NCBI GenBank assembly: GCA_944325705.1
Contig: CALVBB010000002.1
Location: 1 to 64,000 of the forward strand
Direction of reading: 5' to 3'
Length of the DNA stretch: 64,000 nt
From: Candidatus Gastranaerophilales bacterium
Lineage (GTDB): Bacteria > Cyanobacteriota > Vampirovibrionia > Gastranaerophilales > Gastranaerophilaceae
Shown here: positions 1 to 64,000 of the stretch, piece by piece
Layout of the letters: every line of letters begins with the position of its first letter
Numbering within the stretch: position 1 is the first letter of the stretch
The notes under the pieces: generated by a model
Told to the model about the DNA's origin: nothing
Database searches by the model: none
The model's input: the letters and a program-made list of their open reading frames with translations, nothing else
Translations under genes and position numbers: made by a program

Positions 1-378
1 AAAGATGCATACTGGGTTGTCAATGATGGTTCACGTACTACATTCGTGTTATCTGACGGAACTTTTGTTAGTATATTGATGACGTCAGGCTATGGTTCAG
101 GCAGCGGGGAAGAAACGGATGAAGATGGTGATTTAATTTTTCCTGGCGGTCAGGACACTAGAATAATTGTTGATTTAAATGCTTCAAAAATTCCAAATAA
201 ATTCGGGAGGGATACTTTTCTCCTTCAAAGAATTGCAGGAAAAGGAATAATGCCATACGGGTATAATGAAGATGACGATACTGTTAACGACAATTGTTCA
301 AAAAGCGGAACCGGTTATATGTGTGCGGCAAAGTTGATGCGGAACGGCTGGAATATGAAAGATGATTACCCGTGGTAA
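1..378 (+). CDS. Type IV pilin-like protein, C-terminal part (5' end outside window)
   Basis: The frame is open from base 1 and ends at 378, so the N-terminal prepilin signal lies outside the window. What remains is about 125 residues. It resembles the C-terminal halves of the other prepilin-like proteins here: a strand reading VLSDGTFV, a line like IIVDLNASKIPNKFGRDTF (the others have DVNG.kkPN..G.D.), and a terminal cysteine pair (NCSKSGTGYMC) followed by a DDYPW tail. The prepilin at 26491 ends very similarly (WEIPDDYPVKF). Family inference: secreted minor pilin or pseudopilin. A GTG at 46 could be called as a start but is almost certainly internal. Confidence 0.75.
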   Translation, partial: KDAYWVVNDGSRTTFVLSDGTFVSILMTSGYGSGSGEETDEDGDLIFPGGQDTRIIVDLNASKIPNKFGRDTFLLQRIAGKGIMPYGYNEDDDTVNDNCSKSGTGYMCAAKLMRNGWNMKDDYPW

Positions 379-380
379 CA

Positions 381-407
381 AAAAGCCTCCAAAAGGAGGC
401 TTTTTTT
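381..407 (+). terminator. Bidirectional intrinsic terminator between pilin and typA
   Basis: The inverted repeat AAAAGCCTCC-aaaa-GGAGGCTTTT is followed by a T run on the plus strand. An A run on the other side gives the same structure on the minus strand. It sits between the convergent 3' ends of the pilin-like gene and typA and can serve both. Confidence 0.85.
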
Positions 408-2205
408 AGTTATAAATTTTTCTTGTTAAATCCGCTTTTCTTATTCTTATATTTTCAGGCGTAATTTCAACAAGTTCATCATCGCCGATGTATTCAAGGC
501 TTTCCTCAAGCGATAGAATTTTGGGTGCTTGAAGCGTTACCATTACATCTGCAGTGGCGCTTCTCATATTGGTAAGCTTCTTGGTCTTGCAGATGTTAAC
601 CACAATATCCTGCGGTTTGTTGCATTCGCCGATAATCATACCGCGGTAAACTTTTGTTTTCGGAGTGATAAAGAATACACCCCTGTCCTCATACTGCGCA
701 AGAGCGTAAGGAATAGCCTCGCCCTGTTCGTGTGCAATAATTGAGCCGCTTCTCTGGCGCGGAATATCTCCGGCGTAAGGTCTGTAATGCAGGAATGTAT
801 GGTACATTATCCCCTCACCGCGTGTCATTCGGATAAATTCGCTTCTGAATCCTATCAGACCTCTTGCAGGAATGTGGAATGTCATATTGGTTCTGCCTTT
901 GGCATTGTTCATTTCTTTCATTTCGGCTTTTCTGCCGGATAATCTGTCAATACAGCTTCCTGCATAACTTTCCGGAACATCTACAATTAAATTCTCAAAC
1001 GGCTCGCACTGTCTGCCGTCAATGGTTTTGTAGATAACTTCCGGCTTTGAAACCTGAAATTCATATCCTTCGCGGCGCATTGTTTCAATTAAAATTCCTA
1101 AATGCAATTCGCCTCTGCCTGATACTCTGAAAACATCTGTGCTGTCGGTATCTTCAACACGTAAACTCACATTCTTTTCTAATTCGTCATAAAGCCGTTT
1201 TCTGAGCTGTCGGGAGGTAACAAATTTCCCCTCGGTACCGGCAAAAGGGCTGTCATTTACTGAAAAGTTCATCTGCAAAGTCGGCTCATCAACTTTAATC
1301 AGAGGAAGCGGCTGAGGGTTTTCAGGAGAGCAGATGCTTTCTCCTATTTGAATATCAGCAAATCCTGCAATCCCGACAATGTCGCCTGCAAAGGCTTCCT
1401 GAATTTCTGTTCTGCCTAAATCGTGGAAACCAAAAAGTTTTGTAATCTTTCCTTTTTCCTGTGAGCCGTCTGCATGGATTACACAGACCTGTTGCTGCGA
1501 TTTGACTGTTCCGTTTTCAATACGTCCGATGACAATACGTCCTACGTATTCGTTGTAATCAAGTGTTGTAGCCCTGAATTGAAGTGGTTTTGAAGCATCA
1601 CCTTTCGGCGGCTTAATGTTTTCCAGAATGCAATCCAGAAGCGGAATCATATCTTTTCTTTCATCATCCAGATCTTTTATTGCAAATCCGTTAAGGCTGC
1701 TTGCAAAAATAAACGGAAAGTCGATTAAATCTTCTCTGTCTGTAAGTTCAGTAAACAAATCAAAAACCTTATCAAGCGCAGTCAAAGGTTCGGCTGCAGG
1801 CTTGTCAATTTTGTTAATTACAACAATGATTTTAAGCCCGAGTTCCAGCGCTTTTGAAAGAACAAATCTTGTTTGCGGCATAGGCCCTTCTGCAGCGTCA
1901 ACGATTAACAGCGCGCCGTCAACCATTCCGAGAACACGCTCTACTTCACCGCCGAAATCAGCGTGGCCGGGGGTGTCTACTACGTTAATTTTTGTATTCT
2001 TATAGTTTATTGATATATTTTTTGAAAGGATTGTGATGCCGCGTTCTCTTTCCAGATCGTTGCTGTCAAGAACACGCTCCTGTACCTGCTGATTTGCACG
2101 AAACGCCCCAGCCTGTTTCAAAAGACAGTCTACAAGTGTTGTTTTTCCGTGGTCAACGTGTGCAATAATTGCGATATTTCTTATATTTTCATTTCTGTTT
2201 GTCAT
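406..2205 (-). CDS. typA: Ribosome-associated translational GTPase TypA/BipA
   Basis: 599 residues, the usual TypA length. The N-terminus has the translational GTPase G1 motif AHVDHGKTT, followed by RERGITI (G2 region), [14 protein letters not shown] (G3) and [10 protein letters not shown] (G4). Domain II and an EF-G-like domain ([21 protein letters not shown]) follow, with the family-typical GLIGFRSEF and the C-terminal [11 protein letters not shown]. TypA binds the 70S ribosome and supports 50S assembly and growth under stress. The start ATG at 2205 is preceded by a weak AGGAA. It is transcribed alone, with its 3' end at the shared terminator. Nothing looks unusual. Confidence 0.97.
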
Positions 2206-2302
2206 AAATTCCTGCCATTTATATTCTGTGTTTAATAGGGTAACTCTACTTTTTTATGATATTCCGCTCATAATAAATTTGCAAGAAATTTATCTTGTTT
2301 GT

Positions 2303-3697
2303 TTAATTTTTTGAAGGTTTGTATGCGATGTAGGCGCATGTCAAACAGAGCAGCCCGAACAAAATTCCAAACCCCATTGTAACCCTGTAGGAAGTCAGAA
2401 ATGCAGTGTCGTAAACCATTCCTTCCGAAATAAACAGTGTTCTGAAAGTTTCAAAAAGAGTAATTGTGACAGCAACCCCTAATATGTTGCCCATATTTCT
2501 TGAAAGTGCAAGAATACCTGATGCAATTCCGAGTTCTTCATGTTTCACACAGGTCATAATCGCGTTGTTTGAAGGCGACTGGAAAAGTCCGTTTCCTATC
2601 CCCATAACTCCTGAGGCAAAAACAATCTGCCACATCTGAACATTTTTGTCGTAAATAGTAAACAATACAAGCGCTATTACATAGACAGATGGCCCGGCAA
2701 GTGTAAGCCAGCGGCTGCCGTATTTGCCGGCAAGCCTTCCTGCCACAGGCGCTATAAATGAAAGTGTTACTGAGTAAGGCAAAATCAAAAGCCCTGTCAC
2801 CAGCGGGTTGTATTTTAAAATTTCCTGCAGGAAAAAAGGAAGCAGGATGCTGTTTGTGTACATTGCCATGTAAGAAAGCATTACCCCGAGATTCCCGAAA
2901 GTAAAAGGTCTGACCGCAAACATTGAAAAGTTAATGAGCGGGTAATTTATTCTGTGGTCGCGCAGATAAAACAATGCCCCGAAAATTAAGGTAGTTACTC
3001 CGAGGAAGATAATTTTAAGCGAAGTCCAGCCCCAGCTGTGGCCTTCCGATATTGCAAGCAGAAGAGCAAAGAGGCTTATCGTAAAATATATGAAACCTGT
3101 GTAGTCAAATTTAAACGGCTTTTTATGGTTATCAACATGCGAAGGCAGCATTTTATAAGCATAGTAAGCCCCGACGAGTGCTACCGGTATACACGGTGCA
3201 AATATTGCGTGCCAGCCGAAAGAATTAATTAAAATTCCGCCAAGTGCCGGCCCGCTCATTCCGCCGACGGCAACAAGACACCCGTTAAGCCCGAGTGCTT
3301 TGCCCCGGCGTTCGTTTTTGAAAATTGTTGCAATAATTGCCTGTGCATTTGAAAGCATTACAGAAGCACCGAGTGCTTCTATACATCGGAAAATTATCAG
3401 CTGTAGAAAGCTTCCTGCAGTAATATTTAATGCTGCACCAATCGCGAATATTGAAAATCCTGCAGCGTAAAGTTTATTTTTGGGAAAAATATCGCCGAGT
3501 TTTCCGAAAAACGGTAAAAATACCGTCAGCACAAGCATATACGCAATTACTGCCCACTGAATCTGCCCCATTGTAACGTGTAGATCCTGCGACATGGGGT
3601 AAAGTGCAAGGTTTACCGATGTTGAATCCAGCATGGCGATAAAGTTGCCGATAGCCGTGATTACAAACATTGTCCATTTTATTTGTTTGTAGCTCAT
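2303..3697 (-). CDS. MFS drug exporter, EmrB/QacA (DHA2) type
   Basis: 464 residues made almost entirely of hydrophobic segments, consistent with a 14-helix DHA2 transporter. Residues 24-35 read LDSTSVNLALYP, the helix-1 signature of this family (motif D1). GKLGDIFPKNKLY is the conserved loop between helices 2 and 3 (motif A), and GPALGGILINSFGWH is motif C of antiporters. The likely role is proton-coupled export of small molecules; the substrate cannot be told. The start ATG at 3697 has no clear Shine-Dalgarno. An extended -10 (TG-C-TAGAAT) ends 7 nt upstream of it, suggesting a very short leader or none. It stands alone between typA and glmU. Confidence 0.88.
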   Translation of the reverse strand: MSYKQIKWTMFVITAIGNFIAMLDSTSVNLALYPMSQDLHVTMGQIQWAVIAYMLVLTVFLPFFGKLGDIFPKNKLYAAGFSIFAIGAALNITAGSFLQLIIFRCIEALGASVMLSNAQAIIATIFKNERRGKALGLNGCLVAVGGMSGPALGGILINSFGWHAIFAPCIPVALVGAYYAYKMLPSHVDNHKKPFKFDYTGFIYFTISLFALLLAISEGHSWGWTSLKIIFLGVTTLIFGALFYLRDHRINYPLINFSMFAVRPFTFGNLGVMLSYMAMYTNSILLPFFLQEILKYNPLVTGLLILPYSVTLSFIAPVAGRLAGKYGSRWLTLAGPSVYVIALVLFTIYDKNVQMWQIVFASGVMGIGNGLFQSPSNNAIMTCVKHEELGIASGILALSRNMGNILGVAVTITLFETFRTLFISEGMVYDTAFLTSYRVTMGFGILFGLLCLTCAYIAYKPSKN

Positions 3698-3757
3698 ACC
3701 AAAAATTCTAGCATAAAGGTTTTATATTAAAAGAGCCCTTATATAAATGGCTTTTTA

Positions 3758-5038
3758 TTACTGCTTCATTTGATTTTTAACCCAGTCCACAATGACGCGC
3801 ATCGGAGAACGGGTAAGCGCAAGCGCCCATTCCGGAACATTTTTTGTAATAACGCTTAAGGCGCCTATATTTGCACCTTCTTCTACTGTTACCGGTGCTA
3901 CAAGAACTGTATTGGAGCCTACTTTCACATTATCTTTCAAAACTGTTTTTGATTTTTCTTTAGTCAGCGGATTGTAGTTTGCTGTAATGGTTCCGGCACC
4001 AATGTTTACGTGTGCTCCGACTTCACTGTCGCCTATGTAGGAAAGATGTCCGGCGTTTGTGTTAGAGTTTATTTTTGATTTTTTTACCTCAACAAAGTTT
4101 CCTATTTTAACATTGTCCGCAATTTCAACCCCGCCTCTCAGGTGGGCGCAAGGCCCGATTTTACAGTTTTTGCCGATAATGTTCCTGCCTTCAATGTATG
4201 TTGCTGGATAGATAACTGTATCCTGTCCGATTTCTGTGTCTGCGCTTATATAAGTTGTAGCAGGGTCTACGATTGTGACGCCGTTTATCATGTGTTTTTC
4301 GTTAATTCTTTTTTGCATGATTTTAGTGGCCTCTGCAAGATGAAGTCGGGAATTTATGCCGAAGCTTTCTTCGTTATTTTCCATTATATAAGCATTTACT
4401 TTCAATCCATGCTTTTTACCCCATTCAATAATGTCAGTCAGGTAATATTCACCCTGAGCATTGTTGTTGGAAAGTTGTGAAAATGCCGGCTGAACCTTTG
4501 CCCAGTCTAAACAATAAATCCCGACGTTAATTTCTTTAATTGCCTTTTGTTCAGGGGTGGTGTCTTTTTCTTCTACAATACATTTAAGCGTATTATCAGT
4601 TTCTCTTATAATTCTGCCCAGCCCTGACGGATTGTCAAATATTGCACTCATAATCGTCAGGTCGGAGTTTTCGCCTTTATGAAACTCTATAAATTTTTTC
4701 AGGGTTTCTTCTGTAATGAGCGGAATATCTCCGTTAAGAATAAGTACAAGCCCCTTGAAATCTTTCAGCATAGGACACGCCATTGAAACTGCATGTCCTG
4801 TTCCGAGCTGCGGGGATTGTAGGATGGTTTGTGCGTTTGCATAATTGCCTTCTACAAAATTTTTAACCTGCTCGGCGCAGTGTCCGACTATAACAAAGTT
4901 TTCGCTTGTGATGTTTTTTACGTTATCTAAAATGTATCCAAGAAGCGGCTTGCCGAAAATTTCATGGAGGACTTTCGGGGTTTGTGATTTCATTCTGGTG
5001 CCTTTGCCGGCTGCCATAATAACTGATTTTATTTCCAT
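3758..5038 (-). CDS. glmU: Bifunctional UDP-GlcNAc pyrophosphorylase / GlcN-1-P acetyltransferase GlmU
   Basis: 426 residues, about 30 shorter than E. coli GlmU. The N-terminal nucleotidyltransferase domain has AAGKGTRMKSQTPKVLHE and the sugar-binding LNGDIPLI. The C-terminal hexapeptide-repeat domain has the catalytic and binding segments FVEVKKSKI, GHLSYIGDSEVG and GAGTITANYN. It makes UDP-GlcNAc, the shared precursor of peptidoglycan and lipid A. A strong AGGAG lies before the ATG at 5038. The short length comes from the C-terminus, which stops soon after the last hexapeptide coil. Confidence 0.96.
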   Translation of the reverse strand: MEIKSVIMAAGKGTRMKSQTPKVLHEIFGKPLLGYILDNVKNITSENFVIVGHCAEQVKNFVEGNYANAQTILQSPQLGTGHAVSMACPMLKDFKGLVLILNGDIPLITEETLKKFIEFHKGENSDLTIMSAIFDNPSGLGRIIRETDNTLKCIVEEKDTTPEQKAIKEINVGIYCLDWAKVQPAFSQLSNNNAQGEYYLTDIIEWGKKHGLKVNAYIMENNEESFGINSRLHLAEATKIMQKRINEKHMINGVTIVDPATTYISADTEIGQDTVIYPATYIEGRNIIGKNCKIGPCAHLRGGVEIADNVKIGNFVEVKKSKINSNTNAGHLSYIGDSEVGAHVNIGAGTITANYNPLTKEKSKTVLKDNVKVGSNTVLVAPVTVEEGANIGALSVITKNVPEWALALTRSPMRVIVDWVKNQMKQ

Positions 5039-5115
5039 ATAACTCTTCTCCTTTTCTATAGTTTGATTTTAACATAAAATCAGACGGAATTTGGAAGATT
5101 TCAAAGCTTAAAGAG

Positions 5116-6057
5116 TTATACGGATACGCAATTTTTAGATTTATGTTCCTGATTTTCGTGGATTATGTCGATAAATTCTTTAATCATATAGTTGTATGGT
5201 GTAGGTATGCCGTGTTTTTTCCCGAACTGTATCATTGTTCCGGCAAACATATCAACTTCTGTCTTTCTGCCTGCTTCAACATCCTGCAGCATGGAGGTTT
5301 TCCCGTCCGGAATCATTTTGGAAAGGTTCACCAGAGTTTCATCAATCATCGTTTCGGTATTGTTAACACCTTCCGCCTTTGCGACTGCCTGAACCTCTTT
5401 CATTATTTTTACGGCAAGTTCCATAAAGTGTTTATTCTCAATCATTTCACCAAAAGTCATCCTCAAAATTGCTGTTGTCTGGTTTGCACAGACATTAAGC
5501 ATATATTTGAGCCAGAGAGAATGACGGATGTCATCGGGAATTTTATAATTTATGCCGGCTTCATCAAAGAATTTTTTTACGCTGAGTACATTTTCGTTAA
5601 TATTATTATCAGAGCCGAATACGATTGTATTAACATCATCATGGGTAATTCTGTTTCCGCACCTTATTGCGCTGTGGCCTATAAAGTATGAGTACAGAAG
5701 TTTTTCTTTTCCGTAGACCGCAGCTATTATATCTTCGCTTGTAACCCCGTTGAGAAGCGAAATTATAATGGTGTCTTTGTTTACAAAATTCTTTATATTT
5801 TTTATGGCATCATTCAATCCTGCAAATTTTGTAGCAATAATGATTAAATCTGCCTTAAAATTCTTTTTGTCAGGTAAAATGTAGTTAAAGTCAAGTCTGG
5901 TTCCGTTAAATATAACAGGGTTTGCCTTGTATCTTGCAAGTCTTGCTTCATCTACAAGAACTCTGAAATTTTCGGGGCAGTATTTTTGAATTTTTTCTGC
6001 GTAGATTGTTCCTACGGCGCCAAGTCCGCATAAAAGTATATTTTTAATTTCTTTCAT
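5116..6057 (-). CDS. panE: 2-dehydropantoate 2-reductase (PanE/ApbA family)
   Basis: 313 residues. The N-terminal Rossmann motif GLGAVGTIYA fits NADPH binding in ketopantoate reductases. The middle has LLNGVTSED (family LqNGl.n.e), and LKYMLNVCANQTTAILRMTFGE matches the K-x4-N catalytic helix. The C-terminal ApbA_C domain includes SMLQDVEAGRKTEVD and the family-typical GIPTPYN. Family role: reduction of 2-dehydropantoate to pantoate in CoA synthesis. PanE homologues acting on other 2-keto acids exist, so the substrate is inferred. The start has no Shine-Dalgarno, but a TAATAT box ends 6 nt before the ATG, as in the leaderless genes of this window. Confidence 0.85.
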   Translation of the reverse strand: MKEIKNILLCGLGAVGTIYAEKIQKYCPENFRVLVDEARLARYKANPVIFNGTRLDFNYILPDKKNFKADLIIIATKFAGLNDAIKNIKNFVNKDTIIISLLNGVTSEDIIAAVYGKEKLLYSYFIGHSAIRCGNRITHDDVNTIVFGSDNNINENVLSVKKFFDEAGINYKIPDDIRHSLWLKYMLNVCANQTTAILRMTFGEMIENKHFMELAVKIMKEVQAVAKAEGVNNTETMIDETLVNLSKMIPDGKTSMLQDVEAGRKTEVDMFAGTMIQFGKKHGIPTPYNYMIKEFIDIIHENQEHKSKNCVSV

Positions 6058-6217
6058 AACTTTATATTATCACTTTATAATTATTATTTTTTAATTCTGA
6101 ATAAAATCTTAATTTTTAAATTTCTTAATATTAAATAAAAATCTGTAAATTTAATCTTACATTTATACTTTATAAAAATATACAGGTAGTGTAGTTGTAT
6201 TAGGTGTGCGATAGTAA

Positions 6218-7000
6218 ATGACGTTAGATATTAAAGGCCTGCAGGGGCTTAGAAATATATATTTTCAAGGGATAAATCCTCCGAAAAATTCCGTAAGATT
6301 TTACGGTAATTCTGAGGCTGACCGTTTTGAAAGTGTATCTCCTAAAAGGTTTACCTCGGAAGCCGCAATTTTGAGATTAATAAATAAAAATCCACGCATT
6401 AATGCAATTCTTTCTGAGATGAACACGCCTGTACGTTTAAATATGAAAGAACTTAATGAACTTCTGGCAGTTCATGCTGTTGATGTTCAAAAAGTTTCTG
6501 CCGGAATTATAGAAAATCTGCCGTTTTCTTTGAAAAATAAAGTTAATACAAAAGCCGTAAGAGATGCCGCTTATCTTCATGATCTCGGTAAGGTGCTTAT
6601 TCCTCCGGATGTTTTGAATAAACAGGGCAGATTAAACGATGCTGAAACAAAAATTATGCACAGGCATTCAGAATTAAGCTATGAACTCTTAAAGAATACA
6701 AATCTTGATAAAACAACACTCAATCTTATACGAAACCACCATCAGAATGCGCGTCGCAGCGGTTATCCGTTTGTTGATAATAATTTTAATGCTGACTTAA
6801 ATCTTCAGATTCTGTCTATGGCTGATAAATATTCTGCACTCAGGGAAAAAAGGGTTTACAAAGAACCTATGAGTAAGAAAGAGGCTCTGACGATCATTTA
6901 TAAAGATGTTAAAGAAGGCAAACTCCATCCGTTTGTGTTTAAAGCACTGGTTGATTATGCAAATTCTCCTGCAGCTGATGAATTAGTTGTACCGGTTTGA
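6218..7000 (+). CDS. HD-GYP-type phosphohydrolase domain protein
   Basis: 260 residues. From about residue 85 it follows the HD-GYP pattern: HDLGKVLIPPDVLNKQGRL, then MHRHSELSYELL, then HH-N-RRSGYP, then LSMADKYSALREKRVYKEPMSKKEAL. Metal-binding His and Asp residues (HD, H-x-H, HH) are present. GYP is kept, but the usual DGxGYP has become RRSGYP. HD-GYP enzymes usually degrade cyclic di-GMP. There is no receiver or sensor domain; the first ~80 residues are unlike known domains and contain FYGNSEADRFES. Alternative: a general HD phosphohydrolase. No strong Shine-Dalgarno precedes ATG 6218. Confidence 0.75.
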   Translation: MTLDIKGLQGLRNIYFQGINPPKNSVRFYGNSEADRFESVSPKRFTSEAAILRLINKNPRINAILSEMNTPVRLNMKELNELLAVHAVDVQKVSAGIIENLPFSLKNKVNTKAVRDAAYLHDLGKVLIPPDVLNKQGRLNDAETKIMHRHSELSYELLKNTNLDKTTLNLIRNHHQNARRSGYPFVDNNFNADLNLQILSMADKYSALREKRVYKEPMSKKEALTIIYKDVKEGKLHPFVFKALVDYANSPAADELVVPV

Positions 7001-7021
7001 ACTTTTTAAGAATTTTTTCGT

Positions 7022-7027
7022 TATAAT
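7022..7027 (+). promoter_or_regulatory. -10 box (TATAAT) 6 nt before the start codon
   Basis: A perfect TATAAT is separated from ATG 7034 by 6 nt. Transcription starting 6-8 nt after a -10 box would begin at or next to the ATG, giving a leaderless message. No Shine-Dalgarno is present. Confidence 0.6.
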
Positions 7028-7033
7028 ATCAGT

Positions 7034-7591
7034 ATGAAAAAGTTTTTCATATTTTTTATAGTATTAATCTCGTTTCTTGTGGTTGTGCCGGCAGTTTTTG
7101 CTGCAGACAATACCGTTAAAATGCCGCCGCAGATGTTTCCTGATTTGTTTGCATTTTCAGACAGCACTCCTTTCTGGATTAAAATCGGCAGTACAAAATA
7201 CTATTTGATAAGAGAGCGTGCTGACGGAAAATATACCTATAAAGATTGCGTAGGCTATGACGAAACGAAAACAAGACTTTTTGAACCTTTGTACGAATTA
7301 GACAGTGACGGGGATTTTTCTAAGATTACGGCGGAAGAACTTGCAAAGGCAAAAATTCGTTTTGTCGCGCTCGGTATGGGCGGGAGTCTTGAACTTTATG
7401 ACAGAAGCGAAGATTATCCGCTTGAGAATATTGCGTATATTGATTTGACTAAATTGACTTCATCTTCACGCTCCTCCTACAAACCCTATGGAAGTTTTGC
7501 AATGTATATAAAAACAGACAGGGGCAGTTTGAAAAAATATATAGGACATGTTGATTATCAGCATCCGCGCTTGCTTAAACGTTTATTTTAG
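7034..7591 (+). CDS. Secreted or envelope protein of unknown function
   Basis: 185 residues starting with a classical signal peptide (MKKFFIFFIVLISFLVVVPAVFA followed by AD, predicted cut after A-F-A near residue 23). The mature part has no recognised motif. It contains the charged DSDGDFSKITAEELAKAKIRF, which resembles a loop plus helix, and a C-terminal KKYIGHVDYQHPRLLKRLF. It is preceded by a leaderless-type promoter. It lies between the HD-GYP gene and nifU with gaps of 33 and 130 nt, so an operon with nifU is unlikely. No function is proposed. Confidence 0.7.
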   Translation: MKKFFIFFIVLISFLVVVPAVFAADNTVKMPPQMFPDLFAFSDSTPFWIKIGSTKYYLIRERADGKYTYKDCVGYDETKTRLFEPLYELDSDGDFSKITAEELAKAKIRFVALGMGGSLELYDRSEDYPLENIAYIDLTKLTSSSRSSYKPYGSFAMYIKTDRGSLKKYIGHVDYQHPRLLKRLF

Positions 7592-7721
7592 TCTTTCCTG
7601 CGCTCCAGCGTATTTTTTGACTTAATTATCAAATATTAATTATTCATTAAGGTATTACGCAGGTTGTTCTGTTTGAGATAAAATGTAGTTATGGTTAGAG
7701 ATAAGATAAAGGAAATTAATT

Positions 7722-8567
7722 ATGTGGGATTATTCTGAAAAAGTTATGGATCACTACAGAAATCCGCGTAACGTCGGGAAAATTGATGATGCGGATGCTG
7801 TAGGTTCTGCTGGTTCTCTCACCTGCGGCGACCAGTTGAAAATATACTTAAAAATAAAAGATGGGATAGTAACCGATGCCAAATTTCAGACATTCGGCTG
7901 CGGCTCTGCTGTTGCAAGTTCCAGTATGCTTACTGAAATGATTATCGGAAAACCTGTATCTGAAGTCAGAAAAATTACAAATAAAGATATTGCAGACCAG
8001 TTAGAGGGGCTGCCGCCGGAGAAAATGCACTGCTCGGTTATGGGCTATGAGGCGCTGGAGGATGCTCTGAAAGACTGGGGTAAGGATGAGTATCAGGATC
8101 TTGAAGATATTCGTGCAGAAGAAGATAAGAAACAAAAAATCGTTTGCACGTGTTTTGGAATTACTGAAAACGTAATCTGGGATGCAATTAAGCAAAACGG
8201 TTTAAAAACGGTTGAAGAAGTTACAAATTACACAAAAGCAGGCGGTGCCTGCGGAAAATGTAAAGGGCTTATTCAGGATATAATTGATACCTATTATAAA
8301 AAAGAAGAACATCAGAAATCTGACGGGCTTTCTCCTGCACAAAAAATCTTGAAAATTAACACAATTATAGAAAAACAGATTTCTCCGGAACTTCAAAAAG
8401 ACGGCGGGGATATTACTCTTGTTGATATTGACGGAAACAGGGTTTACGTAAAACTCCGCGGTAAGTGTTCCGGTTGTAAAAATTCAACGCTGACCTTAAA
8501 GGCTTTTGTTGAAACCTCTCTGAGGGATGCTGTCAGCAAGGATATTGAAGTTATTGAGGTAGAATAA
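7722..8567 (+). CDS. nifU: Full-length NifU iron-sulfur scaffold protein
   Basis: 281 residues with all three NifU parts. The IscU-like N-domain has its three ligand cysteines in TCGDQ, FGCGSA and HCSVMGYEAL. The central [2Fe-2S] BFD-like domain has VCTCFG and GGACGKCKG (C-x-C...C-x2-C). The C-terminal Nfu domain has GKCSGCKNSTLTLK. The protein assembles Fe-S clusters from sulfur supplied by the desulfurase encoded 2 nt downstream. Full-length NifU is classically tied to nitrogenase but also serves as the general system in several anaerobes. No nif gene is seen here, while HydG is encoded nearby and needs clusters. An AAAGGA lies before the ATG. Confidence 0.93.
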   Translation: MWDYSEKVMDHYRNPRNVGKIDDADAVGSAGSLTCGDQLKIYLKIKDGIVTDAKFQTFGCGSAVASSSMLTEMIIGKPVSEVRKITNKDIADQLEGLPPEKMHCSVMGYEALEDALKDWGKDEYQDLEDIRAEEDKKQKIVCTCFGITENVIWDAIKQNGLKTVEEVTNYTKAGGACGKCKGLIQDIIDTYYKKEEHQKSDGLSPAQKILKINTIIEKQISPELQKDGGDITLVDIDGNRVYVKLRGKCSGCKNSTLTLKAFVETSLRDAVSKDIEVIEVE

Positions 8568-8569
8568 TT

Positions 8570-9772
8570 ATGTATAAAAAGCTTGTTTATTTGGATAATA
8601 ATGCAACAACACGCGTTGATGACAGAGTGCTTGAGGCTATGCTGCCTTATTTTAAAGAAGAGTACGCTAACCCTTCAAGCATGTACGAGTTTGCAAAAAA
8701 TCCGGCGCATGCCCTTCGTGAAGCCCGCGGTAAATTAAAAGATTTCTTTAACGCGGCAAATGAAAAAGAAATTATTTTTACCTCCTGCGGCTCGGAGAGT
8801 GCTAATATGGCAATCCGTGGCGTTCTTAATATGAATAAAAATAAGAAACATATTATTACAACAAAAGTTGAACACCCGTGCGTTTTGAATTTATACCAGA
8901 CGCTGGAAAAAGAAGGCTATGCGGTTGATTATATAGGTGTAAATTCCAACGGAGAACTCGACCTTGCACAGTTGGAAGAAGCAATTCATTATGATACAGC
9001 GCTTGTGTCAGTAATGTACGCTAATAACGAAACCGGTGTTATTTATCCAATACAAAAAATTTCCGAGATAATCAAAAAACAAAATCCTCAGACAAAATTC
9101 TTTGTGGACGCTGTTCAGGTTGCGGGTAAAATTCCTATAGACGTACAGGCTCTCGGCGTGGATTTGATGGGAATTTCAGGCCATAAATTCCACGCTCCGA
9201 AAGGTGTCGGCGCACTTTACTGCAACTCTAAAACCATAATTACCCCGTTAATTATCGGAGGACATCAGGAACGCGGCAAGCGTGCCGGTACTGAAAATGT
9301 TCCTTATATTGTAGGGTTAGGCAAGGCCGCTGAAATTGCGCAGGATTTCCTGAAATATGAGGCGACAGAGGTTAAACGTTTGCGTGACAAGCTTGAAGCA
9401 GGTATTTTAAAAAATATCTATAACGCAAGACTCAATACCGGTGCTGCGCAGAGAGTTCCTAATACGACAAATATCGGGTTTGAATACATAGAAGGTGAAT
9501 TAATACTTCTTCACCTGAGTGATTTAGGTATCTGCGCAAGTTCGGGAAGCGCCTGCACATCTGGCTCCTTAGAGCCAAGCCATGTTCTGCGCGCAATGAA
9601 CGTTCCGTTTACGGCCATCCACGGAAGTATTCGTTTCTCTTTGAGTAAATATACTACCGAAAAGGAAATTGACTACGTAAACGAGGTTCTGCCGGGGATA
9701 ATAGAGAAAATCAGAAGCATTTCTCCATATCAGGAGGAACTTGCTGAGTTAAAGAAACTTAAAACTCATTAA
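8570..9772 (+). CDS. nifS: Cysteine desulfurase NifS/IscS
   Basis: 400 residues, class V aminotransferase fold. The PLP-binding lysine is in SGHKFHAPKGVGALY, and the N-terminus has YLDNNATTRVD. The catalytic cysteine lies in the flexible loop SSGSACTSGSLEPSHVL, typical of group I (NifS/IscS) enzymes. It removes sulfur from cysteine and hands it to NifU. It starts 2 nt after the nifU stop with GAGG just upstream, so the two are surely cotranscribed. Nothing is missing. Confidence 0.94.
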   Translation: MYKKLVYLDNNATTRVDDRVLEAMLPYFKEEYANPSSMYEFAKNPAHALREARGKLKDFFNAANEKEIIFTSCGSESANMAIRGVLNMNKNKKHIITTKVEHPCVLNLYQTLEKEGYAVDYIGVNSNGELDLAQLEEAIHYDTALVSVMYANNETGVIYPIQKISEIIKKQNPQTKFFVDAVQVAGKIPIDVQALGVDLMGISGHKFHAPKGVGALYCNSKTIITPLIIGGHQERGKRAGTENVPYIVGLGKAAEIAQDFLKYEATEVKRLRDKLEAGILKNIYNARLNTGAAQRVPNTTNIGFEYIEGELILLHLSDLGICASSGSACTSGSLEPSHVLRAMNVPFTAIHGSIRFSLSKYTTEKEIDYVNEVLPGIIEKIRSISPYQEELAELKKLKTH

Positions 9773-9834
9773 ATAAAATAGCAAAATATGCGAAATATTT
9801 TATTTTGAAGGTTTATGTTGTAGCTTACGCTGGC

Positions 9835-10002
9835 ACTTATGAGAAATAAAATAAGCCCTCAACGTAATGAGCAGCCGTTGTTCTGCGAAACAATAATAAA
9901 GGCAAGTGCTGTCTGAACGCAGTGAGTTCACTTGCCTCAGGTTGAGCAGATTACAGACGGCTAGTGAATGCAGTTAATGGTCTTATTTTATTTTTAATAA
10001 GT
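9835..10002 (+). ncRNA. ssrS: 6S-like regulatory RNA (candidate)
   Basis: The 400-nt gap between nifS and the next gene holds a nearly continuous long hairpin of about 170 nt. The outer stem pairs ACTTAT (9835) with ATAAGT (9997) and AAATAAAATAAG (9844) with CTTATTTTATTT (9982). A large open bubble follows. The upper arm has AGCCGT (9872) with ACGGCT (9956), CTGC with GCAG, and AGGCAAGTG (9900) with CACTTGCCT (9929). A closing stem, central bubble and long apical arm of this size match 6S RNA, which mimics an open promoter and binds RNA polymerase. Strand and exact ends are inferred; a structured cis-RNA of another kind is possible. Nothing clear was seen in 10003-10175. Confidence 0.5.
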
Positions 10003-10175
10003 ACCTTATTATACTCCCCCCGCTAATCTTGCTAGGACGAAAGTTCTATGAGTTTTAAAATCTAGTGCTTTAGTCCCCGGATTTTATGCTTATTTTAGGG
10101 TTTTAGAAAATTGCGGACACGTTCAATGGTTTTTCTTTCTGTCAGCCCTTATCCTGATGTGTAAGGAGTTATGAT

Positions 10176-11147
10176 ATGAAGAAAATAACTTTGTTAATTG
10201 CAGTATTATTAATGTTGAATTCCTCATCATCTATGATGTTTGCTGCTTCACATTCTAATATAATAGGTAAAATTGAAAATTCACTCTACGGGTTTCAATA
10301 TACAGATGAAAACGACACCGCACGACTTGAAAGAATTGAAAAATCCGTTTACGGCACATCTTTTTCTAACAAATCTCAGGCTCAGAGAGTTGAAAAATTG
10401 AGAAAGGATCTCTCTGCGGATTTAATCGGGCAGGAAATTTCACCTGTTGAGGACACATTTGCAGAACCGGAAGATTCTATTGCTTACGAGCCGCCGCAGA
10501 AGGAAGCTTCTAATATCACATATCCGGCAGTGGATGAACTTGAAAAAGAAGTTTTTAAAAAGACCTTCGGTTCGCAGGATATTACTGTCAGACTTTCAAA
10601 TCTTGAGAAGAAAACGTTTAATAAAACCTTCAGTGATGACTTAAATTCACGTGTTGAGCGTCTAAAAGCTCAGATTGCTCCGGAAACTACCATGGAAAAC
10701 CGTCTGGCTGACGCAAATACGTTTTTTGATGAAGATGAGTACGTTGTGCCAAAGGGCGGAACTTTCCACATGAACAGATATGAATCTCCTGACCGGTTTG
10801 ATTATGATGCTTTTAATGCACGCAGCAATGCCATGTTTGAAGATTACGACTACAATTATTCTGCCCGTCCGCCTAAAAAGGCTTCTCTCTCTACTGTCGA
10901 GAAAAAACTTATGAAACAGAATTTTTCAAAAGACACTATGGAAAACCGTCTTGCAAGGGTTGAAAGCTATATGTTCGGAACGGTTTTTGATAAAGACGAT
11001 ACTCAGACAAGGCTTGACAGAATTTCAAGCGCCTATAATGCACAAAAATCGGCAGGCAAATACGATTCCAATAAGTTTGCACAGAATATGACAGCAGGTG
11101 TTCAGATTGGAATGCTTATTCTTATGGTGCTTGCATGTATTCTCTAG
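10176..11147 (+). CDS. Exported repeat protein with C-terminal membrane anchor
   Basis: 323 residues. A signal peptide covers residues 1-24 (cut near MFAAS). At least six copies of a short repeat follow, of the form [LI]E-x-x-[LVM]-[YF]-[GNK]-x-x-[FY]-x4-6-R-[LV]-x-[RK]-[ILV]; examples are LERIEKSVYGTSF, LEKEVFKKTFG and RVESYMFGTVF. Copies cluster near residues 25-75, 115-165 and 235-285, separated by acidic, Pro- and Tyr-rich linkers. The protein ends with a hydrophobic helix (MTAGVQIGMLILMVLACIL). I recognise the repeat as a recurring pattern but cannot name a function; a cell-envelope role is inferred. AAGGAG precedes the ATG. Confidence 0.7.
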   Translation: MKKITLLIAVLLMLNSSSSMMFAASHSNIIGKIENSLYGFQYTDENDTARLERIEKSVYGTSFSNKSQAQRVEKLRKDLSADLIGQEISPVEDTFAEPEDSIAYEPPQKEASNITYPAVDELEKEVFKKTFGSQDITVRLSNLEKKTFNKTFSDDLNSRVERLKAQIAPETTMENRLADANTFFDEDEYVVPKGGTFHMNRYESPDRFDYDAFNARSNAMFEDYDYNYSARPPKKASLSTVEKKLMKQNFSKDTMENRLARVESYMFGTVFDKDDTQTRLDRISSAYNAQKSAGKYDSNKFAQNMTAGVQIGMLILMVLACIL

Positions 11148-11151
11148 TTTT

Positions 11152-14100
11152 CTAGTTTGCTGCTGCGGGCTGCTCTGTAGAGGCAGGAGTTTCTGCTGCC
11201 GGTACAGCCGTTTCAGATGGCTTTTTAAACAGATTCTTTAATTCATTTAAGCTGTCTTTTGTATTTTGAATCTGATTTTTTAAATCTTCTGCAGTCTGTT
11301 TTGCTGTATTTTTAACTTCTTCCACGCTCTGCTTTACATCTTCAATCTGTTCTTTTCTCAGCTGCTGCATGTTCTGTTTGCTGGCCTCAAGCTGGTCTTT
11401 AAGACTTCCTCCCTCAATTTGGGAGGTATCGCATACAGAAAGCCATTTGAACGATTTAACGGAACTTTTGCTTTCAATCCCGCCGTTAAAAGATACTTTA
11501 AAATCCTTATAGTTAACACTTCCGTTAGAAAGCGCCGGAATTTCTTCTGTTTTTTCAGTGTTAGGGTTTGTAGTCATCGCGTTAATGAGGTTTCCTGTGA
11601 GGGTTCCGAATTTCGGAATATACGAGGTAAGCTTGCTGACTGAAAGCTCTCCAATCGGCCCGAGTGCCGCAACAACATCTGCCCCGAGGCGTCCTAGAAT
11701 TGTAAGGTTTGCCGATGCGTTTACGAGGTTATACCTGCCGGTAATATAATATGCCATAGAAGGGCCGGAAGTTTTAATTGATTTAATCTCAGCCCATCCG
11801 TTACTGAATGACATATCACCGGTGATTGTTTTAAAGTCTGCTGCGCTTTTTACAACGGGCATATTCGCTACAGGTGCAACCAGTGCTGCCATAACCCCGT
11901 TGGAGATAATGTTCTGTGCAAACAGAAGGTTTTCCAGCCTGCCGATATTTCCGAACTCGCCGTCTGCTACGTTGAAATCAACAATTCCGGTTAAAGATTT
12001 CATCATGTCGTTCTGATTTGGTGCAAACGCGTTCAGACCTATTTTTGCGTTAAATCCGAGTGTGCCGGATAGTGCATTTTTTAAGCCGGCTGCCCCTTCA
12101 ATTGCAGTTGCTGCGTGCATTCCGCTTCCTTTAAAGTCAACATCTGTTTTTCCGTTGATAATATTTACGGAAATATCGCCGCTGACTTTACCGTTGTATG
12201 CGCTGCCTTTTAAGTTTTTAAGGTAGAATACGTTGTTTTTAAGGGAGAAATCTCCTGCTAAATCAGTTGCAGCGAGGTTCCCGCTTTTAAATTTTGAAAC
12301 TGTTCCTTTACCGTTATTTATTGTGATGCCGGAATTTGTAGTTGCCGCTGAGCCGGATTTGTTGCCGGAGGATGCCGGTGTCTGCTTCGGAAGTCCTTCC
12401 ATCGCTTTTATCAGTGTATCGGTGTCAAGAAGCAGTGCATTGTAATCTATTGAATTAACGGTAACACCGTTGTTGAAATTTGTGCTCACAACGGTGTTTG
12501 CATCCATTATGGAATTATCTATGGTAATTGTCGGGGTATCAATTGTTATTGCATTATTCGTAATATCAACCGACATATTTTTCAGATTGGTTTTTATTGT
12601 TGGAATTGAAATTTCCGGAATATTTGCAAATCCTTTCATATCAGGGGCTGCAGGATTCCCGTTCAGAGTAAGTTCAAACTGCGTTGTAAGTTTTGAATTT
12701 TTAAATCCCGGAATTGCAGCAGCAAGCATTTCTGCGGATTTAATATTTATACCGTTCAGCCGCGGTGTGGACATAATATCATCAACAGAACCTTTTACCG
12801 TTATAATCGCTGTTCTGCCTGTTAGGTTGTCTTTCGGCGTATCAGATAAAGTCTTTGAACCGTTGAGCGCAAAAATTCCTGTATCAGAAAGTTTCAGGCT
12901 GTTATTGGCTATTTTAATACTGCTGTTAATAAGTGTGCTCTTTCCGTTAAGTTTTTCCACGTCAAGAATTGAAATATAATTAGAAGGGGTTGCAAGAAGC
13001 TGTACGTCAAGATTTTGAGTATTTTGGCTGCCCGTTATGAGAGCGAGGAACGGAAGCTTCCCTGCTGTTTTAATTTCAGGCATAGGTATTAGTGATTTTA
13101 TATCAGATGCCAGAAGCGAACCTTTTGCGCGGATATTAATATCCGGTTTTTTACCGGTGTAATCAGTAATTTTTCCGCTAATGTCCGCTCTTGAATTATT
13201 GAATGTAAGATATGTATCTTCAATTTTTATATCTTTAGTGTCAAGAGTGACTTTTGCTGCAGGCATTGAAACCGCGGCAAGCGGATGTTTTATATTAAGT
13301 TTATCAATGTTAACAATTCCGCTGAAGTCACTGTTTTGCTGTGCAATGTCGAGATTAGCGCTGTTTAGAAGCACAGTTGCTGCAGATGGTTTATTATGAA
13401 TGTTAATATTGTTGACACTAAGATTAACTGCAGGTTTTAAGTCTTTGAATGTTCCGTTAAGTGAAACTGTTGCTGAAAGTGTGCCGCTTTTTATATTGTT
13501 ATCTTTTAATAAGCCTGTCTGACCGGTTGCTGCAATAAGTCCTTTTAGTAGAAGTTTGTCTGCTTTCAGGTGCATATCGGTTGTAGTATCCGGTTTTATT
13601 GTGCCGCGAAGCTTCAGCGGATGTGAAAGAATTGTAAAGCCGGCATTTTTAACATCAACTCCATTGTTTGAAAAATCAACATCTGCACAGATATTGTCTA
13701 TCAATACATTATAAAGTGTATATTTGATGCTTGCAGACGGTATTTTGAAGTAACCGTTTGATTGAAGTTTTTTTAAATCGCTGTTGAGGGTGAAATTAGC
13801 ATCAAACGCTCCTTTTGCACTTAAAGTTTCAAAATCTTTAATTCCGATAGATTTAGCAAGACTGTTTAGAATTTTGAAGATATTGTTAATTTCTGCGTTT
13901 GATTTAAACGAGAGATTAGCGTGAGCGTTTCTGCCTGTCTTAAAGTCTCCGTCAGCTGTAGTTTTTTCATCGGCTGCCGTAAAAAGTTCTGTATTAAGCA
14001 GGATTTCTTTGCCTTTAAAATCCAGCATAAAATGACCAGCCGGAAGCTTTTCTTCGTCGACAGCCATTGTCAGTCTGTCTATATTGATAAGCCCTTCAAA

Positions 14101-14955
14101 ATGCGGGTTTTTTATCGTTCCGGAGGTTTTTAAGTCTGTTTTAATATTTGCTGAAAATTGATTTTTGTTTATTGCCTTAAATATATCGAGAATATTTATA
14201 GCAAATACAGGCTGCTTTTTGGCCTCTTGCTGGTTCTTCCCTGCAAAAACCAGTTCGTTCAGGTCTAAATCCGGCATAAGCCTGTTTACAAGTTTTATAT
14301 CATAGACGAACTGTTCATCTCCTGCGAGGGTAATTTTTCCGTCTGCTTTTACTTTTATTTTTTTGTTAAGTATAAAATCTGTTATATTGATATTCTGCCC
14401 ATGAATTGAGTATTCTTTTCCCTCTTCATTATCAATCAATGCTGCTTTGTAACCTTTAACTTTAATATCCGGCAGATGGTTTGAAAGTTTAAGTCCGAAA
14501 GGGAGGCCGGTAAGGGGTGCTGTGGTTTGTTCAGCATCTTCGTTTGTTTGAGGAAAATATTTTTCAATAAGGAATTTGCCGTCTTTTTGAACTTTTAATA
14601 CGGCAGAAATATTATCAGCGCTGATTGCATCAAGTTCTACTCTCCTAATTAAAAAAGGCAGAAGTGAAATTTTTATCTGTGCATTGTCTGCTGATAGAAA
14701 TTCATCATTGTCAGGCGTTGAAGCGCTCAGGTGTCCTGCTTTCACTCCGGCAGTGAGTTTCGGTGTGGTAATTAGCCTTACATTTTCAAACTTAACCTTG
14801 AAGCCGCAGGTTTCCTCTATTCCTTTAGAAAGATAGTGTCCGTAAGAATTTACAAGCGGAGAAACCGCAAATGGTATTATTAAAAAAAGTGCATAAATAG
14901 TTAATATTACTGAACCGGCAATAACCGCAGGCTTTTTAAGTCTTTTTAAATCCAT
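11152..14955 (-). CDS. Very large AsmA-like envelope protein
   Basis: 1267 residues. One N-terminal membrane helix (residues 9-32, AVIAGSVILTIYALFLIIPF) is followed by more than 1,000 residues of short amphipathic strands with recurring LxLxxNGT and SADNAQIKISLLPFL segments, typical of AsmA, YhdP and TamB repeat proteins. The last conserved block (MPVVKSAADFKTITGDMSF to LGRLGADVVAALGPIGEL) matches the AsmA C-terminal domain. A coiled coil rich in Q, E and K follows (about 1180-1240), then an Ala/Pro-rich tail. Such proteins bridge inner and outer membrane for lipid transport and imply a diderm envelope. It converges tail to tail with the repeat protein, 4 nt apart. Confidence 0.82.
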   Translation of the reverse strand: MDLKRLKKPAVIAGSVILTIYALFLIIPFAVSPLVNSYGHYLSKGIEETCGFKVKFENVRLITTPKLTAGVKAGHLSASTPDNDEFLSADNAQIKISLLPFLIRRVELDAISADNISAVLKVQKDGKFLIEKYFPQTNEDAEQTTAPLTGLPFGLKLSNHLPDIKVKGYKAALIDNEEGKEYSIHGQNINITDFILNKKIKVKADGKITLAGDEQFVYDIKLVNRLMPDLDLNELVFAGKNQQEAKKQPVFAINILDIFKAINKNQFSANIKTDLKTSGTIKNPHFEGLINIDRLTMAVDEEKLPAGHFMLDFKGKEILLNTELFTAADEKTTADGDFKTGRNAHANLSFKSNAEINNIFKILNSLAKSIGIKDFETLSAKGAFDANFTLNSDLKKLQSNGYFKIPSASIKYTLYNVLIDNICADVDFSNNGVDVKNAGFTILSHPLKLRGTIKPDTTTDMHLKADKLLLKGLIAATGQTGLLKDNNIKSGTLSATVSLNGTFKDLKPAVNLSVNNINIHNKPSAATVLLNSANLDIAQQNSDFSGIVNIDKLNIKHPLAAVSMPAAKVTLDTKDIKIEDTYLTFNNSRADISGKITDYTGKKPDINIRAKGSLLASDIKSLIPMPEIKTAGKLPFLALITGSQNTQNLDVQLLATPSNYISILDVEKLNGKSTLINSSIKIANNSLKLSDTGIFALNGSKTLSDTPKDNLTGRTAIITVKGSVDDIMSTPRLNGINIKSAEMLAAAIPGFKNSKLTTQFELTLNGNPAAPDMKGFANIPEISIPTIKTNLKNMSVDITNNAITIDTPTITIDNSIMDANTVVSTNFNNGVTVNSIDYNALLLDTDTLIKAMEGLPKQTPASSGNKSGSAATTNSGITINNGKGTVSKFKSGNLAATDLAGDFSLKNNVFYLKNLKGSAYNGKVSGDISVNIINGKTDVDFKGSGMHAATAIEGAAGLKNALSGTLGFNAKIGLNAFAPNQNDMMKSLTGIVDFNVADGEFGNIGRLENLLFAQNIISNGVMAALVAPVANMPVVKSAADFKTITGDMSFSNGWAEIKSIKTSGPSMAYYITGRYNLVNASANLTILGRLGADVVAALGPIGELSVSKLTSYIPKFGTLTGNLINAMTTNPNTEKTEEIPALSNGSVNYKDFKVSFNGGIESKSSVKSFKWLSVCDTSQIEGGSLKDQLEASKQNMQQLRKEQIEDVKQSVEEVKNTAKQTAEDLKNQIQNTKDSLNELKNLFKKPSETAVPAAETPASTEQPAAAN

Positions 14956-15046
14956 AACACATCCCTCTTTTATGGTTGTTATTCTATCATAAAAATTTAA
15001 TAAAAGATAGTTTTTATAGCGGCATGCCGGATTAAAGCTAGGGCAT

Positions 15047-15916
15047 TTATTTCTTCAAAGTCTCAGGATAACAGTTCCATTGAATTTCCGGATTTTTTCT
15101 AAACCAGGTAAGCTGGCGTTTTGCATAGCGTCTGGTGTTTTGTTTGAGGGTCTCTTTTGCCTCTTCAAGGGAGAGTCCCCCGTCGAGAAAGGCTGTTACT
15201 TCCTGATACCCGATTGTGTATATGATATTTGGAATTCTGCCGTGTTTTTTTAAGAGGTTCTGCGTTTCTTCAATAATACCGTTTTCAAACATCAAATCCA
15301 CACGGTTGTTTATTCTCTCATAAAGCTCCTGCCGCGGAAAATTTCTGCCATGCCATTCAACTTCAAATTCAGTCTCTTTTTGTCCTCTAGCTTCTTTTAA
15401 AGGCTTTCCGCCGAGTTTTACTATTTCTATTGCCCTGATTAATTTTTTTCTGTCAGAGGACGCAATGAGGCTTGCCCCATCTTTATCAATTTCTGTAAGT
15501 TTTTCGTAAAGTTCCTCTGATGATAGTTTGCTTAATTCTTCTCTAAGTTCATAATTCGGCTCAATTTTGGGAAGTTTATAGTTCTCAAGCAAAACTCTGA
15601 AATAAAGTCCGGTTCCTCCGGCAATGACCGGAACTTTCCCCCGTTTTAGAATATCATAGATACATTTTCGGGCATCTTCTTCATAAAGTCCTGCTGAATA
15701 GTTAAACTCGGGCTCCACAATATCCATCATGTGATGAGGAATTCCTGCCTGCTCTTCAGGTGTTGGTTTTGCACATCCTATATTAAACCCTTTGTACACA
15801 AGCCTTGAATCTGCTGATACTACTTCTCCGTTAATTTTTTTTGCAAGTTCAATTGCATATGCAGTTTTTCCGCTCGCTGTTGCTCCTACAACTGCTATAA
15901 CTTTATTTTTCTTCAT
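15047..15916 (-). CDS. miaA: tRNA dimethylallyltransferase MiaA
   Basis: 289 residues from ATG 15916. The P-loop is VVGATASGKTAYAIELA, followed by DSRLVYKGFNIGCAKPT and HHMMDIVEP, all diagnostic for MiaA. AGGTGLYF and the C-terminal NTRRYAKRQLTWFRKNP complete the set. It adds the isopentenyl group to A37 of tRNAs reading UNN codons. An upstream ATG (15955) is in frame, but it would add 13 Lys-rich residues not expected in MiaA and would overlap the preceding gene more. The chosen start overlaps that gene by 14 nt, which suggests translational coupling. Confidence 0.95.
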   Translation of the reverse strand: MKKNKVIAVVGATASGKTAYAIELAKKINGEVVSADSRLVYKGFNIGCAKPTPEEQAGIPHHMMDIVEPEFNYSAGLYEEDARKCIYDILKRGKVPVIAGGTGLYFRVLLENYKLPKIEPNYELREELSKLSSEELYEKLTEIDKDGASLIASSDRKKLIRAIEIVKLGGKPLKEARGQKETEFEVEWHGRNFPRQELYERINNRVDLMFENGIIEETQNLLKKHGRIPNIIYTIGYQEVTAFLDGGLSLEEAKETLKQNTRRYAKRQLTWFRKNPEIQWNCYPETLKK

Positions 15917-16757
15917 CCGTGCAGTGTTCTTCTTCTTTGTTAAATTCGCAGTCATAGTAGCTGAATATCAGCACAACTACATATACCATAAAATAAAAAT
16001 ACGCAATCATCATGAGCATATAGATTACTATATTAAGCATTGCAAAGGTGCTTGCAAATGATATTACAAGGTTTAGAAAAGTCAGATAGAGGAATATTGC
16101 AAATGATTTTGGAAATTTTACAAAGACTTTTTGTACGGATTTAAAAAGTGCGATGAGCGGATTGCCTGTTTTATAAATCAATTCTGGAATCCACAGCATA
16201 AATATAAATGAAATAAATGAGGTCGCCGCAAGAAATAACAGGTTCCACTGGCTGAGTTTTAACAGTTGAGCGTCTGTCAGCGAATCTAAAAATACTCTCA
16301 TTTCCTGAGGGGATGCCATTGCATTTTTCAGCTGCATTGCGGAAAAATCTATTTTCCCTATAAAGTGTATCCCTATTTTATAAACAAAAATATCAAACAA
16401 GCCAAACAGTACAAGAAAAATTAAAAATAAACCGATAAACGAAAGAAAATATTTCCCGATGCCTGCCGGAATTGTCTTTACCAGATTCATTGTGGCTTTT
16501 GCCCTGTCCTCATCAAGAATAAATTCTTTTTTGGAAAGTTCAATCGTTTTTTTTACCATATAAAACCAGCCACTGCAAAATGCACCGAGCATACAAAGCA
16601 GGGTTACAAAAGCGGATGCCGCCTCCGGAATTGTATCAACTACCCCTTTTGCAAATGAAAGATAGATTGTTATAATCCACATAAAAAGAACTAAAGGCGT
16701 TGCAAGAATTATACCTTCATTTGTATATCTAAAAGCATTTTTAAACAATTTAAGCAT
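15903..16757 (-). CDS. Multi-pass membrane protein of unknown function
   Basis: About 284 residues from ATG 16757 (MLKLFKNAFRYTNEG); an in-frame TTG six codons earlier is less likely. It has about six hydrophobic segments: ATPLVLFMWIITIYLSF, AFVTLLCMLGAFCSGWF, FLSFIGLFLIFLVLFGLF, LLFLAATSFISFIFML and two near the C-terminus. The end is acidic with a Cys-Thr-Asp tail. The layout recalls DUF4013- or YciC-like membrane proteins, but I cannot assign it. The 3' end overlaps the miaA start by 14 nt. Confidence 0.65.
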   Translation of the reverse strand: MLKLFKNAFRYTNEGIILATPLVLFMWIITIYLSFAKGVVDTIPEAASAFVTLLCMLGAFCSGWFYMVKKTIELSKKEFILDEDRAKATMNLVKTIPAGIGKYFLSFIGLFLIFLVLFGLFDIFVYKIGIHFIGKIDFSAMQLKNAMASPQEMRVFLDSLTDAQLLKLSQWNLLFLAATSFISFIFMLWIPELIYKTGNPLIALFKSVQKVFVKFPKSFAIFLYLTFLNLVISFASTFAMLNIVIYMLMMIAYFYFMVYVVVLIFSYYDCEFNKEEEHCTDEEK

Positions 16758-16799
16758 ATTATATTCTAACCTCAATTCCTTAATTTTATTACCCGCATG

Positions 16800-17939
16800 C
16801 TACTTAAGAACTTCTTCCTGTTTTTGAGCCTGAGAGAGTTTCCTTTTTCTTCTGCGCATAAGGTCTACAAAAGCCTCAAGCCTTGTTATATAGCCTGCTT
16901 TACCGGTTTGCTCATCCATAATCAACGGTAAAATCGGAATGTCGCAGTTCTCTCTCATTGCAGGGAAAATATTCTGCGACATAATCTCAGGCATGCAGGT
17001 AAACGGGCTTATGTGGATAATGCCGTCAATCCCTCTTTCGTTTGCATAAGCAACATCAGAAACACACTCAAGAGCATCTCCGCCGATGTCGCGCATAAGA
17101 TAAGGTTTTGCAAGCCTGTTTGCTCTTTGAAGGTGTGTTTCTCCTTTTCTAAACATTTTCGGAATTATTGCATCCTTCAAAAAGCTGCTGACTGTAAGGC
17201 TTTTCCTTGTCTGAACCCCCATTCTGCCGAGTTCTTTCACAATATCTTGATTGGAAAATTTGTCGCATACTAGGTAGATTTCACCGGTAATGTCAACGTA
17301 AAGAACCTCTTTTTTAGGGTTAATCTGTGTTTTATCCATTTCCGCAAAGGCAAGCTTTTTTGCCCTGTTAAGCTGGCGTGTATTCATTGCCTCATCAATA
17401 AGCTTTAAAGCTTTGTTGTAATGCTTTTCTGCCTCCCCGTATGTTATCTCCCTAGCTCTATAGTAAGAAAGCTTTGTTTCAAGGTCATCAAGAATAAAAA
17501 CTTTCCTCATTGCAAAAACAATTGCCCTCAAAAACAGTACAGGGTCATTTTTCCCGCTGATTTCTTTTAAGAAATTATACATCCCTTTAATTCCGTCATA
17601 GAGGGTAAGTTCAATATAATTGGCCTTATAGCCCATATCGCTGAGAGCGTTTTTAATGCAGGCACCGTATTCGCCAAGACGGCAGATCCCGGGAGATGTA
17701 ATCATTGCTACGTAATCTGCCCCGCCTTCAATTGCTTCTATAAAATTGCCTAAGATAAGTTTGTAAGGCAGGCAGATTGCTTCCGGTGAATGTTTTGTGC
17801 CGAGAGAAAGCGTTTTTTTGCTTGTATAAGGTGGAATAAACGGTTCTACGCCAACTCTCCTGAGCGCGGCTGCCCATGCTATATATATTGTTCCCATGTG
17901 CGGGAATGCTACTTTTATTTTTTTGTTTTCCTTTTTCAT
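16800..17939 (-). CDS. Acyl-CoA dehydratase activase-related protein (DUF2229/HgdB-like)
   Basis: 379 residues. The pattern fits the family related to 2-hydroxyacyl-CoA dehydratases and their activases: an N-terminal VAFPHMGTIY, conserved cysteines in EAICLPYKL, SPGICRLGEYG and ISPFTCMPEI, and the C-terminal block MDEQTGKAGYITRLEAFVDL. In known relatives the cysteines hold a [4Fe-4S] cluster. The ATPase (ASKHA) domain is not part of this protein. A paralogue is encoded at 49880 with the same C-terminal block. Its RBS (AGGAG) overlaps the end of gcvPB 5 nt upstream, so it is in that operon. The reaction is unknown. Confidence 0.75.
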   Translation of the reverse strand: MKKENKKIKVAFPHMGTIYIAWAAALRRVGVEPFIPPYTSKKTLSLGTKHSPEAICLPYKLILGNFIEAIEGGADYVAMITSPGICRLGEYGACIKNALSDMGYKANYIELTLYDGIKGMYNFLKEISGKNDPVLFLRAIVFAMRKVFILDDLETKLSYYRAREITYGEAEKHYNKALKLIDEAMNTRQLNRAKKLAFAEMDKTQINPKKEVLYVDITGEIYLVCDKFSNQDIVKELGRMGVQTRKSLTVSSFLKDAIIPKMFRKGETHLQRANRLAKPYLMRDIGGDALECVSDVAYANERGIDGIIHISPFTCMPEIMSQNIFPAMRENCDIPILPLIMDEQTGKAGYITRLEAFVDLMRRRKRKLSQAQKQEEVLK

Positions 17940-17944
17940 ATCTT

Positions 17945-19378
17945 TTAAGCTCCTGCTTTAAGTTCAAATTTCAAGTCTGGATGTCTTGCAGCCAGTGTTT
18001 CGTCTACCCTTTTTACAGGCGTGCTGTGCGGTGAGGTCAGAATTTTTTCAGGTTCGATTTCTGCTTCTTTTGCTATTTTTATCATAATTTCAATAAATTC
18101 ATCCAATTTTTGTTTTGTTTCGGATTCTGTCGGCTCAATCATCATTGCTTCATGTACTATAAGCGGGAAGTAGACAGTCGGCGGATGTGTGTTCTCATCC
18201 ATAAGTCTTTTCGCTATATTGAGAGTGCTGACGCCGGAATTTTCTTTCTGCCGTTCTCCTGATAGGACAAACTCGTGCATACACGGTTCGTCATAAGGCA
18301 AATCGTAGTATTTTTTAAGCTTCTCTTTCAGATAGTTTGCGTTAAGCACAGCATCTTCCGAAGCGTTTTTGAGGTTCTCTCCCATCATTAGTATATAGGC
18401 ATAAGCTCTTACCAGCACTCCGAAGTTTCCGTAAAAAGCCTTTACTGCGCCTATTGAATTTTTAATATTATAATTTCTGAAATATTTTTCCCCGTCAAAA
18501 TCTATTACAGGCGCTGGAAGGTAATCTTTTAATTCTTCAATAACGCCGACAGGGCCGGCTCCCGGGCCTCCTCCTCCATGAGGGGTTGCAAATGTTTTGT
18601 GCAGGTTAAGATGCACAACGTCAAATCCCATAAGTTTCGGGTTTGTGTAGCCTGTTATTGCATTAAAGTTTGCGCCGTCGTAATAAAGCAGTGAACCGTT
18701 TTCGTGCATAAGTTTTGATATTTCAAGAACTTTTTCTTCAAAAATGCCAAGCGTGTTCGGGTTTGTCATCATAATTGCGGCAACGTCTTTATTCAGAACC
18801 TCTTTTAAGGCATCTATATCAACCTGGCCTTTGCTGTTTGATTTAACAGAAACAATTTCAAACCCGCACATGTGAGCGCTTGCCGGGTTTGTGCCGTGGG
18901 CGGAATCCGGAATAATGACCTTTGTTCTGTTTTCACCTTTTTTTTCAAAATATTTTTTTATAATCATCATACCGGTAAGCTCTCCGTGTGCGCCTGCTGC
19001 AGGCTGCAGGGTAACAGCATCCATTCCGGTAATCTTTTTTAAGACTTCCTGCAGTTTAAACATCAATTCAAGTGCACCCTGAGAACTCTCATCGTCAGCA
19101 AGCGGGTGGAGCGAGGCAAACCCTTCTAAAGATGCAAGAAGTTCATTTACTTTAGGGTTATATTTCATTGTGCAGGAGCCCAGAGGATAAAAGCCCTTTT
19201 CAATACAGAAGTTTCTGTCGGAGAGTTCTTTGTAGTGCCGCATAACCTCAAGTTCGCCAATCTGAGGCAGCCCGATTTTTCCGCGCACAAACTTTTCATC
19301 CAGAAAGCTTAAATTTTCCTTCTCCTCTGTAAGACATATCCCCTCTGAATTGTTACTTTTTTCAAAAATTGTTTTCAT
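17945..19378 (-). CDS. gcvPB: Glycine dehydrogenase (decarboxylating) subunit 2, P-protein beta
   Basis: 477 residues, the length of the split-type P-protein beta subunit. The PLP lysine is in [19 protein letters not shown]. The N-terminus has [15 protein letters not shown], typical of GcvPB, with [14 protein letters not shown] in the middle. With GcvPA it decarboxylates glycine and loads the aminomethyl group on GcvH. No gcvPA, gcvT or gcvH is in the window, so the cleavage system is split in this genome or other parts lie elsewhere. It follows the sigma factor gene by 6 nt. Confidence 0.95.
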
Positions 19379-19384
19379 TATTTT

Positions 19385-19990
19385 TTAAATTATCCCCTGT
19401 TTTTTCAAATCTTTTTTAATTTTATCTAATCCTGACTGGATTATTCTTGAGATTCGAGATTGCGAAATGTCAAATTCTTCCGCTATTTCTCTTAGTTTTT
19501 TCTCCTTGAAAAATTTGTATTCAATCAGTTCCCGCTCACGTTTAGGAAGTTTTTTCATTGATTCTAAAATCTGGGCTTTAAGTTCGGAAAATTCAATGGC
19601 TTCCTCTGGAGTTTTTTCCTCTGCCTTAATCTGCGTCGGAACTTCCGCATCCTGCAGTTCATCTATTGAAAGAATAGTCTTGTAAACCTCGCATCTGACC
19701 TCCTGATCGTCCTCGGCTTCAATTGTTTTGCGATTTTTCAGCGAGTACCATTTGTACCTCCGGCGAACCTCGTTTCTTATCGCCCATTTTATTGCTGTGG
19801 ATAAATATGTGCTGTTATAGTTTTCGGGCGGAGCGCTTTTGAATAAAATATACAAAGTGTGGTTACCGATATTAATAAGTTCTGGCAGTTCAACAAGGTG
19901 AGAAACAGAAAATTTCTGGTACTCCACCTTTGCAATTGTTTCGACTAAATTTTTATAATCCCTGAGATTAACCTTTTGTCCAGCTGGCAT
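19385..19990 (-). CDS. Sigma-70 family RNA polymerase sigma factor (group 3/4 type)
   Basis: 201 residues. Region 4 is clear: LPKRERELIEYKFFKEKKLREIAEEFDISQSRISRIIQSGLDKI, with a helix-turn-helix close to FliA/SigF-type factors. Region 2 is recognisable but divergent (STYLSTAIKWAIRNEVRRRYKWYS resembles the -10 recognition helices). Regions 1 and 3 are missing or short. A Glu-rich linker of about 60 residues separates regions 2 and 4. It is first in a tight operon with gcvPB and the dehydratase-activase-like gene; no anti-sigma factor is seen next to it. Confidence 0.87.
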   Translation of the reverse strand: MPAGQKVNLRDYKNLVETIAKVEYQKFSVSHLVELPELINIGNHTLYILFKSAPPENYNSTYLSTAIKWAIRNEVRRRYKWYSLKNRKTIEAEDDQEVRCEVYKTILSIDELQDAEVPTQIKAEEKTPEEAIEFSELKAQILESMKKLPKRERELIEYKFFKEKKLREIAEEFDISQSRISRIIQSGLDKIKKDLKKQGII

Positions 19991-20126
19991 GACTATAACA
20001 AATCCTATTAATAGCGTTTATCCACAATGTCATCATATCAGAAAAAAATATAGATTACCAGACAATGTAATTTCTCTTAACATAATTTATATTATAAGCG
20101 ATTAGAACATACAAAGGAGAGGTTAT

Positions 20127-20981
20127 ATGAGAGTTTTATTCTGCACAGACGGTTCAAAGATAAGCTTTAATGCCCTGCATAATTTTGCACACTGGGCAAG
20201 AGAGGCGGTTATTGATGTTATAACGGTAATTGACTGGTCTTTTTTACCTGCAGGAGTGTGTGTGGAAGAAGAAGGATTTACCTCAACCTGCGCTAATATG
20301 GCCGATAATATTCTCGGGTGCGTTCAAAAACAGATTGAAAACACAAATCTTTCGTCCGGAAGCAGGATAAAACAGTGCGGTGAAACTGTTGACAGCATTC
20401 TTGAACAGCTAAAGAAAGAAGATTACGACATGGTGCTTATGGGCTCTCATGGTAAAAAGGGTTTGCAAAGCTGGCTCGGGTCAGTTTCCCGTGATGTTAT
20501 CAACAATATTACTGTTTCTTCATACGTTTCAAAAGAAGAAAACTGCGGAAAGAAAGTCCTTTTTGCAACGGACGGAACAGATAATTCAAAACACGCTGTT
20601 GCCGAGGCTATTAAATATCTTGAACTGCGCGAAAAAGAAATTTACGTATGTGTTGTGAGTGAAAATCCAAACCTTTTATTTCTTGAAGGTACGCTTGATT
20701 CAAACTGGCTTCTTGAGGTAGAGAAGCAGCAGCAAAAGTTTGCGGCTGATGTTCTTTCATCAGTAAGGGATAAGCTTGCGGAGTATGACCTTGAGGTCAA
20801 AAAATATTCTATGCTGACAGGAATTCCTGCAGAAAAAATAATTGACTACGCAAGAGATGAAAATATTGATTTGATTGTAATGGGAACCCGCCGCAAAAAT
20901 AATGTTAAAGATTACTTCCGCGGCTCTGTGAGCAAGCGTGTGCTTTCTGCTGCATATTGCGATGTGATGATTGTGAAATGA
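20127..20981 (+). CDS. Tandem universal stress protein (two UspA domains)
   Basis: 284 residues with two UspA-like halves. The first runs from about 1 to 130 (MRVLFCTDGSKISFNALHN to MGSHGKKGLQSWLGSVSRDVINN). The second runs from about 147 (KVLFATDGTDNSKHAVAEA) to the end, with the nucleotide-binding signature MGTRRKNN-x5-RGSVSKRVL (G-x2-G-x9-G-S/T-like). The second half therefore may bind ATP, while the first has a degenerate motif. Role: stress and starvation survival, otherwise unspecified. AAAGGAGAG lies before the ATG. It converges with the prepilin gene, 4 nt apart. Confidence 0.88.
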   Translation: MRVLFCTDGSKISFNALHNFAHWAREAVIDVITVIDWSFLPAGVCVEEEGFTSTCANMADNILGCVQKQIENTNLSSGSRIKQCGETVDSILEQLKKEDYDMVLMGSHGKKGLQSWLGSVSRDVINNITVSSYVSKEENCGKKVLFATDGTDNSKHAVAEAIKYLELREKEIYVCVVSENPNLLFLEGTLDSNWLLEVEKQQQKFAADVLSSVRDKLAEYDLEVKKYSMLTGIPAEKIIDYARDENIDLIVMGTRRKNNVKDYFRGSVSKRVLSAAYCDVMIVK

Positions 20982-20985
20982 TTTC

Positions 20986-22059
20986 TTATTGGAGATTTTT
21001 CCAGTAATCTTTATCTGTCAGGGCTTTGTAAGTGCACCCGACCCCGTTTTGATTAGAGGTGTTTGTCAGCGAACAGTATTTTGACATATCTGTGTAACTT
21101 GTTCCTTCTGCACCTACCGGAAGAAGCTTGCCTGAATCTGTTAACTGAAATGTAAAAAGATCGTATCCCCATCGATTCGGCCTTTTTTGAACTCCGTTTA
21201 CATCCACGGTTATCAAAATAGGGTATACTGTTGAACCGTCACCCATGGCGCTTTCCAGTAAAAATAAGGTGCCGTCAGTTGTAATAAATTGTCCGTCATC
21301 CAACCAGTTCGGTATAACACTATTTTTTGCATTAAATGTTATATATGGATTTTTCGCATTTTCATTTCCTGTAATTGAACCGTTTTCTATGCAGGAACCT
21401 TTTTCTGTTCCCTCGCCGCAATCCTGTGCATTTTTTATGTATTTTATCAGAAGTTTCTTTAACGGCGAACCCTTTGTTACTCCTTTTACTTTTTGATAAT
21501 TTGCCGGTTTTACAACCTCTCCAGTATCAAGCTGTGCTCTCAAAAGTGCCTGCTGCAGGACTGTGTAATTCTTCTTCAGCCCTGTTTGCAGTTCCTGATG
21601 CTGTGTTTTATTAATAAGTGCAGGCAGTGTCATCGCAGCAACAACCCCGATAATTCCGAGGGTGATTAAGACCTCAGCCAGAGTGAAAGCGGATTTTCGC
21701 AAGGGTGCCGAGTGAGCGATAGCGAACCCAGCCCGTAAGGTGTCGGAAAACCACGCTTTTCCGACATCCCGAATAATCCGGATAGCGGCTCTTTGATAAG
21801 TGAAGGGTGAAGAGTGAGGAGTGAAGTGTTCAACTAATTCCCTACCACCGCGGTATACAAAGGGAACCGCTGAGCCCTGCGAAGCTTGTGCCCTGTATGC
21901 CTTGTGCCGAGAGTGCCGGAGGCGGGAGAGGGGGGGGGCGGTAAAGTTGAACGGTTGACAAGTTGAAGGGTTAAAGAATTTAAGATTAGACATGCCATTC
22001 TGAAACGGTAATCGCTTAGGCTCGCATGAGTTGTCACTGTTCAGAAGCTCTTTATTCAC
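20986..22059 (-). CDS. Prepilin-like protein with unusually long leader and C9 tract (in frame)
   Basis: 357 residues from GTG 22059, or 335 from an internal ATG at 21993 (MSNLKFF), which resembles the starts of the two other tract-bearing pilins. The prepilin signal RKSA-FTLAEVLITLGIIG begins at residue 121, with Glu at +5 and Ala rather than Gly at -1. The mature part has the family marks: INKTQHQELQTGLKKNYT helix, ITVDVNGVQKRPNRWGYDLF and a C-terminal Cys pair (YCSLT...GVGC). The leader of 100-124 residues is encoded by repeat-like DNA: a C9 run (21930-21938), GTGAAGAGTGA-type repeats and a perfect hairpin. The frame is open, so this gene would be ON. Confidence 0.75.
   Translation of the reverse strand: MNKELLNSDNSCEPKRLPFQNGMSNLKFFNPSTCQPFNFTAPPLSRLRHSRHKAYRAQASQGSAVPFVYRGGRELVEHFTPHSSPFTYQRAAIRIIRDVGKAWFSDTLRAGFAIAHSAPLRKSAFTLAEVLITLGIIGVVAAMTLPALINKTQHQELQTGLKKNYTVLQQALLRAQLDTGEVVKPANYQKVKGVTKGSPLKKLLIKYIKNAQDCGEGTEKGSCIENGSITGNENAKNPYITFNAKNSVIPNWLDDGQFITTDGTLFLLESAMGDGSTVYPILITVDVNGVQKRPNRWGYDLFTFQLTDSGKLLPVGAEGTSYTDMSKYCSLTNTSNQNGVGCTYKALTDKDYWKNLQ
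21741..21766. repeat. Perfect hairpin inside the prepilin leader
   Basis: TGTCGGAAAA and TTTTCCGACA are a perfect 10-bp inverted repeat around a 6-nt loop, within the leader-coding part of the prepilin at 20986-22059. It resembles an intergenic palindrome that has become coding. Confidence 0.75.
21797..21828. repeat. Degenerate GTGAAGAGTGA-type tandem repeat
   Basis: About three imperfect copies of (A)GTGARGRGTGA. A similar run (GTGAAGAGTGATGTGTGACG) occurs at 56247-56266 in an intergenic spacer, so this is a dispersed low-complexity repeat. Here it is translated within the prepilin leader. Confidence 0.55.
21930..21938 (-). repeat. Homopolymer G9/C9 tract in prepilin leader
   Basis: Nine G on the plus strand, nine C in the coding strand, within the leader of the prepilin at 20986-22059. 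Loss or gain of one base would uncouple the start from the pilin. In the present sequence the frame is open. Confidence 0.8.
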
Positions 22060-22099
22060 ATATTGCCTTATAGCCTTATTGTCGGATAGTCTTTTCTGA

Positions 22100-22210
22100 C
22101 CCCTCCTCGAAATCGCAGATTTCGCTTCTCCCGCAAGGGGAGGACAAAGGAATCAGTAGGTCGGATTTACTAATCCGACAGGCAGTGCTTGTTGGGCTTT
22201 CAGCCCAACA
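22100..22210. repeat. Cluster of three palindromic elements upstream of the prepilin
   Basis: Three hairpins lie in the 360-nt gap between the prepilin start and the ABC permease. (1) CCCCTCC at 22100 pairs with GGGGAGG at 22137, enclosing CGAAATC-gca-GATTTCG. (2) GTCGGATT-tact-AATCCGAC is at 22160-22179; a near copy is at 41156. (3) TGTTGGGCT-ttc-AGCCCAACA is at 22190-22210. None is followed by a T run on the strand leaving a gene, so they are repeats of REP type rather than ordinary terminators. The rest of the gap (22211-22408) is AT-rich with no ORF or RNA recognised. Confidence 0.65.
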
Positions 22211-22408
22211 AAAAAAACTTTTACATTATCGCCTGATTGCCATTTATATTGCTGCATAAATTATCACAATTTAATCAAGTTCTATGTTCTATATATAGAA
22301 ATACATTTTTTCATTATAACATTAAACTTCTATTTATGCAACGCGCGAATATTGCGGCCGCTCGGATTAAACGAATGTTACATTCTTGATAACTGTCCTG
22401 CGGTTTTA

Positions 22409-22414
22409 TATAAT
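22409..22414 (+). promoter_or_regulatory. -10 box (TATAAT) 6 nt before the start codon
   Basis: TATAAT is separated from ATG 22421 by exactly 6 nt (AATTTT), with no Shine-Dalgarno. It supports ATG 22421 as the true start of the first ABC permease and a leaderless transcript. Confidence 0.6.
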
Positions 22415-22420
22415 AATTTT

Positions 22421-23293
22421 ATGTTTAAGTATTATGGGAAATATGCACCATATCTGTTTTTACTTCCTGCGGGAATTGTGCTTTTGATATTCTTTTTTAT
22501 CCCGTTTTTTCAGACTTTTCTTTTAAGTTTTATGGACTATTCAAATAACATATATCATCCGGTTTTTGCAGGTCTGGAAAATTACGTGAAACTCTTTCGC
22601 AGTCCTGTTTTTTATAAAGTATTGTGGAACACTTTTTTGTATCTGTTTGTTGCCGTGCCTGTACTTGCTGTATTTCCGCTGTTTGTTGCCATACTTATCA
22701 ACCAGAAAATCCGTGGTGTAACTTTATATAAAATACTCATCTATCTGCCGGTAATTGTGTCGATTGTGGTTGCTGCAATTGCATTTAAGTGGTTGTATGC
22801 AGAACGAGGTATTCTTAACTATATTGTGACATCCCTCGGGCTTAAACCGGTCGGCTGGCTTACCTCCCCTGAGTGGGCGCTATATTCGGTGATTATTGTT
22901 ACTATCTGGAAAGGGATAGGATATTATATGATAATTTATCTTGCTGCGCTGATGAGTGTACCAAAAGAACTTTATGAAGCTTGCGATATTGACGGTGCAA
23001 ATTTTCTTACAAAGCATCTGACTGTTACAATTCCTCATATAATGCCGACAATTGCTCTTGTGACAATAATAAGTGCAATTTCAGCCATGAAGGTGTTTGC
23101 TGAAATTTATGTTATGACAAAAGGAGGGCCGCTGAATTCCAGCAAGACTATTGTTTATTATATTTATGAAAGAGCGTTTGAAAATCTTGATCTCGGGTAT
23201 GCCTCGGCAATGGCGGTCGTGCTTCTTGTTATTGTTATGATATTTTCTCTGATAAACATTTTCTGTTTTGAGCGGAATAAATATCAGGTTTAG
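22421..23293 (+). CDS. Sugar ABC transporter permease, MalF/UgpA type
   Basis: 290 residues from ATG 22421. The open frame extends 23 codons upstream, but those codons cover the promoter. Six membrane helices are seen (for example YLFLLPAGIVLLIFFFIPFFQTFLLSF). The permease EAA loop reads MSVPKELYEACDIDGANFLTKHLTVTIPHIMPTI, with the conserved E-A-x3-D-G-A. TKGGPLNSSKTIVYYIYERAF is typical of carbohydrate (CUT1) permeases. It pairs with the next gene. No binding protein or ATPase gene is adjacent, so these parts must be elsewhere. Substrate unknown. Confidence 0.9.
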   Translation: MFKYYGKYAPYLFLLPAGIVLLIFFFIPFFQTFLLSFMDYSNNIYHPVFAGLENYVKLFRSPVFYKVLWNTFLYLFVAVPVLAVFPLFVAILINQKIRGVTLYKILIYLPVIVSIVVAAIAFKWLYAERGILNYIVTSLGLKPVGWLTSPEWALYSVIIVTIWKGIGYYMIIYLAALMSVPKELYEACDIDGANFLTKHLTVTIPHIMPTIALVTIISAISAMKVFAEIYVMTKGGPLNSSKTIVYYIYERAFENLDLGYASAMAVVLLVIVMIFSLINIFCFERNKYQV

Positions 23294-23309
23294 TTGAAAG
23301 GTTTATAGG

Positions 23310-24155
23310 GTGAAGAATTTAAAGGTTAAAAATATATACATTCATATAATATTAATTGCAGTATCTTTATTGTCGGTTTTTCCTTTTATCTGGTTAATTT
23401 CTACCTCATTAAAGGGGCCTGATGAGAATATTTTTGCATACCCTCCGGCCATAATCCCTTCGGATTTTACTTTTGCAAACTACAGCGGGGTATGGAAGAA
23501 GGTTGATTTCATTGCATATTTTGTAAATAGCATGATTGTTGCAGGCGGAACCGTGTTATTAAATCTTATTCTGTCTGCTATGGCGGGCTATCCGCTTGCC
23601 AGAATGGAATTTAAGGGTAAGAAAATAGCATTCTTTTCAATTCTGGCAACTATAATGATTCCTTTTCAGGCAATAATGCTGCCTGTATATCTGATTACGT
23701 TAAAGCTTCATCTTGTGGACAGCGTGAATAATTTTGCCGGATATGTAGGTCTTATTATGCCGTTTGCAGTAAGTGCTTTCGGAATATTTCTTATGCGGCA
23801 GGCGTTTCTCGGAATCCCTAAAGAAATGGAAGAAGCTGCAATTGTTGACGGGTGTAATGTATGGCAGGTGTTCACAAGAGTTTTAATCCCGATGGTGAAG
23901 CCTTCTCTTGCAGTGCTTGCAATATTTACATTCATCGGCTCGTGGGGTGAATTTTTGTGGCCGAGTATTGTTTTAACAAAAGAAAGTATGTACACGCTTC
24001 CTGTAGGGGTAAATAATCTGCAGGGAATGTTCAGTTCAAACTGGCGCTTTATTGCGGCAGGTTCAATCCTTGCGACAATACCTATCGTAATATTTTTTCT
24101 GGCAATGCAGAGGTATTTTATCTCCGGAGAAAATGAAGGGGCTGTTAAGGGGTAA
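23310..24155 (+). CDS. Sugar ABC transporter permease, MalG/UgpE type
   Basis: 281 residues from a GTG at 23310 with GAAAGG 8 nt upstream. Six helices. The N-terminus has FPFIWLISTSLKGPDENIFAYPP, the middle AGYPLARMEFKGK, and the EAA loop IPKEMEEAAIVDGCNVWQVFTRVLIPMVKPSL, all typical of CUT1 MalG-like subunits. It follows the MalF-like gene by 16 nt and surely forms the heterodimeric channel with it. The stretch 24156-24275 after it holds no gene I can see. Confidence 0.9.
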   Translation: MKNLKVKNIYIHIILIAVSLLSVFPFIWLISTSLKGPDENIFAYPPAIIPSDFTFANYSGVWKKVDFIAYFVNSMIVAGGTVLLNLILSAMAGYPLARMEFKGKKIAFFSILATIMIPFQAIMLPVYLITLKLHLVDSVNNFAGYVGLIMPFAVSAFGIFLMRQAFLGIPKEMEEAAIVDGCNVWQVFTRVLIPMVKPSLAVLAIFTFIGSWGEFLWPSIVLTKESMYTLPVGVNNLQGMFSSNWRFIAAGSILATIPIVIFFLAMQRYFISGENEGAVKG

Positions 24156-24275
24156 AGAGAATACTGTTTAATCAGATTCTTTCCCATCCAGCCACCTACT
24201 ATACCTTCCGGCTTTAACCCCGTTTTGCGATTCCGGCCGGCTGAGGTCGTGATTTATAATGTAGCTGTTTTTTTC

Positions 24276-25337
24276 TTAATCTCCGTCCTCATCGTCAAGG
24301 AAAAGTTCTCTTGATGCGCAGGTGCGGAAGTTCCTGAGAATTGCCTTATCCATATCGTCAGAAGCTACAAGTCTGCCGTTAACATAAGTTAGTCCGGACT
24401 TCGCGGCAAAATCGTTGCTGAATTTTTCAAGCAGATATTCGGTTCCGCCTTCTTCCAGCATTACCATTCTTGTAATATCATTCATAACATCAAAAACATA
24501 TCTCTGCCGGTTTGAAATTCCGTCTTTTGTGGAGATAAGCGTATTCGCTTTTTCCATTTCATCATAAGCTTCTTTGTAGTGCTTCATGTGCTTCAACAGA
24601 ATTGCCAGGTTGTAATGCGCCTCGTAATTCATCGGGGCAAGTTCGATAGCCTTGCAGTAAGAAAGACCTGCATTGTTGTAATCCCCGTTCAAATGGTATG
24701 CAAGCGCAAGGTTGTAGCGCGCATCGTAATCTTTTTTCAGAATTTTTACTGCCTCTTTATAAGCTTTTATTGCTTCCATAAGATAGTGCTGCTGGTACTG
24801 CCAGTCGTCGTTAAGATAAATGGATTTCTGTCTGTAAGCTACTCCCATATTGTAATAGGCAAGACCTATATTAGTTTTATAGCTTCTAAGATTGCTGAAC
24901 ACAAAAGGGATATATACAAGCTTTCTTCTAATCCCGAGAATTTCTTTGTACTGGTTAATCGCTCCGTCAAAATCGCCGAGTTTTTCTGCAGAAATAATTC
25001 CGTAATTCATCCTTGCCATTACGTAATTCGGGTTGTATTTTATTGCGTTTTCGTAGGCATCAACCGCAGAATAGTAGTCCTCAAACGCTACGTATATGTT
25101 TCCTAAATTGAGCCATGCTCCGTAGTGCTCAGGATATAATCTGAGCCCTGTGGTGTAATAATCAATTGCTTTTTGAAATTTGAGTCGTTTCAGAGCCTTA
25201 TCGCCCTTCGAAACATAGTATACTCCCTGAACTTTATGAATTTGTTTTTTGTACCAGTTCGGGTATATAAAAATTGAGGCAATAAAAGCCACAACAAGTA
25301 AAAATGTGAAAAATTTTCTGAGTCTTATTTTCAGCAC
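24276..25337 (-). CDS. Membrane-anchored TPR repeat protein
   Basis: 353 residues. An N-terminal membrane helix (FFTFLLVVAFIASIFIYPNWY, residues 9-29) is followed by about seven tetratricopeptide repeats: residues ~42-75 (GDKALKRLKFQKAIDYYTTGLRLYPEH), 76-109 (AWLNLGNIYVAFEDYYSAVDAYENAIKYNPN), 110 onward, and a further set from ~170 to 270 with ARYNLALAYHLNGDYNNAGLSY. The acidic C-terminus has DDEDGD. TPRs mediate protein contacts; partner unknown. A second, smaller TPR protein is encoded at 27627. Confidence 0.85.
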   Translation of the reverse strand: MLKIRLRKFFTFLLVVAFIASIFIYPNWYKKQIHKVQGVYYVSKGDKALKRLKFQKAIDYYTTGLRLYPEHYGAWLNLGNIYVAFEDYYSAVDAYENAIKYNPNYVMARMNYGIISAEKLGDFDGAINQYKEILGIRRKLVYIPFVFSNLRSYKTNIGLAYYNMGVAYRQKSIYLNDDWQYQQHYLMEAIKAYKEAVKILKKDYDARYNLALAYHLNGDYNNAGLSYCKAIELAPMNYEAHYNLAILLKHMKHYKEAYDEMEKANTLISTKDGISNRQRYVFDVMNDITRMVMLEEGGTEYLLEKFSNDFAAKSGLTYVNGRLVASDDMDKAILRNFRTCASRELFLDDEDGD

Positions 25338-25533
25338 CGAAAAATCTCCATACTTATATTATACTTTTTCTGCCAGTCTTGCAAGTTTTTTAACTCACAA
25401 AATCTGCTTTCTCCGGTTGAATTTGTAACGAATTATTAACAATTATTACATAAATAATCAGAACACGCAATTTTTAAGAAGAAAAAGTTTTTATATAAGT
25501 AAGGTAGGTTAAATTCAATTTGGAGGTTAGGAA

Positions 25534-26358
25534 ATGACTGGGGAAGCAGTTACAGGAATATCCGGATACACACCCTTTCTTGGCAGTTACCAGAATCAGG
25601 TTTTGCTTGGGGATATGATGGGCTTAAATTCCGGCTGGGGCTTAGGAATGGACACCAGCATTTTCGGTGGTCTCGGCGGATTTAATTCGATGATGCCTTT
25701 TGGCGGATGGAATTATGACTCTTATTTCAATAATATGGATAAGTACCAGCAGTTTATGTATGACACCCAGATAAGGCAGGCAGAAAGATCAAGAACGGCT
25801 GATCTTAAGGCTAACGCTCCAATGGAGGCGATTGCTCATAAGGCAGAAGTTCTGCATGAAAAGATTATGCAAAATGAGCAGGAGCAGATTATTCCAGCAT
25901 TAAGAGCTTACGTAACAAGTGTCAGGGAAGGATTTGCTTACGGGTCTGAAGTTTCAGACGAACAGCTTCTGGCAAAAGCAGGTTCTCTCTATAAGCAGAT
26001 GTATAATACGACAATGACTGAAGATATTAGAAAATACGGCAACGGTTCATTTACTCAAGGCTTGTTCCAGACACTGACATTCGGTATAGCAGACAAGAGA
26101 ACTGCTGAGGATAATATTGCAGTAATCAATGAACAGCCTGTCAGCCGCTGGGAAAAGGGTAAAAAGTATGCAGGTAATGCAACAGGCGGTGCAATTATCG
26201 GTGCGGCATCGATGTATGTATTATCTTCTCTCAAGTATTTCAAAAATGTATTCAAGAGCAAGCCGCTCGTCGCAGCAGGTATCGGTGCTGTAATCGGCGC
26301 ATTATCGGGTATCGGGCTCAGTGCAGCAGCAGGTAGCGGCAGTAATAAAATTTCTTAG
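25534..26358 (+). CDS. Lineage-type protein with Gly-rich N-terminus and hydrophobic C-terminus
   Basis: 274 residues, no known domain recognised. The first ~65 residues are rich in Gly, Met, Phe and Asn (for example GGLGGFNSMMPFGGWNYDS). The middle is a charged helical region (EAIAHKAEVLHEKIMQNEQEQ). The C-terminus has two hydrophobic segments with small residues (GGAIIGAASMYVLSSL and VAAGIGAVIGALSGIGLSAAAG) that could insert into a membrane. A strong GGAGG precedes ATG 25534, and its own terminator follows at 26391, so it is a single-gene unit. Function unknown. Confidence 0.7.
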   Translation: MTGEAVTGISGYTPFLGSYQNQVLLGDMMGLNSGWGLGMDTSIFGGLGGFNSMMPFGGWNYDSYFNNMDKYQQFMYDTQIRQAERSRTADLKANAPMEAIAHKAEVLHEKIMQNEQEQIIPALRAYVTSVREGFAYGSEVSDEQLLAKAGSLYKQMYNTTMTEDIRKYGNGSFTQGLFQTLTFGIADKRTAEDNIAVINEQPVSRWEKGKKYAGNATGGAIIGAASMYVLSSLKYFKNVFKSKPLVAAGIGAVIGALSGIGLSAAAGSGSNKIS

Positions 26359-26390
26359 GTAGTGTGTAAATATTAACTAAAGTGTGTGCA

Positions 26391-26422
26391 GGAGGCTGAA
26401 ATTGTGACAGCCTCTTTTTTTT
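26391..26422 (+). terminator. Intrinsic terminator
   Basis: GAGGCTG (26392) pairs with CAGCCTC (26408) and is followed by T8. It lies 33 nt after the stop of the gene at 25534 and directly before the promoter of the tract-bearing prepilin. Confidence 0.8.
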
Positions 26423-26423
26423 G

Positions 26424-26452
26424 TTGAAAATTTTTATAAAATAGTTTATAAT
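26424..26452 (+). promoter_or_regulatory. Sigma-70 promoter of the tract-bearing prepilin
   Basis: TTGAAA (26424-26429), 17-nt spacer, TATAAT (26447-26452). The other poly-G prepilin has the same pair with the same spacing at 52298-52326; the first 12 bases (TTGAAAATTTTT) are identical. Confidence 0.8.
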
Positions 26453-26490
26453 GTAAATGTAAATAGCAAAGTTTAAAAGGAGATTAAACA

Positions 26491-27460
26491 ATGGAAAATA
26501 CAGTAAAATCAAGGTTTTTCGGGGGGGGGGGCAAGTAGTTTAAGCTCCTTAACCGGCACAGAGCAAGGGATACAGGCAGCCGAGAGAGGCAAAGCCTTTA
26601 GTTTGTGTACATTTTTGCAGCGTCTGATTAAGAGAAAATCTCTCCTGCCGCCCTGTCTTGGATTTGCTCTACGCTCGGAAAGTTTCGCTTATGAACCTAC
26701 GGTTCAACACCGCTCAATTTCCTCGCAATCCGGATTTGTTCGCTTCGCTCACACGGCGCCCTGCCGAAAATCCGCTTTTACATTGGCAGAAGTTCTTATC
26801 ACTCTCGGGATTATCGGCGTGGTTGCGGCGATGACACTGCCGGCGCTTGTCGGAAATTATCGTAAAAAGCAGGTGGAAGTTAAACTTAAACGCTTCTATA
26901 GTGTATTTAATAATGCTTTAATTCGTTCGGAAGCAGACAACGAACAGATGCAGTTCTGGGAATGGCCTGAGAACTCCTATAAAGATGAGGATGGTGAGAT
27001 TATTCAAACCGGTTCAATTTCGGATTATGAGTGGTTTGAAAAATATTTGAAGCCTTATTTTAATATAAAAGATGTTAATCAGAGTTTTCACCTTTATTGT
27101 GTTTGGTATGATGGTTTTGCTATAAAGATGACAGATGGAACAGGGGTTGCATGCGGTATTTATGAGGGTCGCTCTTTTGGGGATAAAACCTATCCGTTTG
27201 TCTGCATGTTTTTTCCGGAATCAAAGAATATTGATAATGTTAGAGATTATAACACAAAGTCACAAAGTTTAATTTCAGGAAAAGACTATTTTATATTTCA
27301 ATTATTTAATGGAATAAACGGGAAAAAAGGCTTACAGGCTATAGATAGTGATGAATGTACCGGCGAAAAGGGTTTTAAAAACCTTCCTTCTATAGGCTGT
27401 GTAAAGAAAATTATTGAAAATAACTGGGAAATTCCGGACGATTATCCGGTAAAATTTTAG
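26491..27460 (+). CDS. Poly-G phase-variable prepilin (OFF in this sequence)
   Basis: ATG 26491 has a strong AAAAGGAG 8 nt upstream and the promoter described above. With the 11 G present the frame reads MENTVKSRFFGGGGK and stops. With 10 G (or 13) it runs without a stop into the pilin and to 27460, giving 322 residues. The pilin part has CRKSA-FTLAEVLITLGIIG (F at 26777, leader 95 residues, Ala at -1, Glu at +5), the KKQVEVKLKRFYSVFNN helix and a C-terminal Cys pair (DECTGEKG...IGC). A TTG at 26603 could start a shorter product but lacks a ribosome site. The role as a secreted minor pilin is inferred from the family. Confidence 0.78.
26521..26531 (+). repeat. G11 tract, switch of prepilin at 26491
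   Basis: Eleven G directly after TTTTTC and before CAAGTAGTTTAAGCTCC. The tract lies in codons 11-14 of the leader. One G fewer joins start and pilin. Confidence 0.9.
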
Positions 27461-27467
27461 AATATTT

Positions 27468-27599
27468 CTCCGGCAGATTAATTAAAAAGAATACCTGCCC
27501 CAAGGAGTAGAAGCAGGTACTAACCAGTAAAAGAGACATCACCAACATTATTATTTATATTTTTTTTAAGTCAAATTTTTTTGATTAATTTTGCCGGAG
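27468..27599. repeat. Gap element bounded by an inverted repeat
   Basis: CTCCGGCA (27468-27475) and TGCCGGAG (27592-27599) face each other across 132 nt, with ATTAATT-like extensions inside both ends. The interior carries a hairpin ACCTGC...GCAGGT (about 27495-27520) and AT-rich sequence with an eight-T run. It could be a miniature repeat element or a structured RNA; no coding frame is seen. Confidence 0.4.
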
Positions 27600-27614
27600 T
27601 TTTTATATTTATTG

Positions 27615-27620
27615 TATAAT
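27615..27620 (+). promoter_or_regulatory. -10 box (TATAAT) 6 nt before the start codon
   Basis: TATAAT is followed by six nt (TCTGTT) and ATG 27627, with no Shine-Dalgarno. It supports ATG 27627 over the in-frame upstream codon at 27591. Confidence 0.6.
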
Positions 27621-27626
27621 TCTGTT

Positions 27627-28211
27627 ATGAGAAAGATTTTTGTGTGTCTTATTATTGTAGGCTTTCTATTATGCAGGGGAGCTTTCGCTGAAGAAAGAAA
27701 TTCCCTTGTTAATGACCAGGCAAATCTTTATTATGCAGAGAACAGAATAGAGGAGGCTTTCGGACTTTTGCTTACGATTCCTGAGGAGAACCGAACCCCG
27801 ATGAACTGGCTTTTGCTGGGAAATGTTTTACAGGATAAAGGCAGGCTGGATGATGCTGATTTTATGTATAATCAGGCGCTTCTTGCTGACAGTAAGTTTT
27901 ATAAAGCAGCATACAATCTTGGTAATCTTTATCTTGAACAGGACAAGCCTAATATGGCTATCCAGCAGTATAAAATTGTCATGAAACTTAAGCCGGATTT
28001 CGCTTACGCATATTACAACACAGGCTGTGCGTACTTGAAACTTGGCAAATACAAAGATGCTAAAAAATACTTTTTAAGAGCTCTGGGCTGGAACAATAAT
28101 GAGGCTGATTTTCATTATAACCTTGCCTATGCTTATAAAATGCTGAAGAATGACAAACAGGCGCAGATTTATCTGGATTATTACAACAAGATTATTCAGG
28201 AAAAAATCTGA
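27627..28211 (+). CDS. Exported TPR repeat protein
   Basis: 194 residues from ATG 27627. A signal peptide (MRKIFVCLIIVGFLLCRGAFA, cut near residue 21) precedes about four TPR units: NLYYAENRIEEAFGLLLTIP, NWLLLGNVLQDKGRLDDADFMYNQAL, AAYNLGNLYLEQDKPNMAIQQYKIV and AYYNTGCAYLKLGKYKDAKKYFLRAL. It is probably periplasmic and mediates protein contacts. The HAD phosphatase gene follows 25 nt downstream. The related but larger protein at 24276 is membrane-anchored. Confidence 0.85.
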   Translation: MRKIFVCLIIVGFLLCRGAFAEERNSLVNDQANLYYAENRIEEAFGLLLTIPEENRTPMNWLLLGNVLQDKGRLDDADFMYNQALLADSKFYKAAYNLGNLYLEQDKPNMAIQQYKIVMKLKPDFAYAYYNTGCAYLKLGKYKDAKKYFLRALGWNNNEADFHYNLAYAYKMLKNDKQAQIYLDYYNKIIQEKI

Positions 28212-28236
28212 ACACTTTACAGTATGGAAGGACATC

Positions 28237-28926
28237 ATGTTTTATAAAGGAATAATATTTGATTTTAACGGTACACTTTTCTGGGATTCAGAAAAACATC
28301 TTGAGGCTTGGAGAGAATTTTCAAAACGGTTGCGTTCATATCCTTTTACGGATGAAGAAATGCGCGATTATATGTTTGGCAGAACAAACGAGGATATTAT
28401 TGCTTACTTAATTGGAAAAAGGCCTACAAAAGAACTTGTAGAAACGTTCGGACAGGAGAAGGAGGCAGTTTACAGGCAGATGTGCAGAGATGATGCTGAA
28501 AATACTCATCTTGCGCCTTATGCTGTTGAGTTTCTGAACTGGCTTAAGGAAAATAATATTCCGCGCACAATTGCAACAATGTCGGAAAAAGCAAATGTAG
28601 ATTTTTATATTCAAGAATTTAATCTTGCAAAATGGTTTGATATAGATAAAATTGTTTACGCTGACGGTAAAATTAAAGGTAAGCCTGCACCTGATATTTA
28701 CCTAAAAGCAGCACAAAATCTGGGGTTCAAGCCGCAGGATTGTGTAATTGTAGAAGATGCAGTATCCGGGATTGAAGCGGCAAGGGCGGCAGGTGCCGGA
28801 AAAATTGTTGCGATAGCGTCCATGGAAAGTCCGGATTTATATAAGAAAATTCCTGCTGTTGATCTTATAATAAATGATTTTAAAGATTTTCATTCTATTA
28901 TGGAAATGAATACGGCAACGGTTTAA
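28237..28926 (+). CDS. HAD-superfamily phosphatase (beta-phosphoglucomutase/PGP-like)
   Basis: 229 residues from ATG 28237, which has GGAAGGA upstream; the longer open frame runs into the TPR gene. HAD motif I is FDFNGTLF, with the second Asp of the usual DxD replaced by Asn (D-F-N-G-T). Motif II is ATMSEK, motif III the lysine in GKPAPDIYLKAA, and motif IV VIVEDAVSGIEAARAAG. The helical cap (motif I to about residue 80) is the beta-PGM type. The FNGT variant also occurs in other HAD phosphatases and does not by itself mean loss of activity. Substrate unknown; sugar phosphate likely. Confidence 0.85.
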   Translation: MFYKGIIFDFNGTLFWDSEKHLEAWREFSKRLRSYPFTDEEMRDYMFGRTNEDIIAYLIGKRPTKELVETFGQEKEAVYRQMCRDDAENTHLAPYAVEFLNWLKENNIPRTIATMSEKANVDFYIQEFNLAKWFDIDKIVYADGKIKGKPAPDIYLKAAQNLGFKPQDCVIVEDAVSGIEAARAAGAGKIVAIASMESPDLYKKIPAVDLIINDFKDFHSIMEMNTATV

Positions 28927-28995
28927 ATCAACTTTTCGGATGAGTTAAATTCGCATCTGAAATTGTAAAATTATTCCTGAGAAAGGAGATTTATT

Positions 28996-29325
28996 ATGAT
29001 TTTAACAAACATTGAAACGATTCCGGGCATGAAGATTGTCGGAAATTTCGGTCTGGTATCGGGCAGCACTGTCCGTGCCAAAAATGCAATTCTGGACATG
29101 GGTGCAGGATTAAAAAATGTTGTAGGGGGAGAGTTAAAAAGCTATACCGACCTTCTTACCACGGCAAGACAGGAAGCTATTTCCAGAATGGAACAGCAAG
29201 CTCAGATGCTCGGTGCTAATGCTATTGTGAATGTAAGATTTGCTACTTCCGCAATAACTGCAGGCGCTGCCGAGGTTTATGCTTACGGTACTGCTGTAAA
29301 GGCTCAGCCTGTAACCGGAGTGTAA
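28996..29325 (+). CDS. YbjQ-family (DUF74) protein
   Basis: 109 residues, the usual length. Typical features: LTNIETIPGMKIVGNFGLVSGSTV at the N-terminus, GGELKSYTDLLTTARQEAISRM in the centre, and GANAIVNVRFATS before the end. The family forms pentamers and is loosely called heavy-metal binding, with no proven role. AAAGGAG precedes the ATG. A second YbjQ-like protein and an M48 peptidase follow in the same operon. Confidence 0.9.
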   Translation: MILTNIETIPGMKIVGNFGLVSGSTVRAKNAILDMGAGLKNVVGGELKSYTDLLTTARQEAISRMEQQAQMLGANAIVNVRFATSAITAGAAEVYAYGTAVKAQPVTGV

Positions 29326-29329
29326 TCTT

Positions 29330-29779
29330 ATGGATTTATTATTACTTATTATATTGTTAATTGTTACATTCTGCAGCGGAAGTATTATTGAAAAAAGACA
29401 TTTTAAAAATCTTGTCAGCAGAGAAAAAGCGCTTCTGCGGTTTCCGACAGTAAGTTTCGGCGCTAAAAAGGTGATAACAAATAAAAAAATCGTAAATGTG
29501 CGAATGGTTTGCGGAGAAGCTGTAATCGGCGCTGATTATTTTAAATGTTTCGTGTCTAACATAAAGAACTTTTTCGGCGGCAGAATGACTTCTTACGAAT
29601 CCGTAATGGACAGGGCAAGGAGAGAAGCTCTTTTGAGGATGAGAGAAAGTGCACGAGGCGCCAGCATAATTTTAAATGCTAGAATTGAAACTGTGATGGT
29701 AAATGACCCTAAAAATCCGCAAAGTGTACCTCAATGTGCTGTTATGGCATACGGAACGGCTGTGACTTATGGAAAATAA
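29330..29779 (+). CDS. YbjQ-like protein with N-terminal membrane helix
   Basis: 149 residues. Residues 2-20 form a membrane helix (DLLLLIILLIVTFCSGSII). The rest follows YbjQ with FFGGRMTSYESVMDRARREALLRM and GASIILNARIETVMV. It starts 5 nt after the previous stop and overlaps the M48 gene by 11 nt. Membrane-tethered YbjQ variants beside M48-type peptidases suggest a shared membrane quality-control complex; this is inference from neighbourhood only. Confidence 0.8.
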   Translation: MDLLLLIILLIVTFCSGSIIEKRHFKNLVSREKALLRFPTVSFGAKKVITNKKIVNVRMVCGEAVIGADYFKCFVSNIKNFFGGRMTSYESVMDRARREALLRMRESARGASIILNARIETVMVNDPKNPQSVPQCAVMAYGTAVTYGK

Positions 29780-30587
29780 TCAGGAAAATATTGAAGCAAG
29801 ATACATTACAATGATTGAAAATAATGTAAATGTATCTAAAACAAGCGATTTAAAAGAATTTTTTATTCTTGTAGCCGGTATAATCGGGCTTTGTATTTTT
29901 ATATTCCTGTGTGCGGATTTTACGGCAGGCATCTGGATTGATAACATGTCGGATAAAACTCAGGTAAAACTTGAAAACATGATGAGTTTCGGCTCAGAGA
30001 TGGCTTTTATGCAGGATAAGAAGTATGAAAAAGCTTTTGCTTCTCAGATTGAGTTTCTTAACTCCAGAAAAAAGGATATTATCAAACTTGACAAAAGGCT
30101 TAGCGGCAAGTCTGAATTTAATATTTATGTTTACCCTTCAAAAGAGTTGAATGCTTTTGTTGTGCCGAATGGTACGATTTTCTTTACTGCAGGCTTCTTA
30201 AAAGAGATAAAAGATGCTCGGATGCTGACATTTGTACTTGCTCATGAAATGGCGCATTATGCGCATCGCGACCACTTAAAAGGTTCGGCTCGACAAATTA
30301 TTGCGGGAGCCGTGCTTTCGCTTCTGACATCGGGGCAGAGCAATTCGCTTTCTTCTCTTGTTCAGAATGTGAGTGTATTTAATGATTTATCTTATTCAAA
30401 GCGGCAGGAAAAAGCGGCAGATTTGTTTGCAAATAAAGTCCTGATAAAACTTTACGGTACAAACAGGGCGGCTGTAGAATTCATGGAAATTATTGACAAA
30501 AAGCAGAATATTCCTGAATACATGCACTATTTCTCGACCCATCCGTCGCCGTCAGAAAGAATTTACCTTATTGAGCATAATAAATAA
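29769..30587 (+). CDS. M48-family zinc metallopeptidase
   Basis: 272 residues. A membrane helix is at about residues 27-52 (EFFILVAGIIGLCIFIFLCADF). The zinc motif is HEMAHYAHRDH (H-E-x-x-H), and the downstream ligand region is SYSKRQEKAADLFANKVL with the third ligand Glu. FSTHPSPSERI near the end matches the M48 C-terminal signature. It acts in or at the membrane or periplasm, like HtpX/BepA/LoiP relatives. It overlaps the upstream YbjQ-like gene and is followed by a terminator. Confidence 0.9.
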   Translation: MENNQENIEARYITMIENNVNVSKTSDLKEFFILVAGIIGLCIFIFLCADFTAGIWIDNMSDKTQVKLENMMSFGSEMAFMQDKKYEKAFASQIEFLNSRKKDIIKLDKRLSGKSEFNIYVYPSKELNAFVVPNGTIFFTAGFLKEIKDARMLTFVLAHEMAHYAHRDHLKGSARQIIAGAVLSLLTSGQSNSLSSLVQNVSVFNDLSYSKRQEKAADLFANKVLIKLYGTNRAAVEFMEIIDKKQNIPEYMHYFSTHPSPSERIYLIEHNK

Positions 30588-30593
30588 CATTTA

Positions 30594-30623
30594 AAAAGAG
30601 GCTTAATTTTTTAAGCCTCTTTT
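30594..30623. terminator. Bidirectional intrinsic terminator
   Basis: AAAAGAGGCTTAA (30594) pairs with TTAAGCCTCTTTT (30611), with T and A runs on both sides. It lies between the convergent M48 peptidase and alcohol dehydrogenase genes. Confidence 0.85.
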
Positions 30624-30636
30624 GGGGTTGTTAAAA

Positions 30637-31794
30637 TTAACAGTTTTTCAGAATTTCATAAGCCGTATCGGCAGTTATTGCACCTTTTTCTCCAAACGCA
30701 ACATTTCTTGCGGCAAATCTTTCCCTGACTTTTTCTGCTGCATCCATCGGATCTATTTCGTAATCTGAAAGTTTTGTTTTCATTCCGATAGAATTAAAGA
30801 ATTCCTCAATATTTTCAATTGCTTTGTCGGCGGCTTTCAAATCAACGGTTTCCTGAACGCCGAATACTTCTCTTGCAAGTTTTGCAAGCTTTTTGGATTT
30901 TGAAACTTTCTGGTTTTTCAAAAGCCGCGGAAGCACTATTGCAAGGCTCTGACCGTGGTCAATTCCGTAGAAGGCTGTGAGTTCGTGGCCTATCATGTGT
31001 GTGGCCCAGTCCTGAACAGCACCAAGACTTATCCAGTAGTTAAGACCGCATGTTGCGCACCAGAAGATATTTGCGCGTGTTTCGTAATCTTCAGGTTCTG
31101 CAAGAACTTTCGGTGCTTCACTTATCAAAGTTCTTAAAATTCCGAGTGCCCAGTCGTCCTGCAATGGAGTGTTAACATCATAAGTGCAGTACTGTTCCAT
31201 TACGTGAACAAATGTGTCTACAATTCCGTTAATTGTCTGGCGTACTGGCAGGCTGAATGTTACCTGCGGATCTATGATAGAAAATCTCGGAAATACTAAA
31301 TCCGAATGGAACGGAAGTTTTTCGCTTGTGGCAATTCTTGAAATCACAGCCCCGTTATTCATTTCTGAACCTGTTGCAGGAAGTGTGATGACATCTGCAA
31401 GCGGAAGTGCATCTTTTGCCTCTTCACACCTTACAATAAGCCCTTCGTAAGGATCGCCGCCTTCGTATTTTGCGGCTGCTGCTATAAACTTTGTACCGTC
31501 AAGAGTTGAACCGCCGCCTACTGCAAGAAGAAAGTCTATGCCTTCTCTTTTTATAAGTTCAACTGCTTTCATACATGTTTCGTATTTCGGATTCGGTTCA
31601 ATCCCGCCGAATTCATACAAATTATATCCTTCCAGCGCTTTTTTCACCTGATCGTAGACGCCGTTTTTCTTTATAGAACCGCCTCCGTATATCATAAGAA
31701 CCTTCTGCGACCTGTCGATTAATTCAGGCAGTCTGGCTATCATGCCTTTGCCGAAAAGCACTTTTGTCGGACAGTAAAATTCAAAATTATTCAT
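30637..31794 (-). CDS. Iron-containing alcohol dehydrogenase (YqhD/BdhA type)
   Basis: 385 residues, butanol dehydrogenase subfamily. The NAD(P)H region has MIYGGGSIKKNGVYDQVKKAL and AVGGGSTLDGTKFIAAA; the motif TLPATGSEMNNGAVIS is typical. Metal ligands fit D and H in IVDTFVHVMEQY plus H in MIGHELTAFYGIDHGQSLAIVLP. It reduces aldehydes to alcohols, probably with NADPH, as a redox sink in fermentation or for aldehyde removal. Transcribed alone with GGAGG before the ATG. Confidence 0.92.
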   Translation of the reverse strand: MNNFEFYCPTKVLFGKGMIARLPELIDRSQKVLMIYGGGSIKKNGVYDQVKKALEGYNLYEFGGIEPNPKYETCMKAVELIKREGIDFLLAVGGGSTLDGTKFIAAAAKYEGGDPYEGLIVRCEEAKDALPLADVITLPATGSEMNNGAVISRIATSEKLPFHSDLVFPRFSIIDPQVTFSLPVRQTINGIVDTFVHVMEQYCTYDVNTPLQDDWALGILRTLISEAPKVLAEPEDYETRANIFWCATCGLNYWISLGAVQDWATHMIGHELTAFYGIDHGQSLAIVLPRLLKNQKVSKSKKLAKLAREVFGVQETVDLKAADKAIENIEEFFNSIGMKTKLSDYEIDPMDAAEKVRERFAARNVAFGEKGAITADTAYEILKNC

Positions 31795-31844
31795 AACAAT
31801 ACCCTCCTTTAAACAAATTATAACAGAAAAATGTTTGTTAATGC

Positions 31845-31850
31845 TATAAT
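31845..31850 (+). promoter_or_regulatory. Extended -10 box 6 nt before the start codon
   Basis: TG-C-TATAAT is followed by six nt (ATTTCT) and ATG 31857, with no Shine-Dalgarno. It indicates a leaderless message. Confidence 0.65.
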
Positions 31851-31856
31851 ATTTCT

Positions 31857-32426
31857 ATGACCGGTATTATTAAAACAAAGGCAGAAATTCTTGAGGAATT
31901 TCCGGCTGATTATACTATATTGGATATAGAAACAACAGGGCTTTCACCTCATAAGTGCAGTATTATTGAACTGTCAGCCGTGAAAGTTCGTTCGGACGCT
32001 GCTGTTGACAGATTTACTTCTCTTGTTAAGCCTGACGGTGTTATAAATTCTTTTATAACCGGACTCACCGGAATTACAAATGAAATGGTCGCCGGTGCTC
32101 CTGATATTAAATCCGTTTTGCCGGAGTTTATGGAATTTATCTCAGATGATTGCGTTCTCGGGCATAATGTAAGCTTTGATATTAGATTTATTTCGGCAAA
32201 TTTGAAAAAATATTTTTCGACTGATTTTACAAATGCCAGAAGAGATACGATGTATCTTTCAAGAAGATACTGTACGCTTCCAAGTTATAAGCTGGACTTC
32301 CTCGCAAAACATTATAATATTTCTACGGAAGGGCATCACCGTGCTATGAACGATTGTATGATGACTTTTGAGGTTTATAAAAATATTAAAAGGGATGTAA
32401 CAAGTTCGCTAAATTTGCTTTTATAA
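31857..32426 (+). CDS. DnaQ-like 3'-5' exonuclease
   Basis: 189 residues, a single exonuclease domain. Exo I is TILDIETTGLSP, Exo II is LGHNVSFDIRFI and Exo III-epsilon is HHRAMNDC (H-x-A-x2-D), the full DEDDh set. LTGITNEMVAGAP is typical of the PolC/epsilon branch. It may act as a proofreading subunit or a stand-alone nuclease; with no polymerase domain, the choice is open. It is leaderless by the promoter seen upstream. Confidence 0.88.
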   Translation: MTGIIKTKAEILEEFPADYTILDIETTGLSPHKCSIIELSAVKVRSDAAVDRFTSLVKPDGVINSFITGLTGITNEMVAGAPDIKSVLPEFMEFISDDCVLGHNVSFDIRFISANLKKYFSTDFTNARRDTMYLSRRYCTLPSYKLDFLAKHYNISTEGHHRAMNDCMMTFEVYKNIKRDVTSSLNLLL

Positions 32427-32486
32427 GTTTTAATTTTCTTATGTTTCCTGTATCATGTTTTCGTTGAGAAAGGGAGAGAGTATAAT

Positions 32487-33113
32487 ATGGAATTTATTAA
32501 CTGGATAATAACACATCTTGTGGCATTTATCGAACATGTGATTACTGTAATGGGACCGTGGGGGATAAGCCTTTTGATGGCGATTGAATCCTGTAATATT
32601 CCGCTTCCGAGCGAGGCTATTTTGCCGTTTGCGGGTTATATCGTGAGTAAAGGAGAAATGAATTTCCATGTTGCGGCATGGGCAGGTGCTTTTGGATGTG
32701 TGATAGGCTCTATTCCTTCATATTATCTGGGATATTTCGGCGGAAGAAAGTTTATTGAAAAATACGGCAAATATTTTTTAATTTCCCATAAAGATCTTGA
32801 CGATGCGGACAAATGGGTTGAAAAGTATGGTGACTGGGCGTTTTTCTTATGCAGAATGCTTCCGGTGGTAAGAACCTTCATCTCTCTTCCGGCCGGAATT
32901 TTACGAGCACGAAAGAGAATATTTTTTACTCTGACATTTTTAGGCTCACTTGTATGGAGTTACGTTCTGGTGTACGTAGGTGTTAAGATGGGCGAGAATA
33001 TGGAAGCTTTTAAACACATCTGGCATAAGTTTGATGCTGCAATTGTTGTAATCTTTGGTGTGCTCGGCGTTTTGTATGTTTACAAACATTTCAAACATCT
33101 GAAAGAATCTTAA
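32487..33113 (+). CDS. DedA/SNARE-associated family membrane protein
   Basis: 208 residues with four to five hydrophobic segments. The family signature is clear: NIPLPSEAILPFAGYI, GAFGCVIGSIPSYYLGYFGGRKFIEKYG, and RMLPVVRTFISLPAGILRARKRIFF with the conserved arginine. DedA proteins act in lipid scrambling and recycling of undecaprenyl phosphate. GGGAGAG lies before the ATG. Convergent with the epimerase gene. Confidence 0.92.
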   Translation: MEFINWIITHLVAFIEHVITVMGPWGISLLMAIESCNIPLPSEAILPFAGYIVSKGEMNFHVAAWAGAFGCVIGSIPSYYLGYFGGRKFIEKYGKYFLISHKDLDDADKWVEKYGDWAFFLCRMLPVVRTFISLPAGILRARKRIFFTLTFLGSLVWSYVLVYVGVKMGENMEAFKHIWHKFDAAIVVIFGVLGVLYVYKHFKHLKES

Positions 33114-33166
33114 GATTGACGGAGAGTTAAAATCCGCCTTCTACTCACTTTCTCCCGGCAGGTGTA

Positions 33167-34204
33167 TTATGATAAAAGCTTTATTAGTCTTATTATTCCC
33201 ATTGAGGCAACTGATTTATGCGCAGATACATTCTTGCGGTGCAGAATATCCTCTTTATTATTGTGAAAATATTCGTAAGCTTTCAGCAGCATCTCTTCGT
33301 TTTTCAATGTTGGCTGGAAGCCTAATTCACGCTTTATTTTTGAGGTGTCAAATACAAAACTTGCGGAAATCATTTTATACTGATACGGCCCGAGAGGTGA
33401 AATTCCAAGTATATAGCATAACTTCATGCCGCATGTCATTAAGCTTTTTGGCATGTGTACAAGTTGTGATTTTGAACCGGTTTTTGTTATTACGTATCTA
33501 TAAACCTCATTAAAAGATTTCACATCATCAGAACCTATATTAAATACGGCGCTTTTGTTGTAATCAAGAGCTTTTATGCAGGCCACAGCAAGATCTTTCC
33601 CGTAAATAAACTGGTATTTATTTTCACCGTCGCCGACCATCCAGAGCTTTCTTCCCTCATCAATAAATTCAAAGAGAATTCCTAAAAGCCCCAGCCTTCC
33701 TTCATCCATAATTGTCGGGCAGCGGAAGATTACGCTGTTAATATAATCGCTGTATGAAAGCAGTATTTTTTCGCCTTCAAACTTGGATTTACCGTAAATT
33801 TCTATAGGTTCCGGCTTTTCATCTTCTGTAACCGGATAATCAAAACCCTTGCCCCACAGGCAGTTGGTCGATGTAAATATAATTTTCTTAATGTTATATT
33901 TTTTAGCGTATTCTGCAATATTTTTTGTTCCGTCAACATTTGATGACCAGAGGTTTTTAAGTTCTTTTTTTACATGTGCAAGCAGAGCCGCGCAATGGAA
34001 TATTGCATCAAATTTATATTTGCTGAAAATTTCTTCAAGCAGTTGCAAATCTCTAATATCACCCTGTATTGCAGTAAAGTTTTCGTGTTTGAAGTCATCT
34101 GCTTCTAAATCAATTGAAACGCAAATATGTCCGGCTTTTAAAAGTTCGTCCTTTAATATTGAGCCAAAAAATCCTGCGCCGCCTGTTATCAAGTAAGTTC
34201 CCAT
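33167..34204 (-). CDS. NAD-dependent sugar epimerase/dehydratase (extended SDR)
   Basis: 345 residues. The Rossmann motif is TGGAGFFGSIL, the catalytic pair YGKSK (Y-x3-K), and a Thr/Ser-rich strand IIFTSTNCLWGKG precedes it. FRCPTIMDEGRLG and FIYGKDLAVACIKAL match the extended SDR family that modifies nucleotide sugars. The product likely supplies a surface polysaccharide; the substrate is not clear. AGGGAGG precedes the ATG. The 5' untranslated region carries a G8 run 44-51 nt upstream of the ATG. Confidence 0.87.
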   Translation of the reverse strand: MGTYLITGGAGFFGSILKDELLKAGHICVSIDLEADDFKHENFTAIQGDIRDLQLLEEIFSKYKFDAIFHCAALLAHVKKELKNLWSSNVDGTKNIAEYAKKYNIKKIIFTSTNCLWGKGFDYPVTEDEKPEPIEIYGKSKFEGEKILLSYSDYINSVIFRCPTIMDEGRLGLLGILFEFIDEGRKLWMVGDGENKYQFIYGKDLAVACIKALDYNKSAVFNIGSDDVKSFNEVYRYVITKTGSKSQLVHMPKSLMTCGMKLCYILGISPLGPYQYKMISASFVFDTSKIKRELGFQPTLKNEEMLLKAYEYFHNNKEDILHRKNVSAHKSVASMGIIRLIKLLS

Positions 34205-34247
34205 TATAAAACCTCCCTAATACAGGCAGAAAGTAAGGCTAAGCCCT

Positions 34248-34255
34248 CCCCCCCC
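34248..34255 (-). repeat. G8 tract upstream of the epimerase gene
   Basis: Eight C on the plus strand (G on the gene strand, followed by AGGG), in the leader or promoter region of the epimerase. It is shorter than the tracts in the coding regions and outside any frame. It could alter promoter spacing or transcript structure if its length varies. Confidence 0.6.
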
Positions 34256-34309
34256 TCTACTGTAAGCTACACTATGACTGAATTTTAGCATAAATTCACA
34301 CTCCCTTTT

Positions 34310-34336
34310 AAAAAAGCCCTCAAAATAAGAGGGCTA
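34310..34336 (-). terminator. Terminator of the tRNA-His gene
   Basis: On the minus strand, AGCCCTC-ttatttt-GAGGGCT is followed by a T run, 14 nt after the end of tRNA-His. Confidence 0.8.
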
Positions 34337-34349
34337 AAAATATTAAATA

Positions 34350-34426
34350 TGGGGCGGATAGTGGGACTCGAACCCACGCATATCGGAACCACAATCCGAG
34401 GTCTTAACCACTTGACGATATCCGCC
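34350..34426 (-). tRNA. tRNA-His (anticodon GTG)
   Basis: On the minus strand the gene begins with G at 34426 (the extra G-1 typical of tRNA-His), then GCGGATA pairs with TATCCGC. The anticodon stem-loop CGGAT-TGTGGTT-CCG shows GTG. The T arm has GTGGG-TTCGAGT-CCCAC. C73 and an encoded CCA end the gene. Length 77 nt. It is followed by its own terminator. Confidence 0.96.
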
Positions 34427-34477
34427 ATCTGTTACTTTTCTATCGTATCATGTAAATATTTTTTGTCTAGAACATAT

Positions 34478-34809
34478 TTAAGATTTTTCATACTTAATAA
34501 CAAATTTCCCGCTTTCCAACAGCTTACAAATTTCTTTTGCATCGCGTTCAGTTTCAGATTTGTACGAGTAGTTTTGAAATATTATGCTCTTTTGACCGTT
34601 TTTACCTCTAAAAACCACGGAATATCTGTCATATTCTCTTCTACTTGATGAATTCCTTCTGCTTGAACTTGATGATTTAACTTTATAATGTCGGTAGTCT
34701 GTGCTCCCATCAAGTATACCGAGAGTGCCACAAAAGCTGCCATTAAAATTGGTACAACTGGATTTTTAGATGAATTATTATTTTGCAAAAAAACAACTTG
34801 CCTTTTCAT
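34478..34809 (-). CDS. Small membrane protein, apparently frameshifted
   Basis: The frame from ATG 34809 encodes 75 residues with one membrane helix (NPVVPILMAAFVALSVYLMG) and stops at 34582. In the -1 frame a stop-free stretch without a start codon reaches 34478. It encodes a Ser/Arg-rich linker (VKSSSSSRRNSSSRREYD) and then a plausible small domain: RYSVVFRGKNGQKSII, QNYSYKSETERDAKEICKLLE, SGKFVIKYEKS. I infer one ancestral gene with helix, linker and C-terminal domain, interrupted by a single-base change between about 34640 and 34740. Programmed slippage is possible, but no perfect heptamer is seen. The start is 30 nt downstream of rpaB. Confidence 0.5.
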
Positions 34810-34810
34810 A

Positions 34811-34835
34811 AAAAGCTCCTTTTTCAGGAGCTTTT
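34811..34835 (-). terminator. Terminator hairpin that contains the next gene's ribosome binding site
   Basis: On the minus strand AAAAGCTCCT-gaaaa-AGGAGCTTTT directly follows the rpaB stop. Its 3' arm AAGGAG is also the only Shine-Dalgarno for ATG 34809, 7 nt away. Formation of the hairpin would both end transcription and hide the ribosome site. Confidence 0.75.
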
Positions 34836-34838
34836 AGT

Positions 34839-35588
34839 TTAACTAATTCTCTGAAACATATAGCCGATGCCACGGGCTGTAAGGATTAATTCAGGATTTG
34901 CAGGATCGGTTTCAAGCTTGGAGCGCAGACGCGAAATATGTACGTCCACAACTCTTGTATCAATTCTGTGATCCGGCGGATAAGCCCAGACATGCTGCAA
35001 TATTTCATTTCTTGAAAATGCCTGACCCGAATTGTTAACCAGAAGTTCCAGAAGGCTAAATTCCATACCTGTAAGACGGATTCTTTCATTCTTTCTGAAT
35101 ACCTGACGGCGTGCTGTATCAATTTTGATATTGCCGGTAGTGATAACATTTTTGGTAACTTTGCCGGACGGAGTAACAGTTTCTCTGTTGTTTGTACGTC
35201 TTAAAACAGCTTTAACACGTGCTTCAAGTTCTTTCGGTGAGAACGGTTTAATTACATAGTCATCCGCGCCGAGTTCCAGACCTGTAATTCTTTCTGAAAC
35301 ATCACCGAGTGCAGTAAGAATAATAATCGGAACATCTGCAGTTCTTCTGATTTCTCTGGTAACTCCGTAACCGTCCATTTTCGGCATCATAACATCCAGA
35401 ACCACAAGGTCAGGATTATATTTATTAAACGCATTAACGGCTTCTTCACCGTCTGCTGCTGTTACTACATCATAACCGGCCATTTTTAACCTTGTTTCCA
35501 GAATTCGTCTGATACTTGCTTCGTCATCTGCAAGCAAAATTCTCTGACGATCTTCTGTGTCATTAGGCATTTCAACATTTTCTGTCAT
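34839..35588 (-). CDS. rpaB: RpaB-like response regulator (OmpR/PhoB family)
   Basis: 249 residues. The receiver domain has LLADDEASIRRILETRLKMAGYDVVTAADGEEA, the phospho-acceptor Asp in LVVLDVMMPKMDGYG, LTALG and VIKPFSPKELEARVKAVLRR. The winged-helix domain ends with the recognition region RVVDVHISRLRSKLE. From memory, the receiver domain is very close to cyanobacterial RpaB. In cyanobacteria RpaB controls high-light and general stress genes; here photosynthesis is absent, so the targets must differ. No histidine kinase is adjacent. AGGAAAAG lies before the ATG. Confidence 0.87.
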   Translation of the reverse strand: MTENVEMPNDTEDRQRILLADDEASIRRILETRLKMAGYDVVTAADGEEAVNAFNKYNPDLVVLDVMMPKMDGYGVTREIRRTADVPIIILTALGDVSERITGLELGADDYVIKPFSPKELEARVKAVLRRTNNRETVTPSGKVTKNVITTGNIKIDTARRQVFRKNERIRLTGMEFSLLELLVNNSGQAFSRNEILQHVWAYPPDHRIDTRVVDVHISRLRSKLETDPANPELILTARGIGYMFQRIS

Positions 35589-35947
35589 AGTCTTTTCTTT
35601 TCCTTACGTTAATAATCTAACACCTATACTACCAATTATAATTAAGAGATAAATATTACAAAATATTTATTTTTCTAAATTTTTTTAAATAATTATAACG
35701 TTATCTTAACCTAATTTTACAAAAATTGCAAGCACTTTTTTAGGAAATTATATAGCAAATTTCACTTATAATGGCTAAAATTGTCACCCTGAACTTGTTT
35801 CAGTGGCTTGCCGGCGGTAAGCTCAGAAACACCAGGTATGGGCATAAAATCACGTTTCGCCTCTGGCTCAATGGATTTTGCAGCCGGTTCGGAATGATAT
35901 TTTTTTATCTCTTAACAATATTCGGTGGAAAAATTTATGTATAACTG
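35589..35947. other. Gene-free spacer between rpaB and the prepilin
   Basis: The part next to rpaB (35589-35770) is very AT-rich and probably holds its promoter. The centre holds CTGAACTTGTTTCAG, a short imperfect palindrome often seen in intergenic repeats, and about 100 nt of higher-GC sequence without an ORF. From 35948 the sequence codes for the lost C-terminus of the neighbouring prepilin. Confidence 0.6.
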
Positions 35948-36032
35948 TTATTCAATAAGATAATGTCCAGAACAGCTGTAGCCGTAGCTTTCAGGTGTGC
36001 AGTCACCATTTTTATTTTCTTCAGCAAGATAA

Positions 36033-36680
36033 TCATATATTAACGGTTTTAGCTTTATCCATGATATAAAGAACGTAAATGTCTTTACCAAAGGTATTTG
36101 GCTTCTGAAGCCCGTTTACATCTATTGTTACCCAGCCGCATCTTTTATAGTTAAATACGCCGTTGTAATTATATTCGCAGTCTGCAGAGTCAAGAAAAAA
36201 CAGCAGGACGCTTCCGTTTGCAAGTATCATTGTTGCGGCAGTGTTGTTTAAGTAGCTAGATGTAGCTGTTGTTCCGTTTAAAAGTTTTATTTTGCTGAAT
36301 TCTGTGAAGCAACTGTTTTTGCTGTCATTTTTATTATAAGGCGTTTCGCAGGTACGTATACTTTTCAATTTTTTACTAAATACATTCATGAAGCACCTGT
36401 TTAGTGTTGTGGATTCTGTTCCATTGCAGTGCTGAATGCCGTACTGGAAGCTTCCGTTATCAGCAGTAATAGAGTTATGTGCCTGTGAAAGTATGGAGTA
36501 GTCCTCTTTTAACAGGGCTATGTAGTGTTTCATATTAATTTTATTAATTACAGCAGGCAAAGTCATTGCAGCAACGATTCCTATAATCCCCAGTGTAATC
36601 AAAACTTCTGCAAGTGTAAACGCCTGTTTCTTCAGCCAGGTGAAGTTTGTTCTCTCATCCGTAAATACTCTTTTAGTCAT
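36033..36680 (-). CDS. Prepilin-like protein with frameshifted C-terminus
   Basis: 215 residues to the TGA at 36033. The N-terminus is short and normal (MTKRVFTDERTNFTWLKKQA then FTLAEVLITLGIIG; Ala at -1, Glu at +5), and the centre has TIDVNGLQKPNTFGKDIYVLY. It lacks the terminal cysteine pair of the other pilins. That pair is found just downstream in the +1 frame. With one base less in the A4 run (T4 at 36047-36050) the protein reads DKAKPLIYDYLAEENKNG and then CTPESYGYSCSGHYLIE, ending at 35948 with 243 residues. AAGGAG precedes ATG 36680. It is divergent from an XRE regulator 66 nt away. Confidence 0.85.
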   Translation of the reverse strand: MTKRVFTDERTNFTWLKKQAFTLAEVLITLGIIGIVAAMTLPAVINKINMKHYIALLKEDYSILSQAHNSITADNGSFQYGIQHCNGTESTTLNRCFMNVFSKKLKSIRTCETPYNKNDSKNSCFTEFSKIKLLNGTTATSSYLNNTAATMILANGSVLLFFLDSADCEYNYNGVFNYKRCGWVTIDVNGLQKPNTFGKDIYVLYIMDKAKTVNI

Positions 36681-36695
36681 CTTTTCTCCTTATTA

Positions 36696-36774
36696 TGTGA
36701 TGTATTACTTCATAGTATCTCAATAATAATACAAGAAAATAAGGTTATGCAAAAATATGAAGTAATGTATCACA
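36696..36774. promoter_or_regulatory. Inverted repeat between prepilin and XRE regulator (candidate operators)
   Basis: TGTGATGTATTACTTCATA (36696-36714) and TATGAAGTAATGTATCACA (36756-36774) are inverted copies with 17 of 19 positions matching. The left arm contains a near-perfect 15-bp palindrome, TGAtGTA-T-TACtTCA. The right arm lies within codons 4-10 of the XRE gene. They flank both divergent promoters, as expected of operators for the encoded regulator. Confidence 0.6.
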
Positions 36775-36971
36775 AAATTATTTCAGCAAAGATAAAAAAG
36801 CTTCGCAAAGATGCGAAACTTTCACAGGAGGAGTTTGCCGAAAAACTTAACTGCTCTAGAGAATTTATAAGCAGGGTAGAAAACCTTAAAGAGAAAGTCA
36901 GTCTAAAAATGTTATTACTGATGTCTGAAATCTTTAAAGTTAACCCTAAATACTTTTTTGATGAAGATTAA
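36747..36971 (+). CDS. Small XRE-family transcriptional regulator
   Basis: 74 residues from ATG 36747 with AAGG upstream; the longer open frame is the prepilin antisense. It is a single Cro/C1-type helix-turn-helix: IKKLRKDAKLSQEEFAEKLNCSREFISRVENLKEKVSLKMLLLMSEIF. It is divergent from the prepilin and lies between two inverted candidate operators, so auto-regulation and control of the pilin are likely. Its 3' end overlaps the convergent kdsB stop by 4 nt. A sister protein is encoded at 58076. Confidence 0.88.
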   Translation: MQKYEVMYHKIISAKIKKLRKDAKLSQEEFAEKLNCSREFISRVENLKEKVSLKMLLLMSEIFKVNPKYFFDED

Positions 36972-37702
36972 AGTTTTTGTGATATTATTTGTTTGAATTT
37001 TTCAAGATCTTCTTTTGTATCAATACCTACAGGCACAAAATCCACAACCGATGTTTTTATTTTCATACCGTTTTCAAGCGCGCGCAGCTGCTCTAGGCTT
37101 TCTGTTTTCTCAAGCGGAGTTTGCGGCAGAGAGGTCATTTTTATTAAAGCTTCTCTTTTATAACCGTAAATTCCGAGGTGTCCGTAGAATGTTGCAATTC
37201 CTGTATTTCTTTCATAAGGGATTTTTGCACGGGAAAAGTAGAGTGCATAGCCGTTGTTGTCTATTACGCATTTTACAAGATTAGGGTTGTTTATTTCCGC
37301 TTCATCTTTTAATACTCTAATCAAAGTAGAAATGTCAGCATGGTCGTCCTCTTGAACATTTCTGGCAACATCGTCAATACTGTCCGGCTTAATGAGGGGT
37401 TCATCGCCTTGAAGGTTTACAATGTAGAAAATTTCAGGGTGACGTTCTACGACTTCTCGAATCCTGTCAGAACCGCATTTGTGGTTTACCGAGGTCATTT
37501 CAACATTTCCGCCAAAAGCTTTTACAGCATTAAAAATTCTCTCATCATCAGTTGCTACTATTATAATATCAGCAAGTTTTGCCTGTTGCGCTTTTTCATA
37601 AACCCATTGAATAATAGGCTTTCCATTAACTTCAATTAGGGGTTTGCCTTCTAATCTTGATGAACCATATCTTGCAGGTATAATTATTGCAGTTTTAGAC
37701 AT
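36968..37702 (-). CDS. kdsB: CMP-KDO synthetase (3-deoxy-manno-octulosonate cytidylyltransferase)
   Basis: 244 residues. The N-terminus has IIPARYGSSRLEGKPL, the nucleotide-binding signature, then VATDDERIF, HKCGSDRI, NLQGDEPLI and the C-terminal TPLEKTESLEQLRALENG. It activates KDO for lipid A core synthesis, showing that the organism makes lipopolysaccharide. The start overlaps the upstream small membrane gene by 8 nt. Confidence 0.95.
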   Translation of the reverse strand: MSKTAIIIPARYGSSRLEGKPLIEVNGKPIIQWVYEKAQQAKLADIIIVATDDERIFNAVKAFGGNVEMTSVNHKCGSDRIREVVERHPEIFYIVNLQGDEPLIKPDSIDDVARNVQEDDHADISTLIRVLKDEAEINNPNLVKCVIDNNGYALYFSRAKIPYERNTGIATFYGHLGIYGYKREALIKMTSLPQTPLEKTESLEQLRALENGMKIKTSVVDFVPVGIDTKEDLEKFKQIISQKL

Positions 37703-38108
37703 TTTTATCCTCCAAAATATCTTTTATTATTGCATATTCTTTTTTACCCAAAACTAACTCTAATTTATTATTATCAGACTTGATAACTAATTTTGAAGTA
37801 AATTTGCCTGTTAAACTTAATTGAGATAAATCATTAACAAGTAATGCTTTATTAAACATTTTAAAAATAATAAAATCCGAGTATATTTCAACAGTTACCC
37901 AAAAACCATTAAATACAAGATAGTCAATAGAAGAAAGTCTGACGGTAAAAACGTTTATAGGTTTTGAAGAAATGTTAGTTTTAAGCTCATTATAGTTATA
38001 GTTAAATATTCCGTTGATAATATTTCTAAATATGCTAAACAGTATTCCAAATATTAAAATGAAGCAAATTAAAAAAGTAATAAATATAAAAATTTCAAAA
38101 TTAGACAA
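37695..38108 (-). CDS. Small membrane protein of unknown function
   Basis: 137 residues from a TTG at 38108. A perfect AAGGAG lies 7 nt upstream and overlaps the prmA stop. An in-frame GTG/ATG-type start further upstream (38150) would lie inside prmA without a ribosome site. One hydrophobic helix (FEIFIFITFLICFILIFGILFSIF) is followed by a soluble domain of short strands (FTVRLSSIDYLVFNGFWVTVEIYSDF) that resembles a PH-like fold only loosely. It sits between prmA and kdsB and is translationally coupled to both. Function unknown. Confidence 0.72.
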   Translation of the reverse strand: MSNFEIFIFITFLICFILIFGILFSIFRNIINGIFNYNYNELKTNISSKPINVFTVRLSSIDYLVFNGFWVTVEIYSDFIIFKMFNKALLVNDLSQLSLTGKFTSKLVIKSDNNKLELVLGKKEYAIIKDILEDKNV

Positions 38109-38119
38109 TGTTATTCTCC

Positions 38120-39040
38120 TTAATACTTTTGAACAACAAGTGCAACCCATTGATTTTGATGCATTTCTTCTACCAGTTCAAGATTATATTTTTTTATTGC
38201 GTCGAGTACAACTTGCTTTTTTTCATCTAAAATTCCAGAAAGAACCAAATAAGCTCCACCTTTCATGATGGATTTTAAGTCGCACATAATTTCTGCCAAT
38301 ATGTTGTGCAAAATATTTGCCAATACAAAATCAAATTGTTTTGATATTTTATCAGCTGTATTCAATTCAAATTTACACTCAGCATTATTTTTCTGGGCAT
38401 TTTCAATAGCAACATCAATGACTGTCTCATCATTATCGCAGCCATAAGCCGATTTCGCACCAAACTTTTTAGCACAGATAGCTAAAATCCCAGATCCCAT
38501 TCCAATATCTGCTACTTCTGCATTTTGAGGCATATATTTTTCAATAGCCTTCATGCAAAGTTGTGTTGTAGCATGTGTGCCTGTTCCAAAAGCACATCCA
38601 GGCTCAAGTTTAATAATAACTTCATTATCTTGTTTAGGGGTATATTCAATCCAATCAGGTACAACAGTTATTCTGTCAGAGACATGAGTTACATCCCATT
38701 TTTCTTTCCATTTTTTAGACCAGTCTTCATTTTCTTTTTCCGAATAAACAACCTCCCAGCTTCCGAGTTCTTCGTCAGAAAATCCGCGGGATTTTAGAAG
38801 TTCCCGCTGTTCTGCGAGAATACTTTTAACATGAGCTTCTGAAATGAGTTCGGAATGACAGTCTTGCGTGCTTAAAAACACCCGCAGCGTGCCCTCTGTC
38901 GTCGAAACCATCTCTAAATCTTTATAGGTTTCTTCCGCAAGCACAACCCCTTCGCACGGAAGATTTTCAAAACAAATGTCTGATATAATATCTTCCATTT
39001 CAGGGTTAATTTTTATTTGAAGTTCATAATAATTACTCAT
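38120..39040 (-). CDS. prmA: Ribosomal protein L11 methyltransferase
   Basis: 306 residues. The SAM-binding motif is VADIGMGSGILAICAKKFGA, preceded by the PrmA signature LEPGCAFGTGTHATTQLC and followed by NILHNILAEIM (N-x-L-x2). It trimethylates ribosomal protein L11. The N-terminal domain (YELQIKINPEMEDIISDICFE) is normal. First in a tight run with the small membrane gene and kdsB. Confidence 0.94.
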   Translation of the reverse strand: MSNYYELQIKINPEMEDIISDICFENLPCEGVVLAEETYKDLEMVSTTEGTLRVFLSTQDCHSELISEAHVKSILAEQRELLKSRGFSDEELGSWEVVYSEKENEDWSKKWKEKWDVTHVSDRITVVPDWIEYTPKQDNEVIIKLEPGCAFGTGTHATTQLCMKAIEKYMPQNAEVADIGMGSGILAICAKKFGAKSAYGCDNDETVIDVAIENAQKNNAECKFELNTADKISKQFDFVLANILHNILAEIMCDLKSIMKGGAYLVLSGILDEKKQVVLDAIKKYNLELVEEMHQNQWVALVVQKY

Positions 39041-39201
39041 ACCAGCCGTCTTTCAGACATTCTTTCCTACCCTGTATTTGTTGTACTATTCTCTTGCAGT
39101 GTCGCCTGAGGGCAAATATTCTACCGCCTCTCGCCTCTCATAAAAAGTTTATGCTTTGTTCTACCGCGTGTAAACCCGCCGCAGTGTACGAGGTTAATGG
39201 C

Positions 39202-40155
39202 TTACTCCAAAAAAGCACCCATTTTGCGGAATTTTTCGTATCTTTGCTTCTTCAAGTCTTTGCCTGAAAGGTTTGAGAGTTCTTCAATGCTTTGAACTAT
39301 AGTATTTTTCATCTCATTGCAGACAAAATCATAGTCATTATGCGCACCGCCTAAAGGTTCTTTAACCGCGCCGTCAACAATACCGAATTTCATTAAATCG
39401 TGTGCGGTTATTTTTAAAGCTTCCGCAGCATCGCTTGCTCGGGAGGCATCGCGCCAGAGAATTGAAGCGCAGCCTTCAGGCGAAATTACCGTATAATAAG
39501 CGTGTTCAAGCATAAATACTTTGTTAGCAACAGCTAAACCGAGTGCACCGCCGGAGCAGCCTTCACCGGTAATAATTGCGATAACAGGAACCTCCAGTTT
39601 TGCCATTTCTCTAAGGTTTACAGCAATTGCAATGCCCTGACCTGTCTGTTCTGCGCTAATTCCCGGATAGGCACCGGGTGTGTCAATAAGTGTTACTATA
39701 GGCATTTTAAATTTATTTGCATGTTTGAAAAGTCTTAATGCTTTTCTGTAACCCTGAGGCTGCGGCATACCAAAATTGTATTCAAGATTTTCTTTGGTTG
39801 ACTTGCCTTTCATTGTGCCGACAATCATAACCGGTCTACCGTCTATTTTGGCAAGTCCGCCAATTATCGCCCTGTCATCCATGCCTTCTCTGTCGCCGTG
39901 AAGCTCCAGAAAGTCTGTGCAGATATGGCTTACGTAATCCAGAAAATTTGGTCTTTCCGGATGTCGTGCAATCTGTAACTTTTGAGACGGTTTAAGGTTT
40001 TCATACAAGTCTTTTTTGTAATCTTCTGCCTGCTGCTCAAATGTTTCTATTTCTTTATTCAAATCCATGCCGGACTCCATACTTATTTTTTTTAGTTCTT
40101 CTATTTTTTCCTGAATTTCCATAATCGGTTTTTCAAAATCCAATAATGTAGTCAT
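39202..40155 (-). CDS. accA: Acetyl-CoA carboxylase carboxyltransferase subunit alpha
   Basis: 317 residues. LDFEKPIMEIQEKIEELKK at the start is typical, followed by ARHPERPNFLDYV, ELHGDREGMDDRAIIGGLAKIDGRPVM and DTPGAYPGISAEQTGQG, all AccA hallmarks. With AccD it transfers CO2 from biotin-BCCP to acetyl-CoA, the first step of fatty acid synthesis. It follows accD by 31 nt; AAGGA precedes the ATG. Confidence 0.97.
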   Translation of the reverse strand: MTTLLDFEKPIMEIQEKIEELKKISMESGMDLNKEIETFEQQAEDYKKDLYENLKPSQKLQIARHPERPNFLDYVSHICTDFLELHGDREGMDDRAIIGGLAKIDGRPVMIVGTMKGKSTKENLEYNFGMPQPQGYRKALRLFKHANKFKMPIVTLIDTPGAYPGISAEQTGQGIAIAVNLREMAKLEVPVIAIITGEGCSGGALGLAVANKVFMLEHAYYTVISPEGCASILWRDASRASDAAEALKITAHDLMKFGIVDGAVKEPLGGAHNDYDFVCNEMKNTIVQSIEELSNLSGKDLKKQRYEKFRKMGAFLE

Positions 40156-40186
40156 AGTACAATCCTTATTTCCGTTAAACTATTGA

Positions 40187-41050
40187 TTAACTGTGCATAG
40201 ACAGTATATTGCCGAGAGTTTTTCTCAGGTCTTTTCTTTTAGAAACAACATCGACCTGACCGTATTTCAAGAGGTACTCTGCAGTCTGAAAATCAGAAGG
40301 CAGTTTCTGCCTGATAGTCTGCTCAATAACTCTTCTGCCTGCAAATCCTACTCTGGCTCCCTGTTCCGCAACAATAATGTCGCCCAGCATGCCAAAGCTT
40401 GCTGTAACGCCTCCAAATGTCGGCTCTGTAATAAGATTTATATATAAAAGACCTTCCTCATCAAGTTTTGCGCAGGCACAGGATGTTTTTGCCATCTGCA
40501 TAAGGCTAAGTGCGCTCTCCTGCATTCTTGCACCTCCCGATGAAGTCACTGCAAGTACAGGAAGTCGTAATTCTATTGCTTTTTCGATAAGTCGTGTAAT
40601 CTTTTCCCCGACAACGCTTCCCATAGAGCCGCCCATAAAGTCAAAATCCATTACTGCAGCAGCTACAGGATGCCCTTCAATTTTTGCGATACCTGTTACA
40701 ACTGCGTCATTTAAGTTTGTTTTTTTCTGTGCTTTTTCAATTCTGTCTTTGTAAGATTCAGTATCCACAAAGTTCAGCGGATCGGTCGGTTTTATTTCCG
40801 TGAAAAGTTCTTCAAAAGAATTTTCGTCAAACAATTGTTTAATTCTTTTTTTGTTGTTTATTCTGAAATGGTAGTCGCAAACCGGACAAACCATATCATT
40901 ATTTGCTAAATCTTCTTTTAAAAGCTGGGCGTCGCAGTGAACACATTTTGTCCATAAATCCGGATTCTGTTCAACTTCTGCTCTGGCTTCAAGCGCACGT
41001 CTTTGTATTTGTGCTTCTTTTCGTTTTTCAAACCATTCCTGAATTGTCAT
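40187..41050 (-). CDS. accD: Acetyl-CoA carboxylase carboxyltransferase subunit beta
   Basis: 287 residues. The N-terminal zinc ribbon is CVHCDAQLLKEDL then CPVCDYHF (C-x2-C...C-x2-C). The carboxyltransferase core has FMGGSMGSVVGEKITR, SSGGARMQE and GRRVIEQTIRQKLP. It is the first gene of an accD-accA unit. The 342-nt stretch upstream (41051-41392) contains no gene; it carries a palindrome at 41156 and two similar AAAAAAGACG stretches. Confidence 0.97.
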   Translation of the reverse strand: MTIQEWFEKRKEAQIQRRALEARAEVEQNPDLWTKCVHCDAQLLKEDLANNDMVCPVCDYHFRINNKKRIKQLFDENSFEELFTEIKPTDPLNFVDTESYKDRIEKAQKKTNLNDAVVTGIAKIEGHPVAAAVMDFDFMGGSMGSVVGEKITRLIEKAIELRLPVLAVTSSGGARMQESALSLMQMAKTSCACAKLDEEGLLYINLITEPTFGGVTASFGMLGDIIVAEQGARVGFAGRRVIEQTIRQKLPSDFQTAEYLLKYGQVDVVSKRKDLRKTLGNILSMHS

Positions 41051-41155
41051 AATATATAAATCCCTAATCTAATATTATTTACCAATTAATTATACACCGA
41101 AAAAACTTTAGTGCAAATGGTTAATTTAAAAAAGACGTTAAGGTTATAGGTATAG

Positions 41156-41176
41156 GTCGGATTTACTTAATTCGAC
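41156..41176. repeat. Dispersed palindrome, near copy of the one at 22160
   Basis: GTCGGATT-tactt-AATTCGAC, one mismatch in the stem. The surrounding AGGTCGGATTTACT and CGACAG are shared with the element at 22158-22182. It lies in the gene-free stretch between accD and smpB. Confidence 0.6.
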
Positions 41177-41392
41177 AGAACTTTGTATCTGTAGAGGAAT
41201 AACTGTTATATTTATTTTCTCAACACGCTCCCGCGCGTCTCCCGCATATCGTCCCGAAAACAAATATATCTGTTCTCTACTATGCTGCTAACAAATTAAA
41301 AATCCGCTATATGCTGTAAATAGCAATAAGTCTCTAAAAAAGACGCTAAGACGTTAAGTGTGACAGACGATAATGTGATGTATTGCCCGTTA

Positions 41393-41839
41393 TTATCGTT
41401 TGACGGCTCTATCCATTTCCCTTTTCTGGTCTTTTTTGGCAATGTCGTCGCGTTTGTCGTGAAGTTTTTTACCTTTTGCGAGCCCTATTTCAATTTTTGC
41501 AAGCCCTTGCTTAAAATATATTTCTAACGGAACAATTGTGTAACCGTCTTTTTTTACTTTTGTCTGCATTTTCAGAATTTCTTTTTTAGTGAGAAGAAGT
41601 TTTCTTGTCCTTGTCGGAGTGTGGTTGTAGCGGTTGCCGTTTTCGTAAGGCGAGATGTGGCAGTTATAGAGAAAGATTTCATTATCATCAATTTTGCAGA
41701 AACTGTCTTTAAGGTTGACAGCGCTTGAACGGATTGATTTAATCTCTGTTCCTGTTAGTACAATTCCGGCTTCATATTTTTCAAAAATCGTGAAGTCGTG
41801 GAATGCTTTTCTATTAGTAGTAATTATTTTTCGTTCCAT
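41393..41839 (-). CDS. smpB: SsrA-binding protein SmpB
   Basis: 148 residues from ATG 41839; a start 6 codons upstream is excluded because those codons cover the -10 box. Family features: ITTNRKAFHDFTIFEKYEAGIVLTGTEIKSIR, NLKDSFCKID, NCHISPYENGNRYNHTPTRTRKLLL and the tail KKLHDKRDDIAKKDQKREMDRA. It binds tmRNA and rescues stalled ribosomes. No tmRNA gene was found next to it. Confidence 0.96.
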   Translation of the reverse strand: MERKIITTNRKAFHDFTIFEKYEAGIVLTGTEIKSIRSSAVNLKDSFCKIDDNEIFLYNCHISPYENGNRYNHTPTRTRKLLLTKKEILKMQTKVKKDGYTIVPLEIYFKQGLAKIEIGLAKGKKLHDKRDDIAKKDQKREMDRAVKR

Positions 41840-41845
41840 AAGCTG

Positions 41846-41851
41846 ATTATA
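41846..41851 (-). promoter_or_regulatory. Extended -10 box of smpB, 6 nt before the start codon
   Basis: On the minus strand TG-T-TATAAT is followed by six nt (CAGCTT) and ATG 41839, with no Shine-Dalgarno. Confidence 0.65.
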
Positions 41852-41861
41852 ACACATAAAT

Positions 41862-42653
41862 TTATCTTTTTGACAGTTTTAATCTTTCTTCTTGAATTGC
41901 ATTTTTAAGCATATTTGATATTACATCTATTTTTTCATCAAAATAGAAATTCTTTGTATTAATCGGCTCAGTTTTTTGACTCAAAACGTTTGGGTGATAT
42001 TCCTCTATAGCATTTTGATAGAAGTTACCAGTATTGTATGCATTTCGTTCATTAATTAATCTATATCTAAAATCTTGTAGTGTATTGATTTTTTCATCAT
42101 TAGTTTTATTTTTGAAATATTTTTCAAGTTTTTTTATGAGAACTGGTATTAGGTCTTTACGATTTTGTTTTTTTACTGATTGTAATTCTTTATCAAAAAA
42201 TTGATGATAATTTTTATTTCTATAGCCTTTACTTGTCATGTTAATTACTCTTTGAGTATATTTAGGGTTTGCAAACCAGCTAAAAAGGTGGTCAGTTTCA
42301 TGCATAAGTGTTCCAAATTCCTGTAAGCTAAGGGATTTGGTTATAGCATTAGGTTTAATTTGTACAAAATATCCCTCCACATTTCCTTTTTTGTTTGAAC
42401 CTATCATTACTCTGCCAGTTGCATTTGTATTATTTTCAAGTCCGCTTACTTCAATTCTTTTATGTGATGAAAGTAACTTTAGGTATAGTTTTTTAATTTT
42501 TGAAAGTTTTACATCATAAATTCCGAATTCATCTTTTACTAAATTATAAAAGTCTGCGGTTAATTTTTGAGCATACTGATATCTGGAATTAGGAGAACCT
42601 TTCCCTTTAAACTGGCTTACTGGAATTTTTGCGGTTTTCAGAACTTTGAGCAT
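41862..42653 (-). CDS. Putative zinc metallopeptidase (HExxH), lineage-type
   Basis: 263 residues. Residues around 120 read FGTLMHETDHLFSWF, a clear H-E-x-x-H zinc motif on a hydrophobic helix. A downstream RLINERNAYNTGNFYQNAIEEY supplies Glu candidates for the third ligand, as in several gluzincin-like minimal peptidases. The rest is Lys/Asn-rich. There is no signal peptide, so it is probably cytoplasmic, like effector or toxin-type peptidases. I do not recognise a named family. Base composition is more AT-rich than its neighbours, a possible sign of transfer. Confidence 0.62.
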   Translation of the reverse strand: MLKVLKTAKIPVSQFKGKGSPNSRYQYAQKLTADFYNLVKDEFGIYDVKLSKIKKLYLKLLSSHKRIEVSGLENNTNATGRVMIGSNKKGNVEGYFVQIKPNAITKSLSLQEFGTLMHETDHLFSWFANPKYTQRVINMTSKGYRNKNYHQFFDKELQSVKKQNRKDLIPVLIKKLEKYFKNKTNDEKINTLQDFRYRLINERNAYNTGNFYQNAIEEYHPNVLSQKTEPINTKNFYFDEKIDVISNMLKNAIQEERLKLSKR

Positions 42654-42685
42654 ATTTCATAAAAACAAATGAATGTTAAAATTTG

Positions 42686-43645
42686 CTATATGTATAAATG
42701 ACACTTTACTTTATGTGATTCTGATATTTTTATATATGATGGGTTTTGTTCAGCACATCTTTCAAAACATTTGGAGCATCTTGTGTGAAACTTACATCCG
42801 TGCGGAATGTTGGAGGGCGATGGCAGATCCCCTTTTAATATTTCACGGGAACTTGTTTTTCCTGTAATCTGAGGCACTGCGCTTAGAAGTGCTTTCGTAT
42901 ATGGATGGCAGGGGTTCTCAAAAATTTCTTTTGTGGTGCCGATTTCTGCGATTTCCCCGAGATACATGACAGCCACCCTGTCGGCCAGATATTTAATTAC
43001 GCTCATATCGTGTGTTATGAGAACAAATGTAAGGTTAAAATCCTCTTTTAATTCTTTCAAAAGGTTAATTATCTGCGCTTGAATGCTTACGTCAAGCGCA
43101 CTCACAGGCTCGTCTGCAAGTATAAATTCCGGATTTAAAACAAGAGCTCTTGCTATTGCAATCCTCTGTCGCTGACCGCCTGAGAATTCATGCGGATAAA
43201 GCTTCAGGCATTCTTCGCTTAAGCCGACTTTTTTAATCTTTTCTTTTATTATTTGTTCAATTTCATCATCTGTTAGGTCTGTATTTATTTTTAGCGGTTC
43301 TTTCAGCGTGTCAATGATTTTCATTTTAGGGTTAAGGCTTGAATAAGGATTTTGAAAAACCATCTGGGCTTTTTTCCGGTAAGACTTAAGTTCTTTTTTG
43401 TCCATATTCAGAACATTTCTGCATTCAAAGGTGATTTCGCCGGATTTGACGGGCTCAAGCCGGAGTATCCCTCTTGCAAGCGTTGATTTGCCGCAGCCGG
43501 ATTCTCCTGCAATTGCTAGTATTTCTCCCTTTTTTATATCAAGCGTAACCCCGTTAACTGCATGTATAATTTCCGTTCCGCCCAAAATACCTTTATTTGA
43601 CTTGTATTCAACATACAAATCTTTTATCTCCAATAGATTTTCCAT
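42686..43645 (-). CDS. Oligopeptide/dipeptide ABC transporter ATPase (OppF/DppF type)
   Basis: 319 residues. Walker A is GESGCGKS, Q-loop VFQNPYSSLNPKM, signature SGGQRQRIAIARAL, Walker B ILADEP, and the D-loop SALD. The C-terminal oligopeptide-transporter extension has PSPSNIPHGCKFHTRCSKCFERC with four cysteines. It powers uptake of peptides (or nickel). The usual partner (OppD-like ATPase), permeases and binding protein are not adjacent, so the system is scattered. A TATAAA box lies about 8 nt before the ATG, with no Shine-Dalgarno. Confidence 0.9.
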   Translation of the reverse strand: MENLLEIKDLYVEYKSNKGILGGTEIIHAVNGVTLDIKKGEILAIAGESGCGKSTLARGILRLEPVKSGEITFECRNVLNMDKKELKSYRKKAQMVFQNPYSSLNPKMKIIDTLKEPLKINTDLTDDEIEQIIKEKIKKVGLSEECLKLYPHEFSGGQRQRIAIARALVLNPEFILADEPVSALDVSIQAQIINLLKELKEDFNLTFVLITHDMSVIKYLADRVAVMYLGEIAEIGTTKEIFENPCHPYTKALLSAVPQITGKTSSREILKGDLPSPSNIPHGCKFHTRCSKCFERCAEQNPSYIKISESHKVKCHLYI

Positions 43646-43713
43646 AATGCAATTTTATAGTAAGTTTTAATGAAAATCAATTATATGAAACGGCTACTCT
43701 ATGTTTAGATTAA

Positions 43714-44310
43714 TTAAATTTCCCGTCTGCCTTCTATTGCGCGGGCGATTGTGATTTCGTCAGCATATTCAAGATCTGCCCCTACCGGAAGCCCGAAGGC
43801 TATTCGCGAAATCTTTATTCCGAATGGTTTTATGAGTTTACTCAGGTAAAGACTGGTTGCCTCACCTTCAACTGAAGGACTGAGGGCAAGTATTACTTCC
43901 TTGACTTCTTCATTGGTAAGACGTGTCAGAAGTTCTTTTATCCGGATGTCATCCGCTCCTATACCGTCCATAGGTGAAATAAGCCCCTGCAAAACGTGAT
44001 AAAGCCCTCTGTACTCGTTTGTTTTTTCAATTGCAATCAAATCTTTTGTTTCCGCAACAACGCAGATAATCGAGCGGTCGCGTTTCGTGGACTGGCATAT
44101 TTCGCACGGGCTTGTTGAAGAAAGGTTAAAGCATACCTCGCAGGTATGCGTATTTGCCTTTGCTTCAACAATGCTCTGCGCAAACTTCTGAACCTCCGCC
44201 ATCGGCATTCTCAGTAAATAGAATGCCATGCGCTGTGCCGATTTCGGGCCGACTGACGGAAATTTTTGAAAGTGCTCTATTAGTGTTGCAATTGATTTAG
44301 GGTAAATCAT
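43714..44310 (-). CDS. recR: Recombination mediator RecR
   Basis: 198 residues. The N-terminal helix-hairpin-helix has LIEHFQKFPSVGPKSAQRMAFYLL, the zinc finger CEVCFNLSSTSPCEIC, and the Toprim domain IICVVAETKDLIAIEKTNEYRGLYHVL with LALSPSVEGEATSLYLS. It loads RecA with RecF and RecO. Its ATG overlaps the ybaB stop (TAATG), so the two are translationally coupled. Confidence 0.96.
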   Translation of the reverse strand: MIYPKSIATLIEHFQKFPSVGPKSAQRMAFYLLRMPMAEVQKFAQSIVEAKANTHTCEVCFNLSSTSPCEICQSTKRDRSIICVVAETKDLIAIEKTNEYRGLYHVLQGLISPMDGIGADDIRIKELLTRLTNEEVKEVILALSPSVEGEATSLYLSKLIKPFGIKISRIAFGLPVGADLEYADEITIARAIEGRREI

Positions 44311-44627
44311 TAGAAGCCTAATCCCGGAATGTTTAACCCGCCGGTTGCCTGTTTCATTTTAGCTTCCATTTCTTTTGTTGCTTTGTCGCTTGCCTGATTA
44401 ATTGCAACGGTGATAACGTCTTCAAGTTCTTCTGCGGTATCTGTGCTGATCGAAAGCGCTGAGGCATCAAGTTTTATTGATTTAAATTTGCCCTGACCGT
44501 CGCAGACAACTTTTACAGCGCCGCCTGCAGCTTCGCCGGTTATTTCCATTTTGGCAAGTTCTTCCTGTGAGGCTTTTAATTTTGCCTGCACGTTTTGAGC
44601 CTGTTTCATAATTTGCATAATGTTCAT
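44310..44627 (-). CDS. YbaB/EbfC nucleoid-associated protein
   Basis: 105 residues, typical length. MKQAQNVQAKLKASQEELAKMEITGEAAGGAVKVVCDGQGK and the C-terminal MEAKMKQATGGLNIPGLGF match the family. It forms dimers that bind DNA and is commonly encoded next to recR, as here. AAGGAGG precedes the ATG. Confidence 0.94.
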   Translation of the reverse strand: MNIMQIMKQAQNVQAKLKASQEELAKMEITGEAAGGAVKVVCDGQGKFKSIKLDASALSISTDTAEELEDVITVAINQASDKATKEMEAKMKQATGGLNIPGLGF

Positions 44628-44696
44628 TTAATTATATCCTCCTTAGTCAATAAATTATCCCATGTTAAGACTTTTGTGTAGTTTCGTTTTTTATTA

Positions 44697-44702
44697 TACA
44701 AT
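44697..44702 (+). promoter_or_regulatory. -10 box (TACAAT) 6 nt before the start codon
   Basis: TACAAT (within TATACAAT) is followed by six nt (AAAAAT) and ATG 44709. The same geometry as the other leaderless starts. Confidence 0.5.
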
Positions 44703-44708
44703 AAAAAT

Positions 44709-45515
44709 ATGCAGAGCAAGACTTATGTTTCACAATCTTTAAGAAACGGGCGGCTTATGAGGTGGACTTTTATGCCGCTGAAAGTCTATATTGCCCCTAT
44801 GAAGTTTTACTCAAAACAAGGGGAGGATTACAAATATAAACAGCTGGTGAAACGTGCACTTGATGCGTGGCAGACCGCAACAAAGGGCAGAGTTAAGTTT
44901 AATGTTGTGGACACGCTCCTTGAATCTAATGTCAATATTGACTGGAAAAGGGTTGAGAGGCAGGCATTAGGGCACTGTTATTTTTCTTTTGACGGTGCAA
45001 ACAGACTTTACGGGGCTGAAGTCGCGATAGGGCTTACCGACGGGCTTATCCACAGTTCTTATGACAGTGACGGTGAGGTTTATCATACTATTCTGCACGA
45101 AATAGGTCATGCAATCGGGCTGGGTCACAGCCCTTATAAAACTGATATTATGTACACCCCGCACCAGAAAGGAATTCATAATATTTCAGAAGGAGATATT
45201 CTGACGGTTAACTGGCTTTATAAGCTTCCGCAGGGTGCAACGCCTTCTGAAGTTGCTTCTATGTATTCAATGGGCGGCTCAGATATTGATGAGATAATTT
45301 TCAGGGTTATGAACAAAAATGCGCCAAGCGGGTTTGAAAATGTCAAAAATAGTGTTAAACTTCCGCCCCAGCGTAATCTCCTTGAAGAGCAGGAAAATAT
45401 TGCTCTTTTGAGGAAGTACCACATGTCTTTGCAGAATATTTCAATCTCAGAAGATATGAAAAAGTTAATTATTCAGCAGAGTAAGAAAGGAAAGAATAAG
45501 TGGGACTCCGCGTAG
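44709..45515 (+). CDS. Matrixin-type zinc metalloprotease
   Basis: 268 residues. The zinc site HEIGHAIGLGHS (H-E-x2-H-x2-G-x2-H) and the Met-turn DIMY are those of metzincins such as M10 matrixins. The upstream part follows the matrixin fold (RALDAWQTATKGRVKFNVVD, VEVAIGLTDG-like stretch). No signal peptide is visible, though the N-terminus is basic (RNGRLMRWTFMPLKVYIAP). The C-terminal ~80 residues are outside the catalytic domain. It overlaps the next gene by 16 nt. Substrate unknown. Confidence 0.85.
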   Translation: MQSKTYVSQSLRNGRLMRWTFMPLKVYIAPMKFYSKQGEDYKYKQLVKRALDAWQTATKGRVKFNVVDTLLESNVNIDWKRVERQALGHCYFSFDGANRLYGAEVAIGLTDGLIHSSYDSDGEVYHTILHEIGHAIGLGHSPYKTDIMYTPHQKGIHNISEGDILTVNWLYKLPQGATPSEVASMYSMGGSDIDEIIFRVMNKNAPSGFENVKNSVKLPPQRNLLEEQENIALLRKYHMSLQNISISEDMKKLIIQQSKKGKNKWDSA

Positions 45516-46456
45516 TAATTTTAGGAAGGGGAGAAATGCTCTTGAACCTTATAAGAGGTTCAATGCTTGCCAGTGCTGAAATTGTTGGTGTTTTTCGTTA
45601 CGAAAGGCTTATTGTTCCGCCGCTTTTTCTGAAATTTTACGATTTTTTTAAAAGTTCTCCTGCGCTTACGTTTACTAAAAAGCATAAAATATATGATATA
45701 CCTTTCACAAGTGCAAATTCTGAGAATTTTAAAAGATTTCTTGTAAAGGAGAATGTCGATGTTGTTCTTGTCGGTTCGTGGTGTGAAAAACTTAAAAAAG
45801 AAATTATTGATATTCCTGTAATTGGGACTGTAAACGTTCACCCGTCGCTTCTTCCGCAGTACAGAGGGCCTAATCCGTATTTGCAGACTATTCTTCACGG
45901 AGAAAAGAAAAGCGGTGTCACTTTCCATCTTATGACTGAAAAATACGATGCGGGGCCTGTGTTAGCGCAAAAAGAGATTGAAATTCTCGCGGGCGACACT
46001 GGTAAAGAACTCAAAAATAAAACAGTTTTTCAGGCGCGTCTTTTGTGCGCAAATCTTCTGGAGAAACTTGAGGGAGGATTTGTAATCCCTGTTGAACAGG
46101 ATGAAGCGCTTGCAACTTACTACGGAAATGTAAAACCGGAGGAGATGACGCTTGATTTTCAAAAAGAAACTGCGCAAGAACTTCTAAACCGCATAAGAGC
46201 GTTTCACCCATGGCTTAAAACTTATTTTCAGTACGGCAACAATTTTTTCGTGATTAATCCTTATAACGTTGAAATAACTGATTGTTCAGGTGAACCAGGA
46301 ATGGTTGTTGATTCCGGAAAATGCTCACTCACTGTTGCAGCAAAGGACGGAAAAGCTTTAATAATGTCTGATTTGAGGCTTTACAGGTTTCCGCTGCTCA
46401 CAAAGTTTTTTATTAATGCCATAGGTAAGTCAATAGAGCGTAAAAATAGTAATTAA
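45500..46456 (+). CDS. Formyltransferase-family protein (Fmt-like)
   Basis: 318 residues from GTG 45500 with GAAAGG upstream. The catalytic block NVHPSLLPQYRGPNPYLQTILHG and the downstream YDAGPVLAQKEIEI match the methionyl-tRNA formyltransferase/GART fold, including the catalytic Asn, His and Asp. The C-terminal domain ends like Fmt (GMVVDSGKCSLTVAAKDGKALIMSDL). The N-terminus lacks the usual FxGTPxFA. It could be the true Fmt or a relative that formylates a sugar or another amine. It overlaps the matrixin gene. Confidence 0.78.
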   Translation: MGLRVVILGRGEMLLNLIRGSMLASAEIVGVFRYERLIVPPLFLKFYDFFKSSPALTFTKKHKIYDIPFTSANSENFKRFLVKENVDVVLVGSWCEKLKKEIIDIPVIGTVNVHPSLLPQYRGPNPYLQTILHGEKKSGVTFHLMTEKYDAGPVLAQKEIEILAGDTGKELKNKTVFQARLLCANLLEKLEGGFVIPVEQDEALATYYGNVKPEEMTLDFQKETAQELLNRIRAFHPWLKTYFQYGNNFFVINPYNVEITDCSGEPGMVVDSGKCSLTVAAKDGKALIMSDLRLYRFPLLTKFFINAIGKSIERKNSN

Positions 46457-46501
46457 GCTGCTTTTTTAGAGCAAACCTTCAATCCTTCATTATTGCAGCT
46501 T

Positions 46502-47203
46502 TTATTTTTTCTTCAGGCATCTTTTACGACCGTTCCAGCCGAGATCAGAACAGTGCAGGTAATCCATGTTTTCGTTATAAATTACCCAGGCTGCACAGCC
46601 AAACCCTGCATTTTTAATACATTTTTCTACAAAAAATTCATCACCGTAATAACGGGGCGCACCTGCAGGTACTATTGCGTTGTCAAACAGGTAAAAATAA
46701 AAGAAATCAATCCCTACCTGATTTGGAGGTTTTGCACCGTTTATGTCGACATAAATCTGTCCGTATTTGCTGTAATCTTTTGCAGATGAGGCGTTGAACA
46801 TTACCATTGTACCGTCGCTCAATATCATTGCAGAACGTCCGGACAGAATATTCCAGTTGACATAATTTGTTCCGTCAATATTTTTGTATGTTACGTTCGG
46901 AAAACAGCCGTAGCCGTTTTTACAGGTTTTAACTTTCTGCATAAACGGTGCAAAATAGTTTAGAAGAACCTGTTCTCCGCCGCCGTTTTCTTCCATTGAA
47001 ATTCCCCAGTCAGCAATGTTGCCGTATTTTTCCTGCGCAGATAAAAATGCCTGCTGCAGCGCCGAATAGGTTTTCTTAAGTTGTGTGGCTGCAGTCTTTT
47101 CTCTGGTGGATGTAATGATGGACGGAACTGTCATTGCTGCAATTACGCCGATAATTCCCAGTGTAATCAGTACCTCTGCCAGAGTGAACGCCAGCTTTTT
47201 CAT
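46502..47203 (-). CDS. Prepilin-like protein in the hydG transcription unit
   Basis: 233 residues with a short, standard leader: MKKLA then FTLAEVLITLGIIGVIAAMTVPSII (Ala at -1, Glu at +5). The mature part has QLKKTYSALQQAFLSAQEKYG, YVDINGAKPPNQVGIDFFYFY and a C-terminal Cys-rich tail (EKCIKNAGFGCAAW and a second pair after it). It begins 13 nt after the hydG stop with AAGGAG, so it is likely cotranscribed with hydG. It has no homopolymer tract, unlike three other pilins here. Role: minor pilin or pseudopilin. Confidence 0.88.
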   Translation of the reverse strand: MKKLAFTLAEVLITLGIIGVIAAMTVPSIITSTREKTAATQLKKTYSALQQAFLSAQEKYGNIADWGISMEENGGGEQVLLNYFAPFMQKVKTCKNGYGCFPNVTYKNIDGTNYVNWNILSGRSAMILSDGTMVMFNASSAKDYSKYGQIYVDINGAKPPNQVGIDFFYFYLFDNAIVPAGAPRYYGDEFFVEKCIKNAGFGCAAWVIYNENMDYLHCSDLGWNGRKRCLKKK

Positions 47204-47216
47204 ATATTCTCCTTGT

Positions 47217-48635
47217 TTAAAATCTAAAATCTCTGCTTCCGGCTTCGATTTGTACCAGATCTTTTTCTACTGTTTCCTTTATTTTTTCATTTTCGATTAT
47301 TTTTGTTTCTTTGTCAATAATTTTATAACCGATTTCTTTAGTTTCAGGTGAGGCGTAGTCTTCAAGGTATTCTTTTAATGTTAAGATTGCGTTAGGGTGG
47401 CAGAAATTGTGTATCTGCTGACTTTTGCATACTTCCATAAATCTTTCGCCTGTTCTCCCGTTTCTGTAACATGATGTGCAGAAGCTAGGAAGATACCCGA
47501 GTTCCATAAGCCATCTGATAACCTCATCAAGCGGGCGTCTGTCAGAAACGTCAAATTGTGCTGAATTTTCATCTTCCGGCATTGGACTGAAATATCCGCC
47601 GACGCTTGTCTTTGAACCTCCGCTAATCTGTGATACCCCGAGGTGTAAAAGTCTTGCCCTGCATTCTTCTGTTTCTCTGGTTGATATAATCATGCCTGTA
47701 TAAGGTTTGGAAATACGTATGCAGGCAACAATTTTGGCAAAAGTATCATCATCAATACCGTTATCAAAAGTATCCGGATCAATATCATCGGCTTTTCTGA
47801 TTCTAGGAACACTTATTGCGTGAGGGCCTACTCCGAAAGCTGCTTCAAGATGCTCTGCGTGCATCATAAGTCCTGTAAATTCATACCTGTACAATTCAAG
47901 TCCGAATAATACTCCGAGGCTGACGTCATCAATCCCTGCTTCCATTGCTCTGTCCATGGCTTCTGTGTGGTAGGCGTAATTGTGTTTCGGGCCTGTAGGA
48001 TGAAGTCTTTCATAGCTTTCTTTATTGTAAGTTTCCTGAAACAGGATATATGTACCTATGCCTGCATCATGTAATTTTTTGTAGTTTTCTACTGTAGTAG
48101 CGGCAATGTTTACATTTACACGTCTGATTGAACCGTTTTTATGTTTTACGCTGTAAATTGTCTTAATTGATTCAAGTATGTATTCAATCGGGTTGTTAAC
48201 AGGATCTTCGCCTGCTTCAATTGCAAGCCTTTTATGCCCCATATCCTGAAGAGCGATGACTTCCTGTCTTATTTCTTCCTGCGTAAGTTTTTTCCGTGGG
48301 ATATGGCTGTTCTGTTTGTGGTAAGGGCAATATACACACCCGTTGACACAGTAATTCGACAGATAAAGCGGCGCAAATAAAACAATTCTGTTTCCGTAAA
48401 AATCTTTTTTTATCTGTTCTGCAAGTTTAAATATTTCTTCATTTTTTTCTTCAATATTGCAGTCAAGAAGCACAGCTGCTTCTCTGTGTGTAAGACCATT
48501 TTTCTGTCTGGCTTTTTCTAAAATTTTATCAATAAGTTCAACGTTATGTTTGTTTTCTTCTGCATATTTTAAAGTGTCGAGAATTTCTTCGTGATTGATA
48601 AATTCTTCGGCCTTGTGTGATTTCGGATTATACAT
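47217..48635 (-). CDS. hydG: [FeFe]-hydrogenase maturase HydG (radical SAM tyrosine lyase)
   Basis: 472 residues. The radical SAM cluster motif is NYCVNGCVYCPYH (C-x3-C-x2-C). The C-terminal cluster site is CTSCYRNGRTGERFMEVC then FC (C-x2-C...C), specific to HydG and not to its paralogue ThiH. HydG cleaves tyrosine to make the CO and CN ligands of the H-cluster. Its presence shows an [FeFe] hydrogenase and thus hydrogen-producing fermentation. HydE, HydF and the hydrogenase are not in this window. Confidence 0.95.
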   Translation of the reverse strand: MYNPKSHKAEEFINHEEILDTLKYAEENKHNVELIDKILEKARQKNGLTHREAAVLLDCNIEEKNEEIFKLAEQIKKDFYGNRIVLFAPLYLSNYCVNGCVYCPYHKQNSHIPRKKLTQEEIRQEVIALQDMGHKRLAIEAGEDPVNNPIEYILESIKTIYSVKHKNGSIRRVNVNIAATTVENYKKLHDAGIGTYILFQETYNKESYERLHPTGPKHNYAYHTEAMDRAMEAGIDDVSLGVLFGLELYRYEFTGLMMHAEHLEAAFGVGPHAISVPRIRKADDIDPDTFDNGIDDDTFAKIVACIRISKPYTGMIISTRETEECRARLLHLGVSQISGGSKTSVGGYFSPMPEDENSAQFDVSDRRPLDEVIRWLMELGYLPSFCTSCYRNGRTGERFMEVCKSQQIHNFCHPNAILTLKEYLEDYASPETKEIGYKIIDKETKIIENEKIKETVEKDLVQIEAGSRDFRF

Positions 48636-48701
48636 AATAAATTTCTCCCTATTCTGTTTTCATGTTAAGCCCGTAAAAAATAAATGTAAAGTTCGGGAAT
48701 C

Positions 48702-49751
48702 TTAAGCTACAGTTCCGCCGCCGATTAGATGTCCGTCATTCATGTCATAAAAAACTCCGGCCTGACCTCGGGTTACAGAATTTACAGGTTCATAAAACCT
48801 TATGACAGCGCTGTTTTCGAGTAACTGAATATTTGCCTTTTGGGCGTTCATATTGTAGCGGATTTTGACCATAGCGTCAAAATTATTTTCTTCGACCGGA
48901 TAGGTAAAATTAAGGTTTTTAATTGTTAATTCTTTTTTTAAATTATCTTTACAGCTTCCTAGGTACACAATATTTTTCTCCGCATCAATATCAATTACAT
49001 AAAGAGGGTATGGCGCGGCAATCCCGATACCTTTGCGCTGGCCTATTGTGTACTGATAGCTGCCGGAGTGCTCGCCGAGTTTTTTACCGGAATTTATCTC
49101 TATGAAATCTCCTTTTTTATATCTGAATTTTTCTGTAAGATATTTTTTTGTTGTATTTGGCTTTTGGATAAAACAAATGTCCTGACTCTCTCTGGAAGAT
49201 TTAGGCGGAAGGTCGTATTTTTCAGCAAGTGCCCTTATTTCAGTTTTTGTATAGCCGGATAGCGGAAATTCTGTCTTTGAAAGCTCTTTCTGCCCGAGCC
49301 GGTATAAAAAATAAAGCTGGTCTTTATGCTCATCTTTTGCCGGATAGAGTTTATAAATTCCGTTCTCATATCTTATATCAGCGTAATGGCCTGTGGCAAA
49401 GCGGTCAGCCTCAAGAGTTGCCATCGCATAATTGAAAATCTCGCCCCATTTTATAAATTGGTTGCAGACTATGCAGGGGTTGGGTGTTTCACCTTGAGCA
49501 TAGGAATTTTCAAAATAGTCAATAACTTCTTTTTGGAATTTTTCTGTAACATCTGCAACGTAATGCTTAATTCCGAGTTTTTCCGCAACTTTCCTTGCTT
49601 GCTCGCAAACCTCATCAGCGGCTGGCGAATTAATCATTTTTCCTGTAACACCTGTTACTTCACAGCCTTTTTCTATTAATAATTTTGCGGCAACCGAGCT
49701 GTCCACGCCCCCGCTCAGTGCAACTGCTACTCTTTTCTTTCTCTTTGTCAT
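48702..49751 (-). CDS. mnmA: tRNA-specific 2-thiouridylase MnmA
   Basis: 349 residues. The P-loop ALSGGVDSSVAAKLL, the first catalytic Cys in TPNPCIVCNQFIKWG and the second in SQDICFI are present, with YTIGQRKGIGIA. It thiolates U34 of Lys, Glu and Gln tRNAs using sulfur from a desulfurase such as the NifS encoded at 8570. Transcribed upstream of hydG (66-nt gap). Confidence 0.95.
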   Translation of the reverse strand: MTKRKKRVAVALSGGVDSSVAAKLLIEKGCEVTGVTGKMINSPAADEVCEQARKVAEKLGIKHYVADVTEKFQKEVIDYFENSYAQGETPNPCIVCNQFIKWGEIFNYAMATLEADRFATGHYADIRYENGIYKLYPAKDEHKDQLYFLYRLGQKELSKTEFPLSGYTKTEIRALAEKYDLPPKSSRESQDICFIQKPNTTKKYLTEKFRYKKGDFIEINSGKKLGEHSGSYQYTIGQRKGIGIAAPYPLYVIDIDAEKNIVYLGSCKDNLKKELTIKNLNFTYPVEENNFDAMVKIRYNMNAQKANIQLLENSAVIRFYEPVNSVTRGQAGVFYDMNDGHLIGGGTVA

Positions 49752-49879
49752 ATTTATAAGGCTATCACAAATAAATTTTTATTAGAATTATTAAGATTTA
49801 TTTCTTTTTCTTTCAAAAAATTTTATTTTGAAGTATTATAAAGGTAGTAAAATTAAAAAATTCGGGGAGATGTTCCAGT

Positions 49880-50944
49880 ATGACTCAAAATAATGATAAA
49901 GTAATAGGTATACCTAGAGCAATGTCTTTTTATCACAACTATCCGTTTTACTACGGGTTCTTTTCTGCGCTCGGCATAAAGATTATTTTGTCTGATGTAA
50001 CAACAAAGCAGACACTTTCAAGCGGTTCTGCACTGGTTGTAACAGAAACATGCCTGCCGATAAAAATATATGTGGGACATATTCTTAATCTGCTGGACAA
50101 AGGGGTGGACAGAATTCTCGTTCCGTCGCTGCAGTCTATTGCCCCGAAGATTTATAACTGTTCTAAAATTAGAGGACTGCCGGATTTGATACGTAATGTT
50201 GTAAAACGTGATTTTACCATGATTGAAGCAACTCTTGATAAGTCCGAAAAAAATCAGGGGCTGTACGAGTTTCTTGCTGAATGTGTTGCCCCTTACGGAA
50301 TTACTGATGAAAAACAGATTAAAGATGCTTCTAAAGCAGGCTGGAGAACTTATAACAATTTTCATATTATGTCAAAATCCGGTATGAGTTACAAAAAAGC
50401 CATGAATTATGCACTTCAAGGCAAGGTATTTATTGAAAGCGCATCTGAGGAGCATCCTATTTCAATTGCGCTGGTGGCTCATGGTTATAATATTTACGAT
50501 GACAGAGCTTCTATGAAGATTATAGACAAGCTTGAAAAAATGGATGTTAAAGTTTACACCTCGTTACAGCTGTCGAAAGAACAGATGCTGGAAGGCATTA
50601 ATGCTCTCGGTGAAAATCTTTACTGGGCAAACGAGTATGAGATGACAGGAACTGCCGGACACTATCTTAAAGATAATAAGATTGATGGAATTATAGCGTT
50701 AAATGCTTTTGGCTGCGGGCCGGATTCTCTTATGATTGAGAGAATTGTCAGAAAGGCAAAACATTTTAATAAACCTATACTTCACCTGACTATTGATGAG
50801 CAGACCGGTGAAGCAGGATTTATAACCCGTCTCGAGGCTTTTGTCGATATGCTTTTCCGTAAAAAGCGCGCCAAAATTATTAACAAAATAGATATTCATT
50901 CGCAGGAATACATTCCAAACACCAACTTTATTGAAACAAAGTAA
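49880..50944 (+). CDS. Acyl-CoA dehydratase activase-related protein, second copy
   Basis: 354 residues, a divergent paralogue of the protein at 16800. Shared features: N-terminal GIPRAMSFYHNYPFYYGFFSALG, cysteines in TETCLPIKIYVGHIL and NAFGCGPDSLM, and a C-terminal IDEQTGEAGFITRLEAFVDML. These fit the HgdB/DUF2229-like family that binds a [4Fe-4S] cluster. The ATPase activase domain is again absent. It lies just upstream of the tract-bearing acyltransferase (14-nt gap), so the two are likely cotranscribed. Reaction unknown. Confidence 0.75.
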   Translation: MTQNNDKVIGIPRAMSFYHNYPFYYGFFSALGIKIILSDVTTKQTLSSGSALVVTETCLPIKIYVGHILNLLDKGVDRILVPSLQSIAPKIYNCSKIRGLPDLIRNVVKRDFTMIEATLDKSEKNQGLYEFLAECVAPYGITDEKQIKDASKAGWRTYNNFHIMSKSGMSYKKAMNYALQGKVFIESASEEHPISIALVAHGYNIYDDRASMKIIDKLEKMDVKVYTSLQLSKEQMLEGINALGENLYWANEYEMTGTAGHYLKDNKIDGIIALNAFGCGPDSLMIERIVRKAKHFNKPILHLTIDEQTGEAGFITRLEAFVDMLFRKKRAKIINKIDIHSQEYIPNTNFIETK

Positions 50945-50958
50945 TATGGAGAATCTTA

Positions 50959-51928
50959 ATGTTTAAAGTTATTAGCCAAAATTTTGCGTATAAAAAAGTT
51001 TCAATCTTTGGTATAAAGCTTTCGTTTATAACACCGGAATACAAAGAATTAAAAAAACTTTTCAGGAAGGTAATTGTAAGGGATTTTGGAAATAATAACA
51101 GGGTTATTTTGACCGGTAGTCCTTGTGTAGAGCCGATTTCGGGGGGGGGGGGACGCTGACTCTCTAAGGATTTCGTTTTTCGGGGATAACAATACGATTG
51201 TCATAGCACGCTCTGCAAAACTTTCCGGCCTGATTAATATATTCGGTGAGAATAATAGTATTTCATTTAGCCAGTTATCTCAATTTTCTTCAGGCATTTA
51301 TATCGGTAAAAAGGATGATTTAGTTAGAAGTAGTAATTTATGTTTTGGTGAGGGATGTAAGATTTTAAATTCTAATGTAGATATAGTATCAGGTTTTAAT
51401 CAAGTATTAAATATAGGAAATAATTCTCAATTAAATTCAGTTTATATTGAACAGTCAGGTAAATCAGAAGTCCATATCGGGAATAATGTATCTTTTTTTA
51501 TTAAAAGTCAAATTAGAATTGGATGGCAATCAGAGCTAAATATTGGAGATAACACTACAATTAATGAAATATTTATAAATACGGCAATGAATTCTAAAAT
51601 AAATATAGGTGAAGATTGTATGTTTTCCTGGAAAGTGGTTTTATTCCCCGATGATTGTCATCCTATTATGGATAAAGAAACAGGTAAGCTTATTAATTCT
51701 CATAATAACAATAATATCCATATTGGAAAGCACTGCTGGATCGGGTATGGAGTTACATTGCTCAAAAATGTAACTATTCCTGATAATTCTATTGTCGGAA
51801 TGAATTCTTTTGTAATTAATAAACAGTTTGATGAGCAGAATGTTATAATTGCCGGTTCTCCCGCTAAAGTTATTAAGCGTAATATCGACTGGGATAGGGA
51901 TTACGCAAGTTTAGGCAGAAAAACTTAA
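50959..51928 (+). CDS. Poly-G phase-variable left-handed beta-helix acyltransferase (OFF)
   Basis: From ATG 50959 the frame ends at 51159 after GGGGR because of a G12 tract. With 11 G (or 14) it stays open to 51928, giving 322 residues. The downstream part is a clear hexapeptide-repeat acyltransferase: LNIGDNTTIN, INIGEDCMFSW, IHIGKHCWIGYGVTLLKNV and NVIIAGSPAKVIKRNIDWDRD, like O-acetyltransferases of surface polysaccharides (WbbJ/Vat type). The N-terminal part before the tract already has strand-like segments (RDFGNNNRVILTGS). Calling 51587-51928 as an independent gene would remove half the helix and leave no ribosome site. Confidence 0.8.
51141..51152 (+). repeat. G12 tract, switch of the acyltransferase
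   Basis: Twelve G after AGAGCCGATTTC and before ACGCTGACTCTCTAAG. The 5' flank is identical over 12 nt to that of the tract at 52381. One G fewer opens the frame. Confidence 0.92.
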
Positions 51929-51957
51929 AGAGAAAGAACCAGCTTTATTATAAAACT

Positions 51958-51993
51958 AAAACAGAGGATGAAACACTTCATCCTCTGTTTTTA
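51958..51993. terminator. Bidirectional intrinsic terminator
   Basis: ACAGAGGATGAA (51961) pairs perfectly with TTCATCCTCTGT (51977), followed by T5 on the plus strand and by A/T on the other. It ends both the acyltransferase unit and rpsU. Confidence 0.85.
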
Positions 51994-52009
51994 TATATTT
52001 TAAAAAGCC

Positions 52010-52183
52010 TTAAACTTTTCTTTTGCGAGCAGCTTCAGATTTGCGTTTTCTTTTTACGCTCGGTTTTTCGTATCTTTCACGTTTTTTTACTTCGGAAAGG
52101 ATACCGGCTTTCTGGATTTTCTTTTTGAAACGTCTAAGTGCGCTTTCAATTGATTCGTTTTCGCCAACTTTAACTTCTGCCAT
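52010..52183 (-). CDS. rpsU: 30S ribosomal protein S21
   Basis: 57 residues. It begins [19 protein letters not shown], continues with [23 protein letters not shown] and ends in a very basic tail ([15 protein letters not shown]), the standard S21 pattern. It is encoded on the minus strand with AAAGGTGG upstream of ATG 52183. It has its own transcription unit and shares the terminator at 51958. S21 sits at the 3' end of 16S rRNA near the anti-Shine-Dalgarno and affects start selection. Confidence 0.95.
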
Positions 52184-52297
52184 CTTTTTTCACCACCTTT
52201 CCGTGAACTTGTATTTCTAATCTATATCTATATTATAAAATAAAATTTTTAAAATTCAAGCCCTGAGGCTTTTTGCTAATATCAAAAAAATATCCGG

Positions 52298-52326
52298 TTG
52301 AAAATTTTTCAAGAGTTTGTTATAAT
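52298..52326 (+). promoter_or_regulatory. Sigma-70 promoter of the second tract-bearing prepilin
   Basis: TTGAAA (52298-52303), 17-nt spacer, TATAAT (52321-52326), the same as the promoter at 26424. TTGAAAATTTTT is identical in both. Confidence 0.8.
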
Positions 52327-52350
52327 AAAAGAGGAAAGGAGATGTTAGAT

Positions 52351-53216
52351 ATGTTGAAATTCACTAATAGAGCCGATTTCGGGGGGGGGGGCAACGTACT
52401 CTAAGCTCTCTTTCGTTGTTTCGGGCAGGTAGTTCAGATTATTTTTTAGGAAGTATTAATATTGCACGCTGCGGGTTTACTCTTGCGGAGGTGCTGATTA
52501 CTCTTGGAATTATAGGTATTGTTGCAGCTCTTACAATGCCGACCTTAATTCAAAAAAATCAGGATAAGGAACTTATTTCAAGAACAAAGGCGGTTTATTC
52601 GACAATACAGAACGCTGTATTGAAATCCCAATCTGACTATGGAGTTATAGGAGATAATTCCCTGCTGTTTAGCCCGAATAATACAAGTAGCCAGACAGCA
52701 GAGGCTTTTGCTAAATATTTCAACGGAGCACGGGTTTGTAAATCTAAAACTGATAAAGGCTGCAGTACTTATTACTACAAAGTTAAATTCGGCTCATTAC
52801 GTTTATCTTCTGATAATAGCGGTGCTGCAGATGAGATGGGCTCATGGCCTAAAATTTTATTAAGTAACGGGGCTATTCTTGCAATACTCCAGTATAATAA
52901 TCCGGATTGTTATGCTCCAACAACAATAAATGTTACCGATGAATACGGCAGACCTCTAAAAAATCCGGACGGTACAAACCAGACTAAAATCTGGCATAAT
53001 AGACGCTGTGCAGTCGTTCGTTTTGATGTAAACGGCATTAAAAATCCAAATCAGTTAGGCAGAGATGTTTATTCAGTAGCTGTTATGAAAGATGGCAAGG
53101 TAAAAGCTGATGATACTTCTGTTACATTCGGCGGAAAGAGTCTTAACAATATTTTGACAGGTAAAGAAGAACTCCAGTACACCAATTACTCCTCCGGTCA
53201 GAAATATGACTTTTAA
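52351..53216 (+). CDS. Poly-G phase-variable prepilin, second locus (OFF)
   Basis: ATG 52351 has AAAGGAG 9 nt upstream; an ATG at 52342 is in frame but too close to it. With the 11 G present the frame ends at MLKFTNRADFGGGGNVL. With 12 or 9 G it stays open to 53216, 288 or 287 residues. The prepilin signal is RCG-FTLAEVLITLGIIG (F at 52476; leader 42 residues in the 12-G state; Gly at -1, Glu at +5). The mature part has KELISRTKAVYSTIQNAVLKS and FDVNGIKNPNQLGRDVYSV. It lacks the terminal Cys pair and ends in YTNYSSGQKYDF. A TTG at 52416 would be an alternative start without a ribosome site. Confidence 0.8.
52381..52391 (+). repeat. G11 tract, switch of prepilin at 52351
   Basis: Eleven G after AGAGCCGATTTC and before CAACGTACTCTAAGCTC. 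Adding one G (or losing two) joins start and pilin. Confidence 0.92.
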
Positions 53217-53222
53217 TTAAGA

Positions 53223-53248
53223 AGCCGGCATTTTGGGCCGGCTTTTTT
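53223..53248. terminator. Intrinsic terminator
   Basis: AGCCGGC (53223) pairs with GCCGGCT (53237) followed by T6. It lies between the convergent prepilin and SNF2 genes. Confidence 0.85.
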
Positions 53249-53258
53249 AATATTAATA

Positions 53259-56228
53259 TTAAGCTGAAAGTGTAAAGATTTCGTAAATTTCTTCGTCTGA
53301 AAGTTCTGTGATAATCTTTTCGCCCTCGTAAACCGCAAGATCTGCCAGTTCTTTCTTTGATTTCAGCATCTCATCAATTTTTTCTTCAAATGTTCCCAGA
53401 GTAATCATTCTGTGTACCATTACGTTTTTGTCCTGCCCGATACGGTAAGTTCTGTCGGTTGCCTGATCTTCTACTGCAGGGTTCCACCATAAATCATAAT
53501 GGATTACGTTAGTGGCGCTTGTAAGGTTCAGACCTGTTCCGCCTGCCTTCAGCGACAGTATCATAATTTTTGCATCTTCTTCGTTCTGGAAACGGTTAAT
53601 CAAGTCCTCACGCTGCGGAACTGTTAATGAGCCGTGGAAGAAAAGCGGTTCCGTGTTGCATTCTTCCGCGATTACTTTGCAGAGAATTTCGCCCATTTCC
53701 TTGTATTGCGTGAATATAAGAGTTTTTTCACCGTTGTCTAATATGCTCTGTACTGTTGAAATACATTTGTCCATCTTGCCGGAAAGTTCTCTGCTCATCT
53801 CCCCTGATTTTAAGAACTGGTAAGGGTGGTTGCAAATCTGTTTCAGTGCGGTGATAAGTTTGAAGATGTTGCCGCGTCTGTTGATACCTGAGAATGAACT
53901 TATCTTTTCCATCATCTCGTTCAATGTTTTTTCGTAAAGCACTGCCTGCGGTTTTGAAAGGTAACAGTATTCGTTCAGAACCATCTTTTCCGGCAGGTCT
54001 GAAATAACGTGTTTGTCTGTCTTTAAACGCCTCAGGACAAAAGGGGACACTGACATTTTAAGTTTTGCAGCGCGTGAGGTTTCTTTAAATCTTTCAATAG
54101 GTATAGCATAACTTTTCTGAAATTCTCTGAGTGAACCCAGATAACCCTGATTTATAAAGTCAAATATGCTCCACAATTCTGTTAACCTGTTTTCTACAGG
54201 AGTGCCGGTCATTGCAACCTTAACATCTGCTTTGAGTGTTTTTATTGCAAGTGTCTGGGCTGTATCAGGGTTTTTAATATTTTGGGCCTCATCAACGATA
54301 ACCATTCCCCAGCTCTGTTTTTTGAGTTCTTCGACGTCAATTCTCATAATCGCATAGGTGGTAAGAATTACGTCATGTTTCACATCAAGCTGTCTTTCTG
54401 CGCCATGGTAAATTACGGCATCTAAAGACGGTGCAAACATCTGTAATTCCTTCATCCAGTTTCCCATAAGCGTTGTAGGACAGATTACAAGAACCGGTTT
54501 TTTTAGATTTCCTTCCTCTTTCATTTTTAAAATAAGAGAGATAATCTGAATAGTCTTACCAAGCCCCATATCATCGGCCATACAAACACCGAAGCCTTTT
54601 GAAACGTTTGTCCATAGCCATTTCAAACCGGTCTGCTGATATGGTCTGAGTTCGCCTTTAAGCGTTTCCGGCGGGGTAACCTCAATTGGCTTTGTAAAGT
54701 CCTGAATTACACGCGCAAACGCATCATCGTAGTCAAAATCATACTGCGCAAGCTGTCCTGACATTGATGCGTGGATAAGTTCCATTCTGGACATTGATTT
54801 GAAGTTTGCTTTGGCAATTTGTTCAAAGATTTTTTTGCTTTCTTCCTTATCAATAAGTACGTATTTGTTTTTGTACTTAATAAGTCCGTTGCTGGTTTCA
54901 ACGAGTTTGTTAAATTCTTCAACGGAAATTTTATCGTTTCCGATTGCGATTTCGTAAGAAAAGTCAAGAATATCGTCAAGCGAAATTTTAGAAGAGGTTG
55001 AATTGTTGAAAATATCAGCTAAATCCTGAGAGCGCGACGCCTTAACCTTTGCATTGATTGAGGCTCTCGGAACCACAATATTAACAAGCTCTTTCGGAAG
55101 AATAACTTCTATTTGAGCTTTTTGGAGGTAATAAGCAGTCTGCGTGATAATCTTGTAAACCTCATTCAGGTTCAAATCCAGCGCGAGTTTTTCTTCATCC
55201 TCAAATAATTCTTCCAGTTCCGGCATATATTTTATGGCATAATTCAGCTGTTTTTCAACTATTTTTGCAATATCGGAGGATTTTGCATCGAAGATTTCAT
55301 CTTTATGATAAAGTTCGTCAATTAAGACGCTTTCGTTTGTTTTGCGGTTTTTGATGTGAACTTTAAGCTGGAAAAGCTCATCCTCAATTTTTTCAATTTT
55401 AAAGAACGGGATAACATCGTATTTGCCAAGGTAAAGCTCATCAAACCATTGCGAGAAGTTTTCTGCAATGTCTATTCCGCGCATAACCGAGCGCTGTTCA
55501 AGGTCTTTAATCATATACGTTCCGGATTTTACATCCTTGAACTTGTATGCCTTAATCCCTAAAAACTTGTAAATCACGTAATTCATATAATTATGAATAA
55601 AGTCTTTTACAAAGTTTTCAGGAATATCGCCTTTTATAAAGAGTTTTTCCGGAATATTTTCCTCAAACTGGTTGATAATCCTTGCAACCTGCTGGTTCGG
55701 GATAATAGGTTCATAAACAATCTTAAACATTGTCCCCTTTGTTCTGATTGTCGGAATGAAGTATAACTTTTCAATCAACTTCATTACAAAGTGTGCAAGA
55801 CCGTTCATATAAACGAATGTCTGAGTGAGGGCTTCCATCTCGATAACATCGCCGAAGCCGCCGAAATAGTCCATGACAAGATCAAGGCTCATTGCGTATC
55901 CGACTTCATTCCCAAGAACCTGCGGGCGGAAACGGAACAGTGAACCTTTTGACTTCAGGTAATATTCAAAGTTATTGGTCGGGGTGATAAAAAACGAGAG
56001 TTTCCCGTTTTCGTTAACCAGATAGAAGTTTGTATTTCTTGCAGGGGAATGCGGGCTTAAGAATACATCCTTAAACTCATCTTCCACAGTCTGGTAAATA
56101 AGGCTCAGTGTATATCTGAAATCCTTATTTTTAAACCCTTCCGGATTCTCAGACAGGTTAAAAAATAATTCGTCAATATTATTTTTTTTCAGTGAAAAAT
56201 CTATTCCTAATGTCTTTTGTTCTGTCAT
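53259..56228 (-). CDS. SNF2-family helicase-like ATPase
   Basis: 989 residues. The C-terminal half holds the SNF2 motor: LRPYQQTGLKWLW, Walker A MADDMGLGKTIQIISLIL, motif II VDEAQNIKN, motif III MTGTPVENRLTELWSIFDF, and the second RecA lobe LIFTQYKEMGEIL, LSLKAGGTGLNLTSATNVIHYD and WWNPAVEDQATDRTYRIGQ. The N-terminal ~500 residues are a bacterial SNF2-associated region without named motifs; no SWIM zinc finger is seen. Such proteins translocate on DNA and remodel protein-DNA complexes. AAGGA precedes the ATG. The downstream terminator is shared with the prepilin. Confidence 0.93.
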   Translation of the reverse strand: MTEQKTLGIDFSLKKNNIDELFFNLSENPEGFKNKDFRYTLSLIYQTVEDEFKDVFLSPHSPARNTNFYLVNENGKLSFFITPTNNFEYYLKSKGSLFRFRPQVLGNEVGYAMSLDLVMDYFGGFGDVIEMEALTQTFVYMNGLAHFVMKLIEKLYFIPTIRTKGTMFKIVYEPIIPNQQVARIINQFEENIPEKLFIKGDIPENFVKDFIHNYMNYVIYKFLGIKAYKFKDVKSGTYMIKDLEQRSVMRGIDIAENFSQWFDELYLGKYDVIPFFKIEKIEDELFQLKVHIKNRKTNESVLIDELYHKDEIFDAKSSDIAKIVEKQLNYAIKYMPELEELFEDEEKLALDLNLNEVYKIITQTAYYLQKAQIEVILPKELVNIVVPRASINAKVKASRSQDLADIFNNSTSSKISLDDILDFSYEIAIGNDKISVEEFNKLVETSNGLIKYKNKYVLIDKEESKKIFEQIAKANFKSMSRMELIHASMSGQLAQYDFDYDDAFARVIQDFTKPIEVTPPETLKGELRPYQQTGLKWLWTNVSKGFGVCMADDMGLGKTIQIISLILKMKEEGNLKKPVLVICPTTLMGNWMKELQMFAPSLDAVIYHGAERQLDVKHDVILTTYAIMRIDVEELKKQSWGMVIVDEAQNIKNPDTAQTLAIKTLKADVKVAMTGTPVENRLTELWSIFDFINQGYLGSLREFQKSYAIPIERFKETSRAAKLKMSVSPFVLRRLKTDKHVISDLPEKMVLNEYCYLSKPQAVLYEKTLNEMMEKISSFSGINRRGNIFKLITALKQICNHPYQFLKSGEMSRELSGKMDKCISTVQSILDNGEKTLIFTQYKEMGEILCKVIAEECNTEPLFFHGSLTVPQREDLINRFQNEEDAKIMILSLKAGGTGLNLTSATNVIHYDLWWNPAVEDQATDRTYRIGQDKNVMVHRMITLGTFEEKIDEMLKSKKELADLAVYEGEKIITELSDEEIYEIFTLSA

Positions 56229-56246
56229 GGGTGTCCTTTTGTAAAA

Positions 56247-56292
56247 GTGAAGAGTGATGTGTGACGAGTGATGTTAGCTGCATCACTCGTCA
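56247..56292. repeat. GTGAAGAGTGATG-type repeat and 12-bp hairpin
   Basis: A GTGAAGAGTGATGTGTGACG run is followed by TGACGAGTGATG (56262) pairing perfectly with CATCACTCGTCA (56281) around a 7-nt loop. It lies between gpmI and the SNF2 gene, 34 nt before the SNF2 start. Similar runs occur in the prepilin leader at 21797. Confidence 0.65.
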
Positions 56293-56300
56293 TTTTCCAT

Positions 56301-57827
56301 TTACTTGATTAGCGATTCGCAGTCCATTTCTGCCGGCTGTTTAATTCCGAGAAGCTGGAGAACTGTAGGCGCAATGTTACAAAGCGCCCCATCCTCTTTA
56401 AGCTGTGCATCTTTCGGGCCGTTAATCAGTACAAACGGAACTTTGTTTGTAGTGTGTGCGGTTTGCGGCTTGCCGGTTTCAGGGTTTACCATAACCTCGC
56501 TGTTGCCGTGGTCTGCTGTCAAAAGCATTGTAATACCGTTTTTAATGCAGGCATCTGCAATTTTTCCGACACATTCATCAACAACATGGCAGGCTTTTGT
56601 TGCTGCCTCAATTACACCTGTATGACCTACCATATCAGGGTTTGCAAAGTTAACAAGTATAAATCCGTATTCAGGATTGTCGATTGCTTTTAATACGTTC
56701 TCGCAAACTACAGGAGCACTCATTTCCGGCTGCATATCGTAGGTCGCAACTTTCGGCGACGGAACAAGAACTCTTGTTTCGTGCGGCTGCGGTTCGTCAA
56801 TTCCGCCGTTAAAGAAGAATGTGACATGCGCATATTTTTCGGTTTCTGCTGTACGGAACTGTTTAATACCATTTGCTTCCAGTACATCGCCGAGTATATT
56901 CACAAGGTGTTCTTTCGGAAAAGCTACAGGGAATGTGAAATCTTCATTATAGCTTGTCATTGTTACATAACAGATGTTTTTGAGAACTTTTTTTCTCTTG
57001 AAACCATCAAAGTCTGCAAAATTGATAGCTTTTGAAATTTCTCTTGCTCTGTCCGGTCTGTAGTTGAAGAAAATTATTGCATCATTATCGTGAATTCTGC
57101 TTTCTTCGCCTCCGATAACTGTCGGAAGAACAAATTCGTCGTTGTCGCCTCTTGCATAAGATGCTTTAACCCCTTCGCAGGCAGTTGCAGCGTGTTCGCC
57201 TTCGCCGAGAAGAAGCGCATTATAGCCTTTTTCAACTCTGTCCCATCTGTTATCCCTGTCCATTATATAATATCTGCCGATAATAGTTGCAATCGGCGGC
57301 AGATTATATTTTTTTAGTTCTTCTTCTACCCGCTCAAGATAAGTGCAGGCACTCTGCGGCGGAGTGTCGCGGCCATCAAGGAACGCATGTACATAGACTT
57401 TTTTCAAACCTTCATCAGCAGCAAGTTTTATCAAAGCAAGCAGATGGTCTAAAGACGAATGAACCCCTCCGGTTGATACAAGTCCGTATATATGTAAAGC
57501 GGAATTGTTTTTCTTAGCGTGGTTAACAGCCATCAGGAAACGTTCGTTTTTGAAGAAAGAACCGTCCTTGATTGCCCTGTTAATTCTCGATAAATCCTGA
57601 TGTACTACGCGTCCGGCACCGAGATTGAGGTGTCCGACTTCACTGTTTCCCATCTGGCCTTCCGGAAGCCCTACATATTGCCCGTCAGCGTGAATTGTGA
57701 TTGACGGAAACTCTTTTTCCAGTCTGTCAACATGCACCGGGTGTGCAAGTTTAGTTGCATCATACTCAGGGTGATTTTTACTTATACCCCAGCCGTCCAT
57801 AATACATAATAAAACTCTTTTACTCAT
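56301..57827 (-). CDS. gpmI: 2,3-bisphosphoglycerate-independent phosphoglycerate mutase
   Basis: 508 residues, the normal size. The metal-bound catalytic Ser is in GQMGNSEVGHLNLGAGR. Metal ligands fit LCIMDGWG near the start and the later HGNSE and GHTG segments (LLTADHGNSEVM, NPDMVGHTG). LDGRDTPPQSA is also typical. It interconverts 3- and 2-phosphoglycerate in glycolysis. GAGG precedes the ATG. The 249-nt region upstream to the XRE gene has no gene that I can see. Confidence 0.97.
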   Translation of the reverse strand: MSKRVLLCIMDGWGISKNHPEYDATKLAHPVHVDRLEKEFPSITIHADGQYVGLPEGQMGNSEVGHLNLGAGRVVHQDLSRINRAIKDGSFFKNERFLMAVNHAKKNNSALHIYGLVSTGGVHSSLDHLLALIKLAADEGLKKVYVHAFLDGRDTPPQSACTYLERVEEELKKYNLPPIATIIGRYYIMDRDNRWDRVEKGYNALLLGEGEHAATACEGVKASYARGDNDEFVLPTVIGGEESRIHDNDAIIFFNYRPDRAREISKAINFADFDGFKRKKVLKNICYVTMTSYNEDFTFPVAFPKEHLVNILGDVLEANGIKQFRTAETEKYAHVTFFFNGGIDEPQPHETRVLVPSPKVATYDMQPEMSAPVVCENVLKAIDNPEYGFILVNFANPDMVGHTGVIEAATKACHVVDECVGKIADACIKNGITMLLTADHGNSEVMVNPETGKPQTAHTTNKVPFVLINGPKDAQLKEDGALCNIAPTVLQLLGIKQPAEMDCESLIK

Positions 57828-58075
57828 ATCTATATCCCTCTAATGTAAGATTTAAACATGTATTGAATAACAATACCACATTGCTTAAATTTTATCAGGA
57901 ACATAATTTAATTACAAGAGCGTATTCTAACCGAGAGTTCTAGAATAAAATTAACCCGTGTATAACAAAAAGTGCAAATTAGTATATCTTTTATTACAGT
58001 ATAATCAATAATATATAAAATAATAGCCAATAAGTTAATACAAGTTATTACTCAATTTTTGTATTATTATAACTA

Positions 58076-58294
58076 ATGAATAAGGAAGAGTTGTTAAAAA
58101 GATTTGGCAAAAATGTAAAAATTGAACGGATTAAGAAGGATCTTACTCAGGAGCAGCTTGCTGAAACTATGGATGTAAGCCAGAATTACCTTGCCTGTGT
58201 TGAGTGCGGCAGGCAGAATATGTCATTAGCCAAGGTTCTTGAACTTTCTAAGGCGCTCGGCGTCAATATTGAATCTCTTTTAAAGTTTTCTTAA
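58076..58294 (+). CDS. Small XRE-family transcriptional regulator
   Basis: 72 residues, a single helix-turn-helix: VKIERIKKDLTQEQLAETMDVSQNYLACVECGRQNMSLAKVLELSKALG. It is similar in size and layout to the regulator at 36747. There is no Shine-Dalgarno; AT-rich TATTATTATAACTA precedes the ATG, so a leaderless start is possible. It converges with the degenerate amidohydrolase gene, 6 nt apart. Targets unknown. Confidence 0.88.
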   Translation: MNKEELLKRFGKNVKIERIKKDLTQEQLAETMDVSQNYLACVECGRQNMSLAKVLELSKALGVNIESLLKFS

Positions 58295-58300
58295 ATTTCG

Positions 58301-59611
58301 TTAAATTGTAAATCTGGTCTGATTTTTCTTTACAATTTTTCTCCCGCCTGAATATGTTGCATAAGGCTGCGGGTTCTCTTTTATGGCATTGTAATCCTTG
58401 CCTTCTTCTATTTTAAACACATTAAAATCAGCGTCTTTGCCAATTTTTATAGAGCCTGTAATATTGTCAAGTCTCAAAATTTTCGCCGGATAGATTGTAA
58501 GATACTTGATAAGTTCCTCCAGCGGCAGAATATTTTTGTTGTCGGCTCTTACAGCGATTTCAAGCAGATTAAAATTCTTTTCCGGTAAGAAGCTCTGTGA
58601 GGAAAAACCGAAGTTCCCGCTGAAATATTTTAAAACAGTTTCAAAATCAAGTTTTTTCCCGCAGATTTCCACGCTGTAATCCGGCTGATATATATATTTA
58701 ACACCGGTGGAAGCCAGTTCTTCCAGTTCGCTTTCTGTGAGGTAGTTGGCGTTTGCAGCTAACACCTTGTTGGTTAGAACTTTTAAATTTGCAAGATACT
58801 CAACCGGTTTTAAATCTTTTGTGTATGGTGTGATTTTTCTAAGCCCCATAAATTTGTGCAGTATGTCAATATCTGAAAATCCGTGTTCAAGCCATTCTAT
58901 TTCGTCTTTTGCCTCCGCAAACCTTGTCATAAGAAGCATATTGTGCTTTCTGCAATATTTTGAAAAAAGATTCCACATCTTTTTATGAACGCCGGATTCA
59001 GAGTTAAGCATTATGCCTATGTGGGTTTTTGAACCCTTATGCTGAACTAAATCCTCAACTCTGGCACGCATTTCCTTAAACTGTTTCTTGCTCTTTTCAG
59101 ATGTGTCCGAGAAAACCTCAAAGAAAAGGTAAGTTCTTATCGGGAGTTTATTAATTGTTTCAAAATACTTAAACTCTTTGGAAACCTGCGCAATACAGGT
59201 TGTTCCGGATTTTATGGCCATTGTGACGCCGTCGTCAAAAGATTTAAGTTTACCGTTTCTGTCAAATAAGTAGTAAGAAGCAAGAATGTTTGCCCATTTG
59301 AGCGCATAATTATCAGGTTTTATTCCGGCAAAATTATATTTTTTGCTAAGATTAATAAAAAAGCTTTTGAGACAGCTTTTAATGCCTGCGGGTTTAATAA
59401 GCCCTATATTTGTGTACTGAAACTGTGTCAGAAGATCGATAAATCCTGGAGTAATGACTGCATTCCCTAAATCTTTGACATATTTTTCGTCAAAATTAAC
59501 GTCCTTATTCGGGATTAGGTTGACAATTTTTCCCTCATCCACAACGAGTGCGGTATCTTCAAGAATTTTATCTTCTGCTGTCAAAATCCATTTTGCTTTA
59601 TAACACTTCAT
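58301..59611 (-). CDS. Amidohydrolase-fold protein lacking metal ligands (pseudoenzyme candidate)
   Basis: 436 residues. The layout is that of cytosine-deaminase/chlorohydrolase-type amidohydrolases: a beta-sandwich start (KAKWILTAEDKILEDTALVVDEGKIVNL), ITPGFIDLLTQFQYTN, a barrel, and the closing IYPAKILRLDNITGSIKIGKDADFNVFK. The metal-binding H-x-H expected after PGFID is replaced by L-x-Q. The third His region reads LLMTRFAEAKDEIEW (His expected where Thr/Arg stands), and the fourth reads VLAANANYLTESELEEL (His expected in place of Ala/Asn). It is a full-length frame, so it is maintained but probably not a hydrolase. GAGGG precedes the ATG. Confidence 0.75.
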   Translation of the reverse strand: MKCYKAKWILTAEDKILEDTALVVDEGKIVNLIPNKDVNFDEKYVKDLGNAVITPGFIDLLTQFQYTNIGLIKPAGIKSCLKSFFINLSKKYNFAGIKPDNYALKWANILASYYLFDRNGKLKSFDDGVTMAIKSGTTCIAQVSKEFKYFETINKLPIRTYLFFEVFSDTSEKSKKQFKEMRARVEDLVQHKGSKTHIGIMLNSESGVHKKMWNLFSKYCRKHNMLLMTRFAEAKDEIEWLEHGFSDIDILHKFMGLRKITPYTKDLKPVEYLANLKVLTNKVLAANANYLTESELEELASTGVKYIYQPDYSVEICGKKLDFETVLKYFSGNFGFSSQSFLPEKNFNLLEIAVRADNKNILPLEELIKYLTIYPAKILRLDNITGSIKIGKDADFNVFKIEEGKDYNAIKENPQPYATYSGGRKIVKKNQTRFTI

Positions 59612-59671
59612 AATGTCCCTCTTTAAACTAATTCTATATTATTGCCGGCTAAAAAGCAAGGCGGATTTTGT

Positions 59672-60637
59672 TCAGATATTTTTCGGGTCAAAACGTTTGT
59701 CAATTTCAAACAACGCCTCTGTTGTATAAGCATCAACTTTATGAAATTCTTTATCGCCTTTCATTTTGACCATAATCGGGTACGGAATGAAAGTTCCGTC
59801 CTGATAGATGCCGTGCTGGCTGCCGTTTTCGCTGAGAAGCTGTTTTGCTACTCCGACAACTTTCCCGTTTTCGTAGGCAAAATTATATCTTGTAACACGT
59901 TCAGTGTCAAAAAATTCGCCGAATACATCATTATAAACACTTGTTTCATAAATTTTATTTTTATGGAAAAACTGCTGGTAAGTCCTCCCGTGTTCCTTAT
60001 CCATAAGACGGTATTTAAGTTTTTCAACACCTTCAAATGGCTCTGTTTCTCCAATACCTGGAATCGAAAACTGTTTTTCTTCGACTATGCCGGTTTTATA
60101 AGGCTGTAATAATTCCGGAGTAACTTTTACCTGTCCGTTAATAACAATTGCTGATGCAATATGTTCTTCCGGAGGCTGAGGATTCTGAGTAGACACTTCC
60201 GGAATGCCGTTTGTTGGATCAGCATTATCTGGAACCCTGTTCTCAGTGGGTGTTGAAGGTAGATTTTCAGGAGAGTTTGCGGATGGAGTTCCTGTTTTCA
60301 CCGGTTCTGCCGGCGGTTCAGGAGCATTGGTTTTCTGAGGAGCTGGCTCAACTGGCTGCTCGGGCTTCATCTCAGGCTTGGGCTCCGGTTTTGGCTCAGG
60401 TTTCCCGTGACCTTTCCTGCGTCCCTTTTTTAAGTTTACACTGTCGTCAAGCACCTGTCCGGCTTTGCCTGATTTTGTTTTTCTTATGATTGCGTATGTA
60501 GCAATTCCTAGGGCTGCAAGCCCTGCAAGTCCGTAGCCCACTTCTTTTGCGGTTATTTTATGTTCTTTTTTATTGTTTGCTGTATTTGCATTAAAAGCTG
60601 CTGCATAGCTGTAGCTTTGTATCGGGTTAATTCTCAT
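59672..60637 (-). CDS. Lineage-type protein with Pro-rich linker and membrane segment
   Basis: 321 residues from ATG 60637 with GAGG upstream; a longer open frame reaches into obgE. The N-terminus (MRINPIQSYSYAAAFNA) is of the kind seen in other unknown proteins here. One hydrophobic segment (VGYGLAGLAALGIATYAII) is followed by a basic stretch and then about 80 residues of Pro/Glu/Lys repeats (KPEPKPEPKPEMKPEQPVE). The C-terminal domain (about 150 residues, from IVINGQVKVTPELLQPYK) has strand-rich segments and KLKYRLMDKEHGRTYQQFF. Function unknown. Confidence 0.72.
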   Translation of the reverse strand: MRINPIQSYSYAAAFNANTANNKKEHKITAKEVGYGLAGLAALGIATYAIIRKTKSGKAGQVLDDSVNLKKGRRKGHGKPEPKPEPKPEMKPEQPVEPAPQKTNAPEPPAEPVKTGTPSANSPENLPSTPTENRVPDNADPTNGIPEVSTQNPQPPEEHIASAIVINGQVKVTPELLQPYKTGIVEEKQFSIPGIGETEPFEGVEKLKYRLMDKEHGRTYQQFFHKNKIYETSVYNDVFGEFFDTERVTRYNFAYENGKVVGVAKQLLSENGSQHGIYQDGTFIPYPIMVKMKGDKEFHKVDAYTTEALFEIDKRFDPKNI

Positions 60638-60692
60638 GCTTTTTTCCTCATAAATCCTGTTATATAAAATCCGGACATAAATTTTTTTGCTA

Positions 60693-61976
60693 TTATCCGT
60701 AAAATTCGTCTGCGTAATATGCAAACTCAAGATGGCCTGTAATAATGGTGTCGCCGTCTTTTACTCCCATAGCTTTTAATTTTTCAAAGACACCCATTCC
60801 TGTTAAAATATTCTGGAACCGGATTACCTGTTCTACATTTCTGGCATCAGTCACCATGGCGAGCCTTGATATTTTTCCGCCGGTTATTATGTAGACATCT
60901 TTTGCGACTTTTGTAATTTCATAATCGCTGTCATCATTATTGTATGCTGCTAAATCTTCTTCCACCACAATTTCAGTGACCGGTTTTTCAATTTCGTCAA
61001 CCTTCTGTGACATAAAATTAACAAGTTTATCCACATTTTCGCCTGTTACAGCAGAAATCAAAAACACATCCTCAGCCTTTTTCTTAAACTCATTGTATAA
61101 AAAGTCTTTTCTCTCATCATCAATGGCGTCGATCTTATTCAGCGCGACAATTTGATAAAGTTTGCCGAGTTTTTCAGAGTGTTTGGAAAGTTCAAGGTTG
61201 ATTTTTTCGTAATTTTCAATCGGATTTTCTTCTGTTGAGTCAATTATATGAACCAGAAATCTGCATCTTTCTACATGTCTCAAAAAGTCATGCCCGAGTC
61301 CGACACCTTCTGACGCCCCTTCAATAAGCCCCGGAATATCCGCAACCACGTATCCGTCGCCGGATGGCTTTCTTACGACTCCAAGATTCGGTATAAGTGT
61401 TGTAAAAGGATAATCTGCAATTTTTGGCTTTGCAGAACTAATTCTGCTGATAAATGTTGATTTCCCAGCGTTCGGCATCCCGAGAAGCCCGACATCTGCA
61501 ATAAGTTTCAGTTCTAAAAATAGTTCTCGCTCAATCGGAGGTTCACCGGGTTCGCAGAATTGAGGGGCGCGCTTTTGCGCTGTTGCAAATCTTGCGTTGC
61601 CGCGGCCGCCTCTGCCTCCTTTTGCCACAAGAACTTTCTGTCCGTGTTCTGTCAAATCCGCAATAATGTTTCCGCTTTTCACATCCTTTACGACAGTTCC
61701 TACAGGAACTTTTATATATAAATCTTTTGCGCAGCGTCCGTGGCAGTTTTTAATTCCGCCGTTTTCACCGCTTTCAGCTTTAAATACCGATTTGTATTTG
61801 AAATCCATAAGCGTTGACATATTTTCATCGGCTATCAAATAAACATCGCCGCCCTTGCCTCCGTCACCGCCTGCCGGGCCGCCTTTGTCAACATATTTTT
61901 CGCGCCGCCACGCAACCATTCCGTTGCCGCCTCTGCCTGAAACTATTCTGATTTTTGTTTTATCTAAAAATTGCAT
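60693..61976 (-). CDS. obgE: GTPase Obg/CgtA
   Basis: 427 residues. The glycine-rich Obg fold is at the N-terminus (GRGGNGMVAWRREKYVDKGGPAGGDGGKGG). The G domain has GMPNAGKSTFISRIS (G1), DIPGLIEGASEGVGLGHDFLRH (G3/switch) and NKIDAIDD (G4). A C-terminal OCT domain follows (from about residue 340, ITKVAKDVYIITGGKI). It controls ribosome assembly and stress responses. AAGGG precedes the ATG. Confidence 0.97.
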   Translation of the reverse strand: MQFLDKTKIRIVSGRGGNGMVAWRREKYVDKGGPAGGDGGKGGDVYLIADENMSTLMDFKYKSVFKAESGENGGIKNCHGRCAKDLYIKVPVGTVVKDVKSGNIIADLTEHGQKVLVAKGGRGGRGNARFATAQKRAPQFCEPGEPPIERELFLELKLIADVGLLGMPNAGKSTFISRISSAKPKIADYPFTTLIPNLGVVRKPSGDGYVVADIPGLIEGASEGVGLGHDFLRHVERCRFLVHIIDSTEENPIENYEKINLELSKHSEKLGKLYQIVALNKIDAIDDERKDFLYNEFKKKAEDVFLISAVTGENVDKLVNFMSQKVDEIEKPVTEIVVEEDLAAYNNDDSDYEITKVAKDVYIITGGKISRLAMVTDARNVEQVIRFQNILTGMGVFEKLKAMGVKDGDTIITGHLEFAYYADEFYG

Positions 61977-62078
61977 TTTTATATCCCTTGTCCGGTTATG
62001 TTCTGTATATTAAAGCTGTTTCTTACCCTTACCTTTATGCAGCTCTTAGCTGTTTAATGTCAAAATTTTTATTTGTAC

Positions 62079-62084
62079 TATAAT
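62079..62084 (+). promoter_or_regulatory. -10 box (TATAAT) 6 nt before the start codon
   Basis: TATAAT is followed by six nt (AATACT) and ATG 62091, with no Shine-Dalgarno. It supports ATG 62091 over the in-frame start at 62073. Confidence 0.6.
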
Positions 62085-62090
62085 AATACT

Positions 62091-63167
62091 ATGAAAATGA
62101 TTAAAGAAAAGCTGTTTACCAAAACCCCTGTAGAAATAGGGCCTGAGAGCGGATATGACAATTATATAATGGCAATAGAATCAAGCTGTGACGAAACAGC
62201 CTGTGCTATTGTAAAAAACGGCCGCGAAGTAATTGCAAATGTTGTTGCTTCACAGATTAAAACACACGCTAAATTTGGCGGCGTAATTCCTGAAATTGCA
62301 GCGCGCGAACATCTTGATTCCATTAATATCGTTATTGAAGAAGCTTTTGCACAGGCAAAAGAAAATGTCGGACTGACCCCGTCTGACATAACAGCTTTTG
62401 CCGGAACTGTCGGCCCTGGGCTTGTCGGATGTCTGCTGGTCGGTCTTAATGCGGCAAAAACTCTTGCTCTCGTTTACGACAAACCTTTTATCGGTGTAAA
62501 TCATTTGAATGCGCATCTTTGCGGAAATTATATTGATACTGAACTGAAACCTCCTTTTATGGCGCTTCTTGTAAGCGGAGGGCATACCCAGATTATCGAT
62601 GTAAAATCATATTCCGAGCAGGATATTTTAGGTGAAACAATAGATGATGCTGTCGGAGAGGCTTATGATAAGGTTGCACGCCTGATAGGACTTTCGTATC
62701 CGGGAGGGCCTGTTCTGGATAAACTTGCTCAACAGGGTAATCCTAAAGCCTATCACCTTCCGCAGGCAAAAGTTGACGGGTATAATTTTAGTTTCAGCGG
62801 ACTTAAAACTGCTGTTCTGCGCCTTGTGAAAGATTTGAAAAAAGAGTATGGAGCTGATGAACTGCCGGAAAATGTTGTAAAAGATGTTTGCGCAAGTTTT
62901 CAGGAATGTGTTTCAGCAACTCTTGTCAAAAAGCTCAGACGTGCTGCGGAAGAAAACGATTACAGCCAAATCGTTATCGCCGGTGGTGTTGCTGCAAATT
63001 CCGAAATCCGCAGGAAAATTTTTAATCTTGAAGATGATGGGTATAAAGTTTTTGCTCCGCCGATGAAATACTGCACAGATAATGCTGCTATGGTCGCATC
63101 CTGTGCTTATTTTAATACCAATACTTTTGACGATGTTAATGTTGAAGTATTTTCAAGAGTTAAATAA
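62091..63167 (+). CDS. tsaD: tRNA N6-adenosine threonylcarbamoyltransferase TsaD
   Basis: 358 residues from ATG 62091. ASKHA-fold signatures are present: IESSCDETACAIV, the metal-binding HLNAHLCGNY, LLVSGGHTQI, DDAVGEAYDKVARLIGLSYPGGP and IAGGVAANSEIR, with VIPEIAAREH. It transfers threonylcarbamoyl to A37 of tRNAs reading ANN codons. The first ~25 residues before IMAIESSCDET are a longer N-terminal tail than usual. No Shine-Dalgarno is present; the start is leaderless. Confidence 0.96.
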   Translation: MKMIKEKLFTKTPVEIGPESGYDNYIMAIESSCDETACAIVKNGREVIANVVASQIKTHAKFGGVIPEIAAREHLDSINIVIEEAFAQAKENVGLTPSDITAFAGTVGPGLVGCLLVGLNAAKTLALVYDKPFIGVNHLNAHLCGNYIDTELKPPFMALLVSGGHTQIIDVKSYSEQDILGETIDDAVGEAYDKVARLIGLSYPGGPVLDKLAQQGNPKAYHLPQAKVDGYNFSFSGLKTAVLRLVKDLKKEYGADELPENVVKDVCASFQECVSATLVKKLRRAAEENDYSQIVIAGGVAANSEIRRKIFNLEDDGYKVFAPPMKYCTDNAAMVASCAYFNTNTFDDVNVEVFSRVK

Positions 63168-63254
63168 TTTTAATATAACTTAATATTTTTTATTTTTTAT
63201 GCAATTTTTTATCTTGATAAACCTTACTTAGAATGAAACAAAAGGTTTATAGGT

Positions 63255-64000
63255 GTGCAGATAAATAATTTTGACAACAAACAATATAATAAAACTCCTT
63301 ATTTTGCCGGACTGACTTCTGTAATGAGCAAGCGGATTTCGACAAATCCAAATTATCTTGAGCAATTGAGTCAGGTTTACAAACGTGAGCAGGGCAGTGT
63401 AGGTTCATTGCCAAAGGATATGTTTGAACTTTTCCGGACAAGTTCAAGAGAAACAAATGCTAAGAATATTAAATTCGTTAAAGAGGCGCTTAACGACGCA
63501 AACGATATTCTTGCAGGCGTTGAGGAATTTAAAATTAAAATAGGCAAAGAGATGAAACCTAATAGTCTCATTAACCAGTTTTTGCCCAAAATTGCTAAAA
63601 TTAATATCCAACCTGACAGGATTCCACGAATTATTATAGAGATGAGAAAACGATTTACTCCGGATAAAGAGATTCTTGCTGATTTTGCAAACAGAGCCGG
63701 AGCATTGCTCGAGGAACGTTTTAAAAAGATAGGTATGCTTGATGCTTCAGACAGTGTGAAACTTACCTATATTGATCAAGGAAAGTACAAAAACGCATTT
63801 AAAATGCAGCTTGTTGATAAGGATGAAAAAGATATAATTCACCCTAAGGTATTGCTTAGCTTCAAGTCTCCAAAATCGGCTATGGAGCAGACAAATGTTC
63901 TTTTAGGATTAATGAAAAACTACTTTCAGAATATAAAAGCAAAAGAGTACCTGAAAGTTATAACTAACGTTCTTGATCACGCTTCGCATAAAGTTGTTCC
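63255..64000 (+). CDS. Lineage-type protein of unknown function, 3' end outside window
   Basis: The frame is open from a GTG at 63255 to the window end (248 codons, incomplete), with AAAGG about 10 nt before the start. The alternative GTG two bases earlier meets a stop at once. The first residues (MQINNFDNKQYNKTPYFAGLT) resemble N-terminal tags common to other unknown proteins here. The rest is helical and charged (TNAKNIKFVKEALNDANDIL, FAPDKEIL-like stretch, LGLMKNYFQNIKAKEYL). No domain recognised. An ATG at 63324 is a possible shorter start. Confidence 0.7.
   Translation, partial: MQINNFDNKQYNKTPYFAGLTSVMSKRISTNPNYLEQLSQVYKREQGSVGSLPKDMFELFRTSSRETNAKNIKFVKEALNDANDILAGVEEFKIKIGKEMKPNSLINQFLPKIAKINIQPDRIPRIIIEMRKRFTPDKEILADFANRAGALLEERFKKIGMLDASDSVKLTYIDQGKYKNAFKMQLVDKDEKDIIHPKVLLSFKSPKSAMEQTNVLLGLMKNYFQNIKAKEYLKVITNVLDHASHKVV

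Follow-up and report, generated by a model that had tools for sequence, protein, structure and literature searches.

The window, the whole 64,000-nucleotide stretch that was analysed, belongs to contig CALVBB010000002.1 of a Candidatus Gastranaerophilales genome assembly (GCA_944325705.1). The locus examined here occupies positions 26424-27460 on its forward strand (Table 1). A promoter-like site is followed by a Shine-Dalgarno (SD) sequence, an ATG and a G11 tract, with 30 nt separating the tract from the start codon. This is a homopolymer of contingency-locus length (a G/C tract of at least 8-9 in a reading frame near its start). Removal of one G yields 322 open codons containing a type IV prepilin motif whose phenylalanine is residue 96, leaving a 95-residue leader before the SA-F cleavage site. 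A change of one G thus decides between this 322 aa product and a peptide of 15 or 17 codons, and paralogous loci respond to a gain or loss of one G in the same manner.

Our frame counts agree with the original prediction on the out-of-frame G11, the product at one G fewer and the leader length, and a ribosome site and ATG do precede the tract. Its "perfect" promoter proved near-perfect, and the site is common to just a few other cassette loci in an alignment of tract loci. Two other starts were considered and rejected. A TTG at 26603 lacks an SD sequence, and SD-equipped starts 3' of the tract occur in just 10 of 123 loci of the genus. A start upstream in the ON frame at the assembled length would meet a stop before the tract, as read from the class A/B cassette sequences.

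Table 1. Features of the prepilin locus and of a second cassette in the window.
Feature	Position	Strand	Remarks
Promoter-like site TTGAAA-17-TATAAT	26424..26452	+	-35 5/6, -10 6/6 (11/12)
Dispersed cassette module (SD, ATG, 10-codon leader, G-tract, post-tract spacer)	26476..26649	+	~174 bp, ~28 copies in genome
Shine-Dalgarno AAGGAG	26477..26482	+	conserved in cassettes
ATG and ten-codon leader start MENTVKSRFF	26491..26520	+	
G11 tract	26521..26531	+	in frame at G10 or G13
Prepilin in ON frame (leader rest, N_methyl motif, DUF6613 domain, stop)	26534..27460	+	
TAG ending the assembled (G11) frame	26536..26538	+	after 15 codons
TAA closing the third frame	26541..26543	+	after 17 codons; frame with one extra G
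Second dispersed repeat in leader/motif region	26738..26799	+	also in other prepilins
Predicted mature pilin FTLAEV...	26777..27457	+	227 aa; residues 3-55 modelled as a long N-terminal helix
Second cassette (ATG 52351, G11 52381-52391)	52351..52391	+	before another prepilin; in frame with one more G

Identification of the product as a prepilin rests on several observations. In a profile scan of the genome the N_methyl family matched at 26765-26836 above its cut-off (E 3.7e-6), and the globular part of the ON-frame product corresponds to DUF6613 (E 3.2e-6). The glutamate at position 5 of the FTLAEV motif is invariant in 42 sequences. A structure model of the predicted mature pilin has a mainly beta domain behind its N-terminal helix (mean pLDDT 85.9), and Foldseek returned no PDB match to it at E <= 0.001. 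The genome contains about 130 prepilin motifs and encodes a prepilin peptidase (Peptidase_A24, C23:17801-18190, above cut-off).

The length of the leader is unusual. Prepilin leaders commonly have about 6-30 aa, a range that is typical rather than strictly defining. Those before the prepilin motif across the genus (16-177 residues, median 43) exceed known prepilin leaders in length, and the 95 residues of the window locus do not conform to the short leader of type IV prepilins. Because many leaders in genome G002 have about 23 residues, a normal prepilin leader made of cassette plus motif, the sequences suggest that the compact leader is the original form and that the long window leader was extended by repeats. 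An ortholog of the window pilin in a Candidatus Gastranaerophilales MAG of the same genus (G010, contig C1 / L163, CALVBS010000001.1) is about 70% identical and has a short leader, MKKA, with no G tract. Comparison of the two pilins gave a dN of 0.23 against a dS of 3.2 (the latter saturated), which argues for purifying selection on the window pilin, even though it is unreadable at the assembled tract length. Elsewhere in the window, a prepilin at 20986-22059 (-) carries a long N-terminal extension of dispersed repeats without the RBS-ATG cassette, and has a short homopolymer, C9 on the gene strand, near 21930.

The window locus is one copy of a much larger set. The genome holds 74 tracts of G8 or longer, against about 6 expected, and 40 of these lie at most 700 nt upstream of a same-strand prepilin motif, where 1.7 would be expected (P ~4e-45). 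When the window locus was aligned to the other tract loci, the SD-ATG-leader-Gn module was found dispersed at about 28 of them; nearly all alignments begin at 26475-26477, at the Shine-Dalgarno sequence, and many end near 26649, others earlier. Only 2-3 loci of this genome are in frame (ON), and several cassette copies have broken downstream frames. A length switch upstream of the cleavage site is supported by the frame logic, the shared cassette, the length differences between copies and the purifying selection. The original description as a single gene needs changing, since the locus is one of about 40 of its kind before prepilins in the genome.

Further tracts in the genome lie at other kinds of gene. 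In the window, a G12 at 51141-51152 (+) lies in or before a hexapeptide-repeat transferase (51131-51925) and shares its upstream flank, AGAGCCGATTTC, with the prepilin cassette at 52381; in the frame of an ATG at 50960, a stop precedes this tract. A cassette or G11 tract is fused in frame to a family 17 glycosyltransferase at L018:1125-2090 (-), and another is fused out of frame to a GT-D-like protein at L062:8534-9394 (+), so the switch extends beyond prepilins. At L010, L011, L012 and L049, more G10-G12 tracts lie in or beside large genes (an alpha-amylase domain, an AlgX-like acetyltransferase, a LysM protein and a 1282-aa open frame, the last with no Pfam match). In the G000 assembly, a cassette or G tract lies at or close to the start or end of several contigs (C1:67, C5:1, C21:52 and C33:210, and likewise the ends of C6, C13, C19 and C25); assemblies therefore break there.

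As judged from its sequence pattern, the SD-ATG-leader-Gn cassette is a recurrent element throughout the family. The pattern SD-ATG-N-G8 gave 20-84 matches in most of the related genomes searched and, when reversed, 0-2; one genome of 1.7 Mb has as many as 84 switch-bearing loci. Such G runs are almost absent from genomes of other families of the order. The cassette DNA pattern found no matches in a scan of GTDB genome contigs or in two viral-contig scans, and the window locus had none in a phage collection. Three pairs of pilin bodies that are 81-90% identical (L128/L134, L211/L264 and L193/L196) carry different cassettes, and these suggest that cassettes have been exchanged between pilin genes.

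Many cassettes in G003 and G012 are not fused to a prepilin. In this form (L143, L149, L155, L067 and L087), SD, ATG, leader, G11 and stop are followed by CCTCC, a hairpin and then a prepilin with a normal SD-ATG of its own. The CCTCC could pair with the SD sequence, the hairpin is terminator-like (GCCGTG..CACGG-T5), and the spacer lengths are not divisible by three. From these elements, the unfused form looks more like an attenuator-type leader than part of a pilin, and its frequency in the two genomes counts against the switch reading favoured below.

Phase was typed in cassettes fused in open frame to a prepilin motif (n=191 overall, 123 in the genus). Overall, 116 need one G fewer, 22 are in frame and 53 need one more. 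The bias is sharper in the genus, with 97, 8 and 18 in the same order, although the chi-square p of ~7e-26 overstates the independent evidence because cassette copies share ancestry. Two genomes, G018 and G019, have the opposite offset, with 29 of 36 cassettes needing +1. Assembled tracts are mostly G10, G11 and G12, respectively, at loci whose flanks set the ON length to G9/G12, G10 and G11; since the ON-length classes 0, 1 and 2 mod 3 sit mostly at these three lengths, the ON+1 offset tracks the flanks and not absolute length. The copies do not behave as a coin toss would: nearly all are off by the same one G.

The occupied frame is also closed in a particular way. At 92% of the -1 loci of the genus a stop falls within 4 codons past the tract in the occupied frame, whereas the alternative out-of-frame reading has one at 46%. 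G018 and G019 likewise guard the frame that they occupy (92% vs 33%). It is the guard stop itself that appears to be kept, because TAA, TAG and TGA are all in use; loci differ in how far the stop lies from the tract and in which codon precedes it. Between tract and motif, the ON frame is open across 6-163 codons in more than 100 loci.

Evidence on whether the tracts vary in length is mixed. In G015, tract length differs in 25 of 40 pairs whose upstream flanks of 34-37 nt are identical, and the phases of its 75 typed copies are distributed 47:15:13. Two orthologs with pilin bodies 95% identical (L004/L150) have G12 and G11 and hence different phases, and some other ortholog pairs keep one length (L031/L089, both G11). 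Tracts are very uniform in some genomes, most copies being G11 in G003 and G012 and G10 in G018, a uniformity that exceeds expectation for a freely mutating tract. Published poly-G insertion and deletion rates from Campylobacter jejuni (PMC8224891) predict a G11:G12 ratio of 15:1 with ON excluded, and 65:4 was observed. A full simulation with the same rates placed the OFF population at G7-G9 and not at G11; as these rates drive tracts to that range, some force must keep the tracts long. The model thus accounts for the ratio within the OFF pair but leaves the preference for long tracts unexplained, and it fails for G018.

Taken together, we favour slipped-strand switching as the likely explanation: a large repertoire of type IV prepilins would vary in phase and be OFF by default. 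A bacterial family would have placed the cassette before dozens of prepilin genes, the window locus being one copy. Translation would begin at the cassette ATG; at G11 ribosomes would terminate after 15 codons, and at G10 they would continue into the prepilin, from which the prepilin peptidase would then remove the leader together with its glycine run. A single-G deletion would thereby switch one pilin ON in one cell lineage, and any given pilus protein is probably made only by rare cells with a changed run length. We favour slippage during DNA replication, with an ON state that is costly or selected against and so absent from most cells. This scheme supposes high-frequency tract mutation in the population, selection or cost that keeps ON rare, a deletion bias of long G tracts that heaps copies at ON+1, and pilins that are assembled and varied at the surface. 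The idea that a tract upstream of the SA-F site switches expression only is in keeping with the frame logic and the shared cassette, and removal of the 95-residue leader is its putative step.

The uniform phase within each genome would also be expected if G11 were a fixed functional length, with RNA polymerase slippage or ribosomal frameshifting supplying a constant low output and the nearby stop forming part of the signal. Confinement of the conserved stop, in all three codon forms, to the occupied OFF frame suits this reading, as do compensating edge changes that preserve phase, and the tract uniformity of several genomes keeps it alive. We nevertheless consider it unlikely. Programmed frameshifting implies a fixed direction and a conserved shift signal, whereas here the direction differs by genus (-1 in the window genus, +1 in G018 and G019), the spacing and sequence context of the stop vary among loci, and copies with identical flanks differ in length. 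The G8 tracts found in G019 are, moreover, short for polymerase slippage, and folded leaders contained no strong stimulator (z ~-0.8 to -2). Two specific mechanisms were examined and set aside: ribosomes shifting by a fixed +1 where they meet the guard stop does not accord with its variable distance and preceding codon, and RNA structure as the switch found no support in the folded leaders.

Slipped-strand switching must also be weighed against two less probable readings. Most copies might be non-expressed donors or decaying genes, with only the few in-frame loci at work and the donors recombining through the shared cassette. The small number of ON loci, the apparent shuffling of cassettes and pilin bodies among loci and the broken downstream frames of several copies are consistent with such a silent store; yet the tract-to-motif frame is open in more than 100 loci, the dN of the window pilin is well below its dS, and the SD, ATG and leader are conserved though donors would not need them. 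Taken together, these points make the donor reading improbable. We attach the lowest probability of all to a technical artefact in which assembled tracts systematically carry one surplus G and the genes are really in frame. G-tracts are difficult for Illumina sequencing, their assembled lengths can be wrong and a reference may differ from the real length distribution (PMC9187656). Against this, the same +1 offset is seen at G10, G11 and G12 loci, and it is reversed in G018 and G019. An artefact is also unable to produce a guard stop that follows the occupied OFF frame, whichever of the two that is.

Several known systems resemble this one. In the Neisseria opa genes, CTCTT repeats lie within a removable leader and leave the mature protein unchanged, and these genes form a multigene family, like the system described here; they differ in having a pentamer repeat, an outer membrane protein as product and some 4-12 loci. 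To our knowledge, no uniform OFF phase has been described for opa. The tract of Neisseria pilC sits in a Sec signal peptide, and the tracts of Campylobacter jejuni lie in a variety of surface and modification genes that are not known to share a start cassette. The likeness to pilC is a homopolymer (poly-G/C) inside the coding frame of a gene for type IV pili (PMC5953494), but PilC is an accessory or tip protein with two copies and not a structural prepilin. That to C. jejuni lies in G7-G13 tracts within reading frames, tens per genome, with a length-dependent insertion/deletion bias (PMC8224891, PMC4965091).

The closest tested precedent is the sortase-pilus system of Bifidobacterium breve (bbr_0113 and bbr_1889), in which a G-tract links a start ORF to the ORF of the pilin. 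Pili are not seen in the parent strain, putting the ORFs in frame produced them, and a tract length apparently permitting pili was enriched in mice (PMC9187656). Both systems occur in gut commensals and rely on a tract of about 10-12 G between the start and the pilin. The B. breve loci, however, number one or two and encode sortase-dependent LPXTG pili, whereas here dozens of type IV prepilins share a cassette and a uniform phase. The window locus encodes a DUF6613 type IV prepilin in place of the LPXTG pilin and clustered sortase that mark sortase pili; its switch is similar in working, without being a member of that group.

Poly-G phase variation as such is already known and established in pathogens. 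What is new is how large the prepilin repertoire is, together with the start cassette that its members share and their uniform OFF phase, and our literature search found no paper on phase variation in these bacteria. Gene callers are expected to miss or truncate most of these pilins in public genomes, as their frame is broken in the assemblies. We give roughly even odds to the widest form of the proposal, a surface system spanning the Gastranaerophilaceae of the gut. A mobile start cassette (SD-ATG-leader-Gn-guard stop), set before dozens of type IV prepilins per genome, would hold the repertoire uniformly OFF and one pilin at a time would be sampled per lineage through single-G deletions or, if the tract is fixed, a new class of G-run reframing would set low expression of the whole repertoire. 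In these uncultured, non-photosynthetic gut relatives of the cyanobacteria, poly-G switching would govern an exceptionally large set of structural prepilins, and the uniform OFF phase predicts rare, perhaps mutually exclusive, pilin expression.

Follow-up and report, generated by a model that had tools for sequence, protein, structure and literature searches.

Dozens of surface genes in a Gastranaerophilales bacterium appear to be switched on and off by copying slips in poly-G tracts

As read from its DNA, this Candidatus Gastranaerophilales bacterium seems to turn dozens of its surface genes on or off through random slips in the copying of poly-G tracts. The reading that we prefer, at a probability of about 85%, is slipped-strand phase variation of the classical kind, unusually large in extent and focused on the leader that is cleaved from prepilins. 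The genome (G000; 1.95 Mb in 44 contigs) contains 67 tracts of nine or more G. In the window, by which we mean the whole stretch of 64,000 nucleotides analysed here, 11 overlapping matches to G9 were found, with 0.03 expected in shuffles of the 64 kb. New here are the size of the set, its concentration in prepilin leaders and a leader module shared between genes; an open-literature search returned no publication on phase variation in Gastranaerophilales or Melainabacteria.

The window encodes a hexapeptide (left-handed β-helix) O-acetyltransferase on the forward strand (50,959–51,928), the frame of which is broken in the assembly at about codons 61–64 by a forward-strand tract of 12 G (51,141–51,152; off state, one G above the open frame). 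The tract lies inside the open reading frame and is far above chance in length. It had been noticed from the sequence alone that G12 breaks this frame and that G11 would restore 322 residues, and a frame test over tract lengths bears this out. The ORF from 50,959 ends after 66 amino acids with G12 and runs to 322 with G11; with G9, G10 or G13 it also stops within 69 amino acids. A single phase modulo 3 gives a long intact protein, and the others end early. The 3′ flank of the tract, ACGCTGACTCTCTAAG (51,153–51,168, forward strand), carries the off-frame stops TGA and TAA right behind it. The part of the protein behind the tract matches Pfam Hexapep (3e-6), and the best relative of known structure in a sequence search is the polysialic acid O-acetyltransferase OatWY (PDB 2wlc, E 1.2e-25), a distant relation with which it would share the acetylation of a surface glycan. 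The repeats and the similarity to solved members place the protein among the hexapeptide O-acetyltransferases. An AlphaFold model calculated from the single sequence, without an alignment, had a pLDDT of 59 and gave no useful fold match; since this model is poor, the identity was taken from the OatWY sequence match.

On the same strand lies a type IV pilin-like prepilin gene with a long leader (FTLAEVLITLGIIG; 52,351–53,216), which has a G11 tract in that leader (52,381–52,391, forward strand). The sequence-only reading had placed this tract correctly; what required correction is that the pilin gene is out of frame too, and needs G12. Set to G12, it encodes 291 amino acids and reads ...CGFTLAEVLITLGIIGIV. 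An N_methyl motif is found at the site, together with a peptidase-type site (G/A-FTLAEV) and a hydrophobic helix, as in type IV-type prepilins, and the orthologue in a sister species (G012, contig CASFGU010000025.1) has G12, is in frame and matches Pfam N_methyl at 5.9e-5. At 45 amino acids the leader is unusually long. Leaders of up to about 215 amino acids, unlike the usual short ones, occur among the tract pilins of both species (e.g. L185, L213), and these long leaders share repeated segments between genes, such as KSPLPHFIKGG. A third tract in the window, beyond the pair first described, is a G11 run (26,521–26,531, forward strand) in the leader of a second prepilin gene (26,491–27,460, end approximate, forward strand); the leader, MENTVKSRFF-Gly-, belongs to group A (see below), and the gene is off, with its open frame at G10. 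A G9 run at 21,930–21,938 lies in a GC-rich, apparently non-coding stretch.

Genome-wide, 40 of the 67 tracts are followed on the same strand, within less than 900 nt, by an N_methyl prepilin motif, for which the chance is about 3% per tract; 40 of the 131 prepilin sites carry a tract. The type IV-type pilin repertoire is very large even without tracts, with about 130 prepilin-like N_methyl motifs in 1.95 Mb, most of them above the Pfam cut-off. Prepilin tracts usually start 8–13 codons past the ATG. A Shine-Dalgarno sequence precedes the ATG upstream of the tract in 48 of 50 tract pilins, and an alternative ATG with such a sequence is present downstream of the tract in 3 of the 50. Some tracts lie outside any clear gene. 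In the sample of the order, counts range from 0 to 176 tracts per genome in 124 genomes of the family and from 0 to 6 in other families; genomes assembled in about 10 contigs are among those with high counts.

The leaders follow a common layout of an ATG, about ten codons, the G run and immediate off-frame stops. They fall into related groups, namely group A (MENAVIARIF-Gly-ASSLSSLTG), group B (MQNTTIASKL-Gly-) and group C (..RADF-Gly-QRTLSSL, the window type). Modules of the leader type also head GT17 (L054, L208) and GT61 (L169) genes and a second hexapeptide acyltransferase (L161); the GT17 gene has a group-A-like leader in both species. Besides these, tracts, internal or in the leader, occur in GT6, AlgX-like, GT-D-like, FkbM methyltransferase and PIG-L deacetylase genes. 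In five group-A leaders (L319, L323, L328, L338 and L342) the G run is broken by A or T and the gene is locked out of frame; in L319 and L342 at least, the prepilin frame downstream is open for at least 270 codons despite the interruption.

The tracts are kept between related genomes, and their lengths vary. The sister species shows the two window genes in unchanged order and with an identical 13 nt flank, the acetyltransferase at G11 (off; on at G12) and the pilin at G12 (on). The acetyltransferase of a third species (G003), which is 38% identical and lies in the same neighbourhood, has a G12 tract in frame at the homologous codon. At E ≤ 1e-35 the acetyltransferase was found in only 3 of 383 family genomes and has the tract in all three, in the states G12 off, G11 off and G12 on. 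Between G000 and G012, 23 reciprocal orthologous tracts could be compared, the flanking DNA being 75–95% identical; the length differs in 18 of the 23 and the state in 12, as judged from one consensus genome per species and from draft assemblies in which homopolymer lengths may be off by one. Non-pilin switches include GT17 (G11 on, G12 off), GT6 (G14 off, G13 on) and an AlgX-like gene (G11 off, G12 on). The phase switch proposed from the window is well supported comparatively, by the kept tract, the differing lengths and states, and the 67 tracts of the genome. A genome of another genus (G130) shows the same architecture with an unrelated leader sequence, and in G115, a further genome, it is other genes that carry the tracts.

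We propose that the acetyltransferase tract is a contingency locus. The poly-G would gain or lose single Gs at replication by slipped-strand mispairing, such that the acetyltransferase would be made only at an in-frame length, and at the off-frame stops right behind the tract translation in either of the other two frames would terminate after only a few codons. This locus would belong to a set of poly-G switches found across the genome, mostly about ten codons past prepilin starts. In the prepilins the tract would fall inside the leader that prepilin peptidase is predicted to remove, so that the mature pilin would stay the same whenever a change in length preserves the frame. The unit of leader, tract and stops appears to have spread among prepilins by gene duplication and recombination, and also to have become the 5′ end of several unrelated genes with a putative role in surface glycans.

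The 5′ flank of the acetyltransferase tract, AGAGCCGATTTC (51,129–51,140), is common to the prepilin leader, where it occupies 52,369–52,380, both on the forward strand. The 12 identical nucleotides first reported ahead of the two tracts prove to be 13 when the preceding T is counted (TAGAGCCGATTTC). The likeness noted between the 3′ flanks is also real, and clearer in the sister species, where the acetyltransferase reads Gn-CAACGCTGAGCCTCTAAG and the pilin Gn-CAACGTACTCTAAG. A search of lineage genomes for the flank followed by poly-G, which had been suggested as a check, found AGAGCCnATTTC-G7 with at most one mismatch in 16 of 383 family genomes and 7 genera, against one genome for the reversed-pattern control. 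Where a gene could be read, the occurrences are mostly in prepilin leaders. The other carriers are the acetyltransferase, the GT61 gene of the sister species (L169), which reads IEPISGGG in the same frame as the VEPISGGG of the acetyltransferase, and a GT2-like gene that has the motif in its interior (G038, L300). We therefore regard the flank as part of the prepilin leader module, used also by other genes. A pattern scan of public genomes returned the sister species and one unrelated GC-rich match with G7 (L007), and nothing else. In viral contigs, three leader/tract patterns had no match and the acetyltransferase had no relative, and a viral origin or carriage by phage was rejected on these grounds.

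It had been suggested that tract and flanks together form a transferable switch cassette. In the strict sense this would be a mobile unit of about 35 bp (flank-Gn-flank) inserting itself into unrelated genes, which would suit the identical 13 nt flank in non-homologous genes of one window and the flank-like motif with poly-G in the GT61 gene and within the GT2-like gene. The G003 orthologue speaks against it: the tract lies at the same codon, no trace of the 13 nt flank is seen and the spacing is nearly equal, so that the comparison of filled and empty sites gives no net insertion. Neither terminal repeats nor duplicated target sites were noticed next to either copy in the window, the motif is in no viral contig, and recombination between existing tracts or 5′ ends accounts for the sharing. 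Such a self-inserting unit is unlikely, and the sequence comparison does not support a cassette insertion in the acetyltransferase gene. The transferable aspect of the suggestion is supported in part, in that the flank recurs in several genera and leader modules head unrelated genes; a portable 5′ module is supported. Since the G003 tract lacks the flank, tract and flank have separate histories, and the same codon, missing flank and near-equal spacing point to a local exchange of the flank (gene conversion) rather than to insertion. In our model of slipped-strand switching, the acetyltransferase would have had its tract before it acquired the shared flank. Recombination at the poly-G probably brought this flank in as a copy from a pilin leader, perhaps the one 1.2 kb away.

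The states of the pilin tracts are unevenly distributed. Among the 50 tract pilins of G000 and G012, 37 have one G too many, nine have one too few and four are in frame, which leaves 46 out of frame; among the non-pilin tracts 13 of 22 are in frame. The one-too-many state is found with G11 and with G12, and it persists with G10 where an extra base at the tract edge stands in for a G. The off-frame stop lies a median of 3 codons behind the tract, against 9 at control positions (p 4e-16, over leader copies that are not independent), and in many leaders it follows the tract directly. The preserved state, the immediate stop and the excess of one off state over the other (p 4e-5) would all suit programmed ribosomal or transcriptional slippage at the G run, acting instead of or besides slippage of the DNA, by which genes with one G too many would be expressed at a low level through a shift on GGG codons, aided by the stop behind the tract. 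However, the non-pilin tracts are mostly in frame, orthologues differ in state, locked interrupted tracts occur in both off frames, and the bias is also expected from selection for off pilins combined with contraction-prone long G-runs. We consider such a mechanism quite unlikely. The skew is not given by random switching alone. Long G-runs tend to contract rather than expand, and under slipped-strand phase variation the skew would reflect selection keeping most pilins off together with this shortening tendency.

The frames could also be simply broken or miscalled, in decaying pseudogenes or through assembly errors. The predominance of out-of-frame pilin tracts, the existence of some leader copies without a long ORF or with interrupted tracts, and the fact that homopolymers can be misjudged in short-read assemblies would agree with this explanation, which is nevertheless very improbable and already largely contradicted. 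The frames downstream of the tract stay open over 200–400 codons, the acetyltransferase tract sits at the homologous codon in orthologues of 38% identity, in-frame versions exist in related species, and high tract counts run through the family, the genomes of about 10 contigs included, with near zero in the other families of the order. A chance or convergent likeness between the flanks of the acetyltransferase tract and those of the pilin tract is scarcely credible: the 3′ flanks do share features that may be selected (off-frame stops), but the 5′ flanks agree at 13 of 13 positions against a best of 10 of 13 among 3,693 short G-runs of the same DNA, the motif recurs over 7 genera with a near-empty reversed control, and the 13-mer is read in one frame by the acetyltransferase (EPIS) and in another by the pilin (RADF). 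As sources of the shared flank, chance and simple insertion were either rejected or downgraded, on the control flanks, the recurrence of the motif and the G003 comparison.

The present set is unusual, since switch sets of this size are known chiefly in pathogens. It would be among the largest poly-G switch sets reported and is carried by many members of one family, and its design is evident, with the switch in the leader to be cleaved and the stops just behind. Slightly better than even odds may be given to a wider claim, namely that this family, probably gut-associated and non-pathogenic, holds a library of dozens to more than 100 poly-G-switched genes, with at its core a portable prepilin leader that unrelated genes for glycan modification have captured, and that most of its pilins are silent one slip from expression, so that cells sample few at a time. 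Annotations of the lineage may list many prepilins and glycan enzymes as truncated genes or pseudogenes.

Campylobacter jejuni NCTC11168 has 29 phase-variable loci with poly-G/C of seven or more (PMC4965091). As in that species, the tracts are intragenic, the on or off state depends on frame and many surface-modifying genes are involved; unlike there, 67 tracts of nine or more are found in a genome of less than 2 Mb, concentrated in prepilin leaders, with shared flanks and in another lineage. In Neisseria, the mean number of poly-G tracts of nine or more per genome is 15.4 in the meningococcus and 18.2 in the gonococcus, with 39 and 54 phase-variable genes, respectively (PMC5953494). The Neisseria phasomes resemble the present set as multi-locus SSR phase variation that includes pilin-modifying and glycan genes, whereas here roughly four times as many poly-G tracts pass this cut-off, and the lineage is not known to be pathogenic. 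In Bifidobacterium breve, G-tracts are present in two sortase-dependent pilus loci, at which replication slippage has been measured (Penno et al. 2022, PMC9187656). This case is similar in concerning a gut commensal, as the present bacterium probably is, in having a G-tract that separates the signal part from the pilin body, and in the off state, which is that of the B. breve parent strain; it differs in its sortase pili and two loci, in contrast with the type IV-type prepilins, dozens of loci and shared leader module described here.

Some further arrangements were seen outside the window. A poly-G tract in the sister species lies in a gene that by eye resembles a phage tail protein, with no Pfam match behind the tract (L160, G012:C7:12307-15316). 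Two similar adjacent genes in G115 (L258, G115:C4:60500-64000) have G10 and G9 at the same codon and are both out of frame. One stretch of the sister genome (L202, G012:C47:37666-45621) carries three poly-G tracts, their hosts being a hexapeptide and ATP-grasp protein, a short ORF and a protein with a C-terminal PIG-L deacetylase domain.

Follow-up and report, generated by a model that had tools for sequence, protein, structure and literature searches.

The genome of a Candidatus Gastranaerophilales bacterium (G000, 1.95 Mb) carries dozens of poly-G tracts close behind the start codons of genes, many of which encode type IV prepilins, and the assembled tract lengths leave most of these prepilin genes out of frame by a single G. 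We consider it likely that the tracts reflect slipped-strand phase variation of a large type IV prepilin repertoire, in which most members are OFF and one slip from ON.

Results

A G11 tract places a conserved prepilin gene out of frame

The window, i.e., the whole stretch of 64,000 nucleotides that was analyzed, contains a prepilin locus at 52298 to 53216, all features of which lie on the plus strand. A promoter of the form TTGAAA-N17-TATAAT (52298 to 52326; TTGAAA at 52298 to 52303, TATAAT at 52321 to 52326) is followed by a Shine-Dalgarno sequence, GGAG (52338 to 52341), read from the sequence 9 nt 5' of the ATG at 52351. We chose this ATG over 52342 as the likely start codon, since its spacing from the Shine-Dalgarno sequence is normal and it lies 30 nt from the tract, as in the commonest paralogue family. 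The tract itself consists of 11 G residues (52381 to 52391). With this length, translation yields a 17-residue peptide, MLKFTNRADFGGGGNVL, ending at a TAA stop codon (leader ORF at 52351 to 52404, OFF as assembled), and with 9 or 12 G the leader and prepilin frames are fused and open to 53216, just as the initial annotation had described. The prepilin frame (52392 to 53216), recognized by domain profiles and its motif, has no credible start of its own: the sole in-frame start codon between the tract and the prepilin motif is a TTG that lacks a Shine-Dalgarno sequence. Two tract-free prepilins of the window have ATG starts preceded by AAGGAG. Cleavage is predicted from the motif between G (52467 to 52469) and FTLAEVLITLG (from 52470), and a terminator-like hairpin with a T run, AAGCCGGC...GCCGGCTT, was read from the sequence at 53223 to 53248.

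The encoded protein has a class III signal (G/FTLxE) followed by a hydrophobic helix, and its N-terminal methylation motif exceeded the domain cut-offs of both Pfam (PF07963) and NCBIfam (TIGR02532). A structure model based on 12 homologues (pLDDT 75) revealed a long N-terminal helix (6 to 58) and a beta domain; its top Foldseek matches were type IV pilins (FimA), with an E value of 0.08, which is below significance. In G004, the closest relative, the orthologous gene has a G12 tract and is ON, with identical near flanks, whereas the copy in the window is G11 and OFF. Between the two genes, dS was 0.245 and dN was 0.038, values that show purifying selection on the window gene, which is therefore maintained despite its OFF state. 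The motif, the lack of a credible downstream start, the OFF state here and ON state in G004, and the conservation of the gene bear out its earlier assignment as a poly-G-switched prepilin. Identical tract length in all strains, the outcome that would speak against a switch, is contradicted by this pair (G11 versus G12) at the species level only.

A sister switch on the same strand (26424 to 27460) has the same promoter type, an ATG at 26491, a G11 tract at 26521 to 26531, and a prepilin leader of ∼95 residues. Its frame is also OFF with G11 (MENTVKSRFFGGGGK, then a stop) and opens with 10 or 13 G. As had been noted previously, the loci at 26424 and 52298 share the promoter and the first 12 bases, TTGAAAATTTTT, and since both tracts are G11, opposite single slips are needed to open them. 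The window contained exactly two matches to TTGAAA-N16-18-TATAAT, those at 26424 and 52298 (0.17 expected; none of 100 shuffles reached 2), and four G/C runs of at least 9 (0.06 expected). We rejected the idea that the shared promoter links the pair in any special way: it is of a general sigma-70-like type, which 8 of 52 poly-G leader loci inspected in the genome have in its strict TTGAAA/TATAAT form, and it is therefore no evidence for special co-regulation of the two.

Upstream of the window pilin, a gene for a hexapeptide-repeat acyltransferase (50959 to 51928, plus strand) contains a G12 tract at 51141 to 51152 and is likewise OFF as assembled. A 13-nt flank, TAGAGCCGATTTC, is common to this tract and the pilin tract at 52381. 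The gene rpsU (52010 to 52183, minus strand) indeed lies between them. The spacing of 423 nt given for the two switches holds from the acyltransferase stop codon (51928) to the ATG at 52351, but not for the tracts themselves, which are 1.2 kb apart. In G004 (L132), an insertion of ∼300 bp that resembles a dispersed intergenic repeat lies between rpsU and the pilin promoter; it is absent from the window.

Two further sites are located on the minus strand of the window. A G8 tract (34248 to 34255) lies in a small ORF, MLKFSHSVAYSRGGGG..., just 5' of a sugar epimerase/dehydratase-like gene, and the leader of this ORF resembles that of the pilin starting at 52351. The prepilin at 21620 to 21985 has a long leader crossed by a coding-strand C9 tract (G9 at 21930 to 21938 on the plus strand), which is possibly a poly-C counterpart of the poly-G switches.

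Poly-G tracts recur in prepilin leaders of the genome and the family

Across the genome, 67 poly-G runs of at least 9 were found (1.7 expected), and 36 of 118 prepilin-like motifs had a G run on the same strand no more than 800 nt upstream (1.6 expected). The window pilin is thus not the "second" such locus, as had been proposed, but one of dozens, and a picture of two pilins with four states is too small for a genome with 36 prepilin motifs just behind a tract. Most runs lie 27 to 36 nt (about ten codons) 3' of an ATG with a Shine-Dalgarno sequence; one of three tract lengths gives a long ORF, and the other two frames hit early stops. The leaders with G tracts form two large and several small families, and genes other than prepilins are also found behind tracts, e.g., the acyltransferase gene at 50959. 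Some open prepilin leaders (window 26534 to 26770, L018, L219, and L253) are very long, with up to ∼215 residues before the motif; they look as if built of dispersed repeats, although the frame is open.

Within the family, runs were numerous in many members, reaching 128 in one genome, and absent from some; other families of the order mostly had 0 to 6. In G033, G021, and G009, the runs again lay mainly in prepilin leaders. No prepilin switches were found among the poly-G loci of G025. In that genome (L328 to L347), the 89 poly-G runs lay within ORFs of other kinds and in a repeat that reads G10-TAAACCGCTCA. The abundance of tracts is not due to loss of mismatch repair, as both this genome and its tract-rich relatives encode MutS1 and MutL. 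A literature search, which mostly excluded subscription papers, returned nothing relevant on phase variation or poly-G in Gastranaerophilales.

Several features of simple-sequence-repeat contingency loci were thus observed: an excess of repeats at coding 5' ends, toggling of the frame by repeat number, and, as for the window pilin and its G004 orthologue, a locus whose tract length is not the same in related genomes.

Tract lengths are biased toward one OFF register

For each prepilin switch, the register was defined as the tract length relative to the length that opens the frame; free drift predicts that about one-third of the loci are ON. Every tract length given is the consensus of a draft metagenome assembly, and three genomes (G015, G052, and G055) had too few usable loci for the analysis. 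Among 164 prepilin switches in five species, which include related paralogues, so that the counts are not independent and the comparison is one between species, 131 were in the default OFF register, 20 were ON, and 13 were in the other OFF register. The respective numbers (ON/default/other) were 2/23/5 in G000, 2/14/3 in G004, 3/26/2 in G009, 7/33/2 in G021, and 6/35/1 in G033. ON and OFF loci were both present in all five species, and the default register held about 75 to 85% of the loci in each. In G033, the default tract lacked one G for an open frame; in the other four species, it had one G in excess. When each leader cluster was counted once, the bias persisted in G009, G021, and G033 (P = 1e-5 to 4e-5 each), and in G000 and G004 it was no more than suggestive (P of about 0.15). 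Of the two OFF registers of the genome, the window pilin, with one G missing, is in the less common one, and the locus at 26521, with one G in excess, is in the more common one.

The registers are therefore not spread over ON and OFF as free drift would give, a property that is not strictly defining for contingency loci. With tract lengths so heavily concentrated in a single OFF register, the switch states are used unequally, and unbiased random switching was not borne out. In G000, frames that open with 9, 10, or 11 G most often have tracts of 10, 11, or 12 G, respectively; since length tracks the frame need, a length artefact is not the explanation. The earliest stop codon was discarded as the reason for the favored OFF register: it fits G000, G004, and G033 but fails in G021. 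An easier slip direction, selection against the other states, cassette copying, or RNA slippage would each fit in part. Tentatively, the off-by-one register may itself be the regulated state of a poised repertoire, either held by selection or expressed via RNA slippage, a reading to which we give somewhat less than an even chance.

The off-by-one length might also be the working state, with RNA polymerase or the ribosome slipping on the tract, so that some full-length pilin is made in every cell; the DNA tract length would then be held rather than switched. The concentration of about 75 to 85% of loci in one off-by-one register, its persistence in three species with leader clusters counted once, the lengths of 10, 11, and 12 where 9, 10, and 11 open the frame, and the purifying selection on an out-of-frame pilin all agree with such expression. 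Transcriptional slippage on homopolymers is, moreover, a known bacterial mechanism, with an analysis of A and T runs available (PMC1088944). However, the direction of the offset differs by species (+1 G in four, −1 G in G033), ON loci occur, including the window orthologue in G004, and in Bifidobacterium breve, the one tested analogue, it is the DNA that changes and in-frame strains gain pili. Overall, expression by slippage appears unlikely.

Leader cassettes are shared between loci

Many loci have leader cassettes that are nearly identical, and contig ends tend to fall in them. One leader cassette is confined to the genus, and a search for it in viral contigs gave no match. Of 25 best-match pairs between G000 and G004, some of which may be paralogues, 19 differ in tract length, and the leader directly 3' of the tract differs between best-matching pairs, which suggests exchange. 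Solo cassettes with the same start and G tract and no fused prepilin were also seen (L071, L073, and L068; L201, L244, and L249 in G004), in which the tract is followed by a short tail common to them and by a terminator-like hairpin. One solo cassette, in G007 (L133), lies between rpsU and the gene for an SNF2 helicase and is followed by a prepilin that has a start of its own.

Given this sharing, the OFF copies could be storage, their register deriving mainly from recent gene conversion, by which leader cassettes were copied from one gene to another, and their expression from recombination instead of slippage. The near-identical cassettes in which contigs tend to end, the suggested exchange just after the tract, and the flank common to the pilin and acyltransferase tracts are compatible with a silent archive, but the same register bias is found across dissimilar leaders of one species and every copy is equipped with a promoter-like region, a Shine-Dalgarno sequence, and a start of its own, which makes an archive quite improbable. 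Errors of short-read metagenome assembly are hardly credible as the source of the runs or their lengths, for although the assemblies are drafts and poly-G is difficult to sequence (PMC9187656), the tracts occupy the same position in dozens of genes of several separately assembled species, have unique sequence on both sides, match in length a frame need unknowable to an error, and are mostly limited to 0 to 6 runs in other families of the order.

Discussion

Under slipped-strand phase variation, the reading that we prefer, transcription would start from the promoter at 52298 and translation from the ATG at 52351, and the ribosome would reach the G tract ten codons in. With 11 G it would meet a stop after 17 codons (OFF), and with 12 or 9 G it would read through into the prepilin (ON), which prepilin peptidase should cut at G/FTLAEV, removing the leader including the polyglycine. 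The mature pilin should be the same whatever the tract length, since the predicted peptidase site is located 3' of the tract. With most tracts in one OFF register per species, most pilins would be silent in most cells, and replication slippage would turn a few of them on; the presence of MutS1 and MutL may keep the rate of slippage modest. We infer slippage as the cause of the length change, cleavage of the leader, and selection for a mostly OFF repertoire, and surface display and the biological role of these pilins are presumed from the protein family.

Pilin variation proper in Neisseria occurs by gene conversion. The opa genes of Neisseria form a paralogue family, each member of which carries a CTCTT repeat in its cleaved leader and switches separately; compared with the pilins described here, opa genes are fewer, have pentamer repeats and a Sec leader, and encode outer-membrane proteins. 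We know of no common OFF register in opa. The pilC1 gene of Neisseria meningitidis resembles the present loci in that it encodes a type IV pilus component and has a coding poly-G of ∼10, of which a change from G10 to G9 causes truncation, but the switch there acts on a tip adhesin, in one or two genes, and not on a prepilin family (PMC5231331). In B. breve UCC2003, also a gut commensal, bbr_0113 and bbr_1889 have a comparable architecture, with a short upstream ORF, a promoter, a Shine-Dalgarno sequence, ∼11 G, and a startless pilin ORF; the default is out of frame, loss of one G is the productive change, and the two loci give four states (PMC9187656). ON forms of these G-tract-switched pili increase in mice, and their length variation was measured (PMC9187656), whereas the lengths reported here are known as assembly consensus. 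The B. breve pili are unrelated, being sortase dependent with a Sec signal and found in another phylum, and one or two clusters are present per genome (PMC9187656), in contrast to dozens of genes here.

Gastranaerophilales are gut bacteria, known here from metagenome assemblies only. Gene callers will annotate most such genes as truncated ORFs or assign them a spurious internal start, and the repertoire is therefore easily missed. The biased register is a sharp departure from the usual view, in which contingency loci drift freely between ON and OFF. If the off-by-one register is indeed the regulated state, the pilus repertoire of this gut lineage, poised and for the most part silent, would far exceed in size the phase-variable pilin sets known so far. 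Were switching at poly-G tracts to affect dozens of pilin genes in each genome, very many surface states would be possible per population, which would matter for attachment, escape from phages, and immune recognition.
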